From positions 1-64,000 of the forward strand of contig JASBRL010000007.1 in the NCBI GenBank assembly GCA_030149475.1: a stretch of 64,000 nucleotides of DNA, written 5' to 3'. Of the stretch, positions 1 through 64,000 are shown one piece after another. Position 1 is the first letter of the stretch. Each line of letters begins with the position of its first letter. Made by a program: the position numbers and the translations under genes. The notes under the pieces were generated by a model that was given only the letters and a program-made list of their open reading frames with translations, was not told where the DNA came from and did no database searches. The DNA is from Marinobacter sp. Its GTDB lineage: Bacteria > Pseudomonadota > Gammaproteobacteria > Pseudomonadales > Oleiphilaceae.

Positions 1-2222
<2,222 letters not shown>

Positions 2223-2278
2223 CGTGACAATCCCCATGGCCGGTGGCCCGACCCTTGACCTGGACGACAATCGGCAAC

Positions 2279-3394
2279 TCAGAGGACGCCCACCGGATAA
2301 GAACCCAATCGCTTGAGCTCAACAGCTTCGTCTTCGATTTCCGACAAGATTTCGCTGACCTGAGGTTCATCCATATGGCCCTCAAAGTCGATGTAGAACA
2401 CATAGGCCCAGGTACCACTCGGTGATGGCCGGGTTTCAATACGGGTCAGACTCAGCCCCTCACGGTGGAAGGGTTCCAACAACTGGTACAGGGCCCCTGG
2501 CTTGTTCCGCATGGAAACCAGAATGGACGTTTTATCGTGACCGCTGGGGCTGACCGCCTCTCGTCCGACGATCAGGAAGCGGGTGGTGTTATCCGGACGA
2601 TCCTCGATGTTATACGCCAGCGTGGTCAGGCCATAGAGTTCGGCCGCCATATCCCCGGCCACAGCGGCGGTTCCCGGTTCTGCGGCTGCCCGCCGCGCCG
2701 CCTCGGCATTACTACTGACGGCAACTCGCTCAACGCCATAACGGTGTGCATCGAGCCATTGCCGGCACTGGGCAAACGACTGCTGGTGCGAGTAGATCCG
2801 GGTAATCTTCTGGGCATCGGTCTCCGGCGCCGTCAACAGGTGGTGATGAATCCGTAACTGGACTTCACCGCAGATTTTCAGCGGTGAGGACATGAACATG
2901 TCAAGGGTATGGTTGATCATGCCTTCCGTGGAGTTCTCCACCGGGACCACGCCATAGTGGGCCGCACCGGACGCCACTTCGCGGAATACCGCGTCAATCG
3001 CGGGCAGCGGTACGCTCACCACCGAATGGCCAAAATGCTTCAGTGCCGCGGCCTGGGTAAATGTTCCTAACGGACCCAGAAACGCGATGTGCATAGGCTT
3101 TTCCAGGGCCAGGCAGGCGGACATGATTTCACGGAACAGGCGGGCCATCTCTTCCCCGGACAATGGGCCCGGATTGCGGTCCTTGATCCGACGCAGCACC
3201 TGGGCTTCCCGTTCGGGCCGGTAGAAGAACACGTCCTCGCCGGGATGCGCGGCCGTTTTGACCTCAGCCACTTCCTGGGCACAGCGGGCACGGGCGCTGA
3301 TCAGATCCATGATCTGACCGTCAAGTCTGTCGATTTCTTCCCGCAGTTCGCCAAGGCGGGTCGGCTCATCGGTCCGGGGCCGCTTATCAGTCAT
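2279..3394 (-). CDS. pheA: Bifunctional chorismate mutase / prephenate dehydratase
   Basis: Catalyses chorismate to prephenate to phenylpyruvate. Domains in order: an AroQ chorismate mutase helical domain (~residues 12-100, with LREEIDRLDGQIMDLI), a prephenate dehydratase domain (~100-280, with VENSTEGMINHTLD and the TTRF motif), and a C-terminal ACT domain (~290-365) containing the IETRPSP sequence used for phenylalanine feedback binding. The length of 371 aa is typical. The start lies 2 bp after the serC stop, so the two are almost certainly cotranscribed and translationally coupled. No frameshift or missing motif is seen. Confidence 0.97.
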   Translation of the reverse strand: MTDKRPRTDEPTRLGELREEIDRLDGQIMDLISARARCAQEVAEVKTAAHPGEDVFFYRPEREAQVLRRIKDRNPGPLSGEEMARLFREIMSACLALEKPMHIAFLGPLGTFTQAAALKHFGHSVVSVPLPAIDAVFREVASGAAHYGVVPVENSTEGMINHTLDMFMSSPLKICGEVQLRIHHHLLTAPETDAQKITRIYSHQQSFAQCRQWLDAHRYGVERVAVSSNAEAARRAAAEPGTAAVAGDMAAELYGLTTLAYNIEDRPDNTTRFLIVGREAVSPSGHDKTSILVSMRNKPGALYQLLEPFHREGLSLTRIETRPSPSGTWAYVFYIDFEGHMDEPQVSEILSEIEDEAVELKRLGSYPVGVL

Positions 3395-3396
3395 AG

Positions 3397-4479
3397 TCAG
3401 GCCCGTTCCTTCTCGAAGTGCACCATGTAGTCGATCAGGGCATCGACGCCCGCTTCCGGCATGGCGTTGTAAATACTTGCACGCATACCGCCCACTGAAC
3501 GATGGCCTTTCAGGTTCAGAAGTTTCCGCGCCTCCGCGCCAGCCAGGAAGGCGCCATTCAAACCATCATCAGCCAGGGTAAACGGAACGTTCATCCAGGA
3601 CCGGTAACGCGGACGGATGGGATTGGCGTAGAACGCACTCTGATCGATAAACTGATAGAGCTTGTCGGCCTTGCGCGCGTTAACCCGGCCCATCGCCTCG
3701 ACTCCCCCCTGTCCCTTCAGCCACTGGAACACCAGCCCGGCCAGGTACCAGGAATAGGTCGAGGGCGTGTTGTACATGGAGCCGTTCTCGGCCGTCACCT
3801 GATAATCCATCATGGTGGGAATGATCGAACGGGCCTTGCCCAGCAGGTCTTTGCGCACCACGACGACCACCAGCCCGGAGGGGCCGATATTCTTCTGGGC
3901 GCCGGCATAGATCAGACCGAAACGGGAGACGTCCAGCGGGCGCGACAGAATGGTGGAAGACATGTCCGCCACCAGCGGCACGGAACCGCTATCAGGAATA
4001 AAGTCGAACTCCAGACCGCCAATGGTTTCGTTGGGCGTGTAATGCAGGTACGCCGCTTCCGGGTCTACCTGCCAGTCGGACAGGTCCGGAATATCGGTGA
4101 AACCGCTGTCTTCGCCACTGGCAACCACGTTCACGTCACCATAGCGGCGGGCCTCGGCAATCGCCTTTTTGGACCAGATACCGGTGTTGACGTAGTCGGC
4201 AGAGGTTTTGTCCCCCAGCAGGTTCAGCGGCACCGTGGCGAACTGACTGCTGGCGCCGCCCTGCATGAACAGGACAGCGTAGTCGTCCGATACGCCGGCC
4301 AGGTCCCGGAAATCCTGTTCGGCGGTGTCAGCAATCGACTGGAACTCGTCACTGCGATGGCTCATTTCCATCACCGACATGCCGGTTCCACGCCAGTCCA
4401 GCATCTCATCACGTGCCTGCGCCAGTACCGGCTCCGGCAGTGTTGCCGGACCCGCACAAAAGTTATATGCCCTGCTCAT
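3397..4479 (-). CDS. serC: Phosphoserine aminotransferase
   Basis: Converts 3-phosphohydroxypyruvate and glutamate to 3-phosphoserine in serine synthesis; the same enzyme acts in pyridoxine synthesis in gammaproteobacteria. Seen: the N-terminal YNFCAGPATLPEPVL signature, the MQGGAS phosphate-binding stretch, and the PLP lysine in YAGAQKNIGPSG (K196). The 360-aa length matches the family. It starts 51 bp downstream of gyrA and is followed at 2 bp by pheA, giving the classical gyrA-serC-pheA-hisC-tyrA/aroA order of pseudomonads. A hairpin lies in the gyrA-serC gap, so transcription coupling to gyrA may be partial. Confidence 0.97.
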   Translation of the reverse strand: MSRAYNFCAGPATLPEPVLAQARDEMLDWRGTGMSVMEMSHRSDEFQSIADTAEQDFRDLAGVSDDYAVLFMQGGASSQFATVPLNLLGDKTSADYVNTGIWSKKAIAEARRYGDVNVVASGEDSGFTDIPDLSDWQVDPEAAYLHYTPNETIGGLEFDFIPDSGSVPLVADMSSTILSRPLDVSRFGLIYAGAQKNIGPSGLVVVVVRKDLLGKARSIIPTMMDYQVTAENGSMYNTPSTYSWYLAGLVFQWLKGQGGVEAMGRVNARKADKLYQFIDQSAFYANPIRPRYRSWMNVPFTLADDGLNGAFLAGAEARKLLNLKGHRSVGGMRASIYNAMPEAGVDALIDYMVHFEKERA

Positions 4480-4502
4480 CGCCTGCTGATCTCTTTCTGC
4501 TC

Positions 4503-4532
4503 AAGGCCTATCCGTCATGGACGGACAGCCTT
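4503..4532 (-). terminator. Hairpin overlapping the gyrA stop, no U-tract
   Basis: AAGGC and TCCGTC pair with GACGGA and GCCTT around an ATG loop, with a small internal bulge. The structure straddles the gyrA stop codon. No run of U follows on the minus strand, so this is at best a partial terminator or a 3'-end stabilising structure. Seen by eye; no folding was run. Confidence 0.35.
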
Positions 4533-7173
4533 ATTCCTCATCCGTGCCGCTGTCGCCGGCCCCCGCCTCCCCTCGGTCACTCGCGTCAGATGCCGAATCG
4601 GTATCAAGCGTGGTGACTTCAAGGTCTTCCAGATCTTCTTCACCGGTATCGGCGATTCGCTCGACGCCGACAAGCCGTTCGTCTTCCTGGCTCAGTTTGA
4701 TCAGGCGGACGCCCTGGGTGTTGCGGCTGAGCACCGATACCTCATCAGTACGTGTCCGCACCAGCGTGCCCTTGTCCGAAATAAGCATCATCTCGTCGCC
4801 GTCAAACATCTGCAGCGCAGTTACCAGGTCGCCGTTCCGGTCCGAGCATTGCATGGCGATGACGCCCTGGCTGCCGCGACCGTAGGTGGGAAACTCCTCC
4901 AACTGGGTCCGTTTGCCATAGCCGTTGGTGCTGGCCGTCAGAATGATACCGTTTTCCTGTGGGATAATCAGCGACACTACGTGGTGACCTTCAGGCATGC
5001 GAATGCCGCGAACACCCCGGGCAGTCCGGCTCAGGGGCCGAATCGCGTCTTCGCGGAAACGCACGGCTTTACCTGCAGTGGAGAACAGCATCACTTCAGC
5101 ATCACCTGCGGTAATTGCCGCACCGATCAGCGTATCACCTTCATCCAGCGACAACGCGATCAGACCGCTGGTGCGCGGACGCGAGAAATTCGGCAGCGGC
5201 GTCTTCTTGACGATTCCCGCCGAGGTCGCCATCAAGACGTAATGGTCTTCCGGATAATCCCGCACCGGCAGGAAGGTGGTAATCCGCTCGCCGTCATCCA
5301 GCGGCAGGATATTCACCATCGGCCGCCCACGGGACGCGCGGCTCGCACGGGGAATCTCGAATACCCGCAGCCAGTAGACCTTGCCCCGATTGGAGAAACA
5401 CAGAATCGTATCGTGGGAATTGGCGACCAGCAGTTTTTCGACAAAATCCTCTTCTTTCATCGAGGTCGCCGCCTTGCCACGACCACCGCGACGCTGGGCC
5501 TGATAGTCCTCAACCGCCTGGGTCTTGGCATAGCCGCCATGGGAAATGGTGACCACCAGATCCTCCTCATCTATCAGGTCGGCGATGGTCAGATCCCGTT
5601 TGGAACTGGTGATCTCGGTCCGGCGTGCGTCACCGTATTCGCTCACCACCGCTTCCAGCTCTTCCCGGATAACCGTCAGCAGACGCTCAGGGTCACCCAG
5701 AATTTCCAGCAGTTCGGCGATCTTGCCCACGATATCGCGGTATTCGTTCTGGAGTTTTTCGGTTTCCAGCCCGGTCAGGCGGTGCAGACGCAAGTCCAGA
5801 ATGGCCTGGGCCTGCTCCGGTGACAGGAAATACAGTCCGTCACGCAGCCCCAGATGCTCCGGCAGGTCGTCAGGACGGCAGGCGTCTTCACCCGCTTTTT
5901 CCAGCATGGCAAGGACATCGCCAGGTGACCAGCCCTGATCCATCAGCTTTTCCTTGGCCTCAGCCGAAGTAGGCGACTGTTTGATCAGTTCAATGATTTC
6001 ATCGATGTTGGCCAGTGCGACCGACAGACCTTCCAGGATATGCCCCCGCTCCCGCGCCTTGCGCAGCTCGTAAATCGTGCGGCGGGTGACCACTTCCCGG
6101 CGATGGCGAATAAACGCGTCCAGCATTTCCTTGAGATTGAGAATGCGCGGCTCGCCATCAATCAGCGCGACCATGTTAATGCCAAACACGGTTTGCAGTT
6201 GGGTATGGGCAAACAGGTTGTTGACCACCACGTCCGGGTTTTCACCACGGCGCAGTTCGATTACTACCCGGATACCTTCCTTATTGGACTCGTCCCGCAG
6301 CTCGGAAATGCCTTCGAGACGTTTTTCCTTGACCAGCTCGGCAATTTTTTCGATCAGCCGGGCCTTGTTCAGTTGATAAGGCAGTTCGGTAATGATGACG
6401 GCGTCACGGCCGGTCTTATTGTCGTGTTCTATTTCGTGGCGAGCACGGATATAAATCCGGCCACGACCCGTCCGGTAGGCTTCAACGATGCCTGCCCGAC
6501 CGTTGATGATACCTTCTGTGGGAAAATCAGGGCCGGGAATGAATTCCATCAGCTCATCGACAGTCATATCCGGATTGTCGATCAGACTCAGACAGCCGTT
6601 GACGATTTCAGTCAGGTTGTGGGGCGGAATATTCGTCGCCATACCCACGGCGATGCCTGACGAGCCATTGACCAGAAGGTTGGGCACACGGGTCGGCAGA
6701 ACCTCCGGAATCCTCTCGGTGCCGTCGTAGTTGTCTACAAAATCGACGGTTTCCTTATCCAGATCCGCCAGCAGGGAATGAGCGATCTTCTCCATGCGAA
6801 TCTCGGTGTAACGCATGGCGGCGGCATTATCGCCATCGATGGAACCGAAGTTACCCTGACCATCCACCAGGGGATAGCGCAAAGAAAATGGCTGCGCCAT
6901 CCGGACAATGGTGTCGTAGACAGCAGAGTCACCGTGGGGGTGATATTTACCGATGACATCACCCACCACCCTGGCAGACTTCTTGTAAGCCTTGTTCCAG
7001 TCGTTGTTGAGTTCAGACATGGCGAAGAGCACTCGCCGGTGTACCGGTTTAAGCCCGTCCCGCACGTCGGGAAGAGCCCGCCCGACAATGACGCTCATGG
7101 CGTAATCGAGGTAGGACTGCTTAAGCTCGTCTTCAATATTTACCGGCAGGATCTCTTTGGCTAATTCACCCAT
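4531..7173 (-). CDS. gyrA: DNA gyrase subunit A
   Basis: ATP-dependent type II topoisomerase subunit that cleaves and rejoins DNA. Seen: the winged-helix/tower core with the catalytic tyrosine in AAAMRYTE (Y122), the quinolone-resistance-determining region [13 protein letters not shown] with Ser83 and Asp87 (the usual sensitive-type residues in E. coli numbering), and a C-terminal beta-pinwheel with the GyrA box QRRGGRGK. The 880-aa length is normal, and the acidic C-terminal tail ([16 protein letters not shown]...) is typical. It has its own ~390-bp upstream region. It is transcribed away from purU in the same orientation and followed by serC. Confidence 0.98.
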
Positions 7174-7567
7174 CGAGAAAGGTTCCTTTGCGTTTGCTGG
7201 AAGTCGTTTTTATGGAGCGGGGTTGTGTCGCTCGTGTTCTGTCAGGGCGGAATCAGGCGCCGTCAGCCTGCCTCCGTGTAGCGGGAGCGTGAGGCGCTGA
7301 TGCAGCGGCCTTGCCGGCCTCCGGATAACCCGGCGCGACCCTGGCTGGGCAGGGCGACTGGCGCTCCCTGAATCCGTCGCTTCTGTACACCCTGAAAATC
7401 CGCCAGAGGCTCCTTAACAAGCGGCCAAGTCTACCACAATAGAAGCCGCAAAGTGTCGAATTGGCTCGATAAACCCCCGGGCCAACCCTGCACAACAGAT
7501 TGCGGACCAGGCCTGTCCTGAGCTGCCCGGCCGGGCGGTATGCTGCACGGTGAGAACTGCTGGCCCA
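7174..7567. other. Intergenic region between purU and gyrA
   Basis: 394 bp without a convincing gene. Short open frames here have no recognisable motif. On the minus strand it holds the likely gyrA promoter (extended -10 near 7428-7433), which implies a gyrA leader of about 250 nt. I see no riboswitch-like consensus. Confidence 0.5.
7428..7433 (-). promoter_or_regulatory. Candidate gyrA -10 element
   Basis: The minus strand reads TGTGGTAGACT, a TGn-extended -10 (TAGACT). No good -35 is seen at 16-18 bp, so the call rests on the extended -10 and its position upstream of gyrA. Confidence 0.3.
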
Positions 7568-8422
7568 TCAGCCGAAGACCACGGTTTTGTTTTCATAGGT
7601 GATGACACGATCTTCGACGTGTGCCCGGAGCCCGCGTGCGAGCACATTTTTCTCAACATCCTTGCCAAGACGAACCATGTCATCAATCGAATCGCTGTGA
7701 CTGATACGGATGACATCCTGTTCAATAATCGGCCCTTCGTCCAGAGCCTGGGTTACGTAGTGACAGGTGGCGCCAATCAGCTTGACTCCGCGGCTGTAGG
7801 CCTGATGATAGGGGCGCGCGCCAGCGAAAGACGGCAGGAAGCTGTGGTGAATATTGATCACTCGACCGCTGTACTGCTCGCACAGCTCCGGAGGAAGAAT
7901 CTGCATGTAACGGGCCAGCACGATGACGTCGGTCCGGTATTCCTCGAACAGGTGGGCGATTTCGGCAAACGCTTCGTCCCGGTTGTCTCGCGACACCGGA
8001 ATGTGGTGGTAGGGAATCCCGTGCCAGTCGACCATTCGACGGAGATCGTCGTGATTGGAAATGACCGCAACGATTTCGGTATTCAGTTCTTTGCTGTGCC
8101 AGCGATGCAGCAGGTCCGCGAGGCAGTGGGATTCCTTGCTGCACATCAGAATCACCCGCTTGGGCCGGGCCGAGTCTGCCACATGCCAGCTCATATTGAA
8201 TTCGCGGGCGATGGGCTCGAATGCCGCCCGGAACTGCTCCAGACCAAACGGAATCGAACTGGCCTTGATCTCATGACGCATGAAAAACCAGCCAGCCTGG
8301 TTGTCCGAATGGTGGCTTGCTTCGGTGATCCAGCCGTTATAGGTCGACAGGAAATTACTGACCTTGGCCACAATCCCTACCCGGTCCGGACAGGAGATCA
8401 CCAGCCGATATGTGTGTTCCAT
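7568..8422 (-). CDS. purU: Formyltetrahydrofolate deformylase
   Basis: Hydrolyses 10-formyl-THF to formate and THF, supplying formate for PurT and balancing one-carbon pools. Seen: an N-terminal ACT-type domain (YRLVISCPDRVGIVAKVS, ~residues 1-80) and a C-terminal formyltransferase fold with the catalytic motifs NIHHSFLPSF and GATCHYVTQALDEGP. I chose the start at 8422 (284 aa) because a GAGGA ribosome-binding site lies 9 bp upstream and the family starts just before the CPDR motif; a longer frame would begin 10 codons earlier. Monocistronic in appearance. Confidence 0.96.
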   Translation of the reverse strand: MEHTYRLVISCPDRVGIVAKVSNFLSTYNGWITEASHHSDNQAGWFFMRHEIKASSIPFGLEQFRAAFEPIAREFNMSWHVADSARPKRVILMCSKESHCLADLLHRWHSKELNTEIVAVISNHDDLRRMVDWHGIPYHHIPVSRDNRDEAFAEIAHLFEEYRTDVIVLARYMQILPPELCEQYSGRVINIHHSFLPSFAGARPYHQAYSRGVKLIGATCHYVTQALDEGPIIEQDVIRISHSDSIDDMVRLGKDVEKNVLARGLRAHVEDRVITYENKTVVFG

Positions 8423-8480
8423 GAAACCGTTCCTCAATTCTCCGGCGCGCAAGCATGACCCGGGACCTCTGAAAATGGCC

Positions 8481-8493
8481 CGCTATCATAGCG
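8481..8493. promoter_or_regulatory. 13-bp palindrome in the purU/ggt divergent region
   Basis: CGCTATCATAGCG is a perfect palindrome with a one-base centre. Its minus strand contains TATGAT, a plausible -10 for purU, so a repressor bound here would block purU transcription. The -35 is weak. No regulator is assigned. Confidence 0.35.
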
Positions 8494-8632
8494 TATCCAG
8501 CGCCCTGAAACGAAGCGGGAATCACCTACTCGTGCTGTCCCGAAGCGCCCTCCGGCACACTTCCATTGCATGCCGGTCATAATTAAGCCAGTCTTGAGAA
8601 CCGCTTTACTGTCATTCAGAACGGAACCAGTC

Positions 8633-10369
8633 ATGCAGCCGAAACAATACCGACTCCCCGGAGTTCGCCAATGCGCGCTTCTCGTTATTTTCCTGATCGT
8701 CAACAGCGCTGTCCAGGCGCAGGCTATTCTCGAAGGCGAACGGTTTCACCCGGCGATAGGCCACCAGGGCATGGTAGCCACCAGTCACACCCTCGCCACA
8801 CAGGTCGCGCTGCAGGTTCTGAAAGAGGGTGGCAACGCGGTGGACGCCGCCGTGGTAGCCGGCTTTGCTCTGGCCGTCACCCAGCCCCGCTCCGGCAATA
8901 TTGGCGGCGGCGGTTTCATGCTGGTATCGCCGGGAGACGGCAAACCGGTCAAGGCGATCGACTACCGCGAGAAGGCCCCGGCGGCCGCCTATGAGACCAT
9001 GTTCCAGGATGATCAGGGCAACGTGGTCAAGAATCGCAGCCGGTTTACCCACCAGGCGGCCGGCGTTCCCGGTACCGTGGCCGGCCTTGCGCTGGCGCTG
9101 AAGACCTATGGCACCCTGACCCTGGCCCAGGCACTGGCACCGGCCATTCATCTGGCAAGGGACGGCTTTGTGGTGCCTCCACGCTTTACCGACGGAACAG
9201 AGCAGGCCCGGGAGCGCCTGCAGCGCTGGCCCGCCAGCCGTGCAAAATTCTACAAGGACAACGGCTCGTCCTATCAGCCCGGTGAGCGATTCCGCCAGCC
9301 GGATCTGGCCGATACCCTTCAGCGCATCGCCGACCAGGGCGTAGAGGGCTTCTATCAGGGCAAGACCGCCGATCTGATTGTCGCAGAAATGAAGCAGCAT
9401 GATGGCCTGATTACCCTGGCCGACCTGCGCGACTACCAGCCGACTATCCGCGAACCGATTCACGGGCGTTACCGCGGATACGACATTTTTTCCATGTCGC
9501 CGCCCTCCTCCGGTGGCACCCACATCGTCGAAATTCTCAACATCCTGTCGGGCTACCCCATGGCCAGCTACGGCCATAATTCAGCCGCCAGCATCCACCG
9601 CATGGCCGAGGCCATGAAACTGGCTTATGCGGACCGGGCACGCTACCTCGGAGATACCGATTTTGTCGACGTACCAGTCAAGGGGCTGACCAGCCAGGCC
9701 TACGCGGACAAATTGCGCAAAGGGATTGATCCGGACAAGGCCCGGCCAAGCGTCGACATCAAGGCCGGCAACCCGGTCGGCTATGAAAGCAATGAAACCA
9801 CCCACTTCTCGATTGTCGATCGTTGGGGCAATGCGGTGTCCAACACCTACACCATCAATTTTAGCTATGGTTCCGGGATTACAGTGACCGGCGCCGGTTT
9901 CCTGCTGAACAATGAAATGGATGACTTCAGCGCCAAACCGGGCGTGCCGAATGCATACGGACTGATCGGCGGCAAAGCCAACCGGATCGAACCCAAGAAG
10001 CGTATGCTCAGTTCCATGTCGCCGACGATCGTGCGCAAGGACGGGCGTAATTTTCTGGTGACCGGCAGCCCGGGCGGCTCCCGCATTATCACCACCACCC
10101 TGCAGGTGATCATGAACGTGATCGATTACGGCATGAACATCCAGTCCGCCGTCACCGCACCACGTATCCACCATCAGTGGCTGCCGGATGAAATCCGCAT
10201 TGAGCAGGGGATCAGCCCGGATACCGTCCGGTTACTGGAGCAGATGGGCCACAAGGTCGTAACAGGTCCTGCCATGGGCGCGATCCAGAGTGTACTGATC
10301 GGCGATGACGGCACCCTTTACGGCGGTGCGGATCCGCGCCGGAGCACATCGTCAGCAGAAGGTTATTGA
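8633..10369 (+). CDS. ggt: Gamma-glutamyltransferase (periplasmic, N-terminal nucleophile hydrolase)
   Basis: Cleaves the gamma-glutamyl bond of glutathione and transfers glutamyl to acceptors in the periplasm. Seen: a signal peptide (~residues 1-31, hydrophobic LLVIFLIVNS ending in AQA), the large-subunit signature (PRSGNIGGGGFM), and the autoprocessing nucleophile threonine in NETTHFSIVD, followed by the small subunit with MDDFSAKPG and GSPGGSRI. The start at 8633 (578 aa) places the signal peptide at the N-terminus; an upstream in-frame ATG would put a charged 21-residue extension before it. Convergent with the MFS gene across 43 bp. Confidence 0.95.
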   Translation: MQPKQYRLPGVRQCALLVIFLIVNSAVQAQAILEGERFHPAIGHQGMVATSHTLATQVALQVLKEGGNAVDAAVVAGFALAVTQPRSGNIGGGGFMLVSPGDGKPVKAIDYREKAPAAAYETMFQDDQGNVVKNRSRFTHQAAGVPGTVAGLALALKTYGTLTLAQALAPAIHLARDGFVVPPRFTDGTEQARERLQRWPASRAKFYKDNGSSYQPGERFRQPDLADTLQRIADQGVEGFYQGKTADLIVAEMKQHDGLITLADLRDYQPTIREPIHGRYRGYDIFSMSPPSSGGTHIVEILNILSGYPMASYGHNSAASIHRMAEAMKLAYADRARYLGDTDFVDVPVKGLTSQAYADKLRKGIDPDKARPSVDIKAGNPVGYESNETTHFSIVDRWGNAVSNTYTINFSYGSGITVTGAGFLLNNEMDDFSAKPGVPNAYGLIGGKANRIEPKKRMLSSMSPTIVRKDGRNFLVTGSPGGSRIITTTLQVIMNVIDYGMNIQSAVTAPRIHHQWLPDEIRIEQGISPDTVRLLEQMGHKVVTGPAMGAIQSVLIGDDGTLYGGADPRRSTSSAEGY

Positions 10370-10412
10370 ACGGGCAGGCAACGACACGCCGACACGGGCG
10401 CGCCGGCGTTAC

Positions 10413-11636
10413 TCATAATACCCGGCGCCACCGGTACATCACCAGTCCGGCCAGGGCCAGGCCGGCAAAGCCGGCGCCGGCAAGAAAGGTGGCCGCCGGG
10501 CCAAACAGGCTCCAGAGGCCGCCGGCAATAACGCTGGCCAGCAGGATTGAAAGACCACCGACCAGGTTGAACACACCAAAGGCTGTTCCGCGCAGGTGGT
10601 CCGGAGCCGCATCCGCCACCAGCTTGGCAAACAGGCCCTGGGTAAGCGCCATATGCAACCCCCAGATTGCCGCTCCGACGAGGGCCAGGGAGGGCGTTGA
10701 GGCTTTCGCCAACACCAGGTCGGCGGCTATCAGTACGACCAGACCGCCGGCCAGCAACGAACCGGGACGAACCCGGTCAGCCAGGATACCCGCGGGATAG
10801 GCGAAAACAGAGTAGACCGCGTTCATGACGATCATAGTAACCGGCACCAGTGCGATGGCCAGCCCCACGTTCTGGGCACGCAGAAGCAGAAATGCCTCGC
10901 TAAAACGGGACAATGTAAAAACTCCGCCGAGAATCACAATCACCCAGTACTCCAGCGGCAACTGAGTCAGGCTGTGCCGGGTAAACAGGACCCGGGGCGT
11001 AGTAGAGGAGACGGCCCGTTCGGGCTCCCTGACGCCCACCGCCAGCAGGACCACGGCCAGAAAGGCAGGCAGAACGGCAATCCACAACACCAGTCTGATA
11101 TCGCCGGCAAACAGGGCCATGAATCCGACCGCCAGCAACGGCCCCAGAAATGCGCCGACCGAGTCCAGAGACTGCCGCAGGCCGTAAGCCGCACCCCGCA
11201 GTGTTGGCGGGGCGATGTCTGCAATCAGCGCATCCCTGGGGGCATTACGAATGCCCTTGCCGATCCGGTCCACGAATCGCGCGGTAAACACCCAACCAAC
11301 GGTATTGGCCAGCGGGAAAAAGGGTTTGGTGATGGCGCCGAGCCCATAACCGATCAACACCAGCAACTTACGCTTACGGACAAAATCACTGATGACCCCG
11401 GAGAACACCTTGGTGATGGCCGCAGTCGCCTCAGCCACCCCCTCAACCACCCCGATGGTCATCATCGAAGCCCCCAGAACGCTCGCCATGAGCACCGGCA
11501 GCAGGCTGTGGATCAATTCCGACGAAATGTCCATCAGCATGGACACGATGCCCAGCACCAGAATGCCGCGAGGTAAACGGTGCCTGTCAAGTCCCGGGGG
11601 TTGCCGGCCTTCGTCCCCGGTGGTTTTACCGGACAC
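10413..11636 (-). CDS. MFS transporter of unknown substrate
   Basis: About 12 hydrophobic segments with MFS features: the loop 2-3 region (VISDFVRKRKLL), FVDRIGKGIRNAPRDALIAD, and an equivalent loop in the second half (ILADRVRPGS). Length is about 407 aa. Family membership is clear but the substrate cannot be read from the sequence. The start is uncertain: a TTG at 11663 opens the frame, while the GTG at 11636 has an AGG upstream and leaves a shorter N-terminal tail, so I used it. No operon partner is evident; the YrhK-like gene ends 83-110 bp upstream on the same strand. Confidence 0.85.
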   Translation of the reverse strand: MSGKTTGDEGRQPPGLDRHRLPRGILVLGIVSMLMDISSELIHSLLPVLMASVLGASMMTIGVVEGVAEATAAITKVFSGVISDFVRKRKLLVLIGYGLGAITKPFFPLANTVGWVFTARFVDRIGKGIRNAPRDALIADIAPPTLRGAAYGLRQSLDSVGAFLGPLLAVGFMALFAGDIRLVLWIAVLPAFLAVVLLAVGVREPERAVSSTTPRVLFTRHSLTQLPLEYWVIVILGGVFTLSRFSEAFLLLRAQNVGLAIALVPVTMIVMNAVYSVFAYPAGILADRVRPGSLLAGGLVVLIAADLVLAKASTPSLALVGAAIWGLHMALTQGLFAKLVADAAPDHLRGTAFGVFNLVGGLSILLASVIAGGLWSLFGPAATFLAGAGFAGLALAGLVMYRWRRVL

Positions 11637-11746
11637 GAAGCAGTGACCTGTCAAGTGGGTCAAACATCATCATGCACCTAAGCCCTCCCCATAACAGTCA
11701 ACATTATCAGCTTTTTAAGGCAAGGACTCCCTTGAGGAAGCGCTGA

Positions 11747-12022
11747 TCAGTGCTCCCATCGGCTGCCGGGCACCCGCTGGAGGTGAAGATGACCGATGAG
11801 GCGAATCGTCGGACGGATGAGGAACTGAAAACTGCCGATGATGAACATCCAGACGGCAACTTTTGTCATTGAGGGGTACAGGAACAGCACACTGCCCACC
11901 AGAAACCAGACGGCAATCAGGAAATCGTTGGCGATACTGAGCGTCTCATAACGTCGCCGGATCACCAGTTCCTCATGGCCCAGGTGCAGGGTGAGTGGAT
12001 TATCCATGGAATGATCAGACAT
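11747..12022 (-). CDS. YrhK-like small membrane protein
   Basis: 91 aa. The core IRRRYETLSIANDFLIAVWFLVGS followed by LFLYPS matches the YrhK domain, with two predicted membrane helices (~35-55 and ~58-78). Function is unknown in the family. A GGGAGAG ribosome-binding site precedes the ATG. It lies downstream of the pterin dehydratase gene on the same strand, separated by a strong hairpin. Confidence 0.8.
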   Translation of the reverse strand: MSDHSMDNPLTLHLGHEELVIRRRYETLSIANDFLIAVWFLVGSVLFLYPSMTKVAVWMFIIGSFQFLIRPTIRLIGHLHLQRVPGSRWEH

Positions 12023-12041
12023 GCGGTCTCTCCCGTGTGAG

Positions 12042-12070
12042 CACAGCCCGGCGGTCGGTGCCGGGCTGTG
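12042..12070 (-). terminator. Strong 11-bp hairpin downstream of phhB
   Basis: CACAGCCCGGC pairs perfectly with GCCGGGCTGTG around a 7-nt loop in the 56-bp gap between phhB and the YrhK gene. No U-tract follows on the minus strand, so it may act as a partial terminator or as an mRNA end-protecting structure. Confidence 0.5.
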
Positions 12071-12078
12071 GGGCGGTA

Positions 12079-12417
12079 TCAGGCTGATAGCTGATCGGTG
12101 CGAGCAGCCATGATGAAGTCATTGCGGTGAAGACCGCCAATCTTGTGAGTCCACCAGCGGACGGTTACCTTACCATATTCCAGTAATATTGCCGGATGGT
12201 GGTCTTCCGATTCCGCCAGATCACCCACTTTATTGGTGAATGCCTGGGCTTCGGCAAAATTCTTCAGTTTGAACGTACGCTGGAGTTGTTGCTCTCCATC
12301 CAGTGTCACCACCTGCCACTGCGGAATATCCTTTAACAGTGTCTGCTGCTCGTCGGCCGATACCAGAGGCGCATCTGCATTACAGGCCTCGCAGCTTTCC
12401 TCGTTAAGTTTGCTCAT
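12079..12417 (-). CDS. phhB: 4a-hydroxytetrahydrobiopterin dehydratase (pterin-4-alpha-carbinolamine dehydratase)
   Basis: Recycles the pterin cofactor of aromatic amino acid hydroxylases by dehydrating 4a-hydroxytetrahydropterin. Seen: the family motifs ESEDHHPAI and [17 protein letters not shown], with the catalytic histidine pair in DHHP and the WWTH histidine. 112 aa is normal. No phenylalanine hydroxylase (phhA) is adjacent, so the partner, if present, lies elsewhere. The N-terminus carries a Cys-containing stretch ([10 protein letters not shown]) seen in many gammaproteobacterial homologues. The preceding 126 bp to imuA is a divergent promoter region. Confidence 0.95.
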
Positions 12418-12509
12418 AGTGGTTCTCCTTTCCTTTTATAGACGGCTGTAGTGTAAGCGTGGTGACAACCTTCGCTCAGATCAAGGTTGAAATCGGCTCG
12501 TTTTCAGAA

Positions 12510-12529
12510 TACTGTATATTTAAACAGTA
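12510..12529 (+). promoter_or_regulatory. LexA (SOS) box upstream of imuA
   Basis: The sequence fits TACTGT-N8-ACAGTA: the core CTGT (12512-12515), 8 A/T bases, then ACAG (12524-12527), a near-perfect match to the gammaproteobacterial LexA operator. It ends 14 bp before the imuA start and overlaps a possible -10 (TATATT). Its position means imuA-imuB-dnaE2 should be LexA-repressed and induced by DNA damage. Confidence 0.9.
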
Positions 12530-12543
12530 TTTCAGAGAGCTGT

Positions 12544-13269
12544 ATGAGCGACCTACTCAAAAACCTGATTCATGACGCCCGGGTCTGGCAGGGTCACCAA
12601 CACCACAAAACGCTACATCGCAACGAGCCGACCGGTTTCGAGGTTGTAGATTCGGGCCCGTCCCCCCTGGGCTGGCCCCGGGGTGCTCTCAGCGAGTGCC
12701 TGCTGGACCATCACGGCATTGGCGAGTTGCAACTGGTACTGCCGCTGATTCGCCGCCTGAGTCAGGCCGGCAAAACCGTATTCTGGGTTAACCCTCCCTA
12801 TACACCTTATGCCCCGGCATTGGCCCGGGAAGAGATCGTCCTGGATCAGGTCGTGATCATCCACACGGACACCGCCGATGACATGCTCTGGACCCTGGAC
12901 AACTGTCTGCGCTCACCCGTAACGGGGCTGGTGATGGCCTGGCCGAAAAACCTGTCTTCCCGCGGCATACGGCGCCTACAACTGGCTGCTGAGGCTGCTA
13001 GCAATCTCTGCATCCTGTTCCGGGCGGCGAATAATTCCCGGCAAAGTTCTCCGGCCGCCCTGCGTCTGGTGCTGACACCGGCACCACAACACACGCTGGA
13101 GGTCCGTACACTGAAGCGCCGGGGGAACTGGCCGGGCGCTCCCGTCATCCTGGCGATACCTGAGCGCATCGGCATCAACGTGAAAAAAGAAAATCTCGGG
13201 ATACCACCTCATATCGTTCAGGGTCCCTGGCAAGAGCCGGCAACTGATCCCCGGCAGACCCGCGAATAG
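12544..13269 (+). CDS. imuA: Translesion synthesis accessory protein ImuA (SulA/RecA-like)
   Basis: First gene of an SOS mutasome operon. 241 aa with a RecA/SulA-like fold: LGWPRGALSECLLDHHGIGELQLVLPL at ~40-65, then VFWVNPP and a weakly conserved core. In known systems ImuA works with ImuB and DnaE2 in error-prone lesion bypass. I chose the ATG at 12544, behind GAGAG; a frame opening at 12487 would place the LexA operator inside the coding sequence. imuB follows after 25 bp. Confidence 0.85.
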   Translation: MSDLLKNLIHDARVWQGHQHHKTLHRNEPTGFEVVDSGPSPLGWPRGALSECLLDHHGIGELQLVLPLIRRLSQAGKTVFWVNPPYTPYAPALAREEIVLDQVVIIHTDTADDMLWTLDNCLRSPVTGLVMAWPKNLSSRGIRRLQLAAEAASNLCILFRAANNSRQSSPAALRLVLTPAPQHTLEVRTLKRRGNWPGAPVILAIPERIGINVKKENLGIPPHIVQGPWQEPATDPRQTRE

Positions 13270-13294
13270 ATCAGAGCGCCCGGGAATCATCGTC

Positions 13295-14722
13295 ATGCTG
13301 TGGTTATACCTGCACTTCCCTCACCTGTTGCTGGATCACCTTCAACGTTCCCGCAAGGAGACGAGCGCGATGGTGGTCATTACCGAATCCGGCCAGCATG
13401 TACAGCAGGCCTGCCCCGAGGCGCGGAAACAGGGTATCGAGCCCGGGCTTCGCCTCAAAACCGCTCTGAGCCTGGCTACAGAGCTGGCAACAGTGCAGGC
13501 CGACCCCGAACGGGAGCGACTGATACTCGTCCAACAGGCACGCTGGCTATACCGGCATGCGGCTCCCATCACCCTGTACCCACCAGACGGACTGCTCGTG
13601 GAGGCCAGCCGTCTGCAACGACTGTACGGCAGCGTTGACGCACTCTGGGACCGGGTTGAGCGACTCCTGTCCGACCATCAGTTAACCGCATCATTGGCGG
13701 TTGGCCAGACGCCTCTGGCCGCCAGACTCTGCGCCCGGGCTCAGCGGGGTTGTCGCGACCATGGCGATGATACAGCCCTGATGACAGCCCGATTGAAGGC
13801 CCTGCCCCTCGACCATGCCGGCTTTGAGCGCCGGACACTCGAGCGCCTGCTTCGCCTGGGGCTGAGCACCCTGGGGGATGTCTTTGCCCTGCCTCCAACC
13901 GAGCTGGCCCGGCGACTGGCACCGGAAACGCTGATGTACGTACAGAAAATTCAGGGCAACCGACCTGACCCGCAGACAGCCTGGCAGCCCCTTCACCATT
14001 TTGAACAACAGGCCGATTTTATCCACGACATTGAGTATACCGAGGGACTGCTTTTCCCTTTGCAGAGACTGCTGGGCGCTCTGGAGGACGATCTTCGGTG
14101 GCGCCAGCAGGATACCGACCGCCTGTTGCTGCTGTTGCACCATCATCAGTCACCGGCCACCCGGATAACGATAGGCGCTACCGGCCCGGAACACCGTGCC
14201 GAAGCGTTTCTGGACCTGGTTCGGTTACGCTTTGAGCAGCAGTCCCTGGCAGCACCGGTGACCGCCCTGACGCTGCGGGTGAAACGCTTCCTGCCACGCC
14301 ATGAAGCGATCACTCAGGATCTGCTGGGCGATGCGCCAGATCTTCAGGAAGCCTGGCATACCCTGATCAGTCGTTTGCAGATGAAACTGGGCGCATCCAC
14401 CCTGCATCGGCTGGTGCCGCAAGCTGATCATCGGCCGGAACGGGCCTGGACCACACAGGAGCCCGGCCACCGCCAGACCGGTACGCCTGCTGTGGCCGCC
14501 CACCATCATTCCGCCCGACCACTCTGGCTGATGCCTCATCCCCGACCCCTGCAGGAAACACCCGAAGCCTGGCTGGCCGGCCCCGAACGCATCAGTGCCG
14601 GCTGGTGGGATGGTCAGCGGGTACACCGGGATTATTACATCGCCCAACTGGCCAGCGGCGCCCTGGCCTGGGTGTTCCGGGATGTCCGCGAAGGCTGGTT
14701 CATCCATGGCTGGTTTGGATAG
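13295..14722 (+). CDS. imuB: ImuB, catalytically defective Y-family polymerase homologue
   Basis: 475 aa with the DinB/Y-family layout (palm-fingers ~1-170, helix-hairpin-helix region ~180-215 with LGLSTLGDVFALP, little-finger region ~230-380). The N-terminal metal-binding motif, xDMDxFxA in active polymerases, reads here LYLHFPHLLLDHL, so both aspartates are missing; the SLDE motif is replaced by LLVEAS. It is therefore a scaffold rather than a polymerase, as described for ImuB elsewhere, linking DnaE2 to the sliding clamp. It lies between imuA and dnaE2, 5 bp from the latter. Confidence 0.9.
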   Translation: MLWLYLHFPHLLLDHLQRSRKETSAMVVITESGQHVQQACPEARKQGIEPGLRLKTALSLATELATVQADPERERLILVQQARWLYRHAAPITLYPPDGLLVEASRLQRLYGSVDALWDRVERLLSDHQLTASLAVGQTPLAARLCARAQRGCRDHGDDTALMTARLKALPLDHAGFERRTLERLLRLGLSTLGDVFALPPTELARRLAPETLMYVQKIQGNRPDPQTAWQPLHHFEQQADFIHDIEYTEGLLFPLQRLLGALEDDLRWRQQDTDRLLLLLHHHQSPATRITIGATGPEHRAEAFLDLVRLRFEQQSLAAPVTALTLRVKRFLPRHEAITQDLLGDAPDLQEAWHTLISRLQMKLGASTLHRLVPQADHRPERAWTTQEPGHRQTGTPAVAAHHHSARPLWLMPHPRPLQETPEAWLAGPERISAGWWDGQRVHRDYYIAQLASGALAWVFRDVREGWFIHGWFG

Positions 14723-14727
14723 CCGGG

Positions 14728-17700
14728 ATGTCATACGCCGAACTGCACTGTTTCAGCAACTTTACCTTTCTCACCGGAGCCTCTCACCCCGGAGAACTGG
14801 CCGAGCAGGCCCGGGATCTGGGTTACCAGGCTCTGGCGATAACCGATACCTGCTCGGTCGCGGGTATTCCCCGGGCCTGGGCCGCGCTCAAAGACAGTAC
14901 AGTAACGCTGATTACCGGCAGTTACTTTGAACTGAACGAAGCGCCGGCGGGCTTCATGTCGCCAGCGTTTGTGCTGCTGGCCCGCAACCGGACCGGTTAC
15001 GGACAACTCTGCCGGCTGATCACTACGGCCCGCCGCCGGGCGACCAAGGGTGAGTATCAACTGAATCCTGCTGACCTTATCGGGCACAATCTGAGCGAGT
15101 GCCTGTGTCTGTGGCTGCCCCCATCCCACTCGCCGCTGTCAACGGAGCAGATGACAGCCTGCGGGCTCTGGTTGCAAGCATGCTTCCCGGGCAGATTCTG
15201 GATTGCCGCGGTCCGCACACTCGAAGCCGGTGAGACGGACTATCTGGCCCGACTGGAACGCCTGGCCGAGCGGTTGCAATGCCGGATCACCGCCGCCGGA
15301 CAGGTCCATACGCACAGTCGGGCTCGCCAGCCACTGCAGGATGTGCTTACAGCGATTCGTCATCGCACCACCCTGGACCAGGCCGGATATTACCTGTTCC
15401 AGAACGGTGAGCGTTATCTGCGGCCACTGGCCGTTCTCCAGCGACTGTTTCCCGCCGCCTGGCTGACAGAAACCCTGATCATTGCACAGCAGTGTCAGTT
15501 TGACCCCGGCAGCCTCTGCTATGAATATCCCCCGGATCTGGTTCCGCGGGGACAGACACCCGCCGCCTATCTCCGCCAGCTGACGTCAGCTGGCAGCCAG
15601 CGGCGCTACCCGGATGGAGTCCCCGCCCCGGTTCAGGCGCTGATCGAGAAAGAGCTCGGGCTGATTGGCGAGATGGCGTACGAACATTATTTCCTGACCA
15701 TTCATGACATCGTCGAGTTTGCCCGCGGCGAGGGCATTCTTTGTCAGGGGCGCGGCTCGGCTGCCAATTCCGCCGTATGCTACTGCCTCGGCATCACAGA
15801 AGTCGATCCCTCCCGGGTGGAGTTGCTGTTTGAGCGTTTCATTTCAAAGGATCGTAATGAGCCGCCGGATATTGATGTGGACTTCGAGCATGAGCGGCGT
15901 GAGGAGGTGATCCAGTATATCTATCGCCGCTACGGTCGTGAGCGGGCGGCGCTGGCGGCTACGGTGATCCGCTACCGGCCCCGCAGTGCCATTCGTGATG
16001 TGGGCAAGGCCCTGGGGTTTGATCCGGTGCTGGTGGAACAACTGTTAAACGGCATCGACTGGCGAGACCGGGAAACCGACTGGCGCCAGCAGATAATAGA
16101 CAAGAACCTGACCCGCAACCCCCGGGTTGCAGACCAGTTTTTCACGCTGGTGACAACCCTGCTGGGCTTTCCCCGACACCTGTCCCAGCACGTCGGAGGG
16201 TTCGTCATCAGCGCCGGCCCGCTGGCCGAACTGGTGCCTGTGGAAAATGCCGCCATGCCGGACCGCACCGTCATCCAGTGGGACAAGGACGACCTGGAAA
16301 GCCTGGGACTGATGAAGGTGGATATCCTGGCCCTGGGCATGCTCTCGGCTATCCGCAAAGCTCTGGAGTTGGTCAGCACGCTCCGGGGACGCTCCGTCAG
16401 CATGCCGGACATTCCCCCGGAAGACCCGGCGGTATATGCCATGCTGCAAGCGGGCGACAGCATGGGCGTGTTTCAGGTGGAATCCCGCGCCCAGATGAAT
16501 ATGCTGCCCCGGCTGAAACCCTCGACCTACTACGACCTGGTTATTGAAGTTGCGATTGTGCGGCCAGGTCCGATCCAGGGCGATATAGTGCACCCCTACC
16601 TGCGCCGTAAACATGGCCTGGAGCCGGTGGACTATCCCAACCCGGCCGTGCGACAGGTTCTGGAGCGAACACTCGGTGTGCCCATATTCCAGGAACAGGT
16701 TATCAAACTGGCGATGGTGGCCGCCGGCTTCAGTGGCGGTGAGGCCGATCAGCTGCGTCGGGCCATGGCCGCCTGGAAAGCCCACGGCGACCTGACACCG
16801 TTTAGGGAACGGCTCATTCAGGGCATGCTCGAACGCGGTCATAATGCCGACTTTGCCGAACGCCTGTACCAGCAGATCTGTGGTTTTGGCGGTTATGGCT
16901 TTCCCGAGTCGCATGCCGCCAGCTTTGCGTTGCTGGTGTATGTATCGGCCTGGCTCAAGTGTCATTATCCGGCAGCATTCTGCTGCGCCCTGCTCAACAG
17001 CCAGCCCATGGGGTTTTATTCGCCGTCACAACTGGTGCAGGATGCCCGTCGTCACGGGGTAACCGTACACCCGGTTGATATCAATCAGAGTCAGTGGGAA
17101 CACACGCTGGAGGATGGCGGCCATAGCTTGCGGCTGGGGCTGCGGCTGGTTCGCGGTCTGTCGGCCCGGGCGGGGAAAACGGTGGTCAGTGAGCGCCCCG
17201 TTTCAGGCTATCGGGACATGGCTCAGGTCCACATCCGTTGCCGACTCAGCCAGAGCGACATGGAAAAACTCGCCGGTGCCGGTACATTCGGGGTCTTTAC
17301 CCATAATCGGCATCAGGCCTACTGGCAATTACTCGCCCACGAGGACAGCTTGCCGCTGGCACTGAATGATGGACAAGGTGATTCCCGGTCCGATGCCTCC
17401 ACCGAACGGCCGGAGCCGGAAGAGCCGGCTTTGCCCCGACCCACCGAAGCCCAGACGGTACTGGCCGACTACGCCAGCCAGGGCCTGAGCCTGGGGCGTC
17501 ATCCGCTGGCCCTGTTACGTCAGCAGGGGTATTTCCGTCATTGTCTGGATGCACAGCAGTTAACACGGGCGGAATCGGGCCGCCCGGTTCAGGTGGCCGG
17601 TCTGGTGACTGGCCGGCAACGCCCGGGCTCAGCCGCCGGGGTTACCTTTGTGACCCTGGAGGACGAAACCGGCAACATCAACGTGGTGGTCTGGCTCAAC

Positions 17701-17862
17701 ACGGCCCGCCGACAGCGCCGCCCATTACTGACGGCTCGTTTGCTGCACGTGAAAGGTACCCTGGAACGGGAGGGCGATATTGTTCATGTAATCGCCGGCA
17801 AACTGTCTGATCTGAGCCATCTGATTCAGACCATGAACGTCCCCTCCCGGGACTTTCAGTAA
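14728..17862 (+). CDS. dnaE2: Error-prone DNA polymerase (alpha-subunit paralogue)
   Basis: C-family replicative-type polymerase used for damage-induced mutagenesis. Domains in order: PHP (~1-200, opening ELHCFSNFTFLTGASHP), palm/fingers with catalytic aspartates in PDIDVDF (D381, D383) and MKVDILALGML (D532), helix-hairpin-helix, and a C-terminal OB fold (VQVAGLVTGRQ...VTFVTLEDETGNI). 1044 aa is typical of DnaE2 and shorter than DnaE1. The ATG at 14728 follows the imuB stop by 5 bp and matches the family start; a longer frame inside imuB is rejected. LexA control through the imuA operator is inferred. Confidence 0.95.
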   Translation: MSYAELHCFSNFTFLTGASHPGELAEQARDLGYQALAITDTCSVAGIPRAWAALKDSTVTLITGSYFELNEAPAGFMSPAFVLLARNRTGYGQLCRLITTARRRATKGEYQLNPADLIGHNLSECLCLWLPPSHSPLSTEQMTACGLWLQACFPGRFWIAAVRTLEAGETDYLARLERLAERLQCRITAAGQVHTHSRARQPLQDVLTAIRHRTTLDQAGYYLFQNGERYLRPLAVLQRLFPAAWLTETLIIAQQCQFDPGSLCYEYPPDLVPRGQTPAAYLRQLTSAGSQRRYPDGVPAPVQALIEKELGLIGEMAYEHYFLTIHDIVEFARGEGILCQGRGSAANSAVCYCLGITEVDPSRVELLFERFISKDRNEPPDIDVDFEHERREEVIQYIYRRYGRERAALAATVIRYRPRSAIRDVGKALGFDPVLVEQLLNGIDWRDRETDWRQQIIDKNLTRNPRVADQFFTLVTTLLGFPRHLSQHVGGFVISAGPLAELVPVENAAMPDRTVIQWDKDDLESLGLMKVDILALGMLSAIRKALELVSTLRGRSVSMPDIPPEDPAVYAMLQAGDSMGVFQVESRAQMNMLPRLKPSTYYDLVIEVAIVRPGPIQGDIVHPYLRRKHGLEPVDYPNPAVRQVLERTLGVPIFQEQVIKLAMVAAGFSGGEADQLRRAMAAWKAHGDLTPFRERLIQGMLERGHNADFAERLYQQICGFGGYGFPESHAASFALLVYVSAWLKCHYPAAFCCALLNSQPMGFYSPSQLVQDARRHGVTVHPVDINQSQWEHTLEDGGHSLRLGLRLVRGLSARAGKTVVSERPVSGYRDMAQVHIRCRLSQSDMEKLAGAGTFGVFTHNRHQAYWQLLAHEDSLPLALNDGQGDSRSDASTERPEPEEPALPRPTEAQTVLADYASQGLSLGRHPLALLRQQGYFRHCLDAQQLTRAESGRPVQVAGLVTGRQRPGSAAGVTFVTLEDETGNINVVVWLNTARRQRRPLLTARLLHVKGTLEREGDIVHVIAGKLSDLSHLIQTMNVPSRDFQ

Positions 17863-17867
17863 CTGGA

Positions 17868-17888
17868 TGTCCCGCTCTGGACGGGACA
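17868..17888. terminator. Hairpin between convergent dnaE2 and oadB
   Basis: TGTCCCG pairs with CGGGACA across a 7-nt loop in the 32-bp gap between two convergent genes. The position suits a bidirectional terminator, but no U-tract is seen on either strand. Confidence 0.4.
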
Positions 17889-17894
17889 CGAACA

Positions 17895-19217
17895 CTACCC
17901 CAACAGCTTGATCATCACACCGGCGGCTACCGCCGACCCGATGACACCAGCCACATTAGGCCCCATGGCGTGCATCAGCAGAAAGTTCTGGGGATTGGCA
18001 TCCAGGCCAACCTTGTTGGAGACTCGCGCCGCCATGGGCACCGCCGATACCCCGGCCGAGCCAATCAACGGGTTGATCGCCTCCTTGCTGAACACATTCA
18101 GCAGTTTCGCCATCAACACGCCGGCCGCTGTGCCCACACAGAACGCCGCCATCCCCAGCAACAGGATACCCAGGGTCTGCAAATCGAGGAATTTGTCGGC
18201 GCTGAGCTTCGACCCCACCGACAGCCCCAGGAAGATGGTGACGATATTGATCAGGGCATTCTGGGAAGTATCACTCAAACGCTCCACCACACCACATTCT
18301 CGCAGCAGGTTGCCAAAGCAGAACATCCCCAGCAGTGGCGCCGCATCCGGCAGGAACAGAACCACCGCGATCAGCACCACCATCGGGAAGGCAATTTTCT
18401 CTTTCCGGCTGACCGGTCGCAGTTGCGACATCTTGATTGCCCGCTCTTTCTTTGACGTCAACGCCTTCATAATCGGCGGCTGGATCATCGGCACCAGCGC
18501 CATGTAGGAATAGGCCGCCACCGCGATCGCACCCAGCAGGTGCGGCGCCAGAATACTGGCCACGTAGATGGACGTCGGGCCATCGGCACCGCCGATAATT
18601 CCCACGGCCGCCGCCTCCAGGATGGTGAAATCCATGGTCCCGGACATATCCAGCAGCGCAGCTCCAATGATCGTACCGAAAATGCCAAACTGGGCTGCCG
18701 CCCCCAGCAGGAGCGTTTTGGGGTTGGCAAGCAGTGGACCGAAATCGGTCATCGAGCCGACCCCCATGAAAATAATCAGCGGCGCGGCCCCACTGGCGAT
18801 CGATACCGTGTAGAAGTTGTACAGCATGCCGTTGGTGTAACCCAGGGTCTGGGCAACTACATTGGCCTGCTGCACAATGTCATATCCGGCAATCTTGTAT
18901 GCATGCTTGAGAGCGTCAAGCAGATCCGGAGTGATCGACTGACCAGCCTGATAGGCCACGTCCAGAACACCCGCCATCGCCGCAATTACCTCGGGCTTGC
19001 CAAAATGAATAGCATTCTCCGCAGCTGAAAGCGCCAGACCGGCTTCCGGGATGTTCGCAAGAATACCGCCGAAACCAATCGGCACCAGCAACAAGGGCTC
19101 AAATCCCTTGCGGATGGCCAGGAACAGCAGCAGCAGGCCCACACAGATCATAAAGAACTGGCCGGGCTCCAGGTTGAACAGACCGCTACCCGTCCACAGT
19201 GTCATTATCTTTTCCAT
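17895..19217 (-). CDS. oadB: Sodium-pumping oxaloacetate decarboxylase, beta subunit
   Basis: Integral membrane subunit that decarboxylates carboxybiotin and exports Na+. 440 aa with about 9-11 hydrophobic segments. The conserved [13 protein letters not shown] motif holds the aspartate needed for Na+ coupling in the family, and the C-terminal [18 protein letters not shown] and [22 protein letters not shown] motifs are intact. It ends an oadG-oadA-oadB operon, 12 bp after oadA. An AAGGG ribosome-binding site lies upstream of the ATG. Specificity for oxaloacetate rather than methylmalonyl-CoA comes from the fused alpha subunit beside it. Confidence 0.96.
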
Positions 19218-19229
19218 GAAATCCGGCCC

Positions 19230-21020
19230 TTATCCGATTGTCAGCAATTCATCGTCGGCGGCAACCGCGTCACCGACCTTGATGAAAACTTCACCGACCG
19301 TGCCGGATCGTGCTGCCCGGATCTCGGTTTCCATCTTCATGGCTTCGAGGATAATCAGAACATCACCCTCTTCCACCGGGTCTCCTGGTGAAACCTGGAC
19401 CCTGAAGATATTACCGCCCAGCGGTGCGAGTACCGGTTCACCCGCCCCCGGAGCCGGTGCTGGTGCCGCGCCAACGGGCGCCACCACGCCACCCCTGGCC
19501 TCGATGGCGGTAAGATCGCCGCCCGCCGACACCGCAACCACGTATTCGCGGTCGTTAACGGTGACGGTGTAGGTTTCCGGTCCGACGACATGACCGGCGG
19601 GGGCCGCACTGACCAGATCGTCTGCCGCAGGAACCGGCTCGAATGCGGAAGGATTTCCCCGGTTTTGCAGGAATTTCAGGCCGATCTGTGGAAACAGGGC
19701 GTAGGTCAGTACGTCTTCCTCAACCTGATCGGCCAGCTTGATGCCCTTCTCGTTGGCGAGGCTGTCGAGCTCGTCCGAGAGCCGGATCATCTCCGCCTCA
19801 AGCAGATCCGCCGGACGGCAGGTAATCGGCTCTTTGCCTTCCAGCACCCGTGCCTGAAGTGCCTGGTTGAACCCGGCCGGCGCCGATCCGTATTCGCCTT
19901 TCAGAATGGCGGCGGTTTCCCTGGAAATTGACTTGTAGCGCTCGCCGGTCAGTACGTTCAGCACTGCCTGAGTGCCGACAATTTGCGACGTGGGTGTCAC
20001 CAGCGGTATATACCCCAGATCCTCGCGGACGTTCGGAATTTCTGCCAGCACCTCGTCAAACCTGGTCAGCGCGTTCTGCTCGCGTAGCTGGCTCTCCATA
20101 TTGGTCAGCATGCCACCCGGCACCTGCGCGGTGAGGATTCGTGAGTCAATACCCCGCAGACTGCCTTCGAACCGGGCGTATTTTTTCCGGACTTCGCGGA
20201 AGTAACCGGCAATATCTTCCAGAAGACCGAGATCCAGCCCGGTATCCCGGTCAGTACCTTCGAGAATGGCCACAACCGCTTCCGTGGGTGAATGCCCGTA
20301 GGTCATGCTCATGGACGAAATGGCGGTATCAACATTGTCGATACCCGCCTCTGCCGCCTTGAGCGCAGTGGCGGTGGACATACCCGTGGTGGCATGGCAC
20401 TGCATGTGGACCGGCACCTTCAACGCCTTTTTAAGCCGGGTCACCAGCTCAAAGGCGACGTAGGGTTTAAGCAGGCCGGCCATGTCCTTGATCGCAATGG
20501 AGTCAGCGCCCATGGACTCGATGTTTTTGGCCAGATCGACCCACATCTCGACGGTGTGAACCGGACTGACCGTGTAGGAGATAGTCCCCTGAGCATGCTT
20601 GCCAGTCTGACGTACCGCCTTGATGGCCGTTTCCAGGTTACGGGGATCGTTCATGGCATCAAAAATACGAAACACATCTACACCGTTGGCCGCTGCCCGA
20701 TCCACAAAACGCTCAACCACATCATCCGCGTAATGGCGATAGCCCAGGAGGTTCTGGCCGCGCAGCAGCATTTGCTGGGGGGTGTTGGGCATAGCTTTTT
20801 TCAGCTGGCGAATACGCTCCCAGGGATCTTCACCAAGGTACCGGATACAGGCGTCGAACGTCGCGCCGCCCCAGGATTCCAGCGACCAGAAACCAACTCT
20901 GTCGAGCTTCTCGGCAATTGGCAGCATATCGTCCAGACGCATACGGGTCGCAAGCAGCGACTGGTGGGCGTCACGCAGAATTACGTCCGTGATGCCCAAC
21001 GGTTTTTTAGTATCGCTCAT
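19230..21020 (-). CDS. oadA: Oxaloacetate decarboxylase, alpha subunit (carboxyltransferase plus biotin carrier)
   Basis: Transfers the carboxyl group of oxaloacetate to biotin. Seen: an N-terminal carboxyltransferase TIM barrel ([17 protein letters not shown]; metal and substrate motifs [11 protein letters not shown] and [11 protein letters not shown]), a conserved carboxylase middle domain, an Ala/Pro-rich linker ([11 protein letters not shown]), and a C-terminal biotinyl domain with EAMKMET (biotinyl lysine K562). 596 aa is normal for OadA. It is 42 bp from oadG and 12 bp from oadB. Confidence 0.97.
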
Positions 21021-21062
21021 CGTGTCAGCCTTTTTGCTTAAGATTGCCCGGTGGGGCTCCGG

Positions 21063-21314
21063 TTACTTTTTATGTCGTGAACGATATTGCGCAATGGCTT
21101 GCCTGATCGCTTCAGCAACGTCCGGATCAACCGGAGAAGAAGTCGGAGTTCGGTGACGGGAGGAGCGCACCGTTGACGCGGGCTCCGGGTCGGAATAGCG
21201 GGCAATGACCTTTGACATCAGCAAAGTGGCAAAGACCAGGATAATCAGGAAGGTAAAAACAAATCCCATGCCGGCGATCATCAGCTCAACGGCCTGCGAC
21301 ATCAGCTCATTCAT
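21063..21314 (-). CDS. oadG: Oxaloacetate decarboxylase, gamma subunit
   Basis: 83 aa: one membrane helix (~12-35, MIAGMGFVFTFLIILVFATL) followed by a hydrophilic Pro/Ser-rich linker and a short helical tail (VDPDVAEAIRQAIAQYRSRH) typical of OadG, which assembles the complex. First gene of oadGAB. It sits downstream of a candidate promoter and two inverted repeats (21373-21432). Confidence 0.92.
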   Translation of the reverse strand: MNELMSQAVELMIAGMGFVFTFLIILVFATLLMSKVIARYSDPEPASTVRSSRHRTPTSSPVDPDVAEAIRQAIAQYRSRHKK

Positions 21315-21372
21315 AATCTGCTACCTGCGATGTTATTTATTTTTTCGAACAGCCGCTCCGTGCCATTCGCGT

Positions 21373-21391
21373 GTCCGGTCTGAGACCGGAC
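21373..21391. promoter_or_regulatory. Perfect inverted repeat in the oadG leader
   Basis: GTCCGGTCT and AGACCGGAC are perfect 9-bp inverted arms with a single-base centre. The element lies 13-31 bp downstream of the proposed -10, so it would sit in the first part of the transcript. It could be a repressor operator or an early RNA hairpin. A second pair, ACCGGT-N5-ACCGGT, lies beside it and overlaps the -10. Confidence 0.5.
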
Positions 21392-21403
21392 GAAATCACC
21401 GGT

Positions 21404-21432
21404 AATCTACCGGTTTAAAAACATTACAGCAA
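21404..21432 (-). promoter_or_regulatory. Candidate sigma-70 promoter for oadGAB
   Basis: The minus strand reads TTGCTG (-35, 21427-21432), a 17-bp spacer, then TAGATT (-10, 21404-21409). Spacing is ideal and both hexamers match consensus at four positions or more. It would give a leader of about 80 nt containing the inverted repeat at 21373-21391. Confidence 0.5.
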
Positions 21433-21502
21433 CTTAATGGTCACAGGACTTCCTTTGCGCAAGTAGTACCGGTCCGTTCGTACAGTCCGCCCTATCGCGA
21501 CG

Positions 21503-22876
21503 TCAGACAGCCCTGACCCGAAACTTGCGCCCCTTGATACGACCTTGCTCCAGGCGTTTCAGAGCCACCGGTGCCACCTCTGCCTGAACGGCGACAAAAC
21601 ACTGGAATTCGAACAGATCGATTTTGCCCACCCGCTTGCCATCAATGCCCGCATCACCGGTTAACGCGCCCAGCACATCGCCCGGGCGCACCTTGTCCTT
21701 GCGACCACCGGCAATACAGAGTGTTCGCATGGCGGGCACCATCGGGCGATTGCCCGTAGCCAGGAGCGCCTCGCTATCCCCCCAGTGAATGGCTGTGCCG
21801 CGCTGATGCTCCAGCTTTGACACCCGGTGACCCTGAGCCGGCGTACAGAAGGTGACAGCCCGGCCGGTTTCGCCCGCCCGGCCTGTCCGCCCCACCCGAT
21901 GGGTATGGACTTCAGAATCCCGCGCGGGCTCAATGTTAACGACCAACGGCAATGACTTGATGTCCAGCCCACGGGCGGCGACATCGGTGGCAACCAATAC
22001 CGTACAACTCCGATTTCCAAAGCGGACCAACACCGCATCGCGGTCCTTCTGGTCCAGGTCGCCGTGCAGAGCCAGGGCGTGGAAGCCACGGTCGTTCAGC
22101 GCACCTGCCAGATCGTCACACTGCTGTCTGGTCGTGCAGAAAGCAATGCACGACCCCGGTTGCTCACGAGACAATAGTGCCGTCAGGGCATCAATTTGCT
22201 GGTCCGGCTGGATCTCATAAAACTGCTCGTCAATATCCGGTGCCGGTTCGTTATCCACCACCCGGACATCCACCGGATCAGACTGATAGGACTCGCTCAG
22301 CAGACGGATCGCTGAAGGCCAGGTCGCCGAAAAAAGCAGCGTCTGACGTCGCTGGGGACACCGCCCCAGAATATCGTCCATGCCCTCCCGGAAACCCATG
22401 TCGAGCATCCGGTCTGCCTCATCCAACACCACCGTATTGAGCTTCTCCAGGGTGAGCGTACCTTTGCGCAGGTGGTCCTGAATCCGCCCGGGGGTGCCCA
22501 CCACAATATGGGCTCCGTGGCTCAACGATCCGATCTGGGGCCCCAGTGCAACGCCCCCGCACAGGGTCAGCACTTTGATATTCTCCCGGGCACGGGCGAG
22601 TTCCCGCAGGGCCTTGGCAACCTGGTCCGCCAGTTCCCGGGTCGGACAGAGCACCAGCGCCTGCACCGCAAACAGCCGGGCGTTCAGATGCTCAATCAGC
22701 CCAATTCCAAACGCCGCTGTTTTACCACTGCCGGTTTTAGCCATGGCGATGATGTCCCGGCCAGCCAATGCCGGGGGGATCGCGGCTTCCTGAACCGCGG
22801 TGGGCTCGGTGTATCCCAGACGTGCAAGATTGGATTGCATGGCATCGGACAGGCCAAGTTGACTGAATAGCGGCAT
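21503..22876 (-). CDS. dbpA: ATP-dependent RNA helicase DbpA (23S rRNA-specific DEAD-box)
   Basis: 457 aa. DEAD-box motifs are complete: Q motif (GYTEPTAVQEAAIP), AKTGSGKT, PTRELADQ, GTPGR, DEAD in VLDEADRMLD, SAT, and HRVGRTGRAGETGRA. The C-terminal ~75 residues (VRPGDVLGALTGDAGIDGKRVGKIDLF...) form the DbpA RNA-binding domain that recognises hairpin 92 of 23S rRNA. It acts in late 50S assembly. I start at the ATG at 22876 behind AGGA; a frame opening 3 codons earlier is less likely. Stands alone, divergent from the DUF2058 gene. Confidence 0.93.
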   Translation of the reverse strand: MPLFSQLGLSDAMQSNLARLGYTEPTAVQEAAIPPALAGRDIIAMAKTGSGKTAAFGIGLIEHLNARLFAVQALVLCPTRELADQVAKALRELARARENIKVLTLCGGVALGPQIGSLSHGAHIVVGTPGRIQDHLRKGTLTLEKLNTVVLDEADRMLDMGFREGMDDILGRCPQRRQTLLFSATWPSAIRLLSESYQSDPVDVRVVDNEPAPDIDEQFYEIQPDQQIDALTALLSREQPGSCIAFCTTRQQCDDLAGALNDRGFHALALHGDLDQKDRDAVLVRFGNRSCTVLVATDVAARGLDIKSLPLVVNIEPARDSEVHTHRVGRTGRAGETGRAVTFCTPAQGHRVSKLEHQRGTAIHWGDSEALLATGNRPMVPAMRTLCIAGGRKDKVRPGDVLGALTGDAGIDGKRVGKIDLFEFQCFVAVQAEVAPVALKRLEQGRIKGRKFRVRAV

Positions 22877-22983
22877 AAAAAACATCCTGATCGGTAGCGC
22901 GGGTAATCACCCATGGGTCTTTCAGGGCGTATACTACCCGATACCACAGACAGCGTCCGTCAAAACAGGAGGATCGGCAATTC

Positions 22984-23517
22984 ATGGCGTCACTTCAGGA
23001 CCAGTTATTGAAAGCGGGCCTGGCCGACGAAAAAGCGGCCAAGGCGATTCAGAAAGAAAAGCGCAAACAACGTAAACAGCAACCGAAGGGAGCCGCACCA
23101 GTCAATGAGGCAGAGGTGCGCGCCCGGCAAGCCCGCGCTGAAAAAGCTGAGCGGGATCGCCAACTGAATCAGCAACGGCATCAGGAAGCCGAGCGCAAGG
23201 CGGTTCAGGCCCAGATCCGTCAGTTGATTGAAAGCAACCGGGTGGCTCGTAGCGGGGACAGCCCCTATCAGTTCGTGCACGACAAGAAGATCAAGAAGCT
23301 GTTTGTTGATGAGACGATGGTGGATCAACTCTCCCGCGGCCGACTCGCTGTTGTCAGCCTCGGCGATCAGTACGAGGTGGTTCCGGAAGGCGTCGCACGC
23401 AAGATCATGGAGCGCGACCCGGCGGTCATAGTGGCCCTCCATGAGCGCAAGCAGGACGACGCGGCTACCGATGATCCGTATGCGGATTACCAGATTCCGG
23501 ATGATTTAATGTGGTAA
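22984..23517 (+). CDS. DUF2058 family protein (YaiL-like)
   Basis: 177 aa. The opening MASLQDQLLKAGLADEKAAKAIQKEKRKQRK is the DUF2058 signature, followed by a long charged coiled-coil region (~25-85) and a conserved C-terminal part (NRVARSGDSPYQFVHDKKIKKLFVDE). The family is described as a nucleoprotein/polysome-associated YaiL type, but its molecular role is not established. A GGAGGATCGG ribosome-binding region precedes the ATG. Its stop marks the edge of the accessory patch that follows. Confidence 0.9.
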   Translation: MASLQDQLLKAGLADEKAAKAIQKEKRKQRKQQPKGAAPVNEAEVRARQARAEKAERDRQLNQQRHQEAERKAVQAQIRQLIESNRVARSGDSPYQFVHDKKIKKLFVDETMVDQLSRGRLAVVSLGDQYEVVPEGVARKIMERDPAVIVALHERKQDDAATDDPYADYQIPDDLMW

Positions 23518-23524
23518 TGGTGGT

Positions 23525-23571
23525 GTGTGCTTCGCTCGAACCTCTTCCGGTTCAAATCCTGTCTCGCTCCG
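23525..23571 (-). repeat. Degenerate fragment of the tRNA-linked 179-bp repeat
   Basis: 47 bp closely resembling the stretch at about 24767-24813 and 24946-24992, with the shared blocks TGTGCTTCG, TCGAACCTCTTCCGG and TTCAAATCC. It is in the same orientation as the full copies but lacks the tRNA 3' end piece. Confidence 0.7.
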
Positions 23572-23580
23572 AAGTATGCG

Positions 23581-23630
23581 AACAAAAAACCCGCGCAAGG
23601 CCAAGCCGTTCACGTAAAGTGGATTCAGGC
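23581..23630 (+). repeat. Left arm of imperfect inverted repeat flanking vapBC
   Basis: The reverse complement of this stretch aligns with 24623-24672 at roughly 80% by eye, sharing ATCCACTTTA, GTGAACGGC, TTGGC/CTGGC and GGTTTTTTGTT. The two arms bracket a ~1-kb segment holding the toxin-antitoxin pair. No transposase is present. Confidence 0.7.
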
Positions 23631-23820
23631 AAGGGGGCCGTGCTACAAAGGTACCAATTCTGTGCAGCCATACAGTGTTGGTGCCTTTTCCCAATAGAAA
23701 GTTATCTTTCCAGATCTCCCGCTTGCCGGCCATGAACATCTCGGTATGGCCGAAACCGAGGCGCTTAAACCCGACAGGAAAACATGAGTCAGCGCTGGCT
23801 ATTTTTTTGCCTAATTGGTA

Positions 23821-23837
23821 CCTTACCTATAGTAAGG
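23821..23837. promoter_or_regulatory. vapB operator palindrome overlapping the -10
   Basis: CCTTAC-CTATA-GTAAGG is a perfect 6-bp inverted repeat. Its centre contains TATAGT (23828-23833), a good -10, with a T-rich -35 region (TTTTGC) about 17 bp upstream. This layout fits autorepression by the antitoxin dimer or the toxin-antitoxin complex, as in other VapB/AbrB-type modules. Confidence 0.6.
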
Positions 23838-23860
23838 ATTTCGATAAGAGGAAAGGTGAA

Positions 23861-24094
23861 ATGACTACAGCAACGATTACCAGTAAAGGACAAATTACGA
23901 TCCCGGCTAACGTCCGCACCGACATGAAGGTTGGCCCTGGAGATCGAGTGGAGTTTGTGAAAGTGGCGGAAGGTCACTGGGAAGTACTTGCCGCTGTTGA
24001 GGATGTTAGTCGGCTGAAGGGAATGATTACGCCTACCCGGATCGTCAGCATAGAGGAAATGGACTCAGCGATCCGGCAAAGGGCGGGTCTATGA
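23861..24094 (+). CDS. vapB: Antitoxin, AbrB/MazE-SpoVT type (VapB-like)
   Basis: 77 aa. The N-terminus TTATITSKGQITIPANVRTDMKVGPGDRVEF is a swapped-hairpin AbrB DNA-binding domain (~1-45). The C-terminal part (LKGMITPTRIVSIEEMDSAIRQRAG) is the usual toxin-binding tail. I chose the start at 23861 for the strong AGGAAAGG ribosome-binding site and the conserved family start; upstream in-frame ATGs lack support. Its stop overlaps the toxin ATG by 4 bp, giving tight translational coupling. Base composition is more A/T-rich than neighbouring genes, consistent with acquisition. Confidence 0.9.
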   Translation: MTTATITSKGQITIPANVRTDMKVGPGDRVEFVKVAEGHWEVLAAVEDVSRLKGMITPTRIVSIEEMDSAIRQRAGL

Positions 24095-24513
24095 TTGGGC
24101 TGGATACCAATGTTCTCGTGCGCTACCTAACCCAGGACGACCCAGGTCAAGCGGCTATTACTAACAGGCTAGTTGAGGAGCGGTTGACCTCGCGCAATCC
24201 AGGCTTCGTTACATCGATTGTGCTGGTTGAGGTTATCTGGGTTTTGGAGACGTGCTACCAGCAACCGAAAAATGCCATTCAAAATGTTGTCAACGCACTA
24301 TTGACCACCAAACAGTTGATGATCGACGAAGCCGATTTGGTGTATCTGGCGCTCAAGCGGTTCTCAACCGGGAACGCCGATTTTAGCGATGCACTCATAA
24401 CTGTTATTTGCGAAAGCCGTGGTTGCACCTCGACAGTGAGCTTTGACAAAAAAGCAGGCTCAGTAGGGATGATTGATATAAATGATGCAGGCAAGAGCGG
24501 TGGCAAATCCTGA
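24091..24513 (+). CDS. vapC: PIN-domain toxin ribonuclease (VapC-like)
   Basis: 140 aa PIN fold with the expected acidic residues: D5 in GLDTNVLVRYL, E47 in LVEVIWVLE, D100 in ADFSDALI and D119 in TVSFDKKA. VapC toxins cleave specific RNAs (tRNA or rRNA); the target here is unknown. It overlaps the antitoxin by an ATGA. Two terminator-like hairpins follow, so the pair forms a closed bicistronic unit. Intact catalytic residues argue for an active module. Confidence 0.9.
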   Translation: MIGLDTNVLVRYLTQDDPGQAAITNRLVEERLTSRNPGFVTSIVLVEVIWVLETCYQQPKNAIQNVVNALLTTKQLMIDEADLVYLALKRFSTGNADFSDALITVICESRGCTSTVSFDKKAGSVGMIDINDAGKSGGKS

Positions 24514-24534
24514 TCCAGCTAATGGCATTACCAT

Positions 24535-24556
24535 GCAGGGGTTTTTCCTGCTTTTT
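24535..24556 (+). terminator. Terminator after vapC
   Basis: GCAGG pairs with CCTGC around a short loop and is followed directly by TTTTT. It is 21 bp after the vapC stop. Confidence 0.55.
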
Positions 24557-24571
24557 GTGATCAGATGTCGA

Positions 24572-24602
24572 AAAGGGCCGCTGGGAAATCCAGCGGCCCT
24601 TT
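24572..24602. terminator. Strong bidirectional terminator
   Basis: A 13-bp perfect stem (AAAGGGCCGCTGG with CCAGCGGCCCTTT) around a 5-nt loop, with A-rich 5' and T-rich 3' ends, so it can work from both strands. It would stop vapBC from the left and, from the right, minus-strand transcripts reading out of the tRNA-Arg repeat region. Confidence 0.85.
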
Positions 24603-24622
24603 CTACTAACCGACTGGGCCAA

Positions 24623-24672
24623 GCCAGATCCACTTTAAGTGAACGGCCTGGCACAAGGCGAGGTTTTTTGTT
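24623..24672 (+). repeat. Right arm of imperfect inverted repeat flanking vapBC
   Basis: Inverted counterpart of 23581-23630. It contains the small palindrome CACTTTAAGTG and ends in a T-run. It lies directly beside the first 179-bp tRNA-linked repeat, just as the left arm lies beside the degenerate fragment. Confidence 0.7.
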
Positions 24673-24678
24673 TGATAG

Positions 24679-24857
24679 GGCGCGGCTGGGAGGATTATTC
24701 GGGCTTCGCCCTCACCCCTCCGGGGCCGTCGTCATGACATTCCGACGTTCCTCAGCACACGTGGCGTGCTTCGGTCGAACCTCTTCCGGTTCAAATCCCG
24801 TCTGACACCAGCGTAAGTCAGTATCAACGGGTTTGCCAAAGCAGGTTCTTCAATAAT
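24679..24857 (-). repeat. 179-bp tRNA-linked repeat, copy A
   Basis: Tandem unit of exactly 179 bp (copy starts 24679, 24858, and the tRNA end at 25037). Read on the minus strand, each unit ends with about 18-21 nt identical to the 3' end of the neighbouring tRNA-Arg, including the encoded CCA. Copies A and B differ at only a few positions by eye. Confidence 0.9.
24692..24814 (-). ncRNA. Candidate rtT-like RNA, copy A
   Basis: The non-tRNA part of the repeat reads, on the minus strand, from GCTGGTGTCAGACGG to GAATAATCC and is rich in short pairing arms (GGCCCC/GGGG, GGGCGAAGCCC). Its position behind a tRNA in tRNA-end-bearing repeats is the arrangement of rtT RNA in the E. coli tyrT operon. 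Transcription and processing are inferred. Confidence 0.5.
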
Positions 24858-25036
24858 GGCGCGGCTGGGAGGATTATTCGGGCTTCGCCCTCACCCCTCC
24901 GGGGCCGTCGTCATTACATTCCGACGTTCCTCAGCACACGTGGTGTGCTTCGGTCGAACCTCTTTCGGTTCAAATCCCGTCTGACACCAGCGTAAGTCAG
25001 TATCAACGGGTTTGCCAAAGCAGGTTCTTGAATAAT
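24858..25036 (-). repeat. 179-bp tRNA-linked repeat, copy B
   Basis: Second unit, directly next to tRNA-Arg, with the same period and the same tRNA 3'-end piece as copy A. A single transcript from the tRNA operon reading leftwards would pass tRNA-Ser, tRNA-Arg, copy B and copy A before meeting the terminator at 24572-24602. Confidence 0.9.
24871..24993 (-). ncRNA. Candidate rtT-like RNA, copy B
   Basis: Equivalent of the copy A candidate, offset by exactly 179 bp. Processing at the pseudo-tRNA 3' ends could release an RNA of about 150-180 nt. Not verified; a covariance search for the RtT family would decide. Confidence 0.5.
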
Positions 25037-25112
25037 GGCGCGGCTGGGAGGATTCGAACCTCCGACCGCTCGGTTCGTAGCCGAGTACTCTATCCAGCTG
25101 AGCTACAGCCGC
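25036..25112 (-). tRNA. tRNA-Arg (anticodon ACG)
   Basis: 77 nt on the minus strand. Acceptor arm GCGGCTG/CAGCCGC, anticodon stem CTCGG/CCGAG with loop CTACGAA (anticodon ACG, read as ICG), T arm GGAGG-TTCGAAT-CCTCC, discriminator G and encoded CCA. It pairs with tRNA-Ser 59 bp upstream and with csrA further upstream, a gammaproteobacterial order (argV/serV near csrA in E. coli). Confidence 0.97.
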
Positions 25113-25169
25113 GCATCAGATCAAGTGGCTGGTCGCTACGCCAACCGGTCCATTTTCCAGTGTTGGAAA

Positions 25170-25262
<93 letters not shown>

Positions 25263-25277
25263 GTGACAACGGCGCGT

Positions 25278-25283
25278 ATACTA
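25278..25283 (-). promoter_or_regulatory. Candidate -10 of the tRNA-Ser/tRNA-Arg operon
   Basis: The minus strand reads TAGTAT followed by a GC-rich discriminator (ACGCGCCG), typical of stringently controlled stable-RNA promoters, about 15 bp before the tRNA. The -35 is not clear. Confidence 0.45.
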
Positions 25284-25480
25284 CCATAAATTTTCTGTTT
25301 TCATAGGGTTGACCCGGCTTTTTCTTTCCACCGAAGGGAATCGCTGACAGTAACAATCAGTCGGCATGGAGACCATATTGTCTGAACAGGCCTCCCGCCC
25401 ACGAAAGCGGCGGCATATTCGGGTTGTACTCAGCCGGAAAAACGGACGGAAACTCTGCTGGATGGACCTGTCATGGCAGT

Positions 25481-25513
25481 AAAAAGCCGCCTGGATTGAA
25501 CCTCAAGCGGCTT
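25481..25513 (-). terminator. Rho-independent terminator of csrA
   Basis: On the minus strand AAGCCGC pairs with GCGGCTT, with an inner TTGA/TCAA pairing, followed by TTTTA. It lies 9-41 bp after the csrA stop and separates csrA from the tRNA operon. Confidence 0.75.
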
Positions 25514-25521
25514 CGGTTTGC

Positions 25522-25722
25522 TTAGCTGTTGCCGGGATCTGGCCCTTCAGAGTCGGATTTCTCACTCTGAATGCGCTGATAGATTTCTTCCCGGTGAACG
25601 GCGACTTCCTTCGGTGCATTGACACCGATCCGTACCTGGTTCCCTTTCACCCCCAACACGGTCACGGTGACTTCATCACCAACCATAAGGGTTTCGCCAA
25701 CACGGCGTGTCAAAATCAACAT
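25522..25722 (-). CDS. csrA: Carbon storage regulator / translational regulator CsrA (RsmA)
   Basis: 66 aa, the usual size. [48 protein letters not shown] is the canonical dimeric beta-barrel sequence, with RNA-contact residues L4 and R44 present. CsrA binds GGA motifs in mRNA leaders. The csrA leader itself carries several GGA motifs (CGGAAC, TGGACA, GGGAGT) near the ribosome-binding site, so autoregulation is plausible. It lies between lysC and the tRNA operon. Confidence 0.98.
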
Positions 25723-25779
25723 GTCTTTACTCCCTTTGTCCAGAGCTACCTGTTCCGACTTAAGTTATTACGCATTTCA

Positions 25780-25785
25780 TTTATA
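25780..25785 (-). promoter_or_regulatory. Candidate csrA -10
   Basis: The minus strand reads TATAAA within an A/T-rich stretch about 58 bp upstream of csrA. The -35 is weak. The leader that follows carries the GGA motifs mentioned under csrA. Confidence 0.35.
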
Positions 25786-25873
25786 ATGGGACCACGCACC
25801 CGTGCATAGACGGACATTCCCCTATGCCAGGACAAGCGCCAGCCAAACGGTGAATGTATCCCTTTTTCAAGCA

Positions 25874-25914
25874 AAGCCTGGACGGAACGACCTGTTGTCC
25901 GTCGTATCAGGCTT
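25874..25914 (-). terminator. Two-tier hairpin over the lysC stop codon
   Basis: AAGCCTG and GACGGA on one side pair with TCCGTC and CAGGCTT on the other, spanning the lysC stop. No U-tract follows directly, so it may be an imperfect terminator limiting read-through into csrA. Confidence 0.4.
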
Positions 25915-27139
25915 CTCCCCCGGGCCTGTGCAGGTCAAAAGCGCTATGAAGCGCCCTGACTGCCAGCTCAAGATACTTCTCGTTGATCACCACAGAAATT
26001 TTTATTTCGGAGGTGGAGATCATCTGAATATTGATCCCTTCGTTGGACAGTGCTTCAAACATCTGGGTGGCCACGCCGGCGTGGGAACGCATGCCGACCC
26101 CGACGATACTGACCTTGGCGATCTTGGTGTCGCCATTGACTTCCCGGGCTCCCAGATCACGACCGACCTGCTCAAGCACTTCCTGAGCACGGCGGAAATC
26201 GTTCCGGTGGACGGTAAAGGTGAAGTCGGTACGATTGTCAGCACCCACGTTCTGGACAATCATGTCCACTTCGATATTCGCACTGCTGATCGGTTTCAGT
26301 ATGCGAAGCGCACTGCCGGGCGTATCAGGCACCCCTGAAATGGTCAGTTTGGCTTCGTCGCGATTGAACGCGATGCCGGAAACAACCGGTTGTTCCATGA
26401 CAGTGTTATCCTCAAGAGTAATCAGGGTGCCGTCCCCTTCCTGGAAGCTTGACAGGACTCTGAGCGGCACGTTGTACTTGCCAGCAAATTCGACAGCACG
26501 AATCTGGAGCACCTTGGAGCCCAGACTGGCCATCTCGATCATTTCTTCGAAGGTGATCCGGTCCAGCCGACGGGCGCTGTCCACAACGCGAGGATCGGTG
26601 GTGTATACCCCATCAACGTCCGTGTAAATCTGGCATTCGTCCGCCTTCAGCGCCGCTGCCAGGGCAACCGCCGTGGTGTCCGAGCCACCCCGGCCAAGGG
26701 TGGTGATATTACCCAGATCATCCACACCCTGAAAGCCTGCGACCACGACCACCCGGCCAGCGGACAGATCCTCTCGCATGCGCTGCTCGTCAATCTGCCG
26801 GATGCGGGCCTTGGTGTGCGACCTGTCCGTCAGGATACGCACCTGCGAGCCGGTGTAGGAACGGGCATCGCAACCACGTTTCTGCAGAGCCATCGACAAC
26901 AATGCGATCGTGACCTGTTCACCAGTGGAGATCAGTACGTCCATCTCCCGGGGCACGGGTTGTTCCATAATGGCGTCCGCCAGTGCGATCAGCCGGTTGG
27001 TTTCGCCACTCATGGCAGAAACCACAACCACAATATCGTGCCCCAGTGCGCGGAATCGGCACACCTTGTCGGCAACCGCTTCAATTCGCTCGGTGGTGCC
27101 CACCGATGTCCCGCCAAATTTCTGAACCAACAGCGCCAT
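25907..27139 (-). CDS. lysC: Aspartate kinase
   Basis: Phosphorylates aspartate, entry to Lys/Thr/Met/diaminopimelate synthesis. 410 aa: amino acid kinase domain (LLVQKFGGTSVG, ISTGEQVTIALL, GRGGSDTTAVALA) followed by two C-terminal ACT domains (~265-405) that bind feedback effectors. I chose the start at 27139 because GGGAAG precedes it and the family begins at the MALLVQKFGGTS motif. It sits between alaS and csrA. A leader of about 175 nt with two tight hairpins lies upstream. Confidence 0.97.
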   Translation of the reverse strand: MALLVQKFGGTSVGTTERIEAVADKVCRFRALGHDIVVVVSAMSGETNRLIALADAIMEQPVPREMDVLISTGEQVTIALLSMALQKRGCDARSYTGSQVRILTDRSHTKARIRQIDEQRMREDLSAGRVVVVAGFQGVDDLGNITTLGRGGSDTTAVALAAALKADECQIYTDVDGVYTTDPRVVDSARRLDRITFEEMIEMASLGSKVLQIRAVEFAGKYNVPLRVLSSFQEGDGTLITLEDNTVMEQPVVSGIAFNRDEAKLTISGVPDTPGSALRILKPISSANIEVDMIVQNVGADNRTDFTFTVHRNDFRRAQEVLEQVGRDLGAREVNGDTKIAKVSIVGVGMRSHAGVATQMFEALSNEGINIQMISTSEIKISVVINEKYLELAVRALHSAFDLHRPGGEA

Positions 27140-27161
27140 GTTCTTCCCAATTGTCATTCCG

Positions 27162-27206
27162 GGGCCCACATGGGCCCGACAGACTCGTGACTCCGGTTCA
27201 CCGGAG
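27162..27206 (-). promoter_or_regulatory. Two tandem hairpins in the lysC leader
   Basis: CTCCGG-4-nt loop-CCGGAG (27191-27206) and GGGCCC-4-nt loop-GGGCCC (27162-27177) lie 22-67 bp before the lysC start. The sequence does not show the lysine riboswitch core, so the role is unknown; it could be an attenuator or translation-control structure. Confidence 0.45.
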
Positions 27207-27318
27207 CGCTTCTATACCGACCTGAACCTGGCCGGCGGTCATACCCCCGCGCTACCCGCCGTCGCCTGCCACTCAGTTCACCTGAACAGGCTGCACGGAC
27301 GGGACGCGGAGGCCGGCG

Positions 27319-27324
27319 ATTATA
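27319..27324 (-). promoter_or_regulatory. Consensus -10 (TATAAT) upstream of lysC
   Basis: A perfect TATAAT on the minus strand 28 bp after the alaS stop. The -35 region (TGTTTT at 17 bp) is poor, so activity may need an activator. Confidence 0.4.
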
Positions 27325-27352
27325 AACCCGCTGCCGTCACCAAAACAGCGGC

Positions 27353-29980
27353 TCAGCCTGCTGTTTTTTCAATCCATCCGACGACACTGGCCAGCGCCCC
27401 AGCCAGTTTTTCCGGGTCGTTGCCGCCACCCTGTGCCATATCCGGACGACCACCACCTTTTCCATCCACCATGGCCGCCAGGTGTTTGATCAGGTCACCG
27501 GCCTTCACTCGCCCGGTAGCGGATTTGGTGACGCCAGCGACCAGGGTTACCTTGCCATCGTCCACACTGGCCAGAACGACAACGCCCTCACCCAGTTTGT
27601 TCTTGAGCTGATCGACGGTATCCATCAGACGCTTGCGATCAGCCCCGGGCAGTTCTGACGCCACGACCTTCAGACCATTGACCTCAACCGCTGAGCCGAC
27701 CAGATCGGTGCCGGCGCTGCTGGCAAGCTTCTGCTTGAGCTGTTCCACTTCCTTTTCCAGTTGCCGGTTCCGCTCAACGGTGGCCTGGACTTTTTCCACC
27801 GCGCTGTCACGGGAGCCTTTGACCAGTCGTGCCACCGAGTTCAGGGCCTGTTCGGTCTGATCAAACCATGCCAGCGCCCCTTGCCCGGTAACGGCCTCAA
27901 TGCGACGGACGCCCGACGAAATACCGCTCTCGGAGGTTATCCTCAGCAAACCGATATCACCGGTCCGCGACACGTGCGTCCCGCCACACAGTTCGACCGA
28001 ATAGTTATCGCGCCCCATGCTCAGCACCCGCACCGTGTCACCGTACTTTTCCCCGAACAGCGCCATCGCACCTTTCGCCTGAGCCTCTTCCATATCCGTT
28101 AACTCAGTGGCAACCGGAGTATTGGCCCGGATCTGCTCATTCACCTGCCGCTCGATCTCATGCAACTGTTCCGGCGTCAGCGCTTCGAAATGCGAAAAAT
28201 CGAACCGCAACTTGTCGGGATCCACCAGCGACCCTTTCTGGGTAACATGCTCTCCCAGTACGCGGCGCAAGGCAGCGTGCAGAAGGTGGGTGGCGGAATG
28301 GTTCAGCGCGGTGGCCTGACGGCGAGCGTGATCAATCCGGGCATCCACTTCAAGTCCGGCAAACAGCTCACCCTCAATCACTGTCCCGATGTGCAGGTGG
28401 TGATTGCCTTCTTTTTTTGTATCGGTAACCTGAAACCGTCCGCCACTCCAGGTCAGCAGCCCGGTGTCCCCGACCTGACCACCGGATTCGGCATAAAACG
28501 GCGTCCGCTCCAGGACAACCACGGCCTCGTCGCCGGCCTGGGCGGTCACTTCCCTGCCGTCAACAATCACGGTCCGGATCGTCTCGTGGCCATCGATGTG
28601 TTCATAGCCGGTGAATTCGGTACGCCCCTCAAGTTGCAACCCGGCGTTGTAATCAATACCGAATTTGCTGGCCGTCCGGGCACGCTGACGCTGCTGCTCC
28701 ATGGCTTTTTCATAGCCGGCGTAGTCGAGGGTCAGGCCGCGCTCTCGGGCTATATCATTGGTCAGATCGACAGGGAAGCCATAGGTGTCGTAGAGGGCGA
28801 AAACGGTCTCACCCGGAATCACCGTCCCGCTCAAGGCCCCGATGTCCTGCTCCAGCAATCGAAGCCCTTTGTCCAGAGTCTTGGCAAACTGCTCCTCTTC
28901 CTGCAACAGTACTTTTTCGATCTGGGCCCGGGTGCGCACCAGTTGCGGATACGCATCCCCCATCAGTTCGATCAATGCGCCCGTGAGCTTATAAAAGAAA
29001 GCGCCCTGAGCACCGAGTTTGTTGCCGTGACGCGCGGCCCGTCGAATAATGCGGCGCAACACAAATCCGCGGCCCTCGTTGGACGGCATCACTCCATCTG
29101 CGATAAGGAAAGCACAGGAGCGGATATGGTCCGCAACAACCCGCAACGACGCTTCGGTCGTGCTCACGCCGCCCAGCAGACCGGACGCGGCCTTGAGCAG
29201 ATCCTGGAACAGATCAATTTCGTAGTTGCTGTGAACGCCTTGCAAAACCGCGGCAATCCGTTCCAGGCCCATGCCGGTATCGACCGAGGGACTGGGCAGC
29301 GGCTGCATCTCGCCGTCTGCGGTGCGGTTGAACTGCATGAAGACCACGTTCCAGATTTCAATATAGCGGTCGCCATCTTCCTCGGGGCTGCCCGGGGGGC
29401 CGCCGGCAACATCTTCACCGTGATCGTAGAAAATTTCGGTACAGGGCCCGCAGGGGCCGGTGTCGCCCATCTGCCAGAAGTTATCAGAGGCGTAAGGCGC
29501 GCCTTTATTATCAGCTATGCGGACGATCCGCTCCTCAGGCACGCCGATTTGCTGTGACCAGATGGAGAACGCTTCTTCGTCCGATGCGTAGACGGTCACC
29601 CAGAGCTTGTCTTTTGGCAACCCCAGCCACTGATCGCCGGTGAGGAAGGTCCAGGCGAAAGTGATCGCTTCCCGCTTGAAGTAGTCACCAAAACTGAAGT
29701 TACCGAGCATCTCGAAGAAGGTATGGTGGCGCGCGGTGTAGCCCACATTTTCCAGATCGTTGTGCTTGCCGCCTGCACGAACGCACTTCTGCGAAGTAGT
29801 GGCCCGGCTGTAGTCGCGCTGTTCGCGGCCCAGGAAAACGTCCTTGAACTGATTCATACCGGCATTGGTAAAAAGCAGGGTCGGGTCGTCCGCCGGGATC
29901 AGCGAACTGCTTGGCACAATGGCATGACCTTGCTGTTTGAAATAGTCCAGAAACGCCTGTCGCAACTCTGCGGTTTTCAT
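27353..29980 (-). CDS. alaS: Alanyl-tRNA synthetase
   Basis: 875 aa class II synthetase. Seen: the N-terminal catalytic core ([43 protein letters not shown]), the editing domain with [13 protein letters not shown] and the downstream [13 protein letters not shown] zinc-binding cysteine/histidine, a coiled-coil (~715-760), and the C-Ala domain ([12 protein letters not shown]). All motifs are intact. Followed by lysC and csrA, the order known from E. coli (alaS-csrA) and pseudomonads (alaS-lysC-csrA). Confidence 0.98.
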
Positions 29981-30141
29981 AACCCTGCCCTGATGAATCG
30001 ATCAGTCTTTCGTGAAGATGGATAGTATTGAACACTGCACCGGGCCCGGGCCAAAACACCAGACAGGCCGCACAGAGCGGCTACTCTAGCATAGCCCGCG
30101 AGGAGGAAAAACGAACTCGGCACCGTTTACGACGAATCGGG

Positions 30142-30147
30142 TATACT
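30142..30147 (+). promoter_or_regulatory. Candidate -10 for the RDD gene
   Basis: TATACT on the plus strand, 86 bp before the RDD start and 6 bp before a tandem 16-bp repeat. No strong -35 is seen. Confidence 0.35.
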
Positions 30148-30152
30148 TTCAC

Positions 30153-30187
30153 CGCCGAGAAAGTCCCGCATCGCCGAGAAAGTCCCG
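30153..30187 (+). repeat. Tandem 16-bp direct repeat upstream of the RDD gene
   Basis: CGCCGAGAAAGTCCCG occurs twice (30153-30168 and 30172-30187), exact copies with a 19-bp period. It starts at the expected transcription start region. It could be a regulator site pair or a simple local duplication. Confidence 0.75.
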
Positions 30188-30232
30188 AGCGTTGATTCAA
30201 CACCCGACTCACTGCCAGACTACGGAGCCGAC

Positions 30233-30718
30233 ATGCCCCGCCGTTTCCACGACCCCGACGTATTGCCAGACCCGGCGCCGCTGATCCGGCGATTGTTGGC
30301 CATGCTGTACGATGGCCTGATCTGTATTGCCCTGCTGATCGTGACGACCGGTGCCTATATGGTGATCGCCGCACAGGTGATCGGAACTGACCGTTACCGG
30401 CAAATGGCGGAAGCCGGGAAGCTCAGCGGTGACCCGCTGCTCAGTTCGGTTTTGTTCATCACCCTGTTTCTGTTTTTCGGCTACTTCTGGACCCGCACCG
30501 GACAGACCCTGGGTATGCAGGTCTGGCGGATTCGCATTGAAACCCCGGATGGCCAGTCGATCCGCTGGTCCCAGGCTTTACTGCGTTTCATGATGGGCTG
30601 GGTGAGCTGGTTTTGCGCGGGACTGGGCTACCTCTGGATGCTCTGGAACAGCGGTCGCCGCACCTGGACGGACACGTTCTCAGAGAGCATTGTGGTGTCG
30701 GTCCCCAGGCAGCCCTGA
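30233..30718 (+). CDS. RDD family membrane protein
   Basis: 161 aa with three predicted membrane helices (~20-50, ~65-90, ~115-140). Features of the RDD family: an N-terminal PLIRRLLAMLYDGLI segment (the R..D element) and TGQTLGMQVWRIRIETPDGQ. The function of RDD proteins is mostly unknown. Convergent with lptG, whose stop is only 6 bp away. No neighbour suggests a specific role. Confidence 0.85.
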   Translation: MPRRFHDPDVLPDPAPLIRRLLAMLYDGLICIALLIVTTGAYMVIAAQVIGTDRYRQMAEAGKLSGDPLLSSVLFITLFLFFGYFWTRTGQTLGMQVWRIRIETPDGQSIRWSQALLRFMMGWVSWFCAGLGYLWMLWNSGRRTWTDTFSESIVVSVPRQP

Positions 30719-30724
30719 CGGTCG

Positions 30725-31786
30725 CTAACCTGCACGACGCATGAGTATCGCGCCCACGACGGCATTGACCGCAATGGGCACGACGATCGCCAGCACCGGA
30801 CTGAAGCCAAAAACCAGACTCATGGGCCCGAGCAGATCCTGCATGTACTTGAACAGCAACCCCACCATCAGACCGGTAAAAATTCGAAAGCCCATGGTAG
30901 CGGTTCGTAACGGGCCGAAGATGAACGAAATCGCCACCAGCACCATGACTGCGGTCGCCAGCGGCATGAGCAGTTTTTTCCAGAAAGCCAGCCAGTATCG
31001 ACTCGACTGCAGATCCTGATCGTCCAGGTACGATGCATAGGTGAACAGGCCGGACAGGGCCAGACTGTCCGGCGGCACGATCAACACGCTGAGCACGTCC
31101 GGGGTCAGCCCCGTGCGCCATCGTTCCTGCTGTCGCTTGATCTGACGGGTCCCTGACTCACTCAACACCGTAGTGACCGGCTTCTCCAGCAGCCAGAAAC
31201 CTTGCTGATACAGCGCGCGGGGTGCATAGGTCGCTTTTGCCAGCCAGTGATTTCCATCAAACTGAAAAAGAGACACGCCGTGCAGCACACCATTTGGCTG
31301 AATAGCATTCAGGTGGATAAACGTTCTGCCTTCCTTGTACCAGGCCCCGGCACCCGACACCAGGTTCGAAGACGCCCCCTTCGCCATCGTTTTCTCACTT
31401 TCCGCGATACGTGCGAGCGGCGGCGCCACATACTCTCCGATAAAGAGACCTACCAGCACCACGACCAGGGTCGGTTTCATCGCCGACCAGACGATACGCC
31501 TGATCGAAATGCCGGCGGCACGCATAACCGTCAGTTCAGAGGAACTGGTCAGTGAACCGAGGCCTATCAGACACCCCATAAACGCAGCCAGGGGCAAATA
31601 ATCATAGATCCGCCGCGGCAGTGTGAGCAGCATGAACTGCAGCACCTCCCAGGTCTGATAATCGCCTCGAGAACCGTCAAGCTCGCCAATAAAGCCAAAG
31701 ACAAAGTCCAGCGAGAGCACGATGACCAGGACCAGTAACATGGCACCTGATACTGTCCGCATTATATACCTGTCAAGCAGACGCAT
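30725..31786 (-). CDS. lptG: LPS export ABC transporter permease LptG
   Basis: Inner-membrane permease that with LptF and the LptB ATPase extracts LPS for transport across the periplasm. 353 aa: six membrane helices split by a large periplasmic domain (~130-265). The family motif region LGSLTSSSELTVMRAAGISIRRI, the cytoplasmic coupling helix for LptB, is clear. Starts at MRLLDRYIMRTV (31786), overlapping the lptF end by 14 bp; an upstream frame without family similarity is rejected. Confidence 0.95.
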   Translation of the reverse strand: MRLLDRYIMRTVSGAMLLVLVIVLSLDFVFGFIGELDGSRGDYQTWEVLQFMLLTLPRRIYDYLPLAAFMGCLIGLGSLTSSSELTVMRAAGISIRRIVWSAMKPTLVVVLVGLFIGEYVAPPLARIAESEKTMAKGASSNLVSGAGAWYKEGRTFIHLNAIQPNGVLHGVSLFQFDGNHWLAKATYAPRALYQQGFWLLEKPVTTVLSESGTRQIKRQQERWRTGLTPDVLSVLIVPPDSLALSGLFTYASYLDDQDLQSSRYWLAFWKKLLMPLATAVMVLVAISFIFGPLRTATMGFRIFTGLMVGLLFKYMQDLLGPMSLVFGFSPVLAIVVPIAVNAVVGAILMRRAG

Positions 31787-32882
31787 GGCGATTACTCTCA
31801 CGGGACAGGCGACGGCGGGAGAGCCAGGGCAGCCCAAAGTTCAACCACAACCCGATAGACAAAAACAGGACGTGAACCCAGAGCAATCCAATCCACTCAG
31901 GGATGGTCTGCCTGGCCAGAGCCCCCCTGGCAACAATCAACAGTCCCAGATAAACAATGTAAAGAAGCATTGCCGGTAACAGATGGAAAAACCGGCCCTG
32001 CCGGGGATTGACCCGACTCAGTCTGACAGCGAGCAGCGTCAGGAAGGGAACCGTCAGCGGAAGCGAAACGCGCCAATGCAGCATTGCGCGCAGCGAAGGA
32101 TCACTTGAGTACCAGAGCGATTCGGTAGAAAGGGCAACCTCAAGACTACGGTCCTTGACGTTTGCCGCAGCGATTTTGAGACCATACTGGCCAAATTCAG
32201 TCACCTGGTAATCAAGCTGACCCGGAACACCCGTGAAACGCTTGCCATCCTCCAGCACGAGAAAACGGCTGCCGGTCTGGCTGTCCACCATTTGCGAGCC
32301 CCGCTGCGCTGAAATAAGACTCAGGCCTCCGCCATTTTTACCGGATTCGGCGATGAACACCCCAGACAGTTCACTTCTGTCGCTGCTCAACGATTCGGTA
32401 TAGGTCACCCGATTGCCCGAAGCCGTGCTCTGAAAGCGCCCTGGCACCAACATTGCGAACTCGGTCGCTTTACGCTGCTCATTAATCAGGCCCTCAATTT
32501 TCTTAAAACCCAGGGGCGTGAAGTAGAGGCTGCACGCCCCGACCAGCAGCATGACGACCAGCCCTGCGGCCAGGGTCTGAAGCAACACCTTTCGTTCGCT
32601 GACGCCGCAGGCATGCAGCACGGTCATCTCGCTTTCCATGTACATACGACCATGCGCAAGCAGAATTCCAATGAAAAAACCAAGCGGCAATATCAATTCC
32701 AGGAAACTGGGAAAGCGATAACCCATGGCGATGAACAGGACGTCAGGGGATATATCACCCGCCGCCGCCTCGGCCAGGTATTTGATGAACCGCGCGCTCA
32801 TGAAAACCAGCAGAAGGACGCCGGACACAGCGAGCATGTTGATCAGCACCTGACGCGTGAGGTAACGGAAAATGATCGTCAA
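31773..32882 (-). CDS. lptF: LPS export ABC transporter permease LptF (TTG start)
   Basis: 369 aa, partner of LptG. Same plan: six helices, a central periplasmic domain and the coupling-helix region MYMESEMTVLHACGVSERKVL. Homologues begin at M-IIFRYLTRxVL, which corresponds to a TTG at 32882 (TTG ACG ATC ATT TTC CGT). The only longer option is another TTG at 32924, with no better ribosome-binding site, so I chose the family-consistent start. No ATG is available near the N-terminus, which suggests low or regulated translation. Divergent from pepA. Confidence 0.93.
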   Translation of the reverse strand: MTIIFRYLTRQVLINMLAVSGVLLLVFMSARFIKYLAEAAAGDISPDVLFIAMGYRFPSFLELILPLGFFIGILLAHGRMYMESEMTVLHACGVSERKVLLQTLAAGLVVMLLVGACSLYFTPLGFKKIEGLINEQRKATEFAMLVPGRFQSTASGNRVTYTESLSSDRSELSGVFIAESGKNGGGLSLISAQRGSQMVDSQTGSRFLVLEDGKRFTGVPGQLDYQVTEFGQYGLKIAAANVKDRSLEVALSTESLWYSSDPSLRAMLHWRVSLPLTVPFLTLLAVRLSRVNPRQGRFFHLLPAMLLYIVYLGLLIVARGALARQTIPEWIGLLWVHVLFLSIGLWLNFGLPWLSRRRLSRESNRHASA

Positions 32883-33210
32883 AATAGACTCTGTGTGGTT
32901 GATAACGCGAATGAATGACAGCAATGGATGCCGCCGCTATTCTATGTAACCTGATGGTCGAAAGACAGACCAACCGGCAGGGAGATCGCTCGTCCGACCT
33001 GATTTCCCGGACATCGGGGTCCGTGCGCAAAGGTTGATAAATGCCCCGCCAGCCCTGATGCTATAGACATTACAGGATTCCCTGTTGGCCTGAATATACG
33101 CGGGCTTCAGGTTACTGTCAGTGCTCTGCCTGTACGTAACGGCCTGGCCGCAGCGACGGAAGCACTGCCCGACACTCAATTGACACTCGATCCATTATGC
33201 TGGAGAGCCC
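32883..33210. other. Divergent promoter region lptF / pepA
   Basis: 328 bp without a gene. The minus strand offers TAGAAT as a -10 for lptF near 32938-32943; on the plus strand TTACAG with AATATA about 17 bp later could serve pepA. Neither is strong. The TTGACA close to the pepA ribosome-binding site has no usable -10. No repeats stand out. Confidence 0.4.
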
Positions 33211-34704
33211 ATGAACTTTACCCTGAGTAGCAAACCCCTCGCCAATACCAAAGCGGACTGCCTGGTGGTTGCGGTTCCGCAAAAGGGCGACTGGCCCGCC
33301 TCAAGCCAGGATGCAGACAGCGCACTCGGCGGCCTGCTGGGGCGACTGTTCAAGGCTGGTGACCTGTCGGGCAAAATCGGCTCTACCCTTTTGCTGCCGG
33401 TAACAGACCAGCCCTGGGACCGGGTACTGGTCGTGGGCACCGGCGCGGACAAGGATCGTTCCGCCAGCCAATACCGCAAGGCGCTGACCAGTGCTGTTGG
33501 CCAACTCAAGACCGGACCCGCCAAACACGTACTGATGGCCCTGACTGATACGCCGATCACGGGTAACGAGCGCGACAGTTCCGAGGCTGCGCGCCTGAGC
33601 CTGATCGGCCGCACGCTGGAGGATCAGCTCTACGCCTTCGATCACTACAAAAGCGAGAAAGCGCCGGCCCGTAAGCTGAGCAAAGTTACCGTGGCGGCCT
33701 CTGCCACCGTCAAACTGCTCAAAGACGCTTTCAATCTTGGCCTGGCCACCGGCCGGGGCATGAACTTTACCCGGGACCTGGGCAACACGCCTCCGAATAT
33801 CTGTCACCCGACCTGGCTTGCCGGCCAGGCCGAGCAGTTGGCCAGAGACTATGACGTCATCAAGACCGAAATTCTTGATGAAAAACAGATGAAAAAGCTG
33901 GGTATGAACACCCTGCTGGCGGTATCCGCCGGCAGCAGCCAGCCCGCGCGCCTGATCATCATGGAGTATCGCGGTGGCAAGGCCAAAGACAAACCCCATG
34001 TCCTGGTAGGCAAAGGCATCACCTTTGACACCGGAGGCATCAGCCTCAAGCCCGGCGAAGCCATGGACGAGATGAAGTACGACATGGGCGGCTCCGCTGC
34101 AGTATTTGGTGCCATGAAAGTACTGGCGGAAACAAAACCTGAAATCAACGTGGTTGCGGTGGTCGCCGCGGCCGAGAACATGCCCGACGGTGCAGCCACC
34201 CGTCCCGGTGACATCGTCACCTCGATGTCTGGCCAGACCGTCGAAATTCTCAACACCGACGCCGAGGGCCGTCTGGTGCTGAGTGACGCCCTGACCTACG
34301 TCAAGCGTTTTGACCCGGCCACCGTGGTTGACCTGGCCACGCTGACCGGCGCCTGCATCATCGCACTGGGCAACCACGCCACGGGCCTGTTCAGTAATGA
34401 CGACGCCCTGGCCGACCAACTCCTGGCGGCCGGTGAGCGGGCCGGTGACCGGGCCTGGAGACTGCCACTGTGGGACGAGTACCAGTCCCAGCTGGACAGC
34501 AACTTTGCCGACATGCAGAACATCGGCGGCCGGCCCGCCGGGTCGATCACCGCGGCCTGCTTCCTGTCCCGGTTTACCAGGGACTATCGCTGGGCGCACC
34601 TGGACATCGCCGGCACCGCCTGGCATTCGGGCAAAGCCAAGGGTTCTTCGGGTCGGCCGGTTCCACTGCTGGTTGATTACCTGATGTCTCATGTCGAGGA
34701 CTGA
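33211..34704 (+). CDS. pepA: Cytosol (leucyl) aminopeptidase PepA, M17
   Basis: 497 aa. Two-metal M17 aminopeptidase: the C-terminal catalytic domain has VGKGITFDTGGISLKP and the signature NTDAEGRLVLSDAL, plus the metal/active-site stretch YDMGGSAAVFGAM. The N-terminal domain (~1-170) is the hexamer-forming macro-like domain. In E. coli PepA is also a DNA-binding architectural protein; whether that holds here is unknown. Its end overlaps holC by 14 bp. Confidence 0.97.
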   Translation: MNFTLSSKPLANTKADCLVVAVPQKGDWPASSQDADSALGGLLGRLFKAGDLSGKIGSTLLLPVTDQPWDRVLVVGTGADKDRSASQYRKALTSAVGQLKTGPAKHVLMALTDTPITGNERDSSEAARLSLIGRTLEDQLYAFDHYKSEKAPARKLSKVTVAASATVKLLKDAFNLGLATGRGMNFTRDLGNTPPNICHPTWLAGQAEQLARDYDVIKTEILDEKQMKKLGMNTLLAVSAGSSQPARLIIMEYRGGKAKDKPHVLVGKGITFDTGGISLKPGEAMDEMKYDMGGSAAVFGAMKVLAETKPEINVVAVVAAAENMPDGAATRPGDIVTSMSGQTVEILNTDAEGRLVLSDALTYVKRFDPATVVDLATLTGACIIALGNHATGLFSNDDALADQLLAAGERAGDRAWRLPLWDEYQSQLDSNFADMQNIGGRPAGSITAACFLSRFTRDYRWAHLDIAGTAWHSGKAKGSSGRPVPLLVDYLMSHVED

Positions 34705-35170
34705 GCTGACTGCCAACGACCGGTCGTTCTGGTTCCACATCCTGCCACAGGTCACGGAAGAGGCTCGCCACCTGCATGCCGCCAAGCTGGTGGACAAGGC
34801 CTGGAGCCAGGGCGACCGGGTTTGCCTGGTGTGTGATTCCATGCGCCAGGCGGAAGCACTGGACGAGTTGCTGTGGCAGCATCGTCCGGATGCATTCATC
34901 CCTCATTCGGTCATTCCGGATGCGGCAACCCACTGTCCGGATCCCGTGGGCATCCTGCTCTACCCGCCTGCTGCGGCGGACTGGGACACCGTTATTATTC
35001 TGTCTGCGGCGCTGCCGGCCGATGCTGACCGCTTCCGCCGCCTGGCTCTGGTTGCCCACAATGAACCGTCCGTGCTCGATCAGGCTCGCTCGCATTTTCG
35101 CCAACTCAGAACACTGGGCATCGAACCGAACGTACATGACCTGAGAAAATGTATCGAAGGCGCCCGGTAA
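34691..35170 (+). CDS. holC: DNA polymerase III chi subunit
   Basis: 159 aa. The chi fold is visible: FWFHILPQ, ACKLVDKAW-like helix (AAKLVDKAWSQGDRVCLVCDS), LLWQHRPDAFIPHSV, and PVGILLYP. Chi joins the clamp loader to SSB. The pepA-holC-valS order is conserved in gammaproteobacteria. It starts inside the end of pepA (14-bp overlap), so translation is likely coupled. The N-terminal ~10 residues extend beyond shorter homologues; a later start cannot be excluded. Confidence 0.9.
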   Translation: MSRTELTANDRSFWFHILPQVTEEARHLHAAKLVDKAWSQGDRVCLVCDSMRQAEALDELLWQHRPDAFIPHSVIPDAATHCPDPVGILLYPPAAADWDTVIILSAALPADADRFRRLALVAHNEPSVLDQARSHFRQLRTLGIEPNVHDLRKCIEGAR

Positions 35171-35193
35171 CTCGCTCAAGGCCGCCAAGCTCG

Positions 35194-35223
35194 TTCGCCG
35201 TGACAACGGTGACCATGTATAAT
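35194..35223 (+). promoter_or_regulatory. Candidate valS promoter
   Basis: TTCGCC (35194-35199), an 18-bp spacer, then a perfect TATAAT (35218-35223), giving a leader of about 48 nt before valS. The -35 is weak, so valS may also be read from pepA-holC. Confidence 0.5.
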
Positions 35224-35278
35224 CCTTCGTCCCAAAATCCTGAAATCCGACCAATAACCGGGCATTAGCAGACAACCC

Positions 35279-38131
35279 ATGGAAAAGACCTATCAGCCAG
35301 AAAACATCGAGCGTCAGTGGTACCAGAACTGGGAAAGCAAAGGCTATTTCAGGCCGTCCGGACAGGGCGATGCCTACAGCCTGATGATTCCGCCGCCCAA
35401 TGTGACTGGCAGCCTGCACATGGGTCACGCATTCCAGCACACTATCATGGATATCCTGACCCGCTACAAGCGTATGCAGGGGCACAACACCCTCTGGCAG
35501 GTGGGCAGTGACCACGCGGGCATCGCAACCCAGATGGTCGTCGAGCGAAAACTCGCCGTTGAAGACGGTAAAAACCGCCATGACCTTGGCCGTGACGAGT
35601 TCATCAAGCGAATCTGGCAGTGGAAGGAACAGTCCGGCGGCACCATCACCAGCCAGATGCGCCGTCTCGGCAACTCCGTCGACTGGGACCACGAACGTTT
35701 CACCATGGACGATGGCTTTTACCGGGCCGTCCAGGAAGTGTTCATCAGGCTTTACGACGAGGGCCTGGTTTACCGGGGCAAACGCCTGGTCAACTGGGAT
35801 CCAAAACTGCACACCGCGATTTCCGATCTGGAGGTCGAGAACAAGGAAGAGAAAGGTCACTTCTGGCACCTGAGGTATCCGCTGGCCAACGGCGTCAAAA
35901 CCCGTGACGGTGCTGACTATCTGATCGTCGCCACCACGCGTCCGGAAACCATGCTCGGTGATACCGCAGTGGCTGTGCACCCGACCGATGAACGCTACCA
36001 GCACCTGATTGGCCAGAGCATCATGCTGCCTCTGGTGAACCGGAAGATTCCGATCATCGCGGACGAACACGCCGACCCGGAAAAAGGCAGTGGCTGCGTC
36101 AAGATCACTCCGGCGCACGATTTCAACGACTACGCGGTCGGCAAGCGCAACCAGTTGATGATGATCAACGTGCTCACGCCGGATGCCGACATCCGTGAAA
36201 CGGCGCAGGTCTTCCACAGCGACGGCACCGCCAACCCGGACCTGACGATCAACCTGCCAGTCGCTTACGCGGGCCAGAGCCGTGAACAGGCCCGTAAAGC
36301 CATTGTTGCCGATCTCGACAGTGCCGGCCTGCTGCATCGGGTTGAAGACCACGTACTCAGTGTTCCCCGGGGCGACCGGTCAGGGCTGATCATCGAGCCG
36401 ATGCTGACGGATCAGTGGTTCGCGGACGCCAGAACCCTGGCCAGACCCGCCATTGAAGCGGTGGAAGACGGTCGTATCCAGTTCGTGCCCAAACAGTACG
36501 AAAATATGTACTTCTCCTGGATGCGCGACATTCAGGACTGGTGCATTTCCCGACAGCTCTGGTGGGGGCATCGAATCCCCGCCTGGTACGACGCCGACGG
36601 CCATATCTACGTAGGCCGTGACGAGGCTGCCGTGCGGGAAAAATACAACCTCAGTGCAGACCTTGAGCTAAACCAGGACAACGATGTGCTGGACACCTGG
36701 TTCAGTTCCGCGCTCTGGACATTCGGCACCCTGGGCTGGCCTGAAATCACCGAACGTCTGAAAACCTTCCACCCCACGGACGTGCTGGTGACCGGTTTCG
36801 ACATCATTTTCTTCTGGGTCGCCCGGATGATCATGATGACCATGCATTTCATGAAAAATGACGACGGCACGCCACAGGTGCCTTTCAAGACGGTCTATGT
36901 CACCGGGCTGATCCGGGATGAGCAGGGCCAGAAAATGTCCAAGTCCAAGGGCAATGTCCTGGACCCGCTGGACATGATCGACGGCATCAGCCTAGACGCA
37001 TTGATGGACAAGCGCACCGGCAACATGATGCAACCACAACTGGCAGAGAAAATCGGCAAGCGAACCCGCAAGGAGTTTCCCGAAGGGATCGCGCCACACG
37101 GCACCGATGCGCTGCGTTTTACGCTGACCGCACTGGCCTCCACCGGGCGCGACATCAACTGGGACATGAAGCGCCTCGAAGGCTACCGCAATTTCTGTAA
37201 CAAGCTCTGGAACGCGGCCCGCTACGTGCTTATAAACACCGAAGGCGAGGACTGTGGGGCGGACAATGAACCCGTTGAGCTGTCGCTGGCAGACCGGTGG
37301 ATTATCAGCAAGTTGCAGCAATGCGAACGGGCAGTAATCCGTCACCTGGACCAGTACCGCTTCGATCTGGCCGCCTACGCACTGTATGAGTTTATCTGGA
37401 ACGAGTATTGCGACTGGTACCTGGAGCTTTCGAAACCGGCCCTGAGCAACGACGCGGCCAGTGTTGCAGCCAAACGCGGAACGCGACGGACGCTGGTTCG
37501 GGTGCTGGAAACGGTGCTGAGACTGGCGCACCCGATCATGCCCTTCATTACCGAGGAAATCTGGCAAAGGATCGCTCCGCTGGCCGGCAAATCCGGTGAC
37601 AGCATCATGTTGCAGCCCTACCCGGTGCCGACCGCCGAGCGGGAAGACCAGGCGGCCATTGCGGACCTGGAATGGCTCAAGGACATCATCATCGCGGTGC
37701 GCAACATCCGCGGCGAAATGAACATCTCTCCGGCGAAAAAAATTCCGGTACTGCTCCGTGGTGACAATGCCGACGAACGGCGCCGGATGACCGAGAACCG
37801 TCAGTTCCTCAGCTCGCTGGCCAAGCTTGAGAGCCTGGAGTGGTTCGAGAACGGCGAAGCCCCCATGTCCGCCACCCAGCTGGTGGGTGATACGGAGGTA
37901 CTGGTACCCATGGCCGGACTGATCGACAAGGCCGCGGAAATCGCCCGCCTGGATAAAGAACTGGAGCGCCTCAATAAAGAGATCGCTCGCCTGCAGGGCA
38001 AACTGGGCAACGAGAAGTTTACCGCCCGTGCGCCGGCCGACGTAGTCGAGAAAGAGCAGGAGAAACTTGATGATGCCCAAAGCAGTCAGCGCCGACTCAG
38101 CGAGCAGCGCGCTGCAATCGAGGCCATGTAA
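35279..38131 (+). CDS. valS: Valyl-tRNA synthetase
   Basis: 950 aa class I synthetase. The HIGH equivalent is in [15 protein letters not shown] (~residues 37-51), the editing domain lies at ~190-335 ([19 protein letters not shown]), KMSKS is in [14 protein letters not shown], and a C-terminal coiled-coil arm is at ~885-945. Length and motifs are standard. Followed by panE after 3 bp. Confidence 0.98.
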
Positions 38132-38134
38132 GCC

Positions 38135-39067
38135 ATGGCCAATCGCCCGCCACCACTGATCGGGACCCACTGCCTGATTCTGGGGGCGGGTTCGGTGGGC
38201 CGGCTCTGGGGCGCCCTGTTGCCTGATCAAACCGTCACCCTGGTGCCACGGGCCGGACGCCAGGAAACCCGGTGTCGTTACCGGTTTCAACCGTTGTCCG
38301 GGCCGGCCCGTTCAGTCGACCTGCCCTGGGCCAGTGCCGTCGCTGATTTAAGCGACACCGACCTGGTGCTGGTGACCACCAAAGCACAGGACACCCCTGA
38401 CGCCATCACCTCCCTGCTGACACGATTACCGCGGTCCGTCCCGCTGGTACTGTTCCAGAATGGTCTCGGGAGCCAACAGACCGTGCTCGAACGAGCTCCT
38501 GAACACCCCATACTGGCGGCGTCGACCGCAGAGGGAGCCCATCGCACGGAAACGGACACGCTGGTGCACGCCGGCGCCGGTGACACCTGGGTTGGAGCAC
38601 TGAACGAGGCGGGGCGCGGCGTACTGCCTGAGGTGGTGACCTATCTGCAGGCCAGCGGACTGGATACTCACCCGGAAACGAATATCGAAGCGCGCCTGTG
38701 GCAGAAGCTGGTGATTAACGCCGGTATCAACCCGTTCACGGCCATTCTCGACTGCCCCAATGGCGACATCCTCGACCATCGCTTTTTCCGGCAACGCATC
38801 GACGGCCTCTGCAACGAACTCGCGGCGCTGATGCGTCATGAGGGGCTGCCCACGGGCACTGCCGGGGAGTTACGCCACCGGATCGAGACCGTGGCTCGGG
38901 CAACCGCCCGCAATACGTCGTCCATGCGGGCGGATATCCGGAATCACCGTCAAACTGAAATCGACTTCATCAATGGCTTTGTGGCGAGGCGTTGCGAGGC
39001 ACTGAATTTAGCCGCCAGAGTGAACCGGGAGCTGACAAACCGGGTAAAACGACTTGGTAAACTCTGA
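38135..39067 (+). CDS. Ketopantoate reductase family protein (2-dehydropantoate 2-reductase)
   Basis: 310 aa. An N-terminal NAD(P)-binding glycine-rich motif (LILGAGSVGRLWGALL), the LVLVTTKAQDTPDAI stretch with the conserved lysine, FQNGLGSQ, and a C-terminal helical domain with KLVINAGINPFTAIL and MRADIRNHRQTEIDFINGFV. These fit PanE/ApbA, which makes pantoate for CoA. The family has paralogues, so the exact substrate is inferred. It begins 3 bp after valS, likely cotranscribed. Confidence 0.87.
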   Translation: MANRPPPLIGTHCLILGAGSVGRLWGALLPDQTVTLVPRAGRQETRCRYRFQPLSGPARSVDLPWASAVADLSDTDLVLVTTKAQDTPDAITSLLTRLPRSVPLVLFQNGLGSQQTVLERAPEHPILAASTAEGAHRTETDTLVHAGAGDTWVGALNEAGRGVLPEVVTYLQASGLDTHPETNIEARLWQKLVINAGINPFTAILDCPNGDILDHRFFRQRIDGLCNELAALMRHEGLPTGTAGELRHRIETVARATARNTSSMRADIRNHRQTEIDFINGFVARRCEALNLAARVNRELTNRVKRLGKL

Positions 39068-39228
39068 TCAAGCCTGATCCGTCCTGTGCTCCCGGTTTCG
39101 GGCTTGTGCGTCAATGACGCAGGCACAGGCGCCCGGAAGGTAACCAGGCCGTTTCCCGGTGTCACCCGGTCGGGCAATCAACCCGACAAAGACGTATACC
39201 TTCTCAATCGAATCAGGAGCAGCACGCC

Positions 39229-39780
39229 ATGGGCCACCGCCTGTCGAAAATCTACACCAAAACCGGAGACGATGGGTCAACCGGGCTCGCCGATGGCAGC
39301 CGGATTGCCAAGAATGCCCAGCGAGTCGACGCCATGGGCTCCGCCGATGAACTCAACTGCCACATTGGCATTCTGATTGAACATCTGGCTCCGGAGGACT
39401 CCCTGACTCAGGTCTTTCGGCGCATTCAGCATCACCTGTTCGATCTGGGGGGTGAATTTGCCATTCCCGGCAGTCAGGTGATCGGCGCCGACCATATCGA
39501 GTGGCTGGAACAGACCCTGGACCTGTACAACGAGTCGCTGCCGCCCCTTAAAAACTTTATTCTGCCAGGCGGCTCATTAGCGGCTGCCCACTGCCACATG
39601 GCGCGAGCGGTTTGCCGCCGGGCGGAACGGGTGGTGGTGGCTCTGGGCCACGAAGACTCCATTAATGCCGACTCCCGGCACTACCTCAATCGCCTCTCGG
39701 ACCTGCTGTTCGTCATTGCCCGTGTGCTGGCCCGGCGGGACGGCGCCCAGGAGGTACTCTGGGAGCAAACCAGGCCCTGA
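39229..39780 (+). CDS. Cob(I)alamin adenosyltransferase, PduO type
   Basis: 183 aa. N-terminal ATP-binding motif SKIYTKTGDDGSTGLADG and C-terminal helix motif AVCRRAERVVVALGHE with YLNRLSDLLFVIAR are diagnostic of PduO-type ATP:corrinoid adenosyltransferases. It makes adenosylcobalamin. No other B12 genes are in the window, so it may serve salvage or a B12 enzyme elsewhere. I see no cobalamin riboswitch in the 161-bp upstream gap. Ends 6 bp from the convergent chemoreceptor gene. Confidence 0.93.
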   Translation: MGHRLSKIYTKTGDDGSTGLADGSRIAKNAQRVDAMGSADELNCHIGILIEHLAPEDSLTQVFRRIQHHLFDLGGEFAIPGSQVIGADHIEWLEQTLDLYNESLPPLKNFILPGGSLAAAHCHMARAVCRRAERVVVALGHEDSINADSRHYLNRLSDLLFVIARVLARRDGAQEVLWEQTRP

Positions 39781-39786
39781 CTTCAG

Positions 39787-41817
39787 TCAGACCCGGAACG
39801 CTTCGACGAGCCGTTGGAGAGAGGCAGTCAGGTCGGACATCTCGCGAGCTGCCTCAAGAGTCTGCCCGGCATCACCGGCGGTCACCCGCCCAAGTTCACT
39901 GATCTGGGCGACATTGGCGTTCACGTTTTTGGCGACGGCTGACTGCTCCTCCGCAGCCTGGGCAATCTGGTGACTCATATCGACGATGGTAGAGATCCCG
40001 GTGGCGATCCTGTCCAGAGCTTCGGTGACATCTGTGGACCTGGCTACCGTCGTCTGGGTGACCTCATGACTGTTGGTCATAGCGGTCACGGCGTCTTTTA
40101 CGCCGCTTTGCAGACGGGAAATCATGCTTTCAATTTCTTCGGTGGACTTGTGGGTACGCTGGGACAGCGATCGTACTTCATCGGCAACCACCGCAAATCC
40201 CCGCCCCTGATCACCGGCACGTGCGGCCTCAATGGCCGCGTTCAACGCCAGCAGATTGGTTTGCTCGGCGATGGCTTTTATCTCCACGAGCACCTGGCTG
40301 ATACTTCCACTGTCCGCACTGACCCGGTTGATCATCTCAACCGCACCGGTAATTTCTGCCGACAGGCGGTCGATCGTTGCAACCGTCTCTGCGACAACCT
40401 GACGCCCCTGACCGGCATCCTGCTCAGCCTGTCCGGCTGCATCCGCAACCCGGTGCGCGCTTTCCGACACCTCCTGAACGGTATCCACCATCTGCGACAT
40501 GGCGTCCGTGATCTGGTAGGTCTCGTCCATCTGGCGAGCCACCGCATCACGGTTTGAAGTGGCCGTCTCGTTTACCCGACTGGCCTGCTGATCCACATCC
40601 TGAGTGGTCGCACCAACGGACCGGATCAGTTCGGCCATTTTACTGGTCATATTGTTGAATTCATCGGTCAGTGTGCCCAGTTCGTCGCGATTGCGAAGGT
40701 GAATGCGAACGGACATATCCCCGGCCGCCACTTCACGGGCGGCCACGCTGAACGAGCGAATGGCCCGCCGTACCGATACAAAAAAGCCGATATACAGATA
40801 CACCACCACGGCAAGCACAACGACAAGCGATACAAAGATGAGCATTCGCTGGTTCTTTTCACTTGCCAGGCGCCCGGCCAGATTGTCACCGATCACGCTG
40901 AACACGGTGGTATTCAACGAATCCAGTGGACTGAGTGCCTGTGTCATCCCGGCATCGTAGTCGGCCCAGGGCATATCGAGGCGCATGGGCGTAACAATAT
41001 CCGCGTCGAGCAGATCCCGAACCTTGATCAGACTGGTGGCCACCTGGTCAACGCTGGCCCCCGCCTGCTTTGCGAATGCTTCGGAACTGCTGACCGCAAC
41101 GGTCAGCGCAGGCTGAAGCTGGGCATTCAGGTTCGTCAGGCGGTCGTAGATTTCGTTGGTCTTATCTCCCAATGCGTACCCGAGCTGCCCTTCAAGCAAC
41201 GCAAAGATACCGAAGGAGCGTGCCTGGCCGATCAGGCTGCGGGCATCCGGCAGCGAAGTCAAACCCAGTTCCAGCAACAACTGATTCTGGCGTGATGGGT
41301 CCTGGGCCAGCCCTGATATCTGGGCTGTCGCCGTCATCAGGGCACGAACTTTCTGGACGAATTCCTGATAGTACTTGAACTGAGGGTCCATCGTTTGCTG
41401 ATACAAATCTTCCGATTTCAGCTTTTCCCAGTCAGCCCGAAGCGCTTTCACCAGATTGCGCCAGTTGTTGTTGGCATCAAACAGGTTCTCCTGCGCAACC
41501 AGGGTATTGAGCAGGCTATCGATCTCTGCCCGGGCCGCAGCGGCTTTGGCCAGTACGTCCGACTCCTCCTTGAGCTTGCCCGGGGCCTGATAATCCCGAT
41601 AGTGCAGCGCAGCCACCAACAGACGATTCATGTCCCTGAGCCGGTCGAGCCCTTCAACACCTTTGGTAATGGTCGTTACAGAATGATTCAGCTCGCCGAT
41701 CACCAGAGACGACAAGCCGACAATGGGCAGCAGGAAAAGCACGCTGATGAGGCTGAACTTGTAAATCATTGGCAGCCGATTCATCAATGCAACGGCGGGG
41801 TAGATTATTGTTTTCAA
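39787..41817 (-). CDS. Methyl-accepting chemotaxis protein
   Basis: 676 aa. Membrane helices at ~19-41 and ~325-347 enclose a ~280-residue, mostly helical periplasmic sensor domain of no recognised ligand class. Then HAMP (~348-400) and a signalling domain with the conserved hairpin tip [20 protein letters not shown]. No C-terminal CheR/CheB pentapeptide is present (ends VEAFRV). It stands upstream in gene order to ampE-ampD-DUF1631, the same as the chemotaxis transducer beside ampE in P. aeruginosa. The ligand is unknown. Confidence 0.94.
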
Positions 41818-41977
41818 GTACTTGCTCCGAAGAATGGACTGCCTCGCCAGGCGTCCTGTAAAACCGCTTTATACCTGAATTGACGGCAGTTTCCCCGAAA
41901 ACTTGAGCATTTTGTGACTCCGTTTGTGAATCCTGCCCCTCGCCGGTATTTTCCGATCAGTCCGTGATGGGCAGGCG

Positions 41978-42871
41978 TCAGGCCAGGACACCCGCGATCA
42001 CCAGCAATGCCAGCACACCGATCCAGACAAACATGGTTCGGTTCAGCAGATCCCGGACAGCGGTCAGACTGCGATCTCCGAAATCCGTCCAGTCGTCAGG
42101 ATGGAGCTGAGCAAACCGATTGGGCTCCAGCGCATAACCGGTCAGCGCAGCATCCGCCGCATTCATCAACACGGCCTGCGGGCGGAAGGACCACGACAAC
42201 ACCCCGATCCACCCGTCTTTGAGCCAGCCGGCCAGGTCGCCGGCCAGGCCGAAAGACACGGACATCAAGCGAACGGGCAACCAGGCGAGACCATCAACCG
42301 CCACAGCAAAACCGTCTCTGGCTTCGGCCTGCGGCCACTGATCACGTAGCGCCAGTACACCTCTCACCATCAGGGCAACCCCGATACCTCCGATGAGGTA
42401 CCAGAATATAATCAGGAAGTACCGCTCAAACATGACTTGCATGAATCGTCCGCACAGCGCCAGATGCAGGGTTTCAGGGGCATTGGCAGCACCGGCGTGG
42501 GCTCCGGGCAGACTGTCTTTCATGTGATGCCAGGCCGCCTGCATGTCGCCCCGGCGCCAGGCTTCTGTGTAGGCGTCAAGACGATCCCGCCAGCCAGTTG
42601 CCCCCAGCAGCACAACCAGCACGATCAGATCAAGACCATGAGCCAGTGGAGACCAGGGCGACAAACGCAGTTGATGGCTGATCAGTACCAGCACCAGAGC
42701 CGGAACGACGATCATCAGCACCCCCGGCCAGATCCGCGCGCCTTTACCGGCCACCGAGGCCTGATCAATCTTGCGCAGATAGTGCTGCCAGAGCACATCG
42801 GGGTCCAGTCGGTTTCCGGTGTCCAGGCGACGACGGATAAAATAGGCCAGCAACAGCACAAAAAAGGTCAT
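41978..42871 (-). CDS. ampE: AmpE, inner-membrane regulatory/signalling modulator
   Basis: 297 aa with about four membrane segments and the family start MTFFVLLLAYFIRRRLDTGN. AmpE is described as a membrane partner of the ampD locus in beta-lactamase induction, and sequence places it near the CobD/CbiB-like superfamily. The start at 42871 lies 1 bp after the ampD stop, so the two form a tight unit. A frame extending upstream into ampD has no family support. Biochemical activity is not firmly known. Confidence 0.9.
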   Translation of the reverse strand: MTFFVLLLAYFIRRRLDTGNRLDPDVLWQHYLRKIDQASVAGKGARIWPGVLMIVVPALVLVLISHQLRLSPWSPLAHGLDLIVLVVLLGATGWRDRLDAYTEAWRRGDMQAAWHHMKDSLPGAHAGAANAPETLHLALCGRFMQVMFERYFLIIFWYLIGGIGVALMVRGVLALRDQWPQAEARDGFAVAVDGLAWLPVRLMSVSFGLAGDLAGWLKDGWIGVLSWSFRPQAVLMNAADAALTGYALEPNRFAQLHPDDWTDFGDRSLTAVRDLLNRTMFVWIGVLALLVIAGVLA

Positions 42872-42872
42872 G

Positions 42873-43481
42873 TCATTGACTCCCGGTAACGGCGTGTGGA
42901 CCGGCATTGTCGATCTCCGCCAGTAGTCGCCTGTAACGGGACCAGTCAAATGCCGGGCCGGGATCCGTTTTCCGACCCGGGGCAATATCACTGTGACCGG
43001 TTATGCGATCAGCCTCAATAGCAGGCCAGGCGCGGATGATAAGCGCACTCACATGGGCCAGTGCCTGATACTGAACCCGGGTGTACGGAGCTGTATCCGT
43101 GCCTTCCAGTTCAATACCGATCGAGTAGTCATTGCACTCCTCCTGCCCCGCAAAACAGGAACGCCCTGCATGCCACGCACGTTTGAGCAGGTTGACGAAC
43201 TGGACCAGCTCACCGTCCCGACGGATCAGCAGATGCGAGGAGACCTGAAGCGATGCAATACTGGCAAAGTAGGGATGCTCGCCGGGATTGAGCTGATTGC
43301 AGAAGAACTGTTCGATCCAGGGGCCGCCGTAGTGTCCGGGCGGCAGACTGATACTGTGAACCACCAGAAGTGAAACTGCCGAGCCGGCGGGTCGTTCGCC
43401 AAAGTTGGGTGATGGGCACCACCGCGCCTCCGCCACGCGACCGGTGGCCCGAAGTTGCTCGGCGGCTTCCGTCATCGACAT
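42873..43481 (-). CDS. ampD: 1,6-anhydro-N-acetylmuramyl-L-alanine amidase
   Basis: About 202 aa, cytosolic Zn amidase of the N-acetylmuramoyl-L-alanine amidase type 2 family. Zn ligands H42 (LLVVHSISLP), H163 and D173 (TGHSDIAPGRKTDPGP) and the conserved glutamate E124 (IGIELEG) are present. It removes the stem peptide from anhydro-muropeptides in peptidoglycan recycling, lowering AmpR-dependent ampC induction. I use the ATG at 43481; 43475 is a close alternative. No signal peptide, as expected for AmpD proper. Confidence 0.94.
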   Translation of the reverse strand: MSMTEAAEQLRATGRVAEARWCPSPNFGERPAGSAVSLLVVHSISLPPGHYGGPWIEQFFCNQLNPGEHPYFASIASLQVSSHLLIRRDGELVQFVNLLKRAWHAGRSCFAGQEECNDYSIGIELEGTDTAPYTRVQYQALAHVSALIIRAWPAIEADRITGHSDIAPGRKTDPGPAFDWSRYRRLLAEIDNAGPHAVTGSQ

Positions 43482-43650
43482 TAAACTCAAGAGTGCTCCA
43501 CGGGCCCGATCAGCAGCATGACCGATCAGACAGGTTCGGCGACTCGATGAACGTGCATCAAGCGACACGGTTCTCTGACCGGAATCCTCGCTGATTGAAG
43601 CACATTGAGGCACTGCGTGCCAGCAGGACATCCGCCGGACAGCATCAATC

Positions 43651-45954
43651 TCAATCGCGGCGGCTGTGCCGGAGATTGTCAATGATCGACTCCAGCGCCC
43701 GGTCAAAGATAAGACCGTCGTCCAGCATGGTCACCTGCCCCGCGGCCAACGCCGCTGCAAGCCCGTCACGCTGATACTCGGCCACTTTCGCACCATTGCG
43801 ATTAACAAAAATGTACTTGCCCGTCGCCTTGATGACCGCCGCCAGTTTACAGCGTACCTTGTGCTGCTCATTCACCAACTCGATCCAGGAGCCGACACGC
43901 ATGCGATCCGCGTGCTCAAGATGGTGCGCTGCGACCGCGGGCACAGCCATCTCCCCGGCGACAGCGCCTGGCACTGACTTTTCGGGGGTATGAACGTCGT
44001 CAACCACCGGTTCAGGAGCTTTGCCCGCCGGCGCCTCAGGGATGACGCGACCAGCGTCCGCCGGCTCAACTGACTGCCCCAGCGACTGGGGAGCCGACGT
44101 TACCTGGGTTAAAACCTCTTCCTTGCGAGTGGACAGCTCGCGGAACGTGATGAGCTGCTGCAGCACATCCACGTGTGCCAGTTCCAGGTCACGAATCATT
44201 TTGTCGATCGCGAACGGATCCCAGGAGATGCTTTGCAGGCCTTCGCGAATGGCGTCCACAATCCCGGGGATCTCGCGCAACAACGTGCTGCGGGTTCCTT
44301 CATCAACCGGCTTCGGATCAACCGTCCAGATAATGTTCCGGGTCAGGCTGGCGGCGTTGTTCCAGGGCTCACTACCTTCACCTTCCCGCAACACGATCCA
44401 CTGAAGATATTTATTCCAGGGCTCCCATAGCAGTGATTCGACCACATCCGGTACCTGCCGTTGGTCTAACGACTCATTCAGCAGCGACTCCACCACGGCT
44501 TTGGCGTGTTCATGGCGGGCACGCCCTTCTTCCGCGTCTCGCAGTCGCTGTTCAACCAGCTCACGGCGCCTCCGGTCGAGGTCCATGAAATGACTGAAGT
44601 CCTGCAGCAAATCGGAGAAAATCCCGACATTGTCGGTGAATTCATTCAGCAGCCGATTCACCACCGATTCGATTTTCTCCCGCAGGGGATCCCGCTGACT
44701 GGCCGTTTTTTCGTTCCAGCCGATACCCGCCATTGCCAGCTCGTTCAGCAATTTGCGAGCCGGGTGCCCACCGCGATTGAAGAAGCTGCGGTCACACAGC
44801 GCAACCTTGAGCACCGGGATCTGCAGGCGGCCAATGAGTGCCTTCATCAACGGCGGTAGCTGACGATCTTCCAGAATAAACTCAAACAGCATAGTGACCA
44901 GATTAATGACGTCACTGTCGACCTGCTGAACGGCAAAAACGTGCCCCTGCTCGGCTCGCAGCGCATGCTTCAACTGTAAAGACAGCGGTGCAACACCGTC
45001 GCCGGCCATCTCGAAATGACCGGTTTGGGCGGTATTCAGACGTGCCAGCAGCGCATGTGTATCCAGCCTTCTGGCACCGGGAGGAGACTGGAACTGACCG
45101 CCGGACGGCTCCTGGTGCAGCAGCGAACTCAACTCGCTGAACGTCGCGCCGCTCTGGCCTGCCTCCTCCTCTTCGCTCAGGCCCCCGACCGGACCTGAAG
45201 GAGGGGGCGGGACGGAACGGTCGGACATCGATCTATTTGTCGGGTTCCGGGTTCCACCGGGTACGGGCGCCCGCTTGAGGTCCGGCAGAATGCCATCCTG
45301 GACCAGCAGGCGGTTGGCTTCTTTATATACAGTCTCAAGCCGGCTGATGAGCAACCTGTCAAACAGCTTCAGAACGATCAGCTTGGCCCGGATGTCAATT
45401 TCAAGATCCGCACACGCCTCTCCCAGACCGGTGCAGATGACCTCCGGGCTCAACGGCATCTGGCGCGCCGCAAAGCGCACGCCCGGGACCACGGCGGCAA
45501 CACGGGCGGTCAGCATACCGATCGCGTCCGCATGGCGATTACGCAGTTTGGTCATCAGATTGTCGATAGCCACTTTCTGCTCGAGTTCGCCATGATCCAT
45601 CAGCGTCAGCGAATCCTGATCCACATCCTGCAGACCGCTGCTGCCTGGTAACGGGTCGAACCGGCCAATCTCGTTGAAGGCCCGGCTTATCCATTGCATG
45701 ACCGACAGTGACATGGGCTTCCGACGTAGCCGTAATTCCCGCATTGCATCAAAGTAAGCGGTCTGCTCCTGGTTGGTACCGGCCTTGTCGGCCAGGCCGA
45801 ACAACGCGTCGTCAGCGCTGTCAAAGAACTCGTTCAACAGTGTGCTCAGGGTCAGGCCGGAGGCATCACGCAGCCGAACAAGCACAACCGGCATGGAAAC
45901 CCGGTCCATGTCCCGCTGTGTGTTCATATTCACCACTTTTCGGTCCTGCGCCAT
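43651..45954 (-). CDS. DUF1631 family protein
   Basis: 767 aa, soluble, strongly helical. Conserved stretches include RRKPMSLSVMQWISRAFNEIGRFDPLPGSSG, IKALIGRLQIPVLKVALCDRSFF-like (LMKALIGRLQIPVLKVALCD) and FFNRGGHPARKLLNELA, typical of DUF1631. A small C-terminal domain (RVGSWIELVNEQHKVRCKLAAVIKATGKYIFVN) resembles a PilZ-like/beta-barrel shape but lacks a clear RxxxR motif. It lies between ampD and nadC, as in P. aeruginosa. Function unknown. Confidence 0.85.
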   Translation of the reverse strand: MAQDRKVVNMNTQRDMDRVSMPVVLVRLRDASGLTLSTLLNEFFDSADDALFGLADKAGTNQEQTAYFDAMRELRLRRKPMSLSVMQWISRAFNEIGRFDPLPGSSGLQDVDQDSLTLMDHGELEQKVAIDNLMTKLRNRHADAIGMLTARVAAVVPGVRFAARQMPLSPEVICTGLGEACADLEIDIRAKLIVLKLFDRLLISRLETVYKEANRLLVQDGILPDLKRAPVPGGTRNPTNRSMSDRSVPPPPSGPVGGLSEEEEAGQSGATFSELSSLLHQEPSGGQFQSPPGARRLDTHALLARLNTAQTGHFEMAGDGVAPLSLQLKHALRAEQGHVFAVQQVDSDVINLVTMLFEFILEDRQLPPLMKALIGRLQIPVLKVALCDRSFFNRGGHPARKLLNELAMAGIGWNEKTASQRDPLREKIESVVNRLLNEFTDNVGIFSDLLQDFSHFMDLDRRRRELVEQRLRDAEEGRARHEHAKAVVESLLNESLDQRQVPDVVESLLWEPWNKYLQWIVLREGEGSEPWNNAASLTRNIIWTVDPKPVDEGTRSTLLREIPGIVDAIREGLQSISWDPFAIDKMIRDLELAHVDVLQQLITFRELSTRKEEVLTQVTSAPQSLGQSVEPADAGRVIPEAPAGKAPEPVVDDVHTPEKSVPGAVAGEMAVPAVAAHHLEHADRMRVGSWIELVNEQHKVRCKLAAVIKATGKYIFVNRNGAKVAEYQRDGLAAALAAGQVTMLDDGLIFDRALESIIDNLRHSRRD

Positions 45955-46264
45955 AGTCGGCCTACTCCGGTTTCACAAAAATTCACTGTTCTGTACGCTT
46001 ATCATAGGCGCTCGGTGGGTCACCTTGTGTCAGGTTTTGTCACCTTTTGTGTGCACAGGCACTGCATCACAGTTTGGCACAATAACTGGCTATAAAAGCA
46101 GCTTTGACGAAGTCAGGTAAGCAGGCTCAAAGTACTGGATTTGCAAAAAAGTGACGTTCTGCGTCAGGTCCGGCACCGCCGTGAGGCCGGAACCTGCTGG
46201 CTCACCCGACAGACAGGCGCTAGAATCACCGTTCCATTTCGATCGACCAGACACCGGATCTTTC
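45955..46264. other. Divergent region DUF1631 / nadC with a short direct repeat
   Basis: 310 bp without a gene. It holds two near-identical GTCACCTT-TGTG elements (46019-46032 and 46039-46052, 20-bp period), TATGAT as a possible minus-strand -10, and TATAAA (46091-46096) as a possible nadC -10. Confidence 0.45.
46019..46052. repeat. 20-bp-period direct repeat between DUF1631 and nadC
   Basis: GTCACCTTGTGT and GTCACCTTTTGTG are spaced by about two helical turns, so both would face the same side of the DNA. This is a usual pattern for a dimeric regulator, which I cannot name. Confidence 0.5.
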
Positions 46265-47122
46265 ATGAGCCCCATCACCCCCGAAATGTTGCGCCAGTCC
46301 CGCGTCGAAGCTGTTGCCCGCAGTCTTGAGGAAGATATCGGCACAGGCGACATTACCGCCAGGCTGATTGCCGATGATACCCGGGCATCCGGACAGGTTA
46401 TCACCCGACAGCATGCGGTCGTCGCGGGCATCGACTGGGTTAACGAAGTCTTCCATCAGGTTGACCCGCGGCTTTTGCTCGACTGGCAGGTCTCAGATGG
46501 CCAATCGGTCGCACCCGACCAGGTACTGTTTCGCTGTCAGGGCAAGGCACGAAGCCTGTTAACCGCCGAGCGGTCAGCGTTGAACTGGCTGCAGACGCTA
46601 TCCGGCGTGGCAACTCGTTGCGCAACCTACGCCCGACAGGTAAAGCACACCGGTGTCAGGTTACTTGATACCCGCAAAACGCTTCCCGGCCTGCGACTGG
46701 CCCAGAAATACGCGGTCACCTGTGGTGGCTGTCACAATCACCGGATCGGGCTTTATGACGCTTTTCTCATCAAGGAAAACCATATAGCGGCCTGCGGCTC
46801 TATTGCCCGGGCCGTTGTCACCGCCCGTCGCATCGCGCCTGAGAGACCGGTTGAGGTGGAGACCGAAACGATGGACGAACTGCAACAGGCTCTGACCGCC
46901 GGTGCAGACATCATCATGCTGGATGAATTTTCGCTCACAGATATGCGAGAGGCTGTTGCGCTGGTATCTGGAGCGGCTAAACTGGAAGCATCGGGCGGTA
47001 TAAACGCGGAAACGCTGGTCCCGGTTGCCGAAACAGGCGTGGACTATATATCCATTGGCGCACTCACCAAGGATGTAACAGCGGTTGACCTGTCCATGAG
47101 ACTCAGCACGAATGGAGAGTAA
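46265..47122 (+). CDS. nadC: Nicotinate-nucleotide pyrophosphorylase (carboxylating)
   Basis: Quinolinate phosphoribosyltransferase in de novo NAD synthesis. 285 aa. Seen: [14 protein letters not shown] near the N-terminus, [40 protein letters not shown] (active-site region), [15 protein letters not shown], and the C-terminal [13 protein letters not shown]. The start at 46265 fits the family; the longer frame upstream has no similarity. Divergent from DUF1631. Confidence 0.97.
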
Positions 47123-47371
47123 GCGCGGAGTCACCGTCGTTTCTCAGGGACTCTCGGATATGAGTGGTCCGCTCTGGCAAACATCAGGCCATCCCTATTC
47201 GGGTGGAATTTGACTGAGTCTGGCAGGAAGTCGGGTCTGGCTGCAGGATACCGTTAATCAGACCGGCAAAACCAGAATCCAGCCCATTGCCGCCTCCCGG
47301 AGGCTGGCAACGGGCTCAGGGGCGTGAGATGGACAGCAGCGAACCCCCGGTAATCGCATAGACAGGTAGGG
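47123..47371. other. Leader region of the GGDEF-EAL gene
   Basis: 249 bp without a gene. It contains a palindrome GCCTCC-C-GGAGGC near 47290 nested in TGCC/GGCA. I looked for a c-di-GMP riboswitch core and did not find one. Confidence 0.35.
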
Positions 47372-50122
47372 ATGCCATTGAACGAAGCTGATTTTACTCA
47401 TTCCATCTCTCATTGGCGCCGCCCGGTTACACAGGGGCTACTGTTCGCGATATTGGCGTTTATGAGCTGGACTGTAAGCCCCTACGGCTTCTGGATACCC
47501 TCTCTCTGGCTGAGCTCCGGTTATGCTCTGGGCCTGCTGTTGCGTCAGCCGGCTCCCTCCCTCCTGCTGGTGCTCGCTGGAATGGCCGGTTCGGCTTTGC
47601 TGACCCTGTTCCTTGTTCTCTGGCCTTTGCAGTCGCCGGGGGCGGATCAGATCCTGCTTACGATGGGTTATGCCATCGCAGGGCCACTTGCAGGCGCCTG
47701 GGCCTATCGTAAAACGTCCCGTCAAACCTCACCGCTGACCCGCTACACGGCTTTTTTACGGTTTCTGGGGACGCTGACTCTGGCCTGCTCACTGGCCACT
47801 TTGCCTGTGGCACTCTACACCCTGTCAGAAGCGGGCCGGAGTAATGCACCCACGGACACCCAGCTCCTTCACAGTTGGTTTGGTACGTTTCTTGGCGCCT
47901 TGATCATTACGCCGACCATGATTGCCTGGTCCAGCCAGCCTGGGCTCAGTACACTGTTTCGGCGACCGCTCGAGTGGCTGGCCTGGCTGCTGTCGTTGAC
48001 GGCCGTTGTATTCATGCTCTGGCAAGAGCCTACTCGCTCCCTGTTCGTGCTGCTGCCCCTGATGACCTGGGCTGCCACCCGGTTTTCGCTGTCCGGGTCA
48101 ATGTTCGCGATTGGCCTGGCCGCCTTCAGCGCACTTGGCGCAGCCTCCCTGTCGCTTACCCCGGGCTCGGACCAGGCCTACCTGCTTGCCCAAACCCTGA
48201 TTGCCATGATGGCCGCCGCGTCGTGTTATGTTCGCGTGCTGCTGGAAGACCGCCACCAGATAGAAAGTGGACTGGAACACGTGGTCGAGGACCGCACCCG
48301 GGAACTGCAGCTCACAAACTTCGAGTTGAAGGATGAAATTTTCGTTCGCCAGCAGGCGGAGAAATCCTTTCGCCGCTCCTCCCGGCACTACCGGGCCCTG
48401 TTCGAAACCGCCAGCAACCCGATTATCGTGATTGATGACCGGATTGTGATCCGGCAATGGAACGGGGCAGCGGAATCCCTGTTTGGCTACAGCCGTGATG
48501 AAGCCGTCGGCCGCAACCTCACCGAAGCCTTCATCCCGAAGGAGCAAAAGGATGAGTTTGCCTGGAAAATACTGAAAATCCTCAACAGCGGCATGACCAA
48601 GGAAACCATTGAGGCCGAGATCATCAGCTTTAACGGCACCTCACACGTCATATTATGGAACCTCAACAAACTGCATGAAGATGAGGATGACGGCCGGGCG
48701 CAGTTGATACTGATCGGCCAGGACATTTCCGAGATTCGCCGGACTCAGGACCAGCTTCACTACCTGGCCCACTATGATGTGCTGACCGATACCGCCAATC
48801 GGCGGCTGTTTGAGGACCGTTGCCGACAGGCCATTACCAGTGCCCTGCGTCACGGCCACCACTGCGCGCTGATTGGCCTGGATGTTGATCACTTCAAGCG
48901 TATAAACGACACGCTGGGACATGATGCTGGCGACCGTCTGCTGCAGGAGCTTGCCCGCCGGCTGCGTAACAGTGTGCGTGAAGAGGATACCATCGCACGC
49001 CTGGGAGGTGACGAATTCGCGGTGCTTTTGAGTCAGGTCAACGGCGCCGAGGGCAGTGAAAAGGTAGCCCGTGGACTGCTGGAGGCCATTACCCAACCTG
49101 TCGACGTGCCGGGCGGCGAGTTGGTGATCACCTCCAGCATAGGCATCACTCTGGCACCGGACGACGGCAAGAGCTACGATGAGCTGCTGAAAAATGCAGA
49201 CATGGCCATGTACCGGGCCAAAAAAGCGGGCCGCAACAATATTCAGTTCTTTTCTGCAGACATGAATGACGAAATGACCCGCCTGATGACTCTGGAGCGG
49301 GAGTTACGGGAGGGCATTCAGGCGGGGCAGTTTGATTTGCACTATCAGCCTATCATCAATGTCCGCACCGGTCGTATCAGTGGCCTTGAGGCATTGCTCA
49401 GATGGCGCCACCCTGAACGCGGGATGCTCTGCCCGAAAGATTTCATCGACGTCGCCGAGCAGTCCGGCCAGTTGCAGTTGCTGGGCGAATGGGCCTGTCA
49501 CAATGCCTGCCTGCAGGCTCGGGCCATCCAGACCATCAGCGGCTATCCGGTCACGATCAGCATTAATCTCTCATCCCGACAGTACAACCACCCCCGGCTG
49601 GCAGAACGTCTTGGGGCCATTATCAAGGAAACCAATCTGGACCCGGGTCTGCTGCTGGTCGAAATCGATGAACGCATCCTGTCCGACCGGATGGAAGACA
49701 CCGCAAAAACACTCGACACACTAAAGTCACTTGGCGTAGGTGTGGTGCTTGACCGCTTTGGCAGCGGTCTGTCCTCACTGCGACTGTTACGGGAATTGCC
49801 GTTCGATCAGGTCAAAATCGATCAGGACCTCCTGCGACACGCGCCCCACGAAGACAGTACTGCAGCTATTGTGCATACATTGATCAACCTGGCCCGACAG
49901 CTGTCGCTGACCGTGGCGGCATCGGGTATCGAAACGGCCGACCAGGATTCGTTCCTGAGAAACGCAGGGTGTCATCTGCTGCAGGGGCATCGCTTTAGCG
50001 CGGCCGTCGCGAGCGACGACCTGGGGCTGCTGTTCCAGCGTGCCAGACAGGGTTATTCCCTGCTACCCGCTGACCAGTTCAGCCTGCCGTTGTCAGGCGA
50101 TTCCTCATTTCCGGAATGCTGA
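47372..50122 (+). CDS. Membrane GGDEF-EAL protein with MASE1-like sensor and PAS domain; EAL half degenerate
   Basis: 916 aa. ~20-290: about eight membrane helices of MASE1 type (FWIPSLWLSSGYALGLLL). ~295-330 coiled-coil. ~335-455 PAS (FETASNPIIVIDD). ~460-625 GGDEF with intact RLGGDEFAVLL (545-549) and an RxxD inhibitory site (R536-D539). ~635-885 EAL with EAL at 673-675, N732, E764 and K815 kept, but DDFG reads DRFG (R795) and the AEGVE glutamate is a serine (S851); QGY reads QGH. It is therefore probably a diguanylate cyclase whose EAL domain is inactive or acts as a c-di-GMP-binding regulator. The input signal is unknown. Confidence 0.9.
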   Translation: MPLNEADFTHSISHWRRPVTQGLLFAILAFMSWTVSPYGFWIPSLWLSSGYALGLLLRQPAPSLLLVLAGMAGSALLTLFLVLWPLQSPGADQILLTMGYAIAGPLAGAWAYRKTSRQTSPLTRYTAFLRFLGTLTLACSLATLPVALYTLSEAGRSNAPTDTQLLHSWFGTFLGALIITPTMIAWSSQPGLSTLFRRPLEWLAWLLSLTAVVFMLWQEPTRSLFVLLPLMTWAATRFSLSGSMFAIGLAAFSALGAASLSLTPGSDQAYLLAQTLIAMMAAASCYVRVLLEDRHQIESGLEHVVEDRTRELQLTNFELKDEIFVRQQAEKSFRRSSRHYRALFETASNPIIVIDDRIVIRQWNGAAESLFGYSRDEAVGRNLTEAFIPKEQKDEFAWKILKILNSGMTKETIEAEIISFNGTSHVILWNLNKLHEDEDDGRAQLILIGQDISEIRRTQDQLHYLAHYDVLTDTANRRLFEDRCRQAITSALRHGHHCALIGLDVDHFKRINDTLGHDAGDRLLQELARRLRNSVREEDTIARLGGDEFAVLLSQVNGAEGSEKVARGLLEAITQPVDVPGGELVITSSIGITLAPDDGKSYDELLKNADMAMYRAKKAGRNNIQFFSADMNDEMTRLMTLERELREGIQAGQFDLHYQPIINVRTGRISGLEALLRWRHPERGMLCPKDFIDVAEQSGQLQLLGEWACHNACLQARAIQTISGYPVTISINLSSRQYNHPRLAERLGAIIKETNLDPGLLLVEIDERILSDRMEDTAKTLDTLKSLGVGVVLDRFGSGLSSLRLLRELPFDQVKIDQDLLRHAPHEDSTAAIVHTLINLARQLSLTVAASGIETADQDSFLRNAGCHLLQGHRFSAAVASDDLGLLFQRARQGYSLLPADQFSLPLSGDSSFPEC

Positions 50123-50261
50123 CGAACCTGATTACATCTCTTGGCGATTGTGCCCGTATTGAGCGGCTCGCTGACAAGGCGCAGCGCTCCTACCGACAGA
50201 CCTCCCGGCAAAGGGCCCAAGCCCTCCTGTAACGATGGTTGCTCCCGGAGAAGCACTGTCA

Positions 50262-50585
50262 TCACTGCCTGGACAGCAGTCGGTCAATCACCGTCAATTC
50301 ACGAATCAGCGCATCACCGCTCAGTGCCTGCCCACGGAAATGTTCCTCCGCCATAATCGCAATGCCGGAGCTGGTCGGCAGCGGTCCGTCGGCTTCGATA
50401 ATGTTTTTCATCCGGGGCAGAAACACAAACTGCAGCCATTCGGTGAACAGCAGCGTATCCACGGCAAATGGCTGTGTGCTCTGCAAGGCCTCGTCGGGCG
50501 GCTCGGTACAGGACCAGAGATTCAGGGCCCGCAGTTCAATCTCAATTCGTAACAGACTGTCTGCAACCTGAATCGGCGTCGCCAT
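50262..50585 (-). CDS. YqcC family protein (DUF446)
   Basis: 107 aa. Conserved pattern of YqcC: helical N-terminus (VADSLLRIEIELRALNLW), QPFAVDTLLFTEWLQFVFLPRMKNII, then LPTSSGIAIMAEEHF. No known function. The ATG at 50585 has an AAGGGG ribosome-binding site 8 bp upstream; a GTG two codons earlier is less likely. Lies downstream of the ParA gene on the same strand (41-bp gap). Confidence 0.85.
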   Translation of the reverse strand: MATPIQVADSLLRIEIELRALNLWSCTEPPDEALQSTQPFAVDTLLFTEWLQFVFLPRMKNIIEADGPLPTSSGIAIMAEEHFRGQALSGDALIRELTVIDRLLSRQ

Positions 50586-50626
50586 TACCACACCCCTTTG
50601 TCAGCGTGCTCAGTCTTCCCGGCCAT

Positions 50627-51421
50627 TCAGCTCAGGGGTTCCACGTCAACTGATTCACCATTGAGCAGTCGGGCAAGATCCAGAAACTGCAGCGTCAGGG
50701 CATGTTTCGGGGCCAGGTGAATCAATGGCCGACCAGCCTGATGGGACTCCTTCATTTTGACTGAACCGGACAGCCGGACGGGCAGTACCGGAAGCCCCTC
50801 ATCAAGCAGCTCCTTTACCAACTGCCGGGGCAAAGAGGCGCGCGGCTGAAACTGATTGGCAATAATGCCCTCGACCACCAGACCCGAATTGTGATCCTCC
50901 TGCAACTCACTGATTTCATGAAGAATATTATACAGGGCCTGGCGGGAAAAATCGTCGCAATCAAAGGGAATAAGGCACCGATCGGCCGCGATGAGTGCCG
51001 AGCGGGTGTAAAAGTTCAGCGCGGGCGCTGTGTCGATATAGATTTCATCGAAATTTTCGCCCAGCTTTTTCAGTGCTTCACGGAGCTTATAGATTTTGTG
51101 TTTGGCTTCGAGCTTCCGCTCCAGAAAATCCAGTTCCGGGCTCGACGGCAGTACAAACAGGTTGTCATAGGGCGATGCGTGAACGAACTCGTCCGGACGC
51201 CGGTTGAACACGGTAAACGCAACGGTCTGCTCCAGCATGTCAGCCGCAGTGTCACGCAATTCGCCGGCCGGGGTTCGCAACAGATAGTGGGTTGAATTAC
51301 CCTGAGGATCCAGATCCACGACCAGCGTCCGCTTGCCCTGGGCCGCACTGATTGCGGCCAGATTACAGGTAATACTGGATTTACCGACGCCACCTTTCTG
51401 ATTGAATATGACCCGTCTCAT
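50627..51421 (-). CDS. Orphan ParA/MinD-family ATPase
   Basis: 264 aa. Deviant Walker A KGGVGKSS at the N-terminus (MRRVIFNQKGGVGKSS), Walker A' region TLVVDLDPQGNS, Walker B in EIYIDTAPALNF. This is the short ParA type without an N-terminal DNA-binding domain. No parB-like gene or parS-like repeat is adjacent. Such chromosomal orphans position other cargo (chemoreceptor arrays, pili, cellulose machinery), but the cargo here is unknown. Located between hda and the YqcC gene. Confidence 0.88.
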   Translation of the reverse strand: MRRVIFNQKGGVGKSSITCNLAAISAAQGKRTLVVDLDPQGNSTHYLLRTPAGELRDTAADMLEQTVAFTVFNRRPDEFVHASPYDNLFVLPSSPELDFLERKLEAKHKIYKLREALKKLGENFDEIYIDTAPALNFYTRSALIAADRCLIPFDCDDFSRQALYNILHEISELQEDHNSGLVVEGIIANQFQPRASLPRQLVKELLDEGLPVLPVRLSGSVKMKESHQAGRPLIHLAPKHALTLQFLDLARLLNGESVDVEPLS

Positions 51422-51515
51422 AAGATTAATTTTCCCTGACTCGTGTCTGGTTTATCCACCAATCCGTACCCGCACGCGTCGATTGACACCCCTGCATCAG
51501 GACCGGTGCACGTTG

Positions 51516-52208
51516 CTACCAATTCATCACCGACTTGACGAATGGAACGGTTAAACGTCTCTGCGCCTGCAATGAGTTCTCATCAAGGCGGTCAAGAATA
51601 GCCAGCAAATCGACCAGCCTGCGCGGCGCACGGCGCATAATGAAGGTCGATACCTCACCACTGACCTGGAGACCACGCTGCTCGGCTCGGGCCGCAAAGA
51701 TGCGCAAACGATCGTCGTCCCGGTATACACCCAACTGAATCAGCAGACCGTGGCGCAGGCGGGACGCCAGGTCTTCAAGAACAAACGGGACCGCGGCCGG
51801 TGTTTCTGACAGGGAAATCAGCAACTGATGTCCCAGATCAAGCACTCGATTATAGAGGTGAAAGACCGCCTCCTCCCAGTTCTCCTCGCCGGCAATCTGA
51901 TCGACATCATCCAGGCAGACCAGCGCCGCGTGCTCGAGCCCCTGCAGCGCCTCCGGACCAAACCTCAGCAGTTCCGGCAGACTGACGCATACGGCAGACT
52001 TGTTCTGGCCCTCAACGTCATGGCATGCCGCCTGCAGCAAATGGCTTTTCCCGGTATCCCGGTCGCCGCACAGGACAATCGCGGGCGTATTGCCATCACA
52101 CAGTGCGGCAAGATATCGTGCCGCTTCGGCATTGCGCTGCCCGTGGAAATTATCAAATCGGGCGTCGTCCCTGAGCTTCACTCCAAGCGCCAGTTGTGGT
52201 GTGCTCAT
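51516..52208 (-). CDS. hda: DnaA regulatory inactivator Hda
   Basis: 230 aa, DnaA-like AAA+ domain. The N-terminal MSTPQLALGVKL holds the clamp-binding QLxLxL-type motif; then Walker A GDRDTGKSHLL, Walker B VCLDDVDQI, and sensor/arginine region RLRHGLLIQLG. With the DNA-loaded clamp it stimulates DnaA-ATP hydrolysis. The start at 52208 behind GAGG preserves the clamp motif at the very N-terminus. It follows the phosphatidyltransferase gene by 2 bp. Confidence 0.95.
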   Translation of the reverse strand: MSTPQLALGVKLRDDARFDNFHGQRNAEAARYLAALCDGNTPAIVLCGDRDTGKSHLLQAACHDVEGQNKSAVCVSLPELLRFGPEALQGLEHAALVCLDDVDQIAGEENWEEAVFHLYNRVLDLGHQLLISLSETPAAVPFVLEDLASRLRHGLLIQLGVYRDDDRLRIFAARAEQRGLQVSGEVSTFIMRRAPRRLVDLLAILDRLDENSLQAQRRLTVPFVKSVMNW

Positions 52209-52210
52209 CG

Positions 52211-52762
52211 TTACCTCGACCGCCATGCCCGGCCGGTCCAGACAATCAGATAATGAAGACCGCTTATCAGCGCCGACATGGCAACCAGATCGACACCAAC
52301 GGTCATGATCCAGGGTGGCATTGGTAAACCTGCCTGCAAGATGATAATGGCCAGTACCACCAGAATCTGTATCAGCGTATTAAGTTTGCCTAGCTGGCTT
52401 GGCTGTACCTCAAACTGACCGATCAGGTAGTGAAACGCCAGCGCGCCCAGCACGATCAACAAATCGCGCCCAAGGACCACTGCAAATAACCAGGCCGGAA
52501 GCACCCCGGTCCAGGTCAGCATCATATAGGCAGTGATCAGCAACGCCTTGTCCGCCAGCGGATCGGCAATGGCTCCTAACCGCGACCGCCAGTTGAACTG
52601 ACGTGCCAGCAGTCCGTCAAATCCATCGCTGATCGCCGCAACAAAAAACACCAGCAACGCAGTACGATAGTGGCCCGCCAGCAACGCCAGGGCGAACGGC
52701 ACAATCAGCACCAGACGCGCAAACGTCAATGCATTGGGAATCCAGCGCCAGCGTTGCATCAT
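52211..52762 (-). CDS. CDP-alcohol phosphatidyltransferase family protein
   Basis: 183 aa, about five membrane helices. The family signature is complete: SDGFDGLLARQFNWRSRLGAIADPLADK, that is D-x2-D-G-x2-A-R-x8-G-x3-D-x3-D. It resembles phosphatidylglycerophosphate synthase, but the position before hda and after a DUF2066 gene is that of a second PgsA-like paralogue in pseudomonads, so the exact product is open. Cotranscribed with hda (2-bp gap). Confidence 0.88.
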   Translation of the reverse strand: MMQRWRWIPNALTFARLVLIVPFALALLAGHYRTALLVFFVAAISDGFDGLLARQFNWRSRLGAIADPLADKALLITAYMMLTWTGVLPAWLFAVVLGRDLLIVLGALAFHYLIGQFEVQPSQLGKLNTLIQILVVLAIIILQAGLPMPPWIMTVGVDLVAMSALISGLHYLIVWTGRAWRSR

Positions 52763-52780
52763 CCCGGACCTTTCGCAACG

Positions 52781-54157
52781 TTACTTTGACGAGTCAGCCG
52801 GTGCGATCACCCCGCTGCCCTTCCAGCGATAATGCAGCGTCGGGTACAGTGACCCAAAGGCCTCATCTGCAGGCTGATCATTGCTCGTCAGCGGCCGATA
52901 ACTGACTCCGCTACCCTTGGTCTCAGCCGGCGGCACCGCCTCGGGTTCCGGGGTGCCCGCTACGGACGACCGGGGTAGGCTGTCATCAGCAGGCTTGCCT
53001 GCCGGACTGCCAGAGCCGCGCGCCCCTTTGTTCCCGACCGATTGACGACCCGCCTGCCGCTGCTCGCTGACGCTGCCCCGTTCTGAGCCAGTGACACTCT
53101 GGGTCTGCATCACATCACCCACCCGGACAAACCGGGGCTCAAGCGCCACGTATTGTTCCAACTGCGAGACTTCGCCGGAAATCTCGACCTTCATTGTCAT
53201 CTGGTCACGAGTCACGCGCACCGGATCCGCACTCATCACGGGTGCCATTTTCTCAAGCGCCTGGACAGCGGCCGCGTAATCCGACAACGAGACAATATTA
53301 TCCACCACCAGGTCAACCCGTGCCGCCTCACTGACATCTCCGGCCGCCACGGCATACCGCTGGGCCAGGCGATCCGCCCAGGCACTGACCAGGCGATCTG
53401 CAAGCTGATCCGGGGAGTCCGCTGTTACACTCATATTCGCAGCATCCAGGCCCGCTCCGTCCAGACTCCAACTGGCGGTCCACTGACTGCCCTGTTGGCG
53501 GATTTTAACCAGTGCAAGCAGATCATGATCGTAGGTAGCGGAGGCCTGGCGGATACTGTCCATAAACTGACCCCAGACCTCTGACAGCATCCGCCCGGCA
53601 TTGTCACCAGTGGCCGGCGGGAAGGCCAGGGGCAGTCCGCGACTGGCCGCTGCGCTGGCAAAGGCGTGCTGCCACCCAGCAGCCGGACCCTGCATGGCCG
53701 ATTCGCCGGACTTCAGCAGAATTCGCCCCGAGCGCGACTCCACGGCGACCCAGGCCAGCGTAAGCGGTCGGTTGGTGCCCCAGACCGGCGCGTTTATTGA
53801 CGCCAGGGCACGGTTAACACCCACCGGGCCAAACATCATCTTCAACTGATCACCAGACTGGTCATCGGCAGCCCGCAAAAACTGATAGGATTGCAACAGC
53901 GATTCGGCCTTGTCGAGAATGGCACCAGCGCCCTCCAGGTCCAGCACATCGCTGCGGCCCGACACACGTAGGAGTACCTGTCGTAAACCGGCACTGTAGG
54001 CCTGCTCGCGATCCTCGGGCGATGAACTGGCAACCGGCACCTGGGCCGAGTACAGGCCATCGACGGTCACCGCCGCTGCCGGCAGGCAAAAGCCGCCCAG
54101 TAATGTACCAAGCACCACCAGACGCGCGCATTGTTTCAGTCGATCCGCTATGGACAT
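52781..54157 (-). CDS. DUF2066 domain-containing exported protein
   Basis: 458 aa with a signal peptide (~1-29, VVLGTLLGGFCLPAAAVTV). The conserved DUF2066 part (~30-330) includes YSAQVPVASSSPEDREQAYSAGLRQVLLRVSGR. The C-terminal ~110 residues are Gly/Ser/Pro-rich, low-complexity and probably disordered. Periplasmic, function unknown. It precedes the CDP-alcohol phosphatidyltransferase and hda and is divergent from purMN, a conserved arrangement. Confidence 0.88.
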   Translation of the reverse strand: MSIADRLKQCARLVVLGTLLGGFCLPAAAVTVDGLYSAQVPVASSSPEDREQAYSAGLRQVLLRVSGRSDVLDLEGAGAILDKAESLLQSYQFLRAADDQSGDQLKMMFGPVGVNRALASINAPVWGTNRPLTLAWVAVESRSGRILLKSGESAMQGPAAGWQHAFASAAASRGLPLAFPPATGDNAGRMLSEVWGQFMDSIRQASATYDHDLLALVKIRQQGSQWTASWSLDGAGLDAANMSVTADSPDQLADRLVSAWADRLAQRYAVAAGDVSEAARVDLVVDNIVSLSDYAAAVQALEKMAPVMSADPVRVTRDQMTMKVEISGEVSQLEQYVALEPRFVRVGDVMQTQSVTGSERGSVSEQRQAGRQSVGNKGARGSGSPAGKPADDSLPRSSVAGTPEPEAVPPAETKGSGVSYRPLTSNDQPADEAFGSLYPTLHYRWKGSGVIAPADSSK

Positions 54158-54279
54158 GAGCCACCCTGCTATTCCCGTGAATGGCGCCTAGGATACACCA
54201 ACCCCTTTGCCCTGAGTAGCGAACGCGGGCTTTTGCGCCCGTATCTGGCGGGTCGTTAATGTTGTTGCGGTAATTGCAT

Positions 54280-54308
54280 TTGGACCGCCCCACCGCAGCT
54301 GTTAAAAT
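54280..54308 (+). promoter_or_regulatory. Sigma-70 promoter of purMN
   Basis: TTGGAC (54280-54285), a 17-bp spacer, TAAAAT (54303-54308). Good hexamers and ideal spacing put the start about 34 nt before purM. No clear PurR operator (ACGCAAACGTTTGCGT type) is seen, although an A/T-rich TTGCATTT lies just upstream. Confidence 0.65.
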
Positions 54309-54348
54309 CCTGCGCCTATCCAACCCGGCCAAAACGGTTAATTACACC

Positions 54349-55413
54349 ATGAGCGAAAACAAGCCCTCCCTCACCTACCGCGATGCAGGCGTCGACATCG
54401 ATGCAGGTAACGAACTGGTGAACCGCATCAAGAATACTGCACGTCGTACCCGGCGCCCGGAAGTCATGGGTGGCCTGGGGGGATTTGGTGCGATGGTTTC
54501 CATTCCTGCTGGTTACCAGGAACCGGTGCTGGTCTCGGGCACCGACGGTGTGGGCACCAAATTGCGACTGGCGATGCAGTTGGGCAAGCACGACACCATC
54601 GGCATTGACCTGGTGGCCATGTGTGCGAACGACCTTATAGTAGGTGGTGCCGAGCCTCTGTTTTTCCTGGACTACTATGCCACCGGCAAACTGAACGTCG
54701 ACATTGCCGCCCGCGTTGTCGAGGGGATTGGTCGCGGCTGCGAGTTGTCAGGCTGCGCGCTGGTCGGTGGCGAAACCGCCGAAATGCCGGGCATGTACGA
54801 CGGCGACGACTATGACCTGGCCGGGTTCTGCGTCGGCGTTGCCGAACGTAGCGAGATTATTGACGGCAGCCGGGTTCAGGCCGGCGACACGCTGATTGCC
54901 CTCGGATCATCCGGTCCGCATTCCAACGGTTATTCGCTGATACGGAAAATTCTGGACGTGACCCAGGCCAATCTGGACCAGACTATCGATGGCCGGAGCC
55001 TGGCAGACGTCTTGCTCGAACCCACCAGAATTTACGTCAAGAATATTCTACAACTTATTAAAACAGTTGATGTTCGCGCCATGTCTCATATCACTGGCGG
55101 CGGCCTCCCGGAAAACATTCCACGGGTCCTTCCCGGCGGCAGCTGTGCAGTCATTGATACCGCAAGCTGGGCCCTGCCTTCGGTGTTTGAATGGCTGAAG
55201 CAGGCCGGCGGCGTCGCCGATGCCGAAATGTACCGCACCTTCAACTGTGGAATTGGCATGGTGATCTGCGTGCCGGAAGCGGACCGTGAACTGGCCCTCG
55301 ACACCCTCTCAGCTCTGGGCGAGAAAGCCTGGGCCGTGGGTGTGATCGAGGCGCTTGATGACCGCGATGCAGAACCGGGCATTCGTTATCAGGCCGGGCT
55401 GCTGAGTTCATGA
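54349..55413 (+). CDS. purM: Phosphoribosylformylglycinamidine cyclo-ligase (AIR synthetase)
   Basis: 354 aa, ATP-dependent cyclisation of FGAM to AIR. Seen: the family N-terminus [18 protein letters not shown], the glycine-rich [37 protein letters not shown], and the C-terminal [16 protein letters not shown]. Start at 54349, which leaves a ~35-nt leader after the proposed promoter; a longer frame would begin upstream of the -35. Ends in an ATGA overlap with purN. Confidence 0.97.
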
Positions 55414-56078
55414 GTTCACCGGATATCACCGAACCACGCATTCTGGTACTGGCCTCAGGCAACGGCAGCAATCTGCAGGCGCTGATCGAGGCTACCAACA
55501 GCCGGGATTTCCCCGGGTCGATCATCGCCGTTGGTTGCAACCAGCCCCGGGCCTTCGCCCTGGAGCGGGCGGCCCAGGCTGCGATCGAAACCTTCGTGGT
55601 CGATCACACCGAATTTGACACCCGGCCGGCGTTTGAAGCGGCCCTGAAAGCCCACATTGACCGGCACGCACCGGACCTGATTGTGCTTGCCGGGTTCATG
55701 CGCATTCTGACCGACGATTTCGTCCGTCACTATCATGGCAAGATGCTCAATATCCATCCGTCATTGCTGCCCAGATATACCGGGCTGAATACCCATCAAC
55801 GGGCACTTGATGCGGGCGATGCGATTCATGGCGTGACCGTACATTTCGTGACCGAAAATCTTGATGGCGGCCCGGCTGTTGCACAGGCCGAGGTTCTTAT
55901 TGCAGCGGACGATACGGTAACCACCCTGACTGAAAAAGTGCGGGTCAAAGAGCACTTGCTCTACCCGATTGTGGTCCGCTGGTTTTGCGAGGGGCGCCTA
56001 CATCTCGACGGCGACAGGCCTCTGTTCGACGGGCTACCTCTGGAAACCCCTACCTACCTGCCCGATGACGCCGGATAG
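55410..56078 (+). CDS. purN: Phosphoribosylglycinamide formyltransferase 1
   Basis: 222 aa. Uses 10-formyl-THF to formylate GAR. N-terminal [17 protein letters not shown], catalytic Asn/His/Asp set in [18 protein letters not shown] and [15 protein letters not shown]. It overlaps purM by 4 bp, so the two are translated together. purU, which consumes the same folate, lies elsewhere in this window. Confidence 0.97.
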
Positions 56079-56210
56079 CCCGCTCACAACTCCGTGACAA
56101 CATTGTCATGGAACCGTGGCGAAAGTCTGGTTAGTGTGCAATGTGCAACAGGTTATAACGACCGGGTGAATGCTCTCGCTCGCTACGTGTCCGGTTCAAG
56201 GAAGCTCACC

Positions 56211-56999
56211 ATGACGTATGCCCGCATACAACGCGCCTGCATTGTTCTGACCATAACGGGTCTTTGCAGTGCCGGGGCGCTCGCCGCGCAACCTGCCGAC
56301 AGTCCAGCCTCGCCTGCTGAAGAGTCAATACAGCAAAAAGAAACTGCGATACGGCCAACACCATTAAAACCGACGTCGGCGACATACACGGCCTCGCTGG
56401 ACAAAGGGATAGCCATCAACGGCTCGGCGACACGCACGCTGGAGCCTCAAAAAGACGGAACCTGGGTACTGCGCTCCAAAGTTGATTCCTATATCGTAGA
56501 CATCAGGGAGTCTCTCCATTTCCGCTGGCAGGACGATCAGGTCATACCGATCACCTACCGCTATCGATTAACCGGCTTTCTGATTCGTGATCGCGAAAAT
56601 TCCCTTGACTTTGACTGGGACAAGTCGCGCGTTAGCGGAACGATGCGCGGCAAATCCTTCACGATCGGCCTGTCAGAAGGAAATCTCGATCCACTAGGTT
56701 ACCAGCTACAACTGCGCCAGGATTTAAGTGCCGGCAAAACCAATATGGTTTACCGGGTCTCTGGCAAAGGTCGCTTTGACGAGGCAAAGTTTAGCGTTAT
56801 CGGAAAACAGAAGCTGAAAACCGAACTCGGAACGCTCGAAACGATAAAAGCAACGAAAGTGCGATCACCGGATAGCAAACGTGAAACATTCATGTGGTTC
56901 GCTCCGACCCGGGATTATCTGCTCGTCAAACTGGTACAGGTCGAGCCGGACGGAACCCGGTATGAACTCAATATCCAGACGGCTGACCTGTCACCCTGA
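56211..56999 (+). CDS. DUF3108 domain-containing exported protein
   Basis: 262 aa. Signal peptide at ~1-26 (ACIVLTITGLCSAGALAA), then a beta-rich domain with SATYTASLDKGIAINGSATRTLE and RETFMWFAPTRDYLLVKLVQVEPDGTRYELNI, typical of DUF3108. The ATG at 56211 has an AAGGAAG site 7 bp upstream; a longer frame would hide the signal peptide. Probably read with purMN or from its own promoter. Function unknown. Confidence 0.88.
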   Translation: MTYARIQRACIVLTITGLCSAGALAAQPADSPASPAEESIQQKETAIRPTPLKPTSATYTASLDKGIAINGSATRTLEPQKDGTWVLRSKVDSYIVDIRESLHFRWQDDQVIPITYRYRLTGFLIRDRENSLDFDWDKSRVSGTMRGKSFTIGLSEGNLDPLGYQLQLRQDLSAGKTNMVYRVSGKGRFDEAKFSVIGKQKLKTELGTLETIKATKVRSPDSKRETFMWFAPTRDYLLVKLVQVEPDGTRYELNIQTADLSP

Positions 57000-57021
57000 T
57001 CGTGTTGAAACCAGGGCCGGG

Positions 57022-58296
57022 TCATTCGCTCCTGGCCGCTTCCCGCCAGATCATTTTTACCTCATCCGCAATCAGGCGCAGCCCGGCCGCTACCCGGTCG
57101 TCATCCTGGGAATAGGTCACCCGCAGACACTCATGGCGATGACGCCAGCCATCCTCGGGCAGGCCCGGGAAGAAATAATGCCCCGACACAACCAGCACAC
57201 CCCGGGCCTTCAGCCGCTGGTAGAGTTCGAGACTGGTTACCGGCAGGTCGGGGAACCAGAGCCAGAGGAACATTGCTCCTTCGGGCTTGTGTATGTACCA
57301 GTGGCAATCCTCACCCATGGCGTCGCTAAAAACCGCCACCGCCCGCTGCATTTTCTCCCGATAGAACGGACACACCACATCCCGGCTCAGGGACAGTATT
57401 TCACCGCTACGAACCAGCGGATCGGCCAGCATGGCGCCGAAGCTGCCCGTCGCCAGATTCATGATCGCGTTGATCCCTGACAATGCCTTGATCACCGGCT
57501 CTGCGGCGATAACAATTCCCGTTCTTGCCGCCGGCATACCCAGCTTCGACAGACTGAGACAAAGCACGATCTGTTCATTCCAGTGCGGCGCCGCATCTAC
57601 AAAAAGCAGACTCGGGAACGGCGTGCCGTAGGCACCATCGACAATCAGCGGGATATCATGAGCCCGGGCCAGGGTCTCCAGCCGGGCGAGCTCGTCGTCG
57701 GTGATGACGTTGCCGGTAGGATTGGTGGGACGGGAAACACAGATGGCACCGGTTTCGCCGGTCACCTCCAGAGCATCAAAATCAACCCGATACTTGAACT
57801 CATGCTGGTCGGTGAAGGAAATTTCGGGGCGTACCGCCTTGAACAGCCCGTCGCTGATGCCGGCATCCGCATAACCGATGTATTCCGGCGCCAGGGGCAG
57901 AAGCACATGCTTGTGGCCGCCCCGCCCATAGTCACCGGCAAACATGTTGAACAGCATAAAAAAGGCCGCCTGGCTGCCATTGGTCAATGCAATATTGGCA
58001 GGCGTCAGCCCCCAGTGGTATTCGCGGTTCAACAAATCGGTCAGCGACTGTATGAACTGTTTCTCACCCTGCGGGGGATCGTAAATGCCGATGAGCCGGC
58101 GAGCCGATTCGGCGTCTGCACTGAGATCCGCCAGAATGCCCTGCAAGCGGTCCTGGATAGCGGGAATATGACCGGGATTTCCGCCGCCCATCATGATCAT
58201 GTCATCGCCGGACGACAGCGCGTTGCCAAGATCGTCCATCAATGAGGTGATGCCGGCATCGGCGGTAAATTTCTGACCAAAGGCTGAGAGTTTCAT
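57022..58296 (-). CDS. avtA: Valine-pyruvate aminotransferase
   Basis: 424 aa PLP enzyme. AvtA features: the N-terminal LSAFGQKFTADAGITSLMDDLG, IMMGGGNPGHIP, RPTNPTGNVITD, IVDGAYGTPFP and the PLP lysine in LCLSLSKLGMPAARTG. It interconverts valine/2-oxoisovalerate with pyruvate/alanine. Full-length and convergent with the DUF3108 gene across 22 bp; the DUF416 gene lies 22 bp upstream on the same strand and may share the transcript. Confidence 0.94.
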   Translation of the reverse strand: MKLSAFGQKFTADAGITSLMDDLGNALSSGDDMIMMGGGNPGHIPAIQDRLQGILADLSADAESARRLIGIYDPPQGEKQFIQSLTDLLNREYHWGLTPANIALTNGSQAAFFMLFNMFAGDYGRGGHKHVLLPLAPEYIGYADAGISDGLFKAVRPEISFTDQHEFKYRVDFDALEVTGETGAICVSRPTNPTGNVITDDELARLETLARAHDIPLIVDGAYGTPFPSLLFVDAAPHWNEQIVLCLSLSKLGMPAARTGIVIAAEPVIKALSGINAIMNLATGSFGAMLADPLVRSGEILSLSRDVVCPFYREKMQRAVAVFSDAMGEDCHWYIHKPEGAMFLWLWFPDLPVTSLELYQRLKARGVLVVSGHYFFPGLPEDGWRHRHECLRVTYSQDDDRVAAGLRLIADEVKMIWREAARSE

Positions 58297-58318
58297 GGCG
58301 AACCCGGGTTGTCGAAGA

Positions 58319-58921
58319 TTACTGATCGTTCAGCGCAATGCCGATATTGCTCACGCCGTCATTGGCGGCCCGAGCCTTCAGCGCTTCCACAAATGTCTCG
58401 GTGGGTGTCCGCTGGCGCTTTACCGATAGCACCAGGTCGCGCTGGAACGCCTTGTCGATTTTCATCAACTCGTGCTGATCAAGCAGCGTAATCAGCTCAT
58501 CGTCACTCATGCCCTCACCCTCAGACACTTCGATGAAGGCCATGACCGTGCCTGTCGCCCACCGAGCGGCCCCGGTCGCGCGATGGCGGGTCGGATTCAA
58601 CCGGTTCAGTAAAGCCTGCTCAAACAGTCGGCAAAAATCAAATGCCGGATAGACACCGTACATGTCGTATTGGTCAACATCGGGCGACAGACTCTCAAGA
58701 CGCGCCAGCAGGGTCGGAACGGTCGCTTCCGCAGACGTTTCCTGCAACAGGCCCCAGGCCTGATCCAGCAGATTGCGCATTTTGGCACCGCCCTTCATAC
58801 CGACGGCATCGGAGAAGAGTACGTAATTGGGGAAGCTGCGTTCCGCCAGCGCCAGCAGAAAAACGCATTCGCGCCAGCCCTGCAACTGCTCAACCGCTTT
58901 GAAAAACTGATTGGCGTTCAA
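58319..58921 (-). CDS. DUF416 (YjaG) family protein
   Basis: 200 aa, helical. WRECVFLLALAERSFPNYVLFSDAVG, LLDQAWGLLQ and PDVDQYDMYGVYPAFDFCRLFEQAL match the DUF416 pattern. No known activity. It is 22 bp upstream of avtA and 65 bp downstream of dcd, all on the minus strand. Confidence 0.85.
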   Translation of the reverse strand: MNANQFFKAVEQLQGWRECVFLLALAERSFPNYVLFSDAVGMKGGAKMRNLLDQAWGLLQETSAEATVPTLLARLESLSPDVDQYDMYGVYPAFDFCRLFEQALLNRLNPTRHRATGAARWATGTVMAFIEVSEGEGMSDDELITLLDQHELMKIDKAFQRDLVLSVKRQRTPTETFVEALKARAANDGVSNIGIALNDQ

Positions 58922-58986
58922 CGCTTACTCCTCGTGTCTGTTTATTCGCACAGTAGATCAGCGAAGCACCAGAAAAGGCACCCGAA

Positions 58987-59553
58987 TCAGGTTCTGGGCA
59001 AGGTTACGCCGATCTGCCCCAGGTATTTGCCACCACGATCCTTGTAGCTGGTTTCACAAACTTCGTCAGACTCGAAGAACAGCATCTGTGCCACGCCTTC
59101 GTTGGCGTAAATCTTTGCTGGCAGGTTGGTGGTATTGGAGAACTCCAGCGTCACCTGCCCCTCCCACTCGGGTTCCAGCGGCGTTACGTTCACGATGATC
59201 CCGCAGCGGGCATAGGTGGACTTGCCCAGACAGATAGTGAGCACATTGCGGGGGATACGAAAGTATTCGACCGTGCGGGCCAACGCAAAGGAGTTGGGCG
59301 GAATAATGCAAACGTCACTGGTAATGTTGACGAAACTGTTGTCGTCAAAGTTCTTCGGGTCGACGGTGGCCGAGTGTACGTTGGTAAAAATCTTGAATTC
59401 ATTGCTGCACCGAACGTCATAGCCATAGCTGGAGGTCCCGTAGGAGATGACACGCCCGCGGGATGACTCGCGAACCTGGCCCGCCTCGAAGGGCTCGATC
59501 ATGCCGTGTCCCTCTGCCATGCGGCGAATCCACTTGTCCGATTTTATGCTCAT
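58987..59553 (-). CDS. dcd: dCTP deaminase
   Basis: 188 aa, makes dUTP from dCTP for dTMP synthesis. Homologues start [19 protein letters not shown]; the ATG at 59553 gives exactly this. Core motifs: [56 protein letters not shown], and [21 protein letters not shown]. An in-frame ATG 7 codons upstream is less likely. apbC lies upstream on the same strand. Confidence 0.97.
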
Positions 59554-59708
59554 CTGTGCAGTCTCATTATCCATTCAAAGGGGATGTCTCTGGAGGTGCG
59601 TATCGTACTATTCCGTGCGTTGGTAAGCGAACAGGTCTTCACCAGCACGCTGTCGCCACACCTCGTGGTGCAGTCGGGCTCCGCCGGCGCGGACACCGAC
59701 CGTGCACG

Positions 59709-59726
59709 GGTCAGTCGTCACTGACC
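59709..59726 (-). terminator. Hairpin over the apbC stop codon
   Basis: GGTCAGT pairs perfectly with ACTGACC around a 4-nt loop and includes the apbC stop. No U-tract. Similar stop-straddling hairpins occur at gyrA and lysC in this window. Confidence 0.35.
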
Positions 59727-60808
59727 GAGATACTCGGAATCGGCGCCGTCAGGTTACGAGTGCGCCGGGACAGCAAGGCGCCGGTTCGCCGGGCGATATC
59801 CCGATAGCGCCGCGCCACTTCCGAGTCCGGCTCGGCGATGACCGAGGGGGTCCCGCCGTCAGTCTGTTCGCGGATGGTCAGATGCAGCGGCAACTGGCCC
59901 AACAGCACGGTGTCGTAGTCATCCGCTACCCGGGCGCCACCGCCCTCGCCAAACAGATGCTCCTCATGGCCGCAATTGCTACAGATATGCACGCTCATGT
60001 TCTCGACCACCCCCAACACGGGAATATCGACCTTGCGGAACATCTCGATGCCCTTCTGGCAATCCAGCAGGGCAATGTCCTGGGGCGTGGTGACGATCAC
60101 CGAACCGTTCACAGGCACTTTCTGCGCCATCGTCAACTGGATATCGCCGGTCCCGGGCGGCATATCGACCACCAGGTAGTCGAGATCATTCCACAGAGTC
60201 TGGCTCAGCAGCTGCTGGACCGCGCCGCTGACCATGGGGCCGCGCCATACCATCGGTGTCTTGTCTGTGGTCAGAAACGCCATGGACATGGCCTGAATGC
60301 CATGAGCAGACACCGGTATGAAATACTTGTCGTCCTTGGTTTTGGGGCGGGTGCCGCCAGGAATGCCCAGCATCATGCCCACACTGGGACCATAGATATC
60401 GGCGTCCAGGATACCAACCCGCGCCCCTTCTGCGCTCAGCGCCAACGCCAGGTTGACCGCCGTTGTGGACTTGCCCACACCGCCCTTGCCGGAGGCGACC
60501 GCAATAATGTTGCGCACCCCGGCCACCGCCGGCAGGTCTTTCTGCGCCTCATGGGCACGGATATTCTGGCTGACAGAAATATCAACCGAGGTCACACCGG
60601 GTACGTTTTCCAGGGCGTTCCCCACCAGCTCCCGGAGCGCGCCGGCGATGCCCGAGGAAGCGTAGCCCAACTCAACCGTCAGACTGACACGGCCGTTGTC
60701 TACCGTCAGGTCCTTGACGGCCTTGAGCTGGAACAGGTCCTGGTCCAGATAGGGGTCCTGATACTGACGGATGGCCTCTTCAAGGGCGGACTGGACGATC
60801 TGTGTCAT
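59711..60808 (-). CDS. apbC: Iron-sulfur cluster carrier ApbC (Mrp/NBP35 family ATPase)
   Basis: 365 aa. N-terminal DUF59-like domain (~1-95), then a P-loop with deviant Walker [36 protein letters not shown], and the C-terminal metal-binding [12 protein letters not shown] (CxxC). It carries Fe-S clusters to target proteins. The start at 60808 matches the family ([13 protein letters not shown]); the longer upstream frame overlaps the metG leader. Divergent from metG, a conserved gammaproteobacterial pairing. Confidence 0.95.
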
Positions 60809-60945
60809 GGAGTGCCTCACCTGAGCGAAATCTGTGGCCCTGTCAATTAAATAAGGGCCTGACGGATGAAAAAACTGCGCCCGGAAGGTATCATCTGAGC
60901 CCGTTTCTGACCACAACCATTCATGATCGAGGTTCGGACATCAAC

Positions 60946-62976
60946 ATGACCCAAGCGAGCGCGTTCCCACAGCGCGATATTCTGGTTACCAGTGCTCTGC
61001 CCTACGCCAATGGCCCGGTTCACCTGGGCCATCTGCTGGAATACATTCAGACCGATATCTGGGTCCGCTATCAGAAACTGCGCGGGCACAACTGCTTTTA
61101 CGTCTGTGCGGACGATGCCCACGGTACCGCTATTATGCTACGGGCAGAACGCGAAGGCATCAGCTCCGAAGCGCTGATTGAACGAATCAAATCCGAACAC
61201 CAGCAGGATTTTGCCGGCTTCCATATCCGCTTTGACAACTATTACTCCACTCATTCGGAGGAAAACCGCTACTTTTCCGAGTATATCTACCGGCAGTTGC
61301 AGGATAACAATCATATCGCCACCCGCAAGATCACCCAGGCCTACGACCCGGAAAAGAACATGTTTCTGGCGGACCGCTTCATCAAGGGTACCTGCCCGAA
61401 GTGCAAGTCCGAAGACCAGTACGGCGATAACTGCGAAGTCTGTGGTGCGACCTACACGCCCGCGGAACTGATCAACCCGCGCTCGGCGGTGTCGGGCGCA
61501 ACACCGGTTGAAAAGGAATCCGAACACTACTTCTTCCGGTTACCGGAATTCGCCGACTTCCTCCAGAGCTGGACCCGCAGCGGCACCCTGCAGCCACAGG
61601 TCGCCAACAAACTGGCGGAATGGCTGGATGCCGGTCTTCAGGAGTGGGACATCAGCCGTGATGCGCCCTACTTCGGTTTTGAAATTCCCGATGCTCCCGG
61701 CAAATATTTCTACGTCTGGCTGGATGCACCGATCGGCTACCTGGCCAGCTTTAAAAACCTGTGCGACCGGGAAGGCATTGAATTCGAGCACTTCTGGAAG
61801 GCCGACTCGCCGGCCGAGGTGTATCACTTCATCGGCAAGGACATCATCAACTTTCACGCCCTGTTCTGGCCATCCATGCTGCACAGTGCCGGTTTCCGTA
61901 CACCAACGGCAGTCTGGGCCCACGGCTTTGTGACCGTTAACGGCAAGAAGATGTCCAAGTCCCGGGGCACGTTCATCATGGCACGGACCTACCTTGATCA
62001 TCTGAACCCGGAATATCTGCGCTACTATTTTGCAGCCAAGCTGACCGGCAGCGTTGATGACATGGATCTGAATCTGGAGGATTTCGCCCTGCGCGTGAAC
62101 TCCGACCTGGTGGGCAAAGTCGTGAATATTGCCAGTCGCAGCGCGGGTTTCATTACCAAACGGTTCAACGGCGAGCTCGGTAGCGTGACGGAAACGGCCA
62201 CGTTGCAGACGTTTGTCGACGCTGGCGAAGAGATTGCGGATTTTTATGAGAGTCGCGAATTCGGCCGTGCCATGCGTCGCATCATGGAGCTGGCCGATAT
62301 CGCCAACCAGTACGTGAACGACCAGCAACCCTGGGTCATTGCCAGACAGGAAGGCCAGGAAGCTGAATTGCAGGCCATCTGCACCAATGCCATCAACATG
62401 TTCCGGTTACTGATGACTTATCTGTCACCGGTACTGCCGGAGACTGCTTTGGCATCGGAAGCCTTCCTGGGCGCTACCCTGGACTGGAACCACCGTGACC
62501 AGCGCCTGGAAAATCACCCGATCAATCCGTTCAAACCGTTGATGAACCGGGTGGACATGAGTCAGATTGACAAGATGCTGGATGCATCCAAAGAAGAGAT
62601 GCCGGCAGCGAGTGGTGCAGCTCCTGCGGCAAATATTGAACCCATCGCTGATGAGATCAGCTTTGACGAATTTGCCAGAGTCGACCTGCGGGTTGCTGAG
62701 ATCGTCAAAGCAGAGTATGTCGAGGGCGCCGATAAACTGTTGCGCCTGACCCTGAATATCGGGGCGGGTGAGCGCAATGTGTTTGCCGGCATCCGCTCGG
62801 CCTATACGCCGGACCAGCTCAAAGGTCGTATGACCGTCATGGTGGGTAACCTCAAACCCCGGAAAATGAAGTTTGGCCTGTCCGAGGGCATGATCCTGGC
62901 GGCGGGTCCTGGCGGCAAGGACATTTTCATTCTGTCGCCGGATTCGGGCGCAACACCCGGCATGCGGGTCATGTAG
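60946..62976 (+). CDS. metG: Methionyl-tRNA synthetase
   Basis: 676 aa class I synthetase. HIGH equivalent in [18 protein letters not shown], zinc knuckle [22 protein letters not shown] in [13 protein letters not shown], anticodon-binding domain (~400-540) and a C-terminal dimerising tRNA-binding domain (~575-676, [15 protein letters not shown]). I start at 60946, since the upstream in-frame part has no family similarity. Followed by a hairpin and the rsx genes. Confidence 0.98.
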
Positions 62977-62996
62977 CCGGATGAGGTTGCATCCGG
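62977..62996 (+). promoter_or_regulatory. Hairpin between metG and rsxA touching the rsxA ribosome-binding site
   Basis: CCGGATG and CATCCGG form a 7-bp stem directly after the metG stop; the last two G of the stem adjoin AGGA of the rsxA ribosome-binding site. It could lower rsxA translation or act as a weak terminator. Confidence 0.4.
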
Positions 62997-63009
62997 AGGA
63001 AACAGCGTC

Positions 63010-63591
63010 ATGTCTGATTATCTGCTGATTCTGGTCAGCACCATCCTGGTGAACAATTTTGTGCTGGTGCAGTTTCTCGGCCTGTGTCCATTCATGGGCG
63101 TATCCGGGAAACTGGAGACTGCCATGGGCATGTCTCTGGCCACCACCTTCGTGCTGACCCTGTCCTCCATCTGCAGCTACCTCGCCTACACCTATCTGCT
63201 GGCACCGCTGGATCTGGCCTTCCTGAAGACCATCACGTTCATTCTGGTGATCGCCGTGGTGGTCCAGTTCACTGAAATGGTGGTGCGCAAAACCAGCCCG
63301 CTACTCTACCGGGTGCTGGGCATTTTCCTGCCGTTAATCACCACCAACTGTGCGGTCCTGGGTGTTGCCCTGCTGAACCTGAACAGGAACAATAATTTCG
63401 TGGAGTCGGTACTGTATGGCCTGGGCGCTGCCGGCGGGTTTTCTCTGGTGCTGGTGCTGTTTGCCGCGATGCGTGAACGTATTGCCGTTGCCGACGTGCC
63501 TGTCGCATTTCGTGGCGCGGCCATTGGCATGGTGACCGCCGGTCTGATGGCCCTGGCATTCATGGGCTTCACCGGCCTTGTCAGCGTCTAA
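63010..63591 (+). CDS. rsxA: Electron transport complex subunit RsxA/RnfA
   Basis: 193 aa, six membrane helices. Opens [38 protein letters not shown] and keeps [17 protein letters not shown], the conserved half-channel cysteine regions of RnfA. Subunit of the Rnf/Rsx ferredoxin (or SoxR-reducing) oxidoreductase, which couples electron flow to ion transport in the inner membrane. GGAGGA lies before the ATG. First gene of the rsx operon here. Confidence 0.97.
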
Positions 63592-63606
63592 CGGAGCAAT
63601 TGAGCG

Positions 63607-64000
63607 ATGTGGCTGAATATCCTTGCCGCCATCGGAGTCCTTCTGGCTCTGGCCGTTGTTTTTGGGGCGATCCTCGGCTTCGCCGCCGAGCGCTTTCGGG
63701 TCGAAGGCAACCCGGTCGTTGATCAGATTGATTCACTGCTGCCGCAGACCCAGTGCGGCCAATGCGGCTTTCCCGGTTGCCGCCCCTATGCCGAGTCGAT
63801 TGCCGCCGGGGACGCCATCAACCGCTGTCCGCCGGGCGGCGAAGCCACCATCAAGGCCCTTGCCGACCTGCTGGACGTCGAGCCGCAGCCCCTGGATGCC
63901 GAGCACGGCGTCGAGCAGGCCCAGCGGGTCGCGGTGATCCGTGAGGACGAGTGCATCGGGTGCACCAAGTGCATCCAGGCCTGCCCGGTTGACGCCATTC
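63607..64000 (+). CDS. rsxB: Electron transport complex subunit RsxB/RnfB (partial, runs off right edge)
   Basis: 131 complete codons are visible. Hand translation from the ATG at 63607: an N-terminal membrane anchor ([19 protein letters not shown], ~4-26), then the 4Fe-4S domain with the cysteine motif [16 protein letters not shown] and NRCPPGG (~50-80), and the first ferredoxin-type cluster [16 protein letters not shown] near the window end. 15 bp after rsxA. The remaining C-terminal part lies outside the window. Confidence 0.96.

Follow-up and report, generated by a model that had tools for sequence, protein, structure and literature searches.

Tandem tRNA-linked repeats behind a tRNA-Arg gene in Marinobacter and the hairpin core that they share with other repeats

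The array and its setting

The window (the whole 64,000-nucleotide stretch of a Marinobacter sp. contig that we analyzed) carries on its minus strand, in this order, csrA (25722-25522), a tRNA-Ser gene with anticodon GCT (25172..25262), a tRNA-Arg gene with anticodon ACG (25036..25112), and two repeat units. Both tRNA genes were recognized by ARAGORN and by the Rfam tRNA model; tRNA-Ser would be the upstream gene of a presumed transcript, and tRNA-Arg is the RNA gene to which the units are cognate. A first-pass annotation had described the units as standing in tandem with a period of 179, each closing with the 3′ end of tRNA-Arg. This is borne out by the letters and by a scan of offsets 150-209, in which the array matched itself at more than 40% at offset 179 only. 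The units differ at four positions in 197 aligned nucleotides, all four within the 179-nt units, and two 143-nt stretches gave folding z-scores of -2.87 and -1.83.

Each unit consists, in order and on the minus strand, of an inverted copy of the T-loop (GGATTTGAACC at 24967..24977 in unit 1; 24788..24798 in unit 2), a spacer, the 5′ strand of the T-arm (GAGGTTCGA; 24954..24962 and 24775..24783), a hairpin core of 79 nt that runs from C to GAATA (24875..24953 and 24696..24774), and the tail of tRNA-Arg (24857..24874 and 24679..24695). The T-arm strand and the inverted T-loop copy had been missed in the earlier reading, which did assign to each unit a tRNA tail with CCA. That tail is complete in unit 1, whose 3′ end is ATCCTCCCAGCCGCGCCA (24874-24857; 18 letters, or 19 counting the A of GAATA), but not in unit 2, which ends in ATCCTCCCAGCCGCGCC (24695-24679; 17 or 18 letters) and lacks the final A. 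The last hairpin of the core (24886-24895 and its equivalent in unit 2) is flanked by TGA and GAATA, an arrangement reminiscent of kink-turns or tandem G-A motifs; the available text of PMC7657543 describes a tandem GA motif for RtT RNA.

The hairpin at 24572-24602 had been taken for a strong terminator closing the transcript. It is a perfect 13-bp inverted repeat (no strand assigned), but it was not among the calls of the terminator scan for either strand, and it belongs to a later insertion. The inserted element (23584..24668; likewise without a strand), recognized by its inverted repeats and gene content, carries a MazE/AbrB-type and PIN gene pair (VapBC-like, toxin-antitoxin) and is bordered by imperfect inverted repeats of 41 nt (23584-23624 and 24628-24668; 78%). 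Its end motif occurs in the genome at both ends of the insert and once more with two mismatches (G000:C28). By eye, the sequences flanking the insert look like the two halves of the terminator found after the array in two other loci (L005 and L008; the aligner joined the left side only), and from these letters the insert seems to split the array's own terminator. Beyond the insert lies a 38-nt remnant of the left-arm side of a third unit (23527..23564, minus strand; blastn, 95% identity, E 6.3e-10).

Kinship with rtT and the hairpin core

The locus had been likened to the rtT/tyrT locus of Escherichia coli, with a covariance search against the RtT family proposed as a check. The likeness holds at the level of letters, and the Rfam RtT model (RF00391) matches both units over its full length and in register, but at scores (19.0 and 16.1 bits) far under the gathering score of 45 bits. 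The units are therefore not classed as Rfam members of RtT. The same model gave 40.2 bits for a further copy in this genome, located after tRNA-Ser (GGA), and 133-138 bits for the four tyrT units of E. coli K-12. The repeat spacing of ~178 stated for tyrT proved correct (starts 1567, 1389, and 1211 in K-12, locus L024; 178). Window and tyrT units have the same order of motifs, namely GGTTCGA, hairpins, GAACGT..ACGGCCC..GGGTGAGG..CGAATA, and the tRNA tail, and the window letters equal those of the unit intervening between tyrT and tyrV at GGTTCGA, GAACGT, ACGGCCC, GGGTGAGG, and CGAATAATCC.

The array does sit on a different tRNA in another lineage, as the first-pass annotation had stressed, but the tRNA-Arg operon beside csrA in E. 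coli E69 has such units too. At this syntenic locus (csrA-serV-argVYZQ) two units with a tRNA-Arg tail scored 31.1 and 25.7 bits with the RtT model, and a unit behind tRNA-Pro in the same strain scored 99.8 bits. Because the E69 arg units are also below the cut-off, the absence of a match at the curated threshold does not refute kinship. A BLAST search of the array against E. coli genomes gave no match, and the kinship appears only with a model of the core. Sub-threshold matches to another family, AaHKsRNA22 (RF02902), overlap the core, and this family may be a relative. From the published record, as far as the available text goes, RtT-family RNAs also lie near tRNA-Asn and tRNA-Lys, with Northern signals (PMC4986893), and rtT resembles repeats upstream of gatY, rbfA, and cvpA that were there called BIMEs (PMC2965389).

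The core, ~67-85 nt long and covarying, lies inside the T-loop, as is evident from the T-arm 5′ strand that precedes it and the tRNA 3′ tail that comes after; we take the insertion point to be between tRNA positions 58 and 59 in the standard numbering. Covariation in the core was 0.266, as compared with 0.084 for shuffled and 0.02-0.10 for slid alignments, and double changes were seen in 8 of 14 core pairs in an alignment that includes the E. coli tyrT units. From the alignment that gave the covariation value we derived a covariance model of 44 sequences, R1. It matches unit 1 at 62.7 bits (24875-24929), a match that is there by construction since the model contains this unit, and unit 2 at 62.3 bits (24696-24750). 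R1 found nine matches in the genome at E<=0.1 and eight at E<=0.001, comprising the array units and further copies, and so a chance origin of the array is excluded. The exact period and near-identical units are what plain tandem duplication of the tRNA 3′ flank, with no conserved element, would yield, and such duplication still explains copy number. As a full account it is refuted, however, because the core covaries and is common to other tRNAs and genera; we give this alternative practically no weight.

R1 matched 90 of 276 sampled Gammaproteobacteria, representing 79 of 216 genera (the genome of the window counted), and 60 of 100 Marinobacter genomes, the other 40 being without a match at E<=0.001. 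A comparison of copy number among relatives, another proposed check, showed the repeat to be present in related Marinobacter loci: the 18 loci fetched contained 25 R1 cores, with 0 to 3 per locus and none in L023. The share of loci with at least one core (17 of 18) is overstated, since similarity to the array was the criterion for fetching loci, and contig ends truncate some of them. A pattern scan of genome contigs returned 118 matches in 108 stretches, from taxa that include Enterobacteriaceae, Marinobacter, Alloalcanivorax, Aestuariibacter, Ectothiorhodospiraceae, Sedimenticola, and Mariprofundus. The end of the core was recognized in 90 of these matches and not in 28; eight loci among the 28 (L029, L034, L038, L056, L062, L080, L099, and L122) were judged by eye to be chance matches in coding DNA. 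A same-strand tRNA ended no more than 125 nt upstream in 54 of the 118 matches, and none lay upstream within the fetched piece in 53, partly owing to contig or piece ends. Among the 89 other genomes with R1 matches we examined 29 loci (L154-L182), which were the best scorers and hence not a random sample: 18 had a same-strand tRNA or tmRNA ending no more than 125 nt upstream, two sat no more than 100 nt before a tRNA or tmRNA, and the remaining nine, inspected by eye, comprised four with a tRNA-like tail close to the start of a contig, two with such a tail and no tRNA gene in the piece, and three with neither. CGA or TGA preceded 80 of 85 parsed cores, a figure that is partly by construction, the core start having been chosen by motif.

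These properties are those of the tRNA-linked repeats (TLRs) of E. coli, a class that includes rtT and RrA, RrB, and RrF, comprises 22 genes at ten loci in K-12, has been described since 1978, and whose members "thus far have no known function" (PMC8144298, in the text available). The window units lie directly downstream of tRNA-Ser and tRNA-Arg, end in the terminal letters of the RNA gene just upstream (18 or 19 in unit 1 and 17 or 18 in unit 2, the class norm being 18-19 bp), and join the tyrT units in a single alignment and model of the core. We are nearly certain that they are TLRs.

Host-gene arms and the fate of a presumed transcript

A test of the tails covered 55 elements with a tRNA upstream. 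Compared with the tails of other amino acids' tRNAs, the cognate tail was the best match in 48, tied in one, and was worse in six; at least 18 of 19 tail letters were identical in 38. Among the six are pseudo-tRNA-Arg copies behind tRNA-Ser, a Tyr/Asp array end, and locus L070, in which the core end was misplaced by the regex. Cognate tails were found for Tyr, Ser, Glu, Arg, Gln, Met, and Pro tRNAs, and the sole Asp case was mismatched. The left arm, for its part, resembles the inverted T-arm of the cognate RNA: across 78 distinct linkers of 80, the mean score was 12.85, whereas other kinds of RNA averaged 8.12, the direct orientation 6.94, and shuffled sequence 6.23, and 55 of the 78 beat all 100 shuffles. 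In the window itself (row L146) the inverted arm is not cognate-specific (score 9, mean 9.3 for other RNAs, best of 100 shuffles 8). Three linkers followed tmRNA genes, as identified by ARAGORN, and only in L180 was the inverted arm found. There the tmRNA gene occupies 1037-1397 and the core 1501-1556, 104 nt downstream, and alongside the core the tmRNA 3′ end is copied in inverted orientation.

How might such units be expressed? The terminator scan called no terminator-like site between tRNA-Arg and the units, and the promoter scan no minus-strand promoter-like site in 24400-25520. The units would be transcribed together with tRNA-Ser and tRNA-Arg; processing at the copied tails would then free from each unit one RNA of ~160-180 nt, in the manner of RttR and RrB in E. 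coli; and copy number would shift by exchange between tandem units. By analogy with these RNAs, processed RNA from the units is likely, and one small RNA per repeat, as first suggested, is plausible. RttR is annotated at 171 nt. In the accessible text, a 173-nt form of RrB was mapped with its end near the copied tail and RNase E was suggested (PMC8144298), and RrA, RrB, RrF, and RtT RNAs were detected as RNAs (PMC8144298, PMC4986893). The explanation that we favor, and hold as a whole with considerable though incomplete confidence, is that the units are TLRs homologous to the rtT repeats of tyrT, that they are transcribed with the two tRNAs and processed, and that their number changes by exchange. 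Efficient transcription is not general to such elements, because 37 of 79 are positioned behind a terminator-like hairpin; read-through of the terminator has been reported for RrB (PMC8144298, in the part available).

The unit RNAs may be by-products. Alternatively, they could form a functional regulatory RNA array kept by selection, for example as a CsrA sponge or by acting as a decoy when tRNA 3′ ends are processed. In vitro, RrB binds both CsrA and Hfq (PMC8144298, same text), the units adjoin csrA, and both window cores display a GGA loop on hairpin 3. Yet such a loop is rare, being present in at most 9 of 85 parsed cores; deletion or overexpression of Rr RNAs was of modest effect, and a starvation phenotype once ascribed to rtT was retracted (both from the available text of PMC8144298); and, as noted, copies vary from 0 to 3 among the 18 Marinobacter loci and 40 of 100 Marinobacter genomes are without a match. 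We consider a selected regulatory array unlikely. A comparison of G-U with A-C pairs, made to distinguish RNA from DNA as the folded form, found few G-U pairs in the core stems and a strand bias that varies between hairpins (sense G-U versus A-C: 3/0 for hairpin 1, 6/0 for hairpin 2, and 0/13 for hairpin 4); like the frequent terminator-like hairpins, this counts somewhat against a general RNA role.

Settings beyond the T-loop and relation to known repeats

The core is not confined to the T-loop. In 11 pattern-scan loci it occupies the D-loop of a tRNA-Ser-like sequence of which just a 5′ portion is copied, and in the genome of the window a D-loop form stands before and a T-loop form behind a single tRNA-Ser. 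Near-complete tRNA-Arg-like copies lie upstream of the intact tRNA-Arg in L005, L011, and L017 and have in common a 15-nt D-loop insert, CCCGGAGCGCCGGCC; in L005 and L017 the core is also present in the T-loop of those copies. Three loci (L119, L121, and L057) contain cores without any tRNA in the piece, the latter two in apparent intergenic repeats of Aestuariibacter. Four Enterobacteriaceae genomes had 8, 12, 18, and 21 R1 matches at E<=0.05, and the 30 of these 59 that we examined included units behind tRNA-Tyr, tRNA-Pro, and tRNA-Arg, 5S tail copies, ERIC-like repeats, and tandem cores. In L266 and L270 cores repeat directly one after another every 74 nt, and no RNA-gene tail accompanies them. 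In the rrnB T1-T2 spacer of K-12 the core comes after GAGTAGGA and before AACTGCCAGGCATCAAAT, the latter a 5S tail.

ERIC-like repeats carry the core at two positions, and ERICs are able to hold inserts of ~70 bp. At dxs-yajO, E. coli has three alleles: no ERIC (ESM1.4), ERIC alone (BL21), and ERIC with core (strain 104), the host repeat here and at like sites being, we take it from its sequence, ERIC. AACGA precedes the core in the filled allele; at its other junction there is a difference of 2 nt. Of 5426 E. coli genomes, 740 had a match to the ERIC insert alone, and coverage reached at least 80% in 157 of the 740.

tRNA 3′ ends are common sites of integration, and the units do end in one; they could in principle be attachment-site remnants, that is, tRNA 3′ copies left by integrative elements using tRNA-Arg as attB. 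This is very improbable, because every tail read here is accompanied by one and the same core, which is also found in ERIC, 5S tail copies, and D-loops.

Comparison of sequences points to the spread of a single small, folded DNA segment, possibly a mobile one, to the ends of numerous genes for tRNAs and other RNAs; we judge the mobility of the core to be about an even question. More specifically, TLRs, RtT RNAs, the rrnB T1-T2 spacer, and ERIC inserts could all be copies of one mobile, protein-free hairpin cassette of ~67-85 nt that inserts after GA in stable-RNA loops (T-loop, D-loop, tmRNA, and 5S) and in ERIC, in Gammaproteobacteria and Zetaproteobacteria. It would be re-tailored to the host RNA, because copies at RNA genes also carry the direct and inverted 3′ end of the host gene. 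This proposal is tentative, and we lean slightly against it. For the window, a mobile core inserting after GA would make the transcripts incidental and the array a landing site that was duplicated in tandem, which we regard as a serious possibility falling a little short of probable. This is compatible with the identity of the units as TLRs and differs on their purpose. The presence of the same core in ERIC-like repeats (at two positions), in 5S tail copies, and in self-tandems argues for mobility, as do the three dxs-yajO alleles and the D-loop as well as T-loop settings. Against it, the alleles could also reflect loss, with a junction that is 2 nt different; the cognate arms are unexplained by insertion alone; and ready-made palindromes without the core, sought with one strict pattern, were found in 0 of 276 genomes.

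Nor was a mobilizer found. A passive element of a REP/RAYT or IS200-605 system would be expected to have hairpins at its ends, a short target on one side, no target duplication, and linkage to a Y1 transposase gene. The core has hairpins at both ends, and the CGA or TGA before 80 of 85 parsed cores could be such a target, though the core start was chosen by motif and the one allelic site has the 2-nt junction difference. The Y1 transposase (PF01797) was matched in 18 of 18 core-bearing and 6 of 19 core-negative genomes (5 over the cut-off), the genomes being hand-picked and of differing sizes. As a mobilizer it failed for want of linkage: only 1 of 30 fetched Y1 loci (L188) had a strong core match within 1.5 kb, and three had weaker ones (E 0.04-0.95).

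The TLR class is known, and what is added here is a TLR array on tRNA-Arg in Marinobacter. In the accessible portions of the literature, mainly open-licence papers with few older ones, we found no link between TLRs, Rr RNAs, and ERIC inserts, no mention of the T-loop as the insertion point of TLRs, and no TLRs beyond Enterobacterales and Pasteurellaceae. Our comparison assigns a single core to TLR/rtT units, Rr small RNAs, ERIC inserts, and tRNA-tail repeats from well beyond Enterobacterales, and with this common core and an allelic empty or filled site in E. coli, the origin of TLRs becomes testable. The rrnB dual terminator of many plasmids (PMC8144298, in the text available) contains the core, which is of relevance to vectors.

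Set beside RtT RNA of tyrT, the window units are alike in the full-length, in-register match, the motif order, the tRNA tail, and a period of 178 or 179 nt, and unlike in their sub-cut-off scores and in having tRNA-Arg in place of tRNA-Tyr. RrA, RrB, and RrF, which derive from rrn T1-T2 regions (PMC8144298, partial text), share with them the core, joined to a 5S tail in K-12 rrnB and at a site of the same kind that R1 finds in E. coli E69 (L269), but their host gene is 5S rRNA and they are positioned behind a terminator. ERIC repeats with an insert hold the same core, as 75-76 nt placed after GA; unlike the window units they have no RNA-gene tail, and the target is an intergenic repeat. Finally, the window array differs from E. 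coli TLRs in genus, in the length of its core (79 nt versus 68 in tyrT), and in being cut off from its old terminator by an inserted element, whereas it is like them in its place in a tRNA operon, in the presence of one or more units, in the 18-19 bp of RNA-gene 3′ end, and in the common core.
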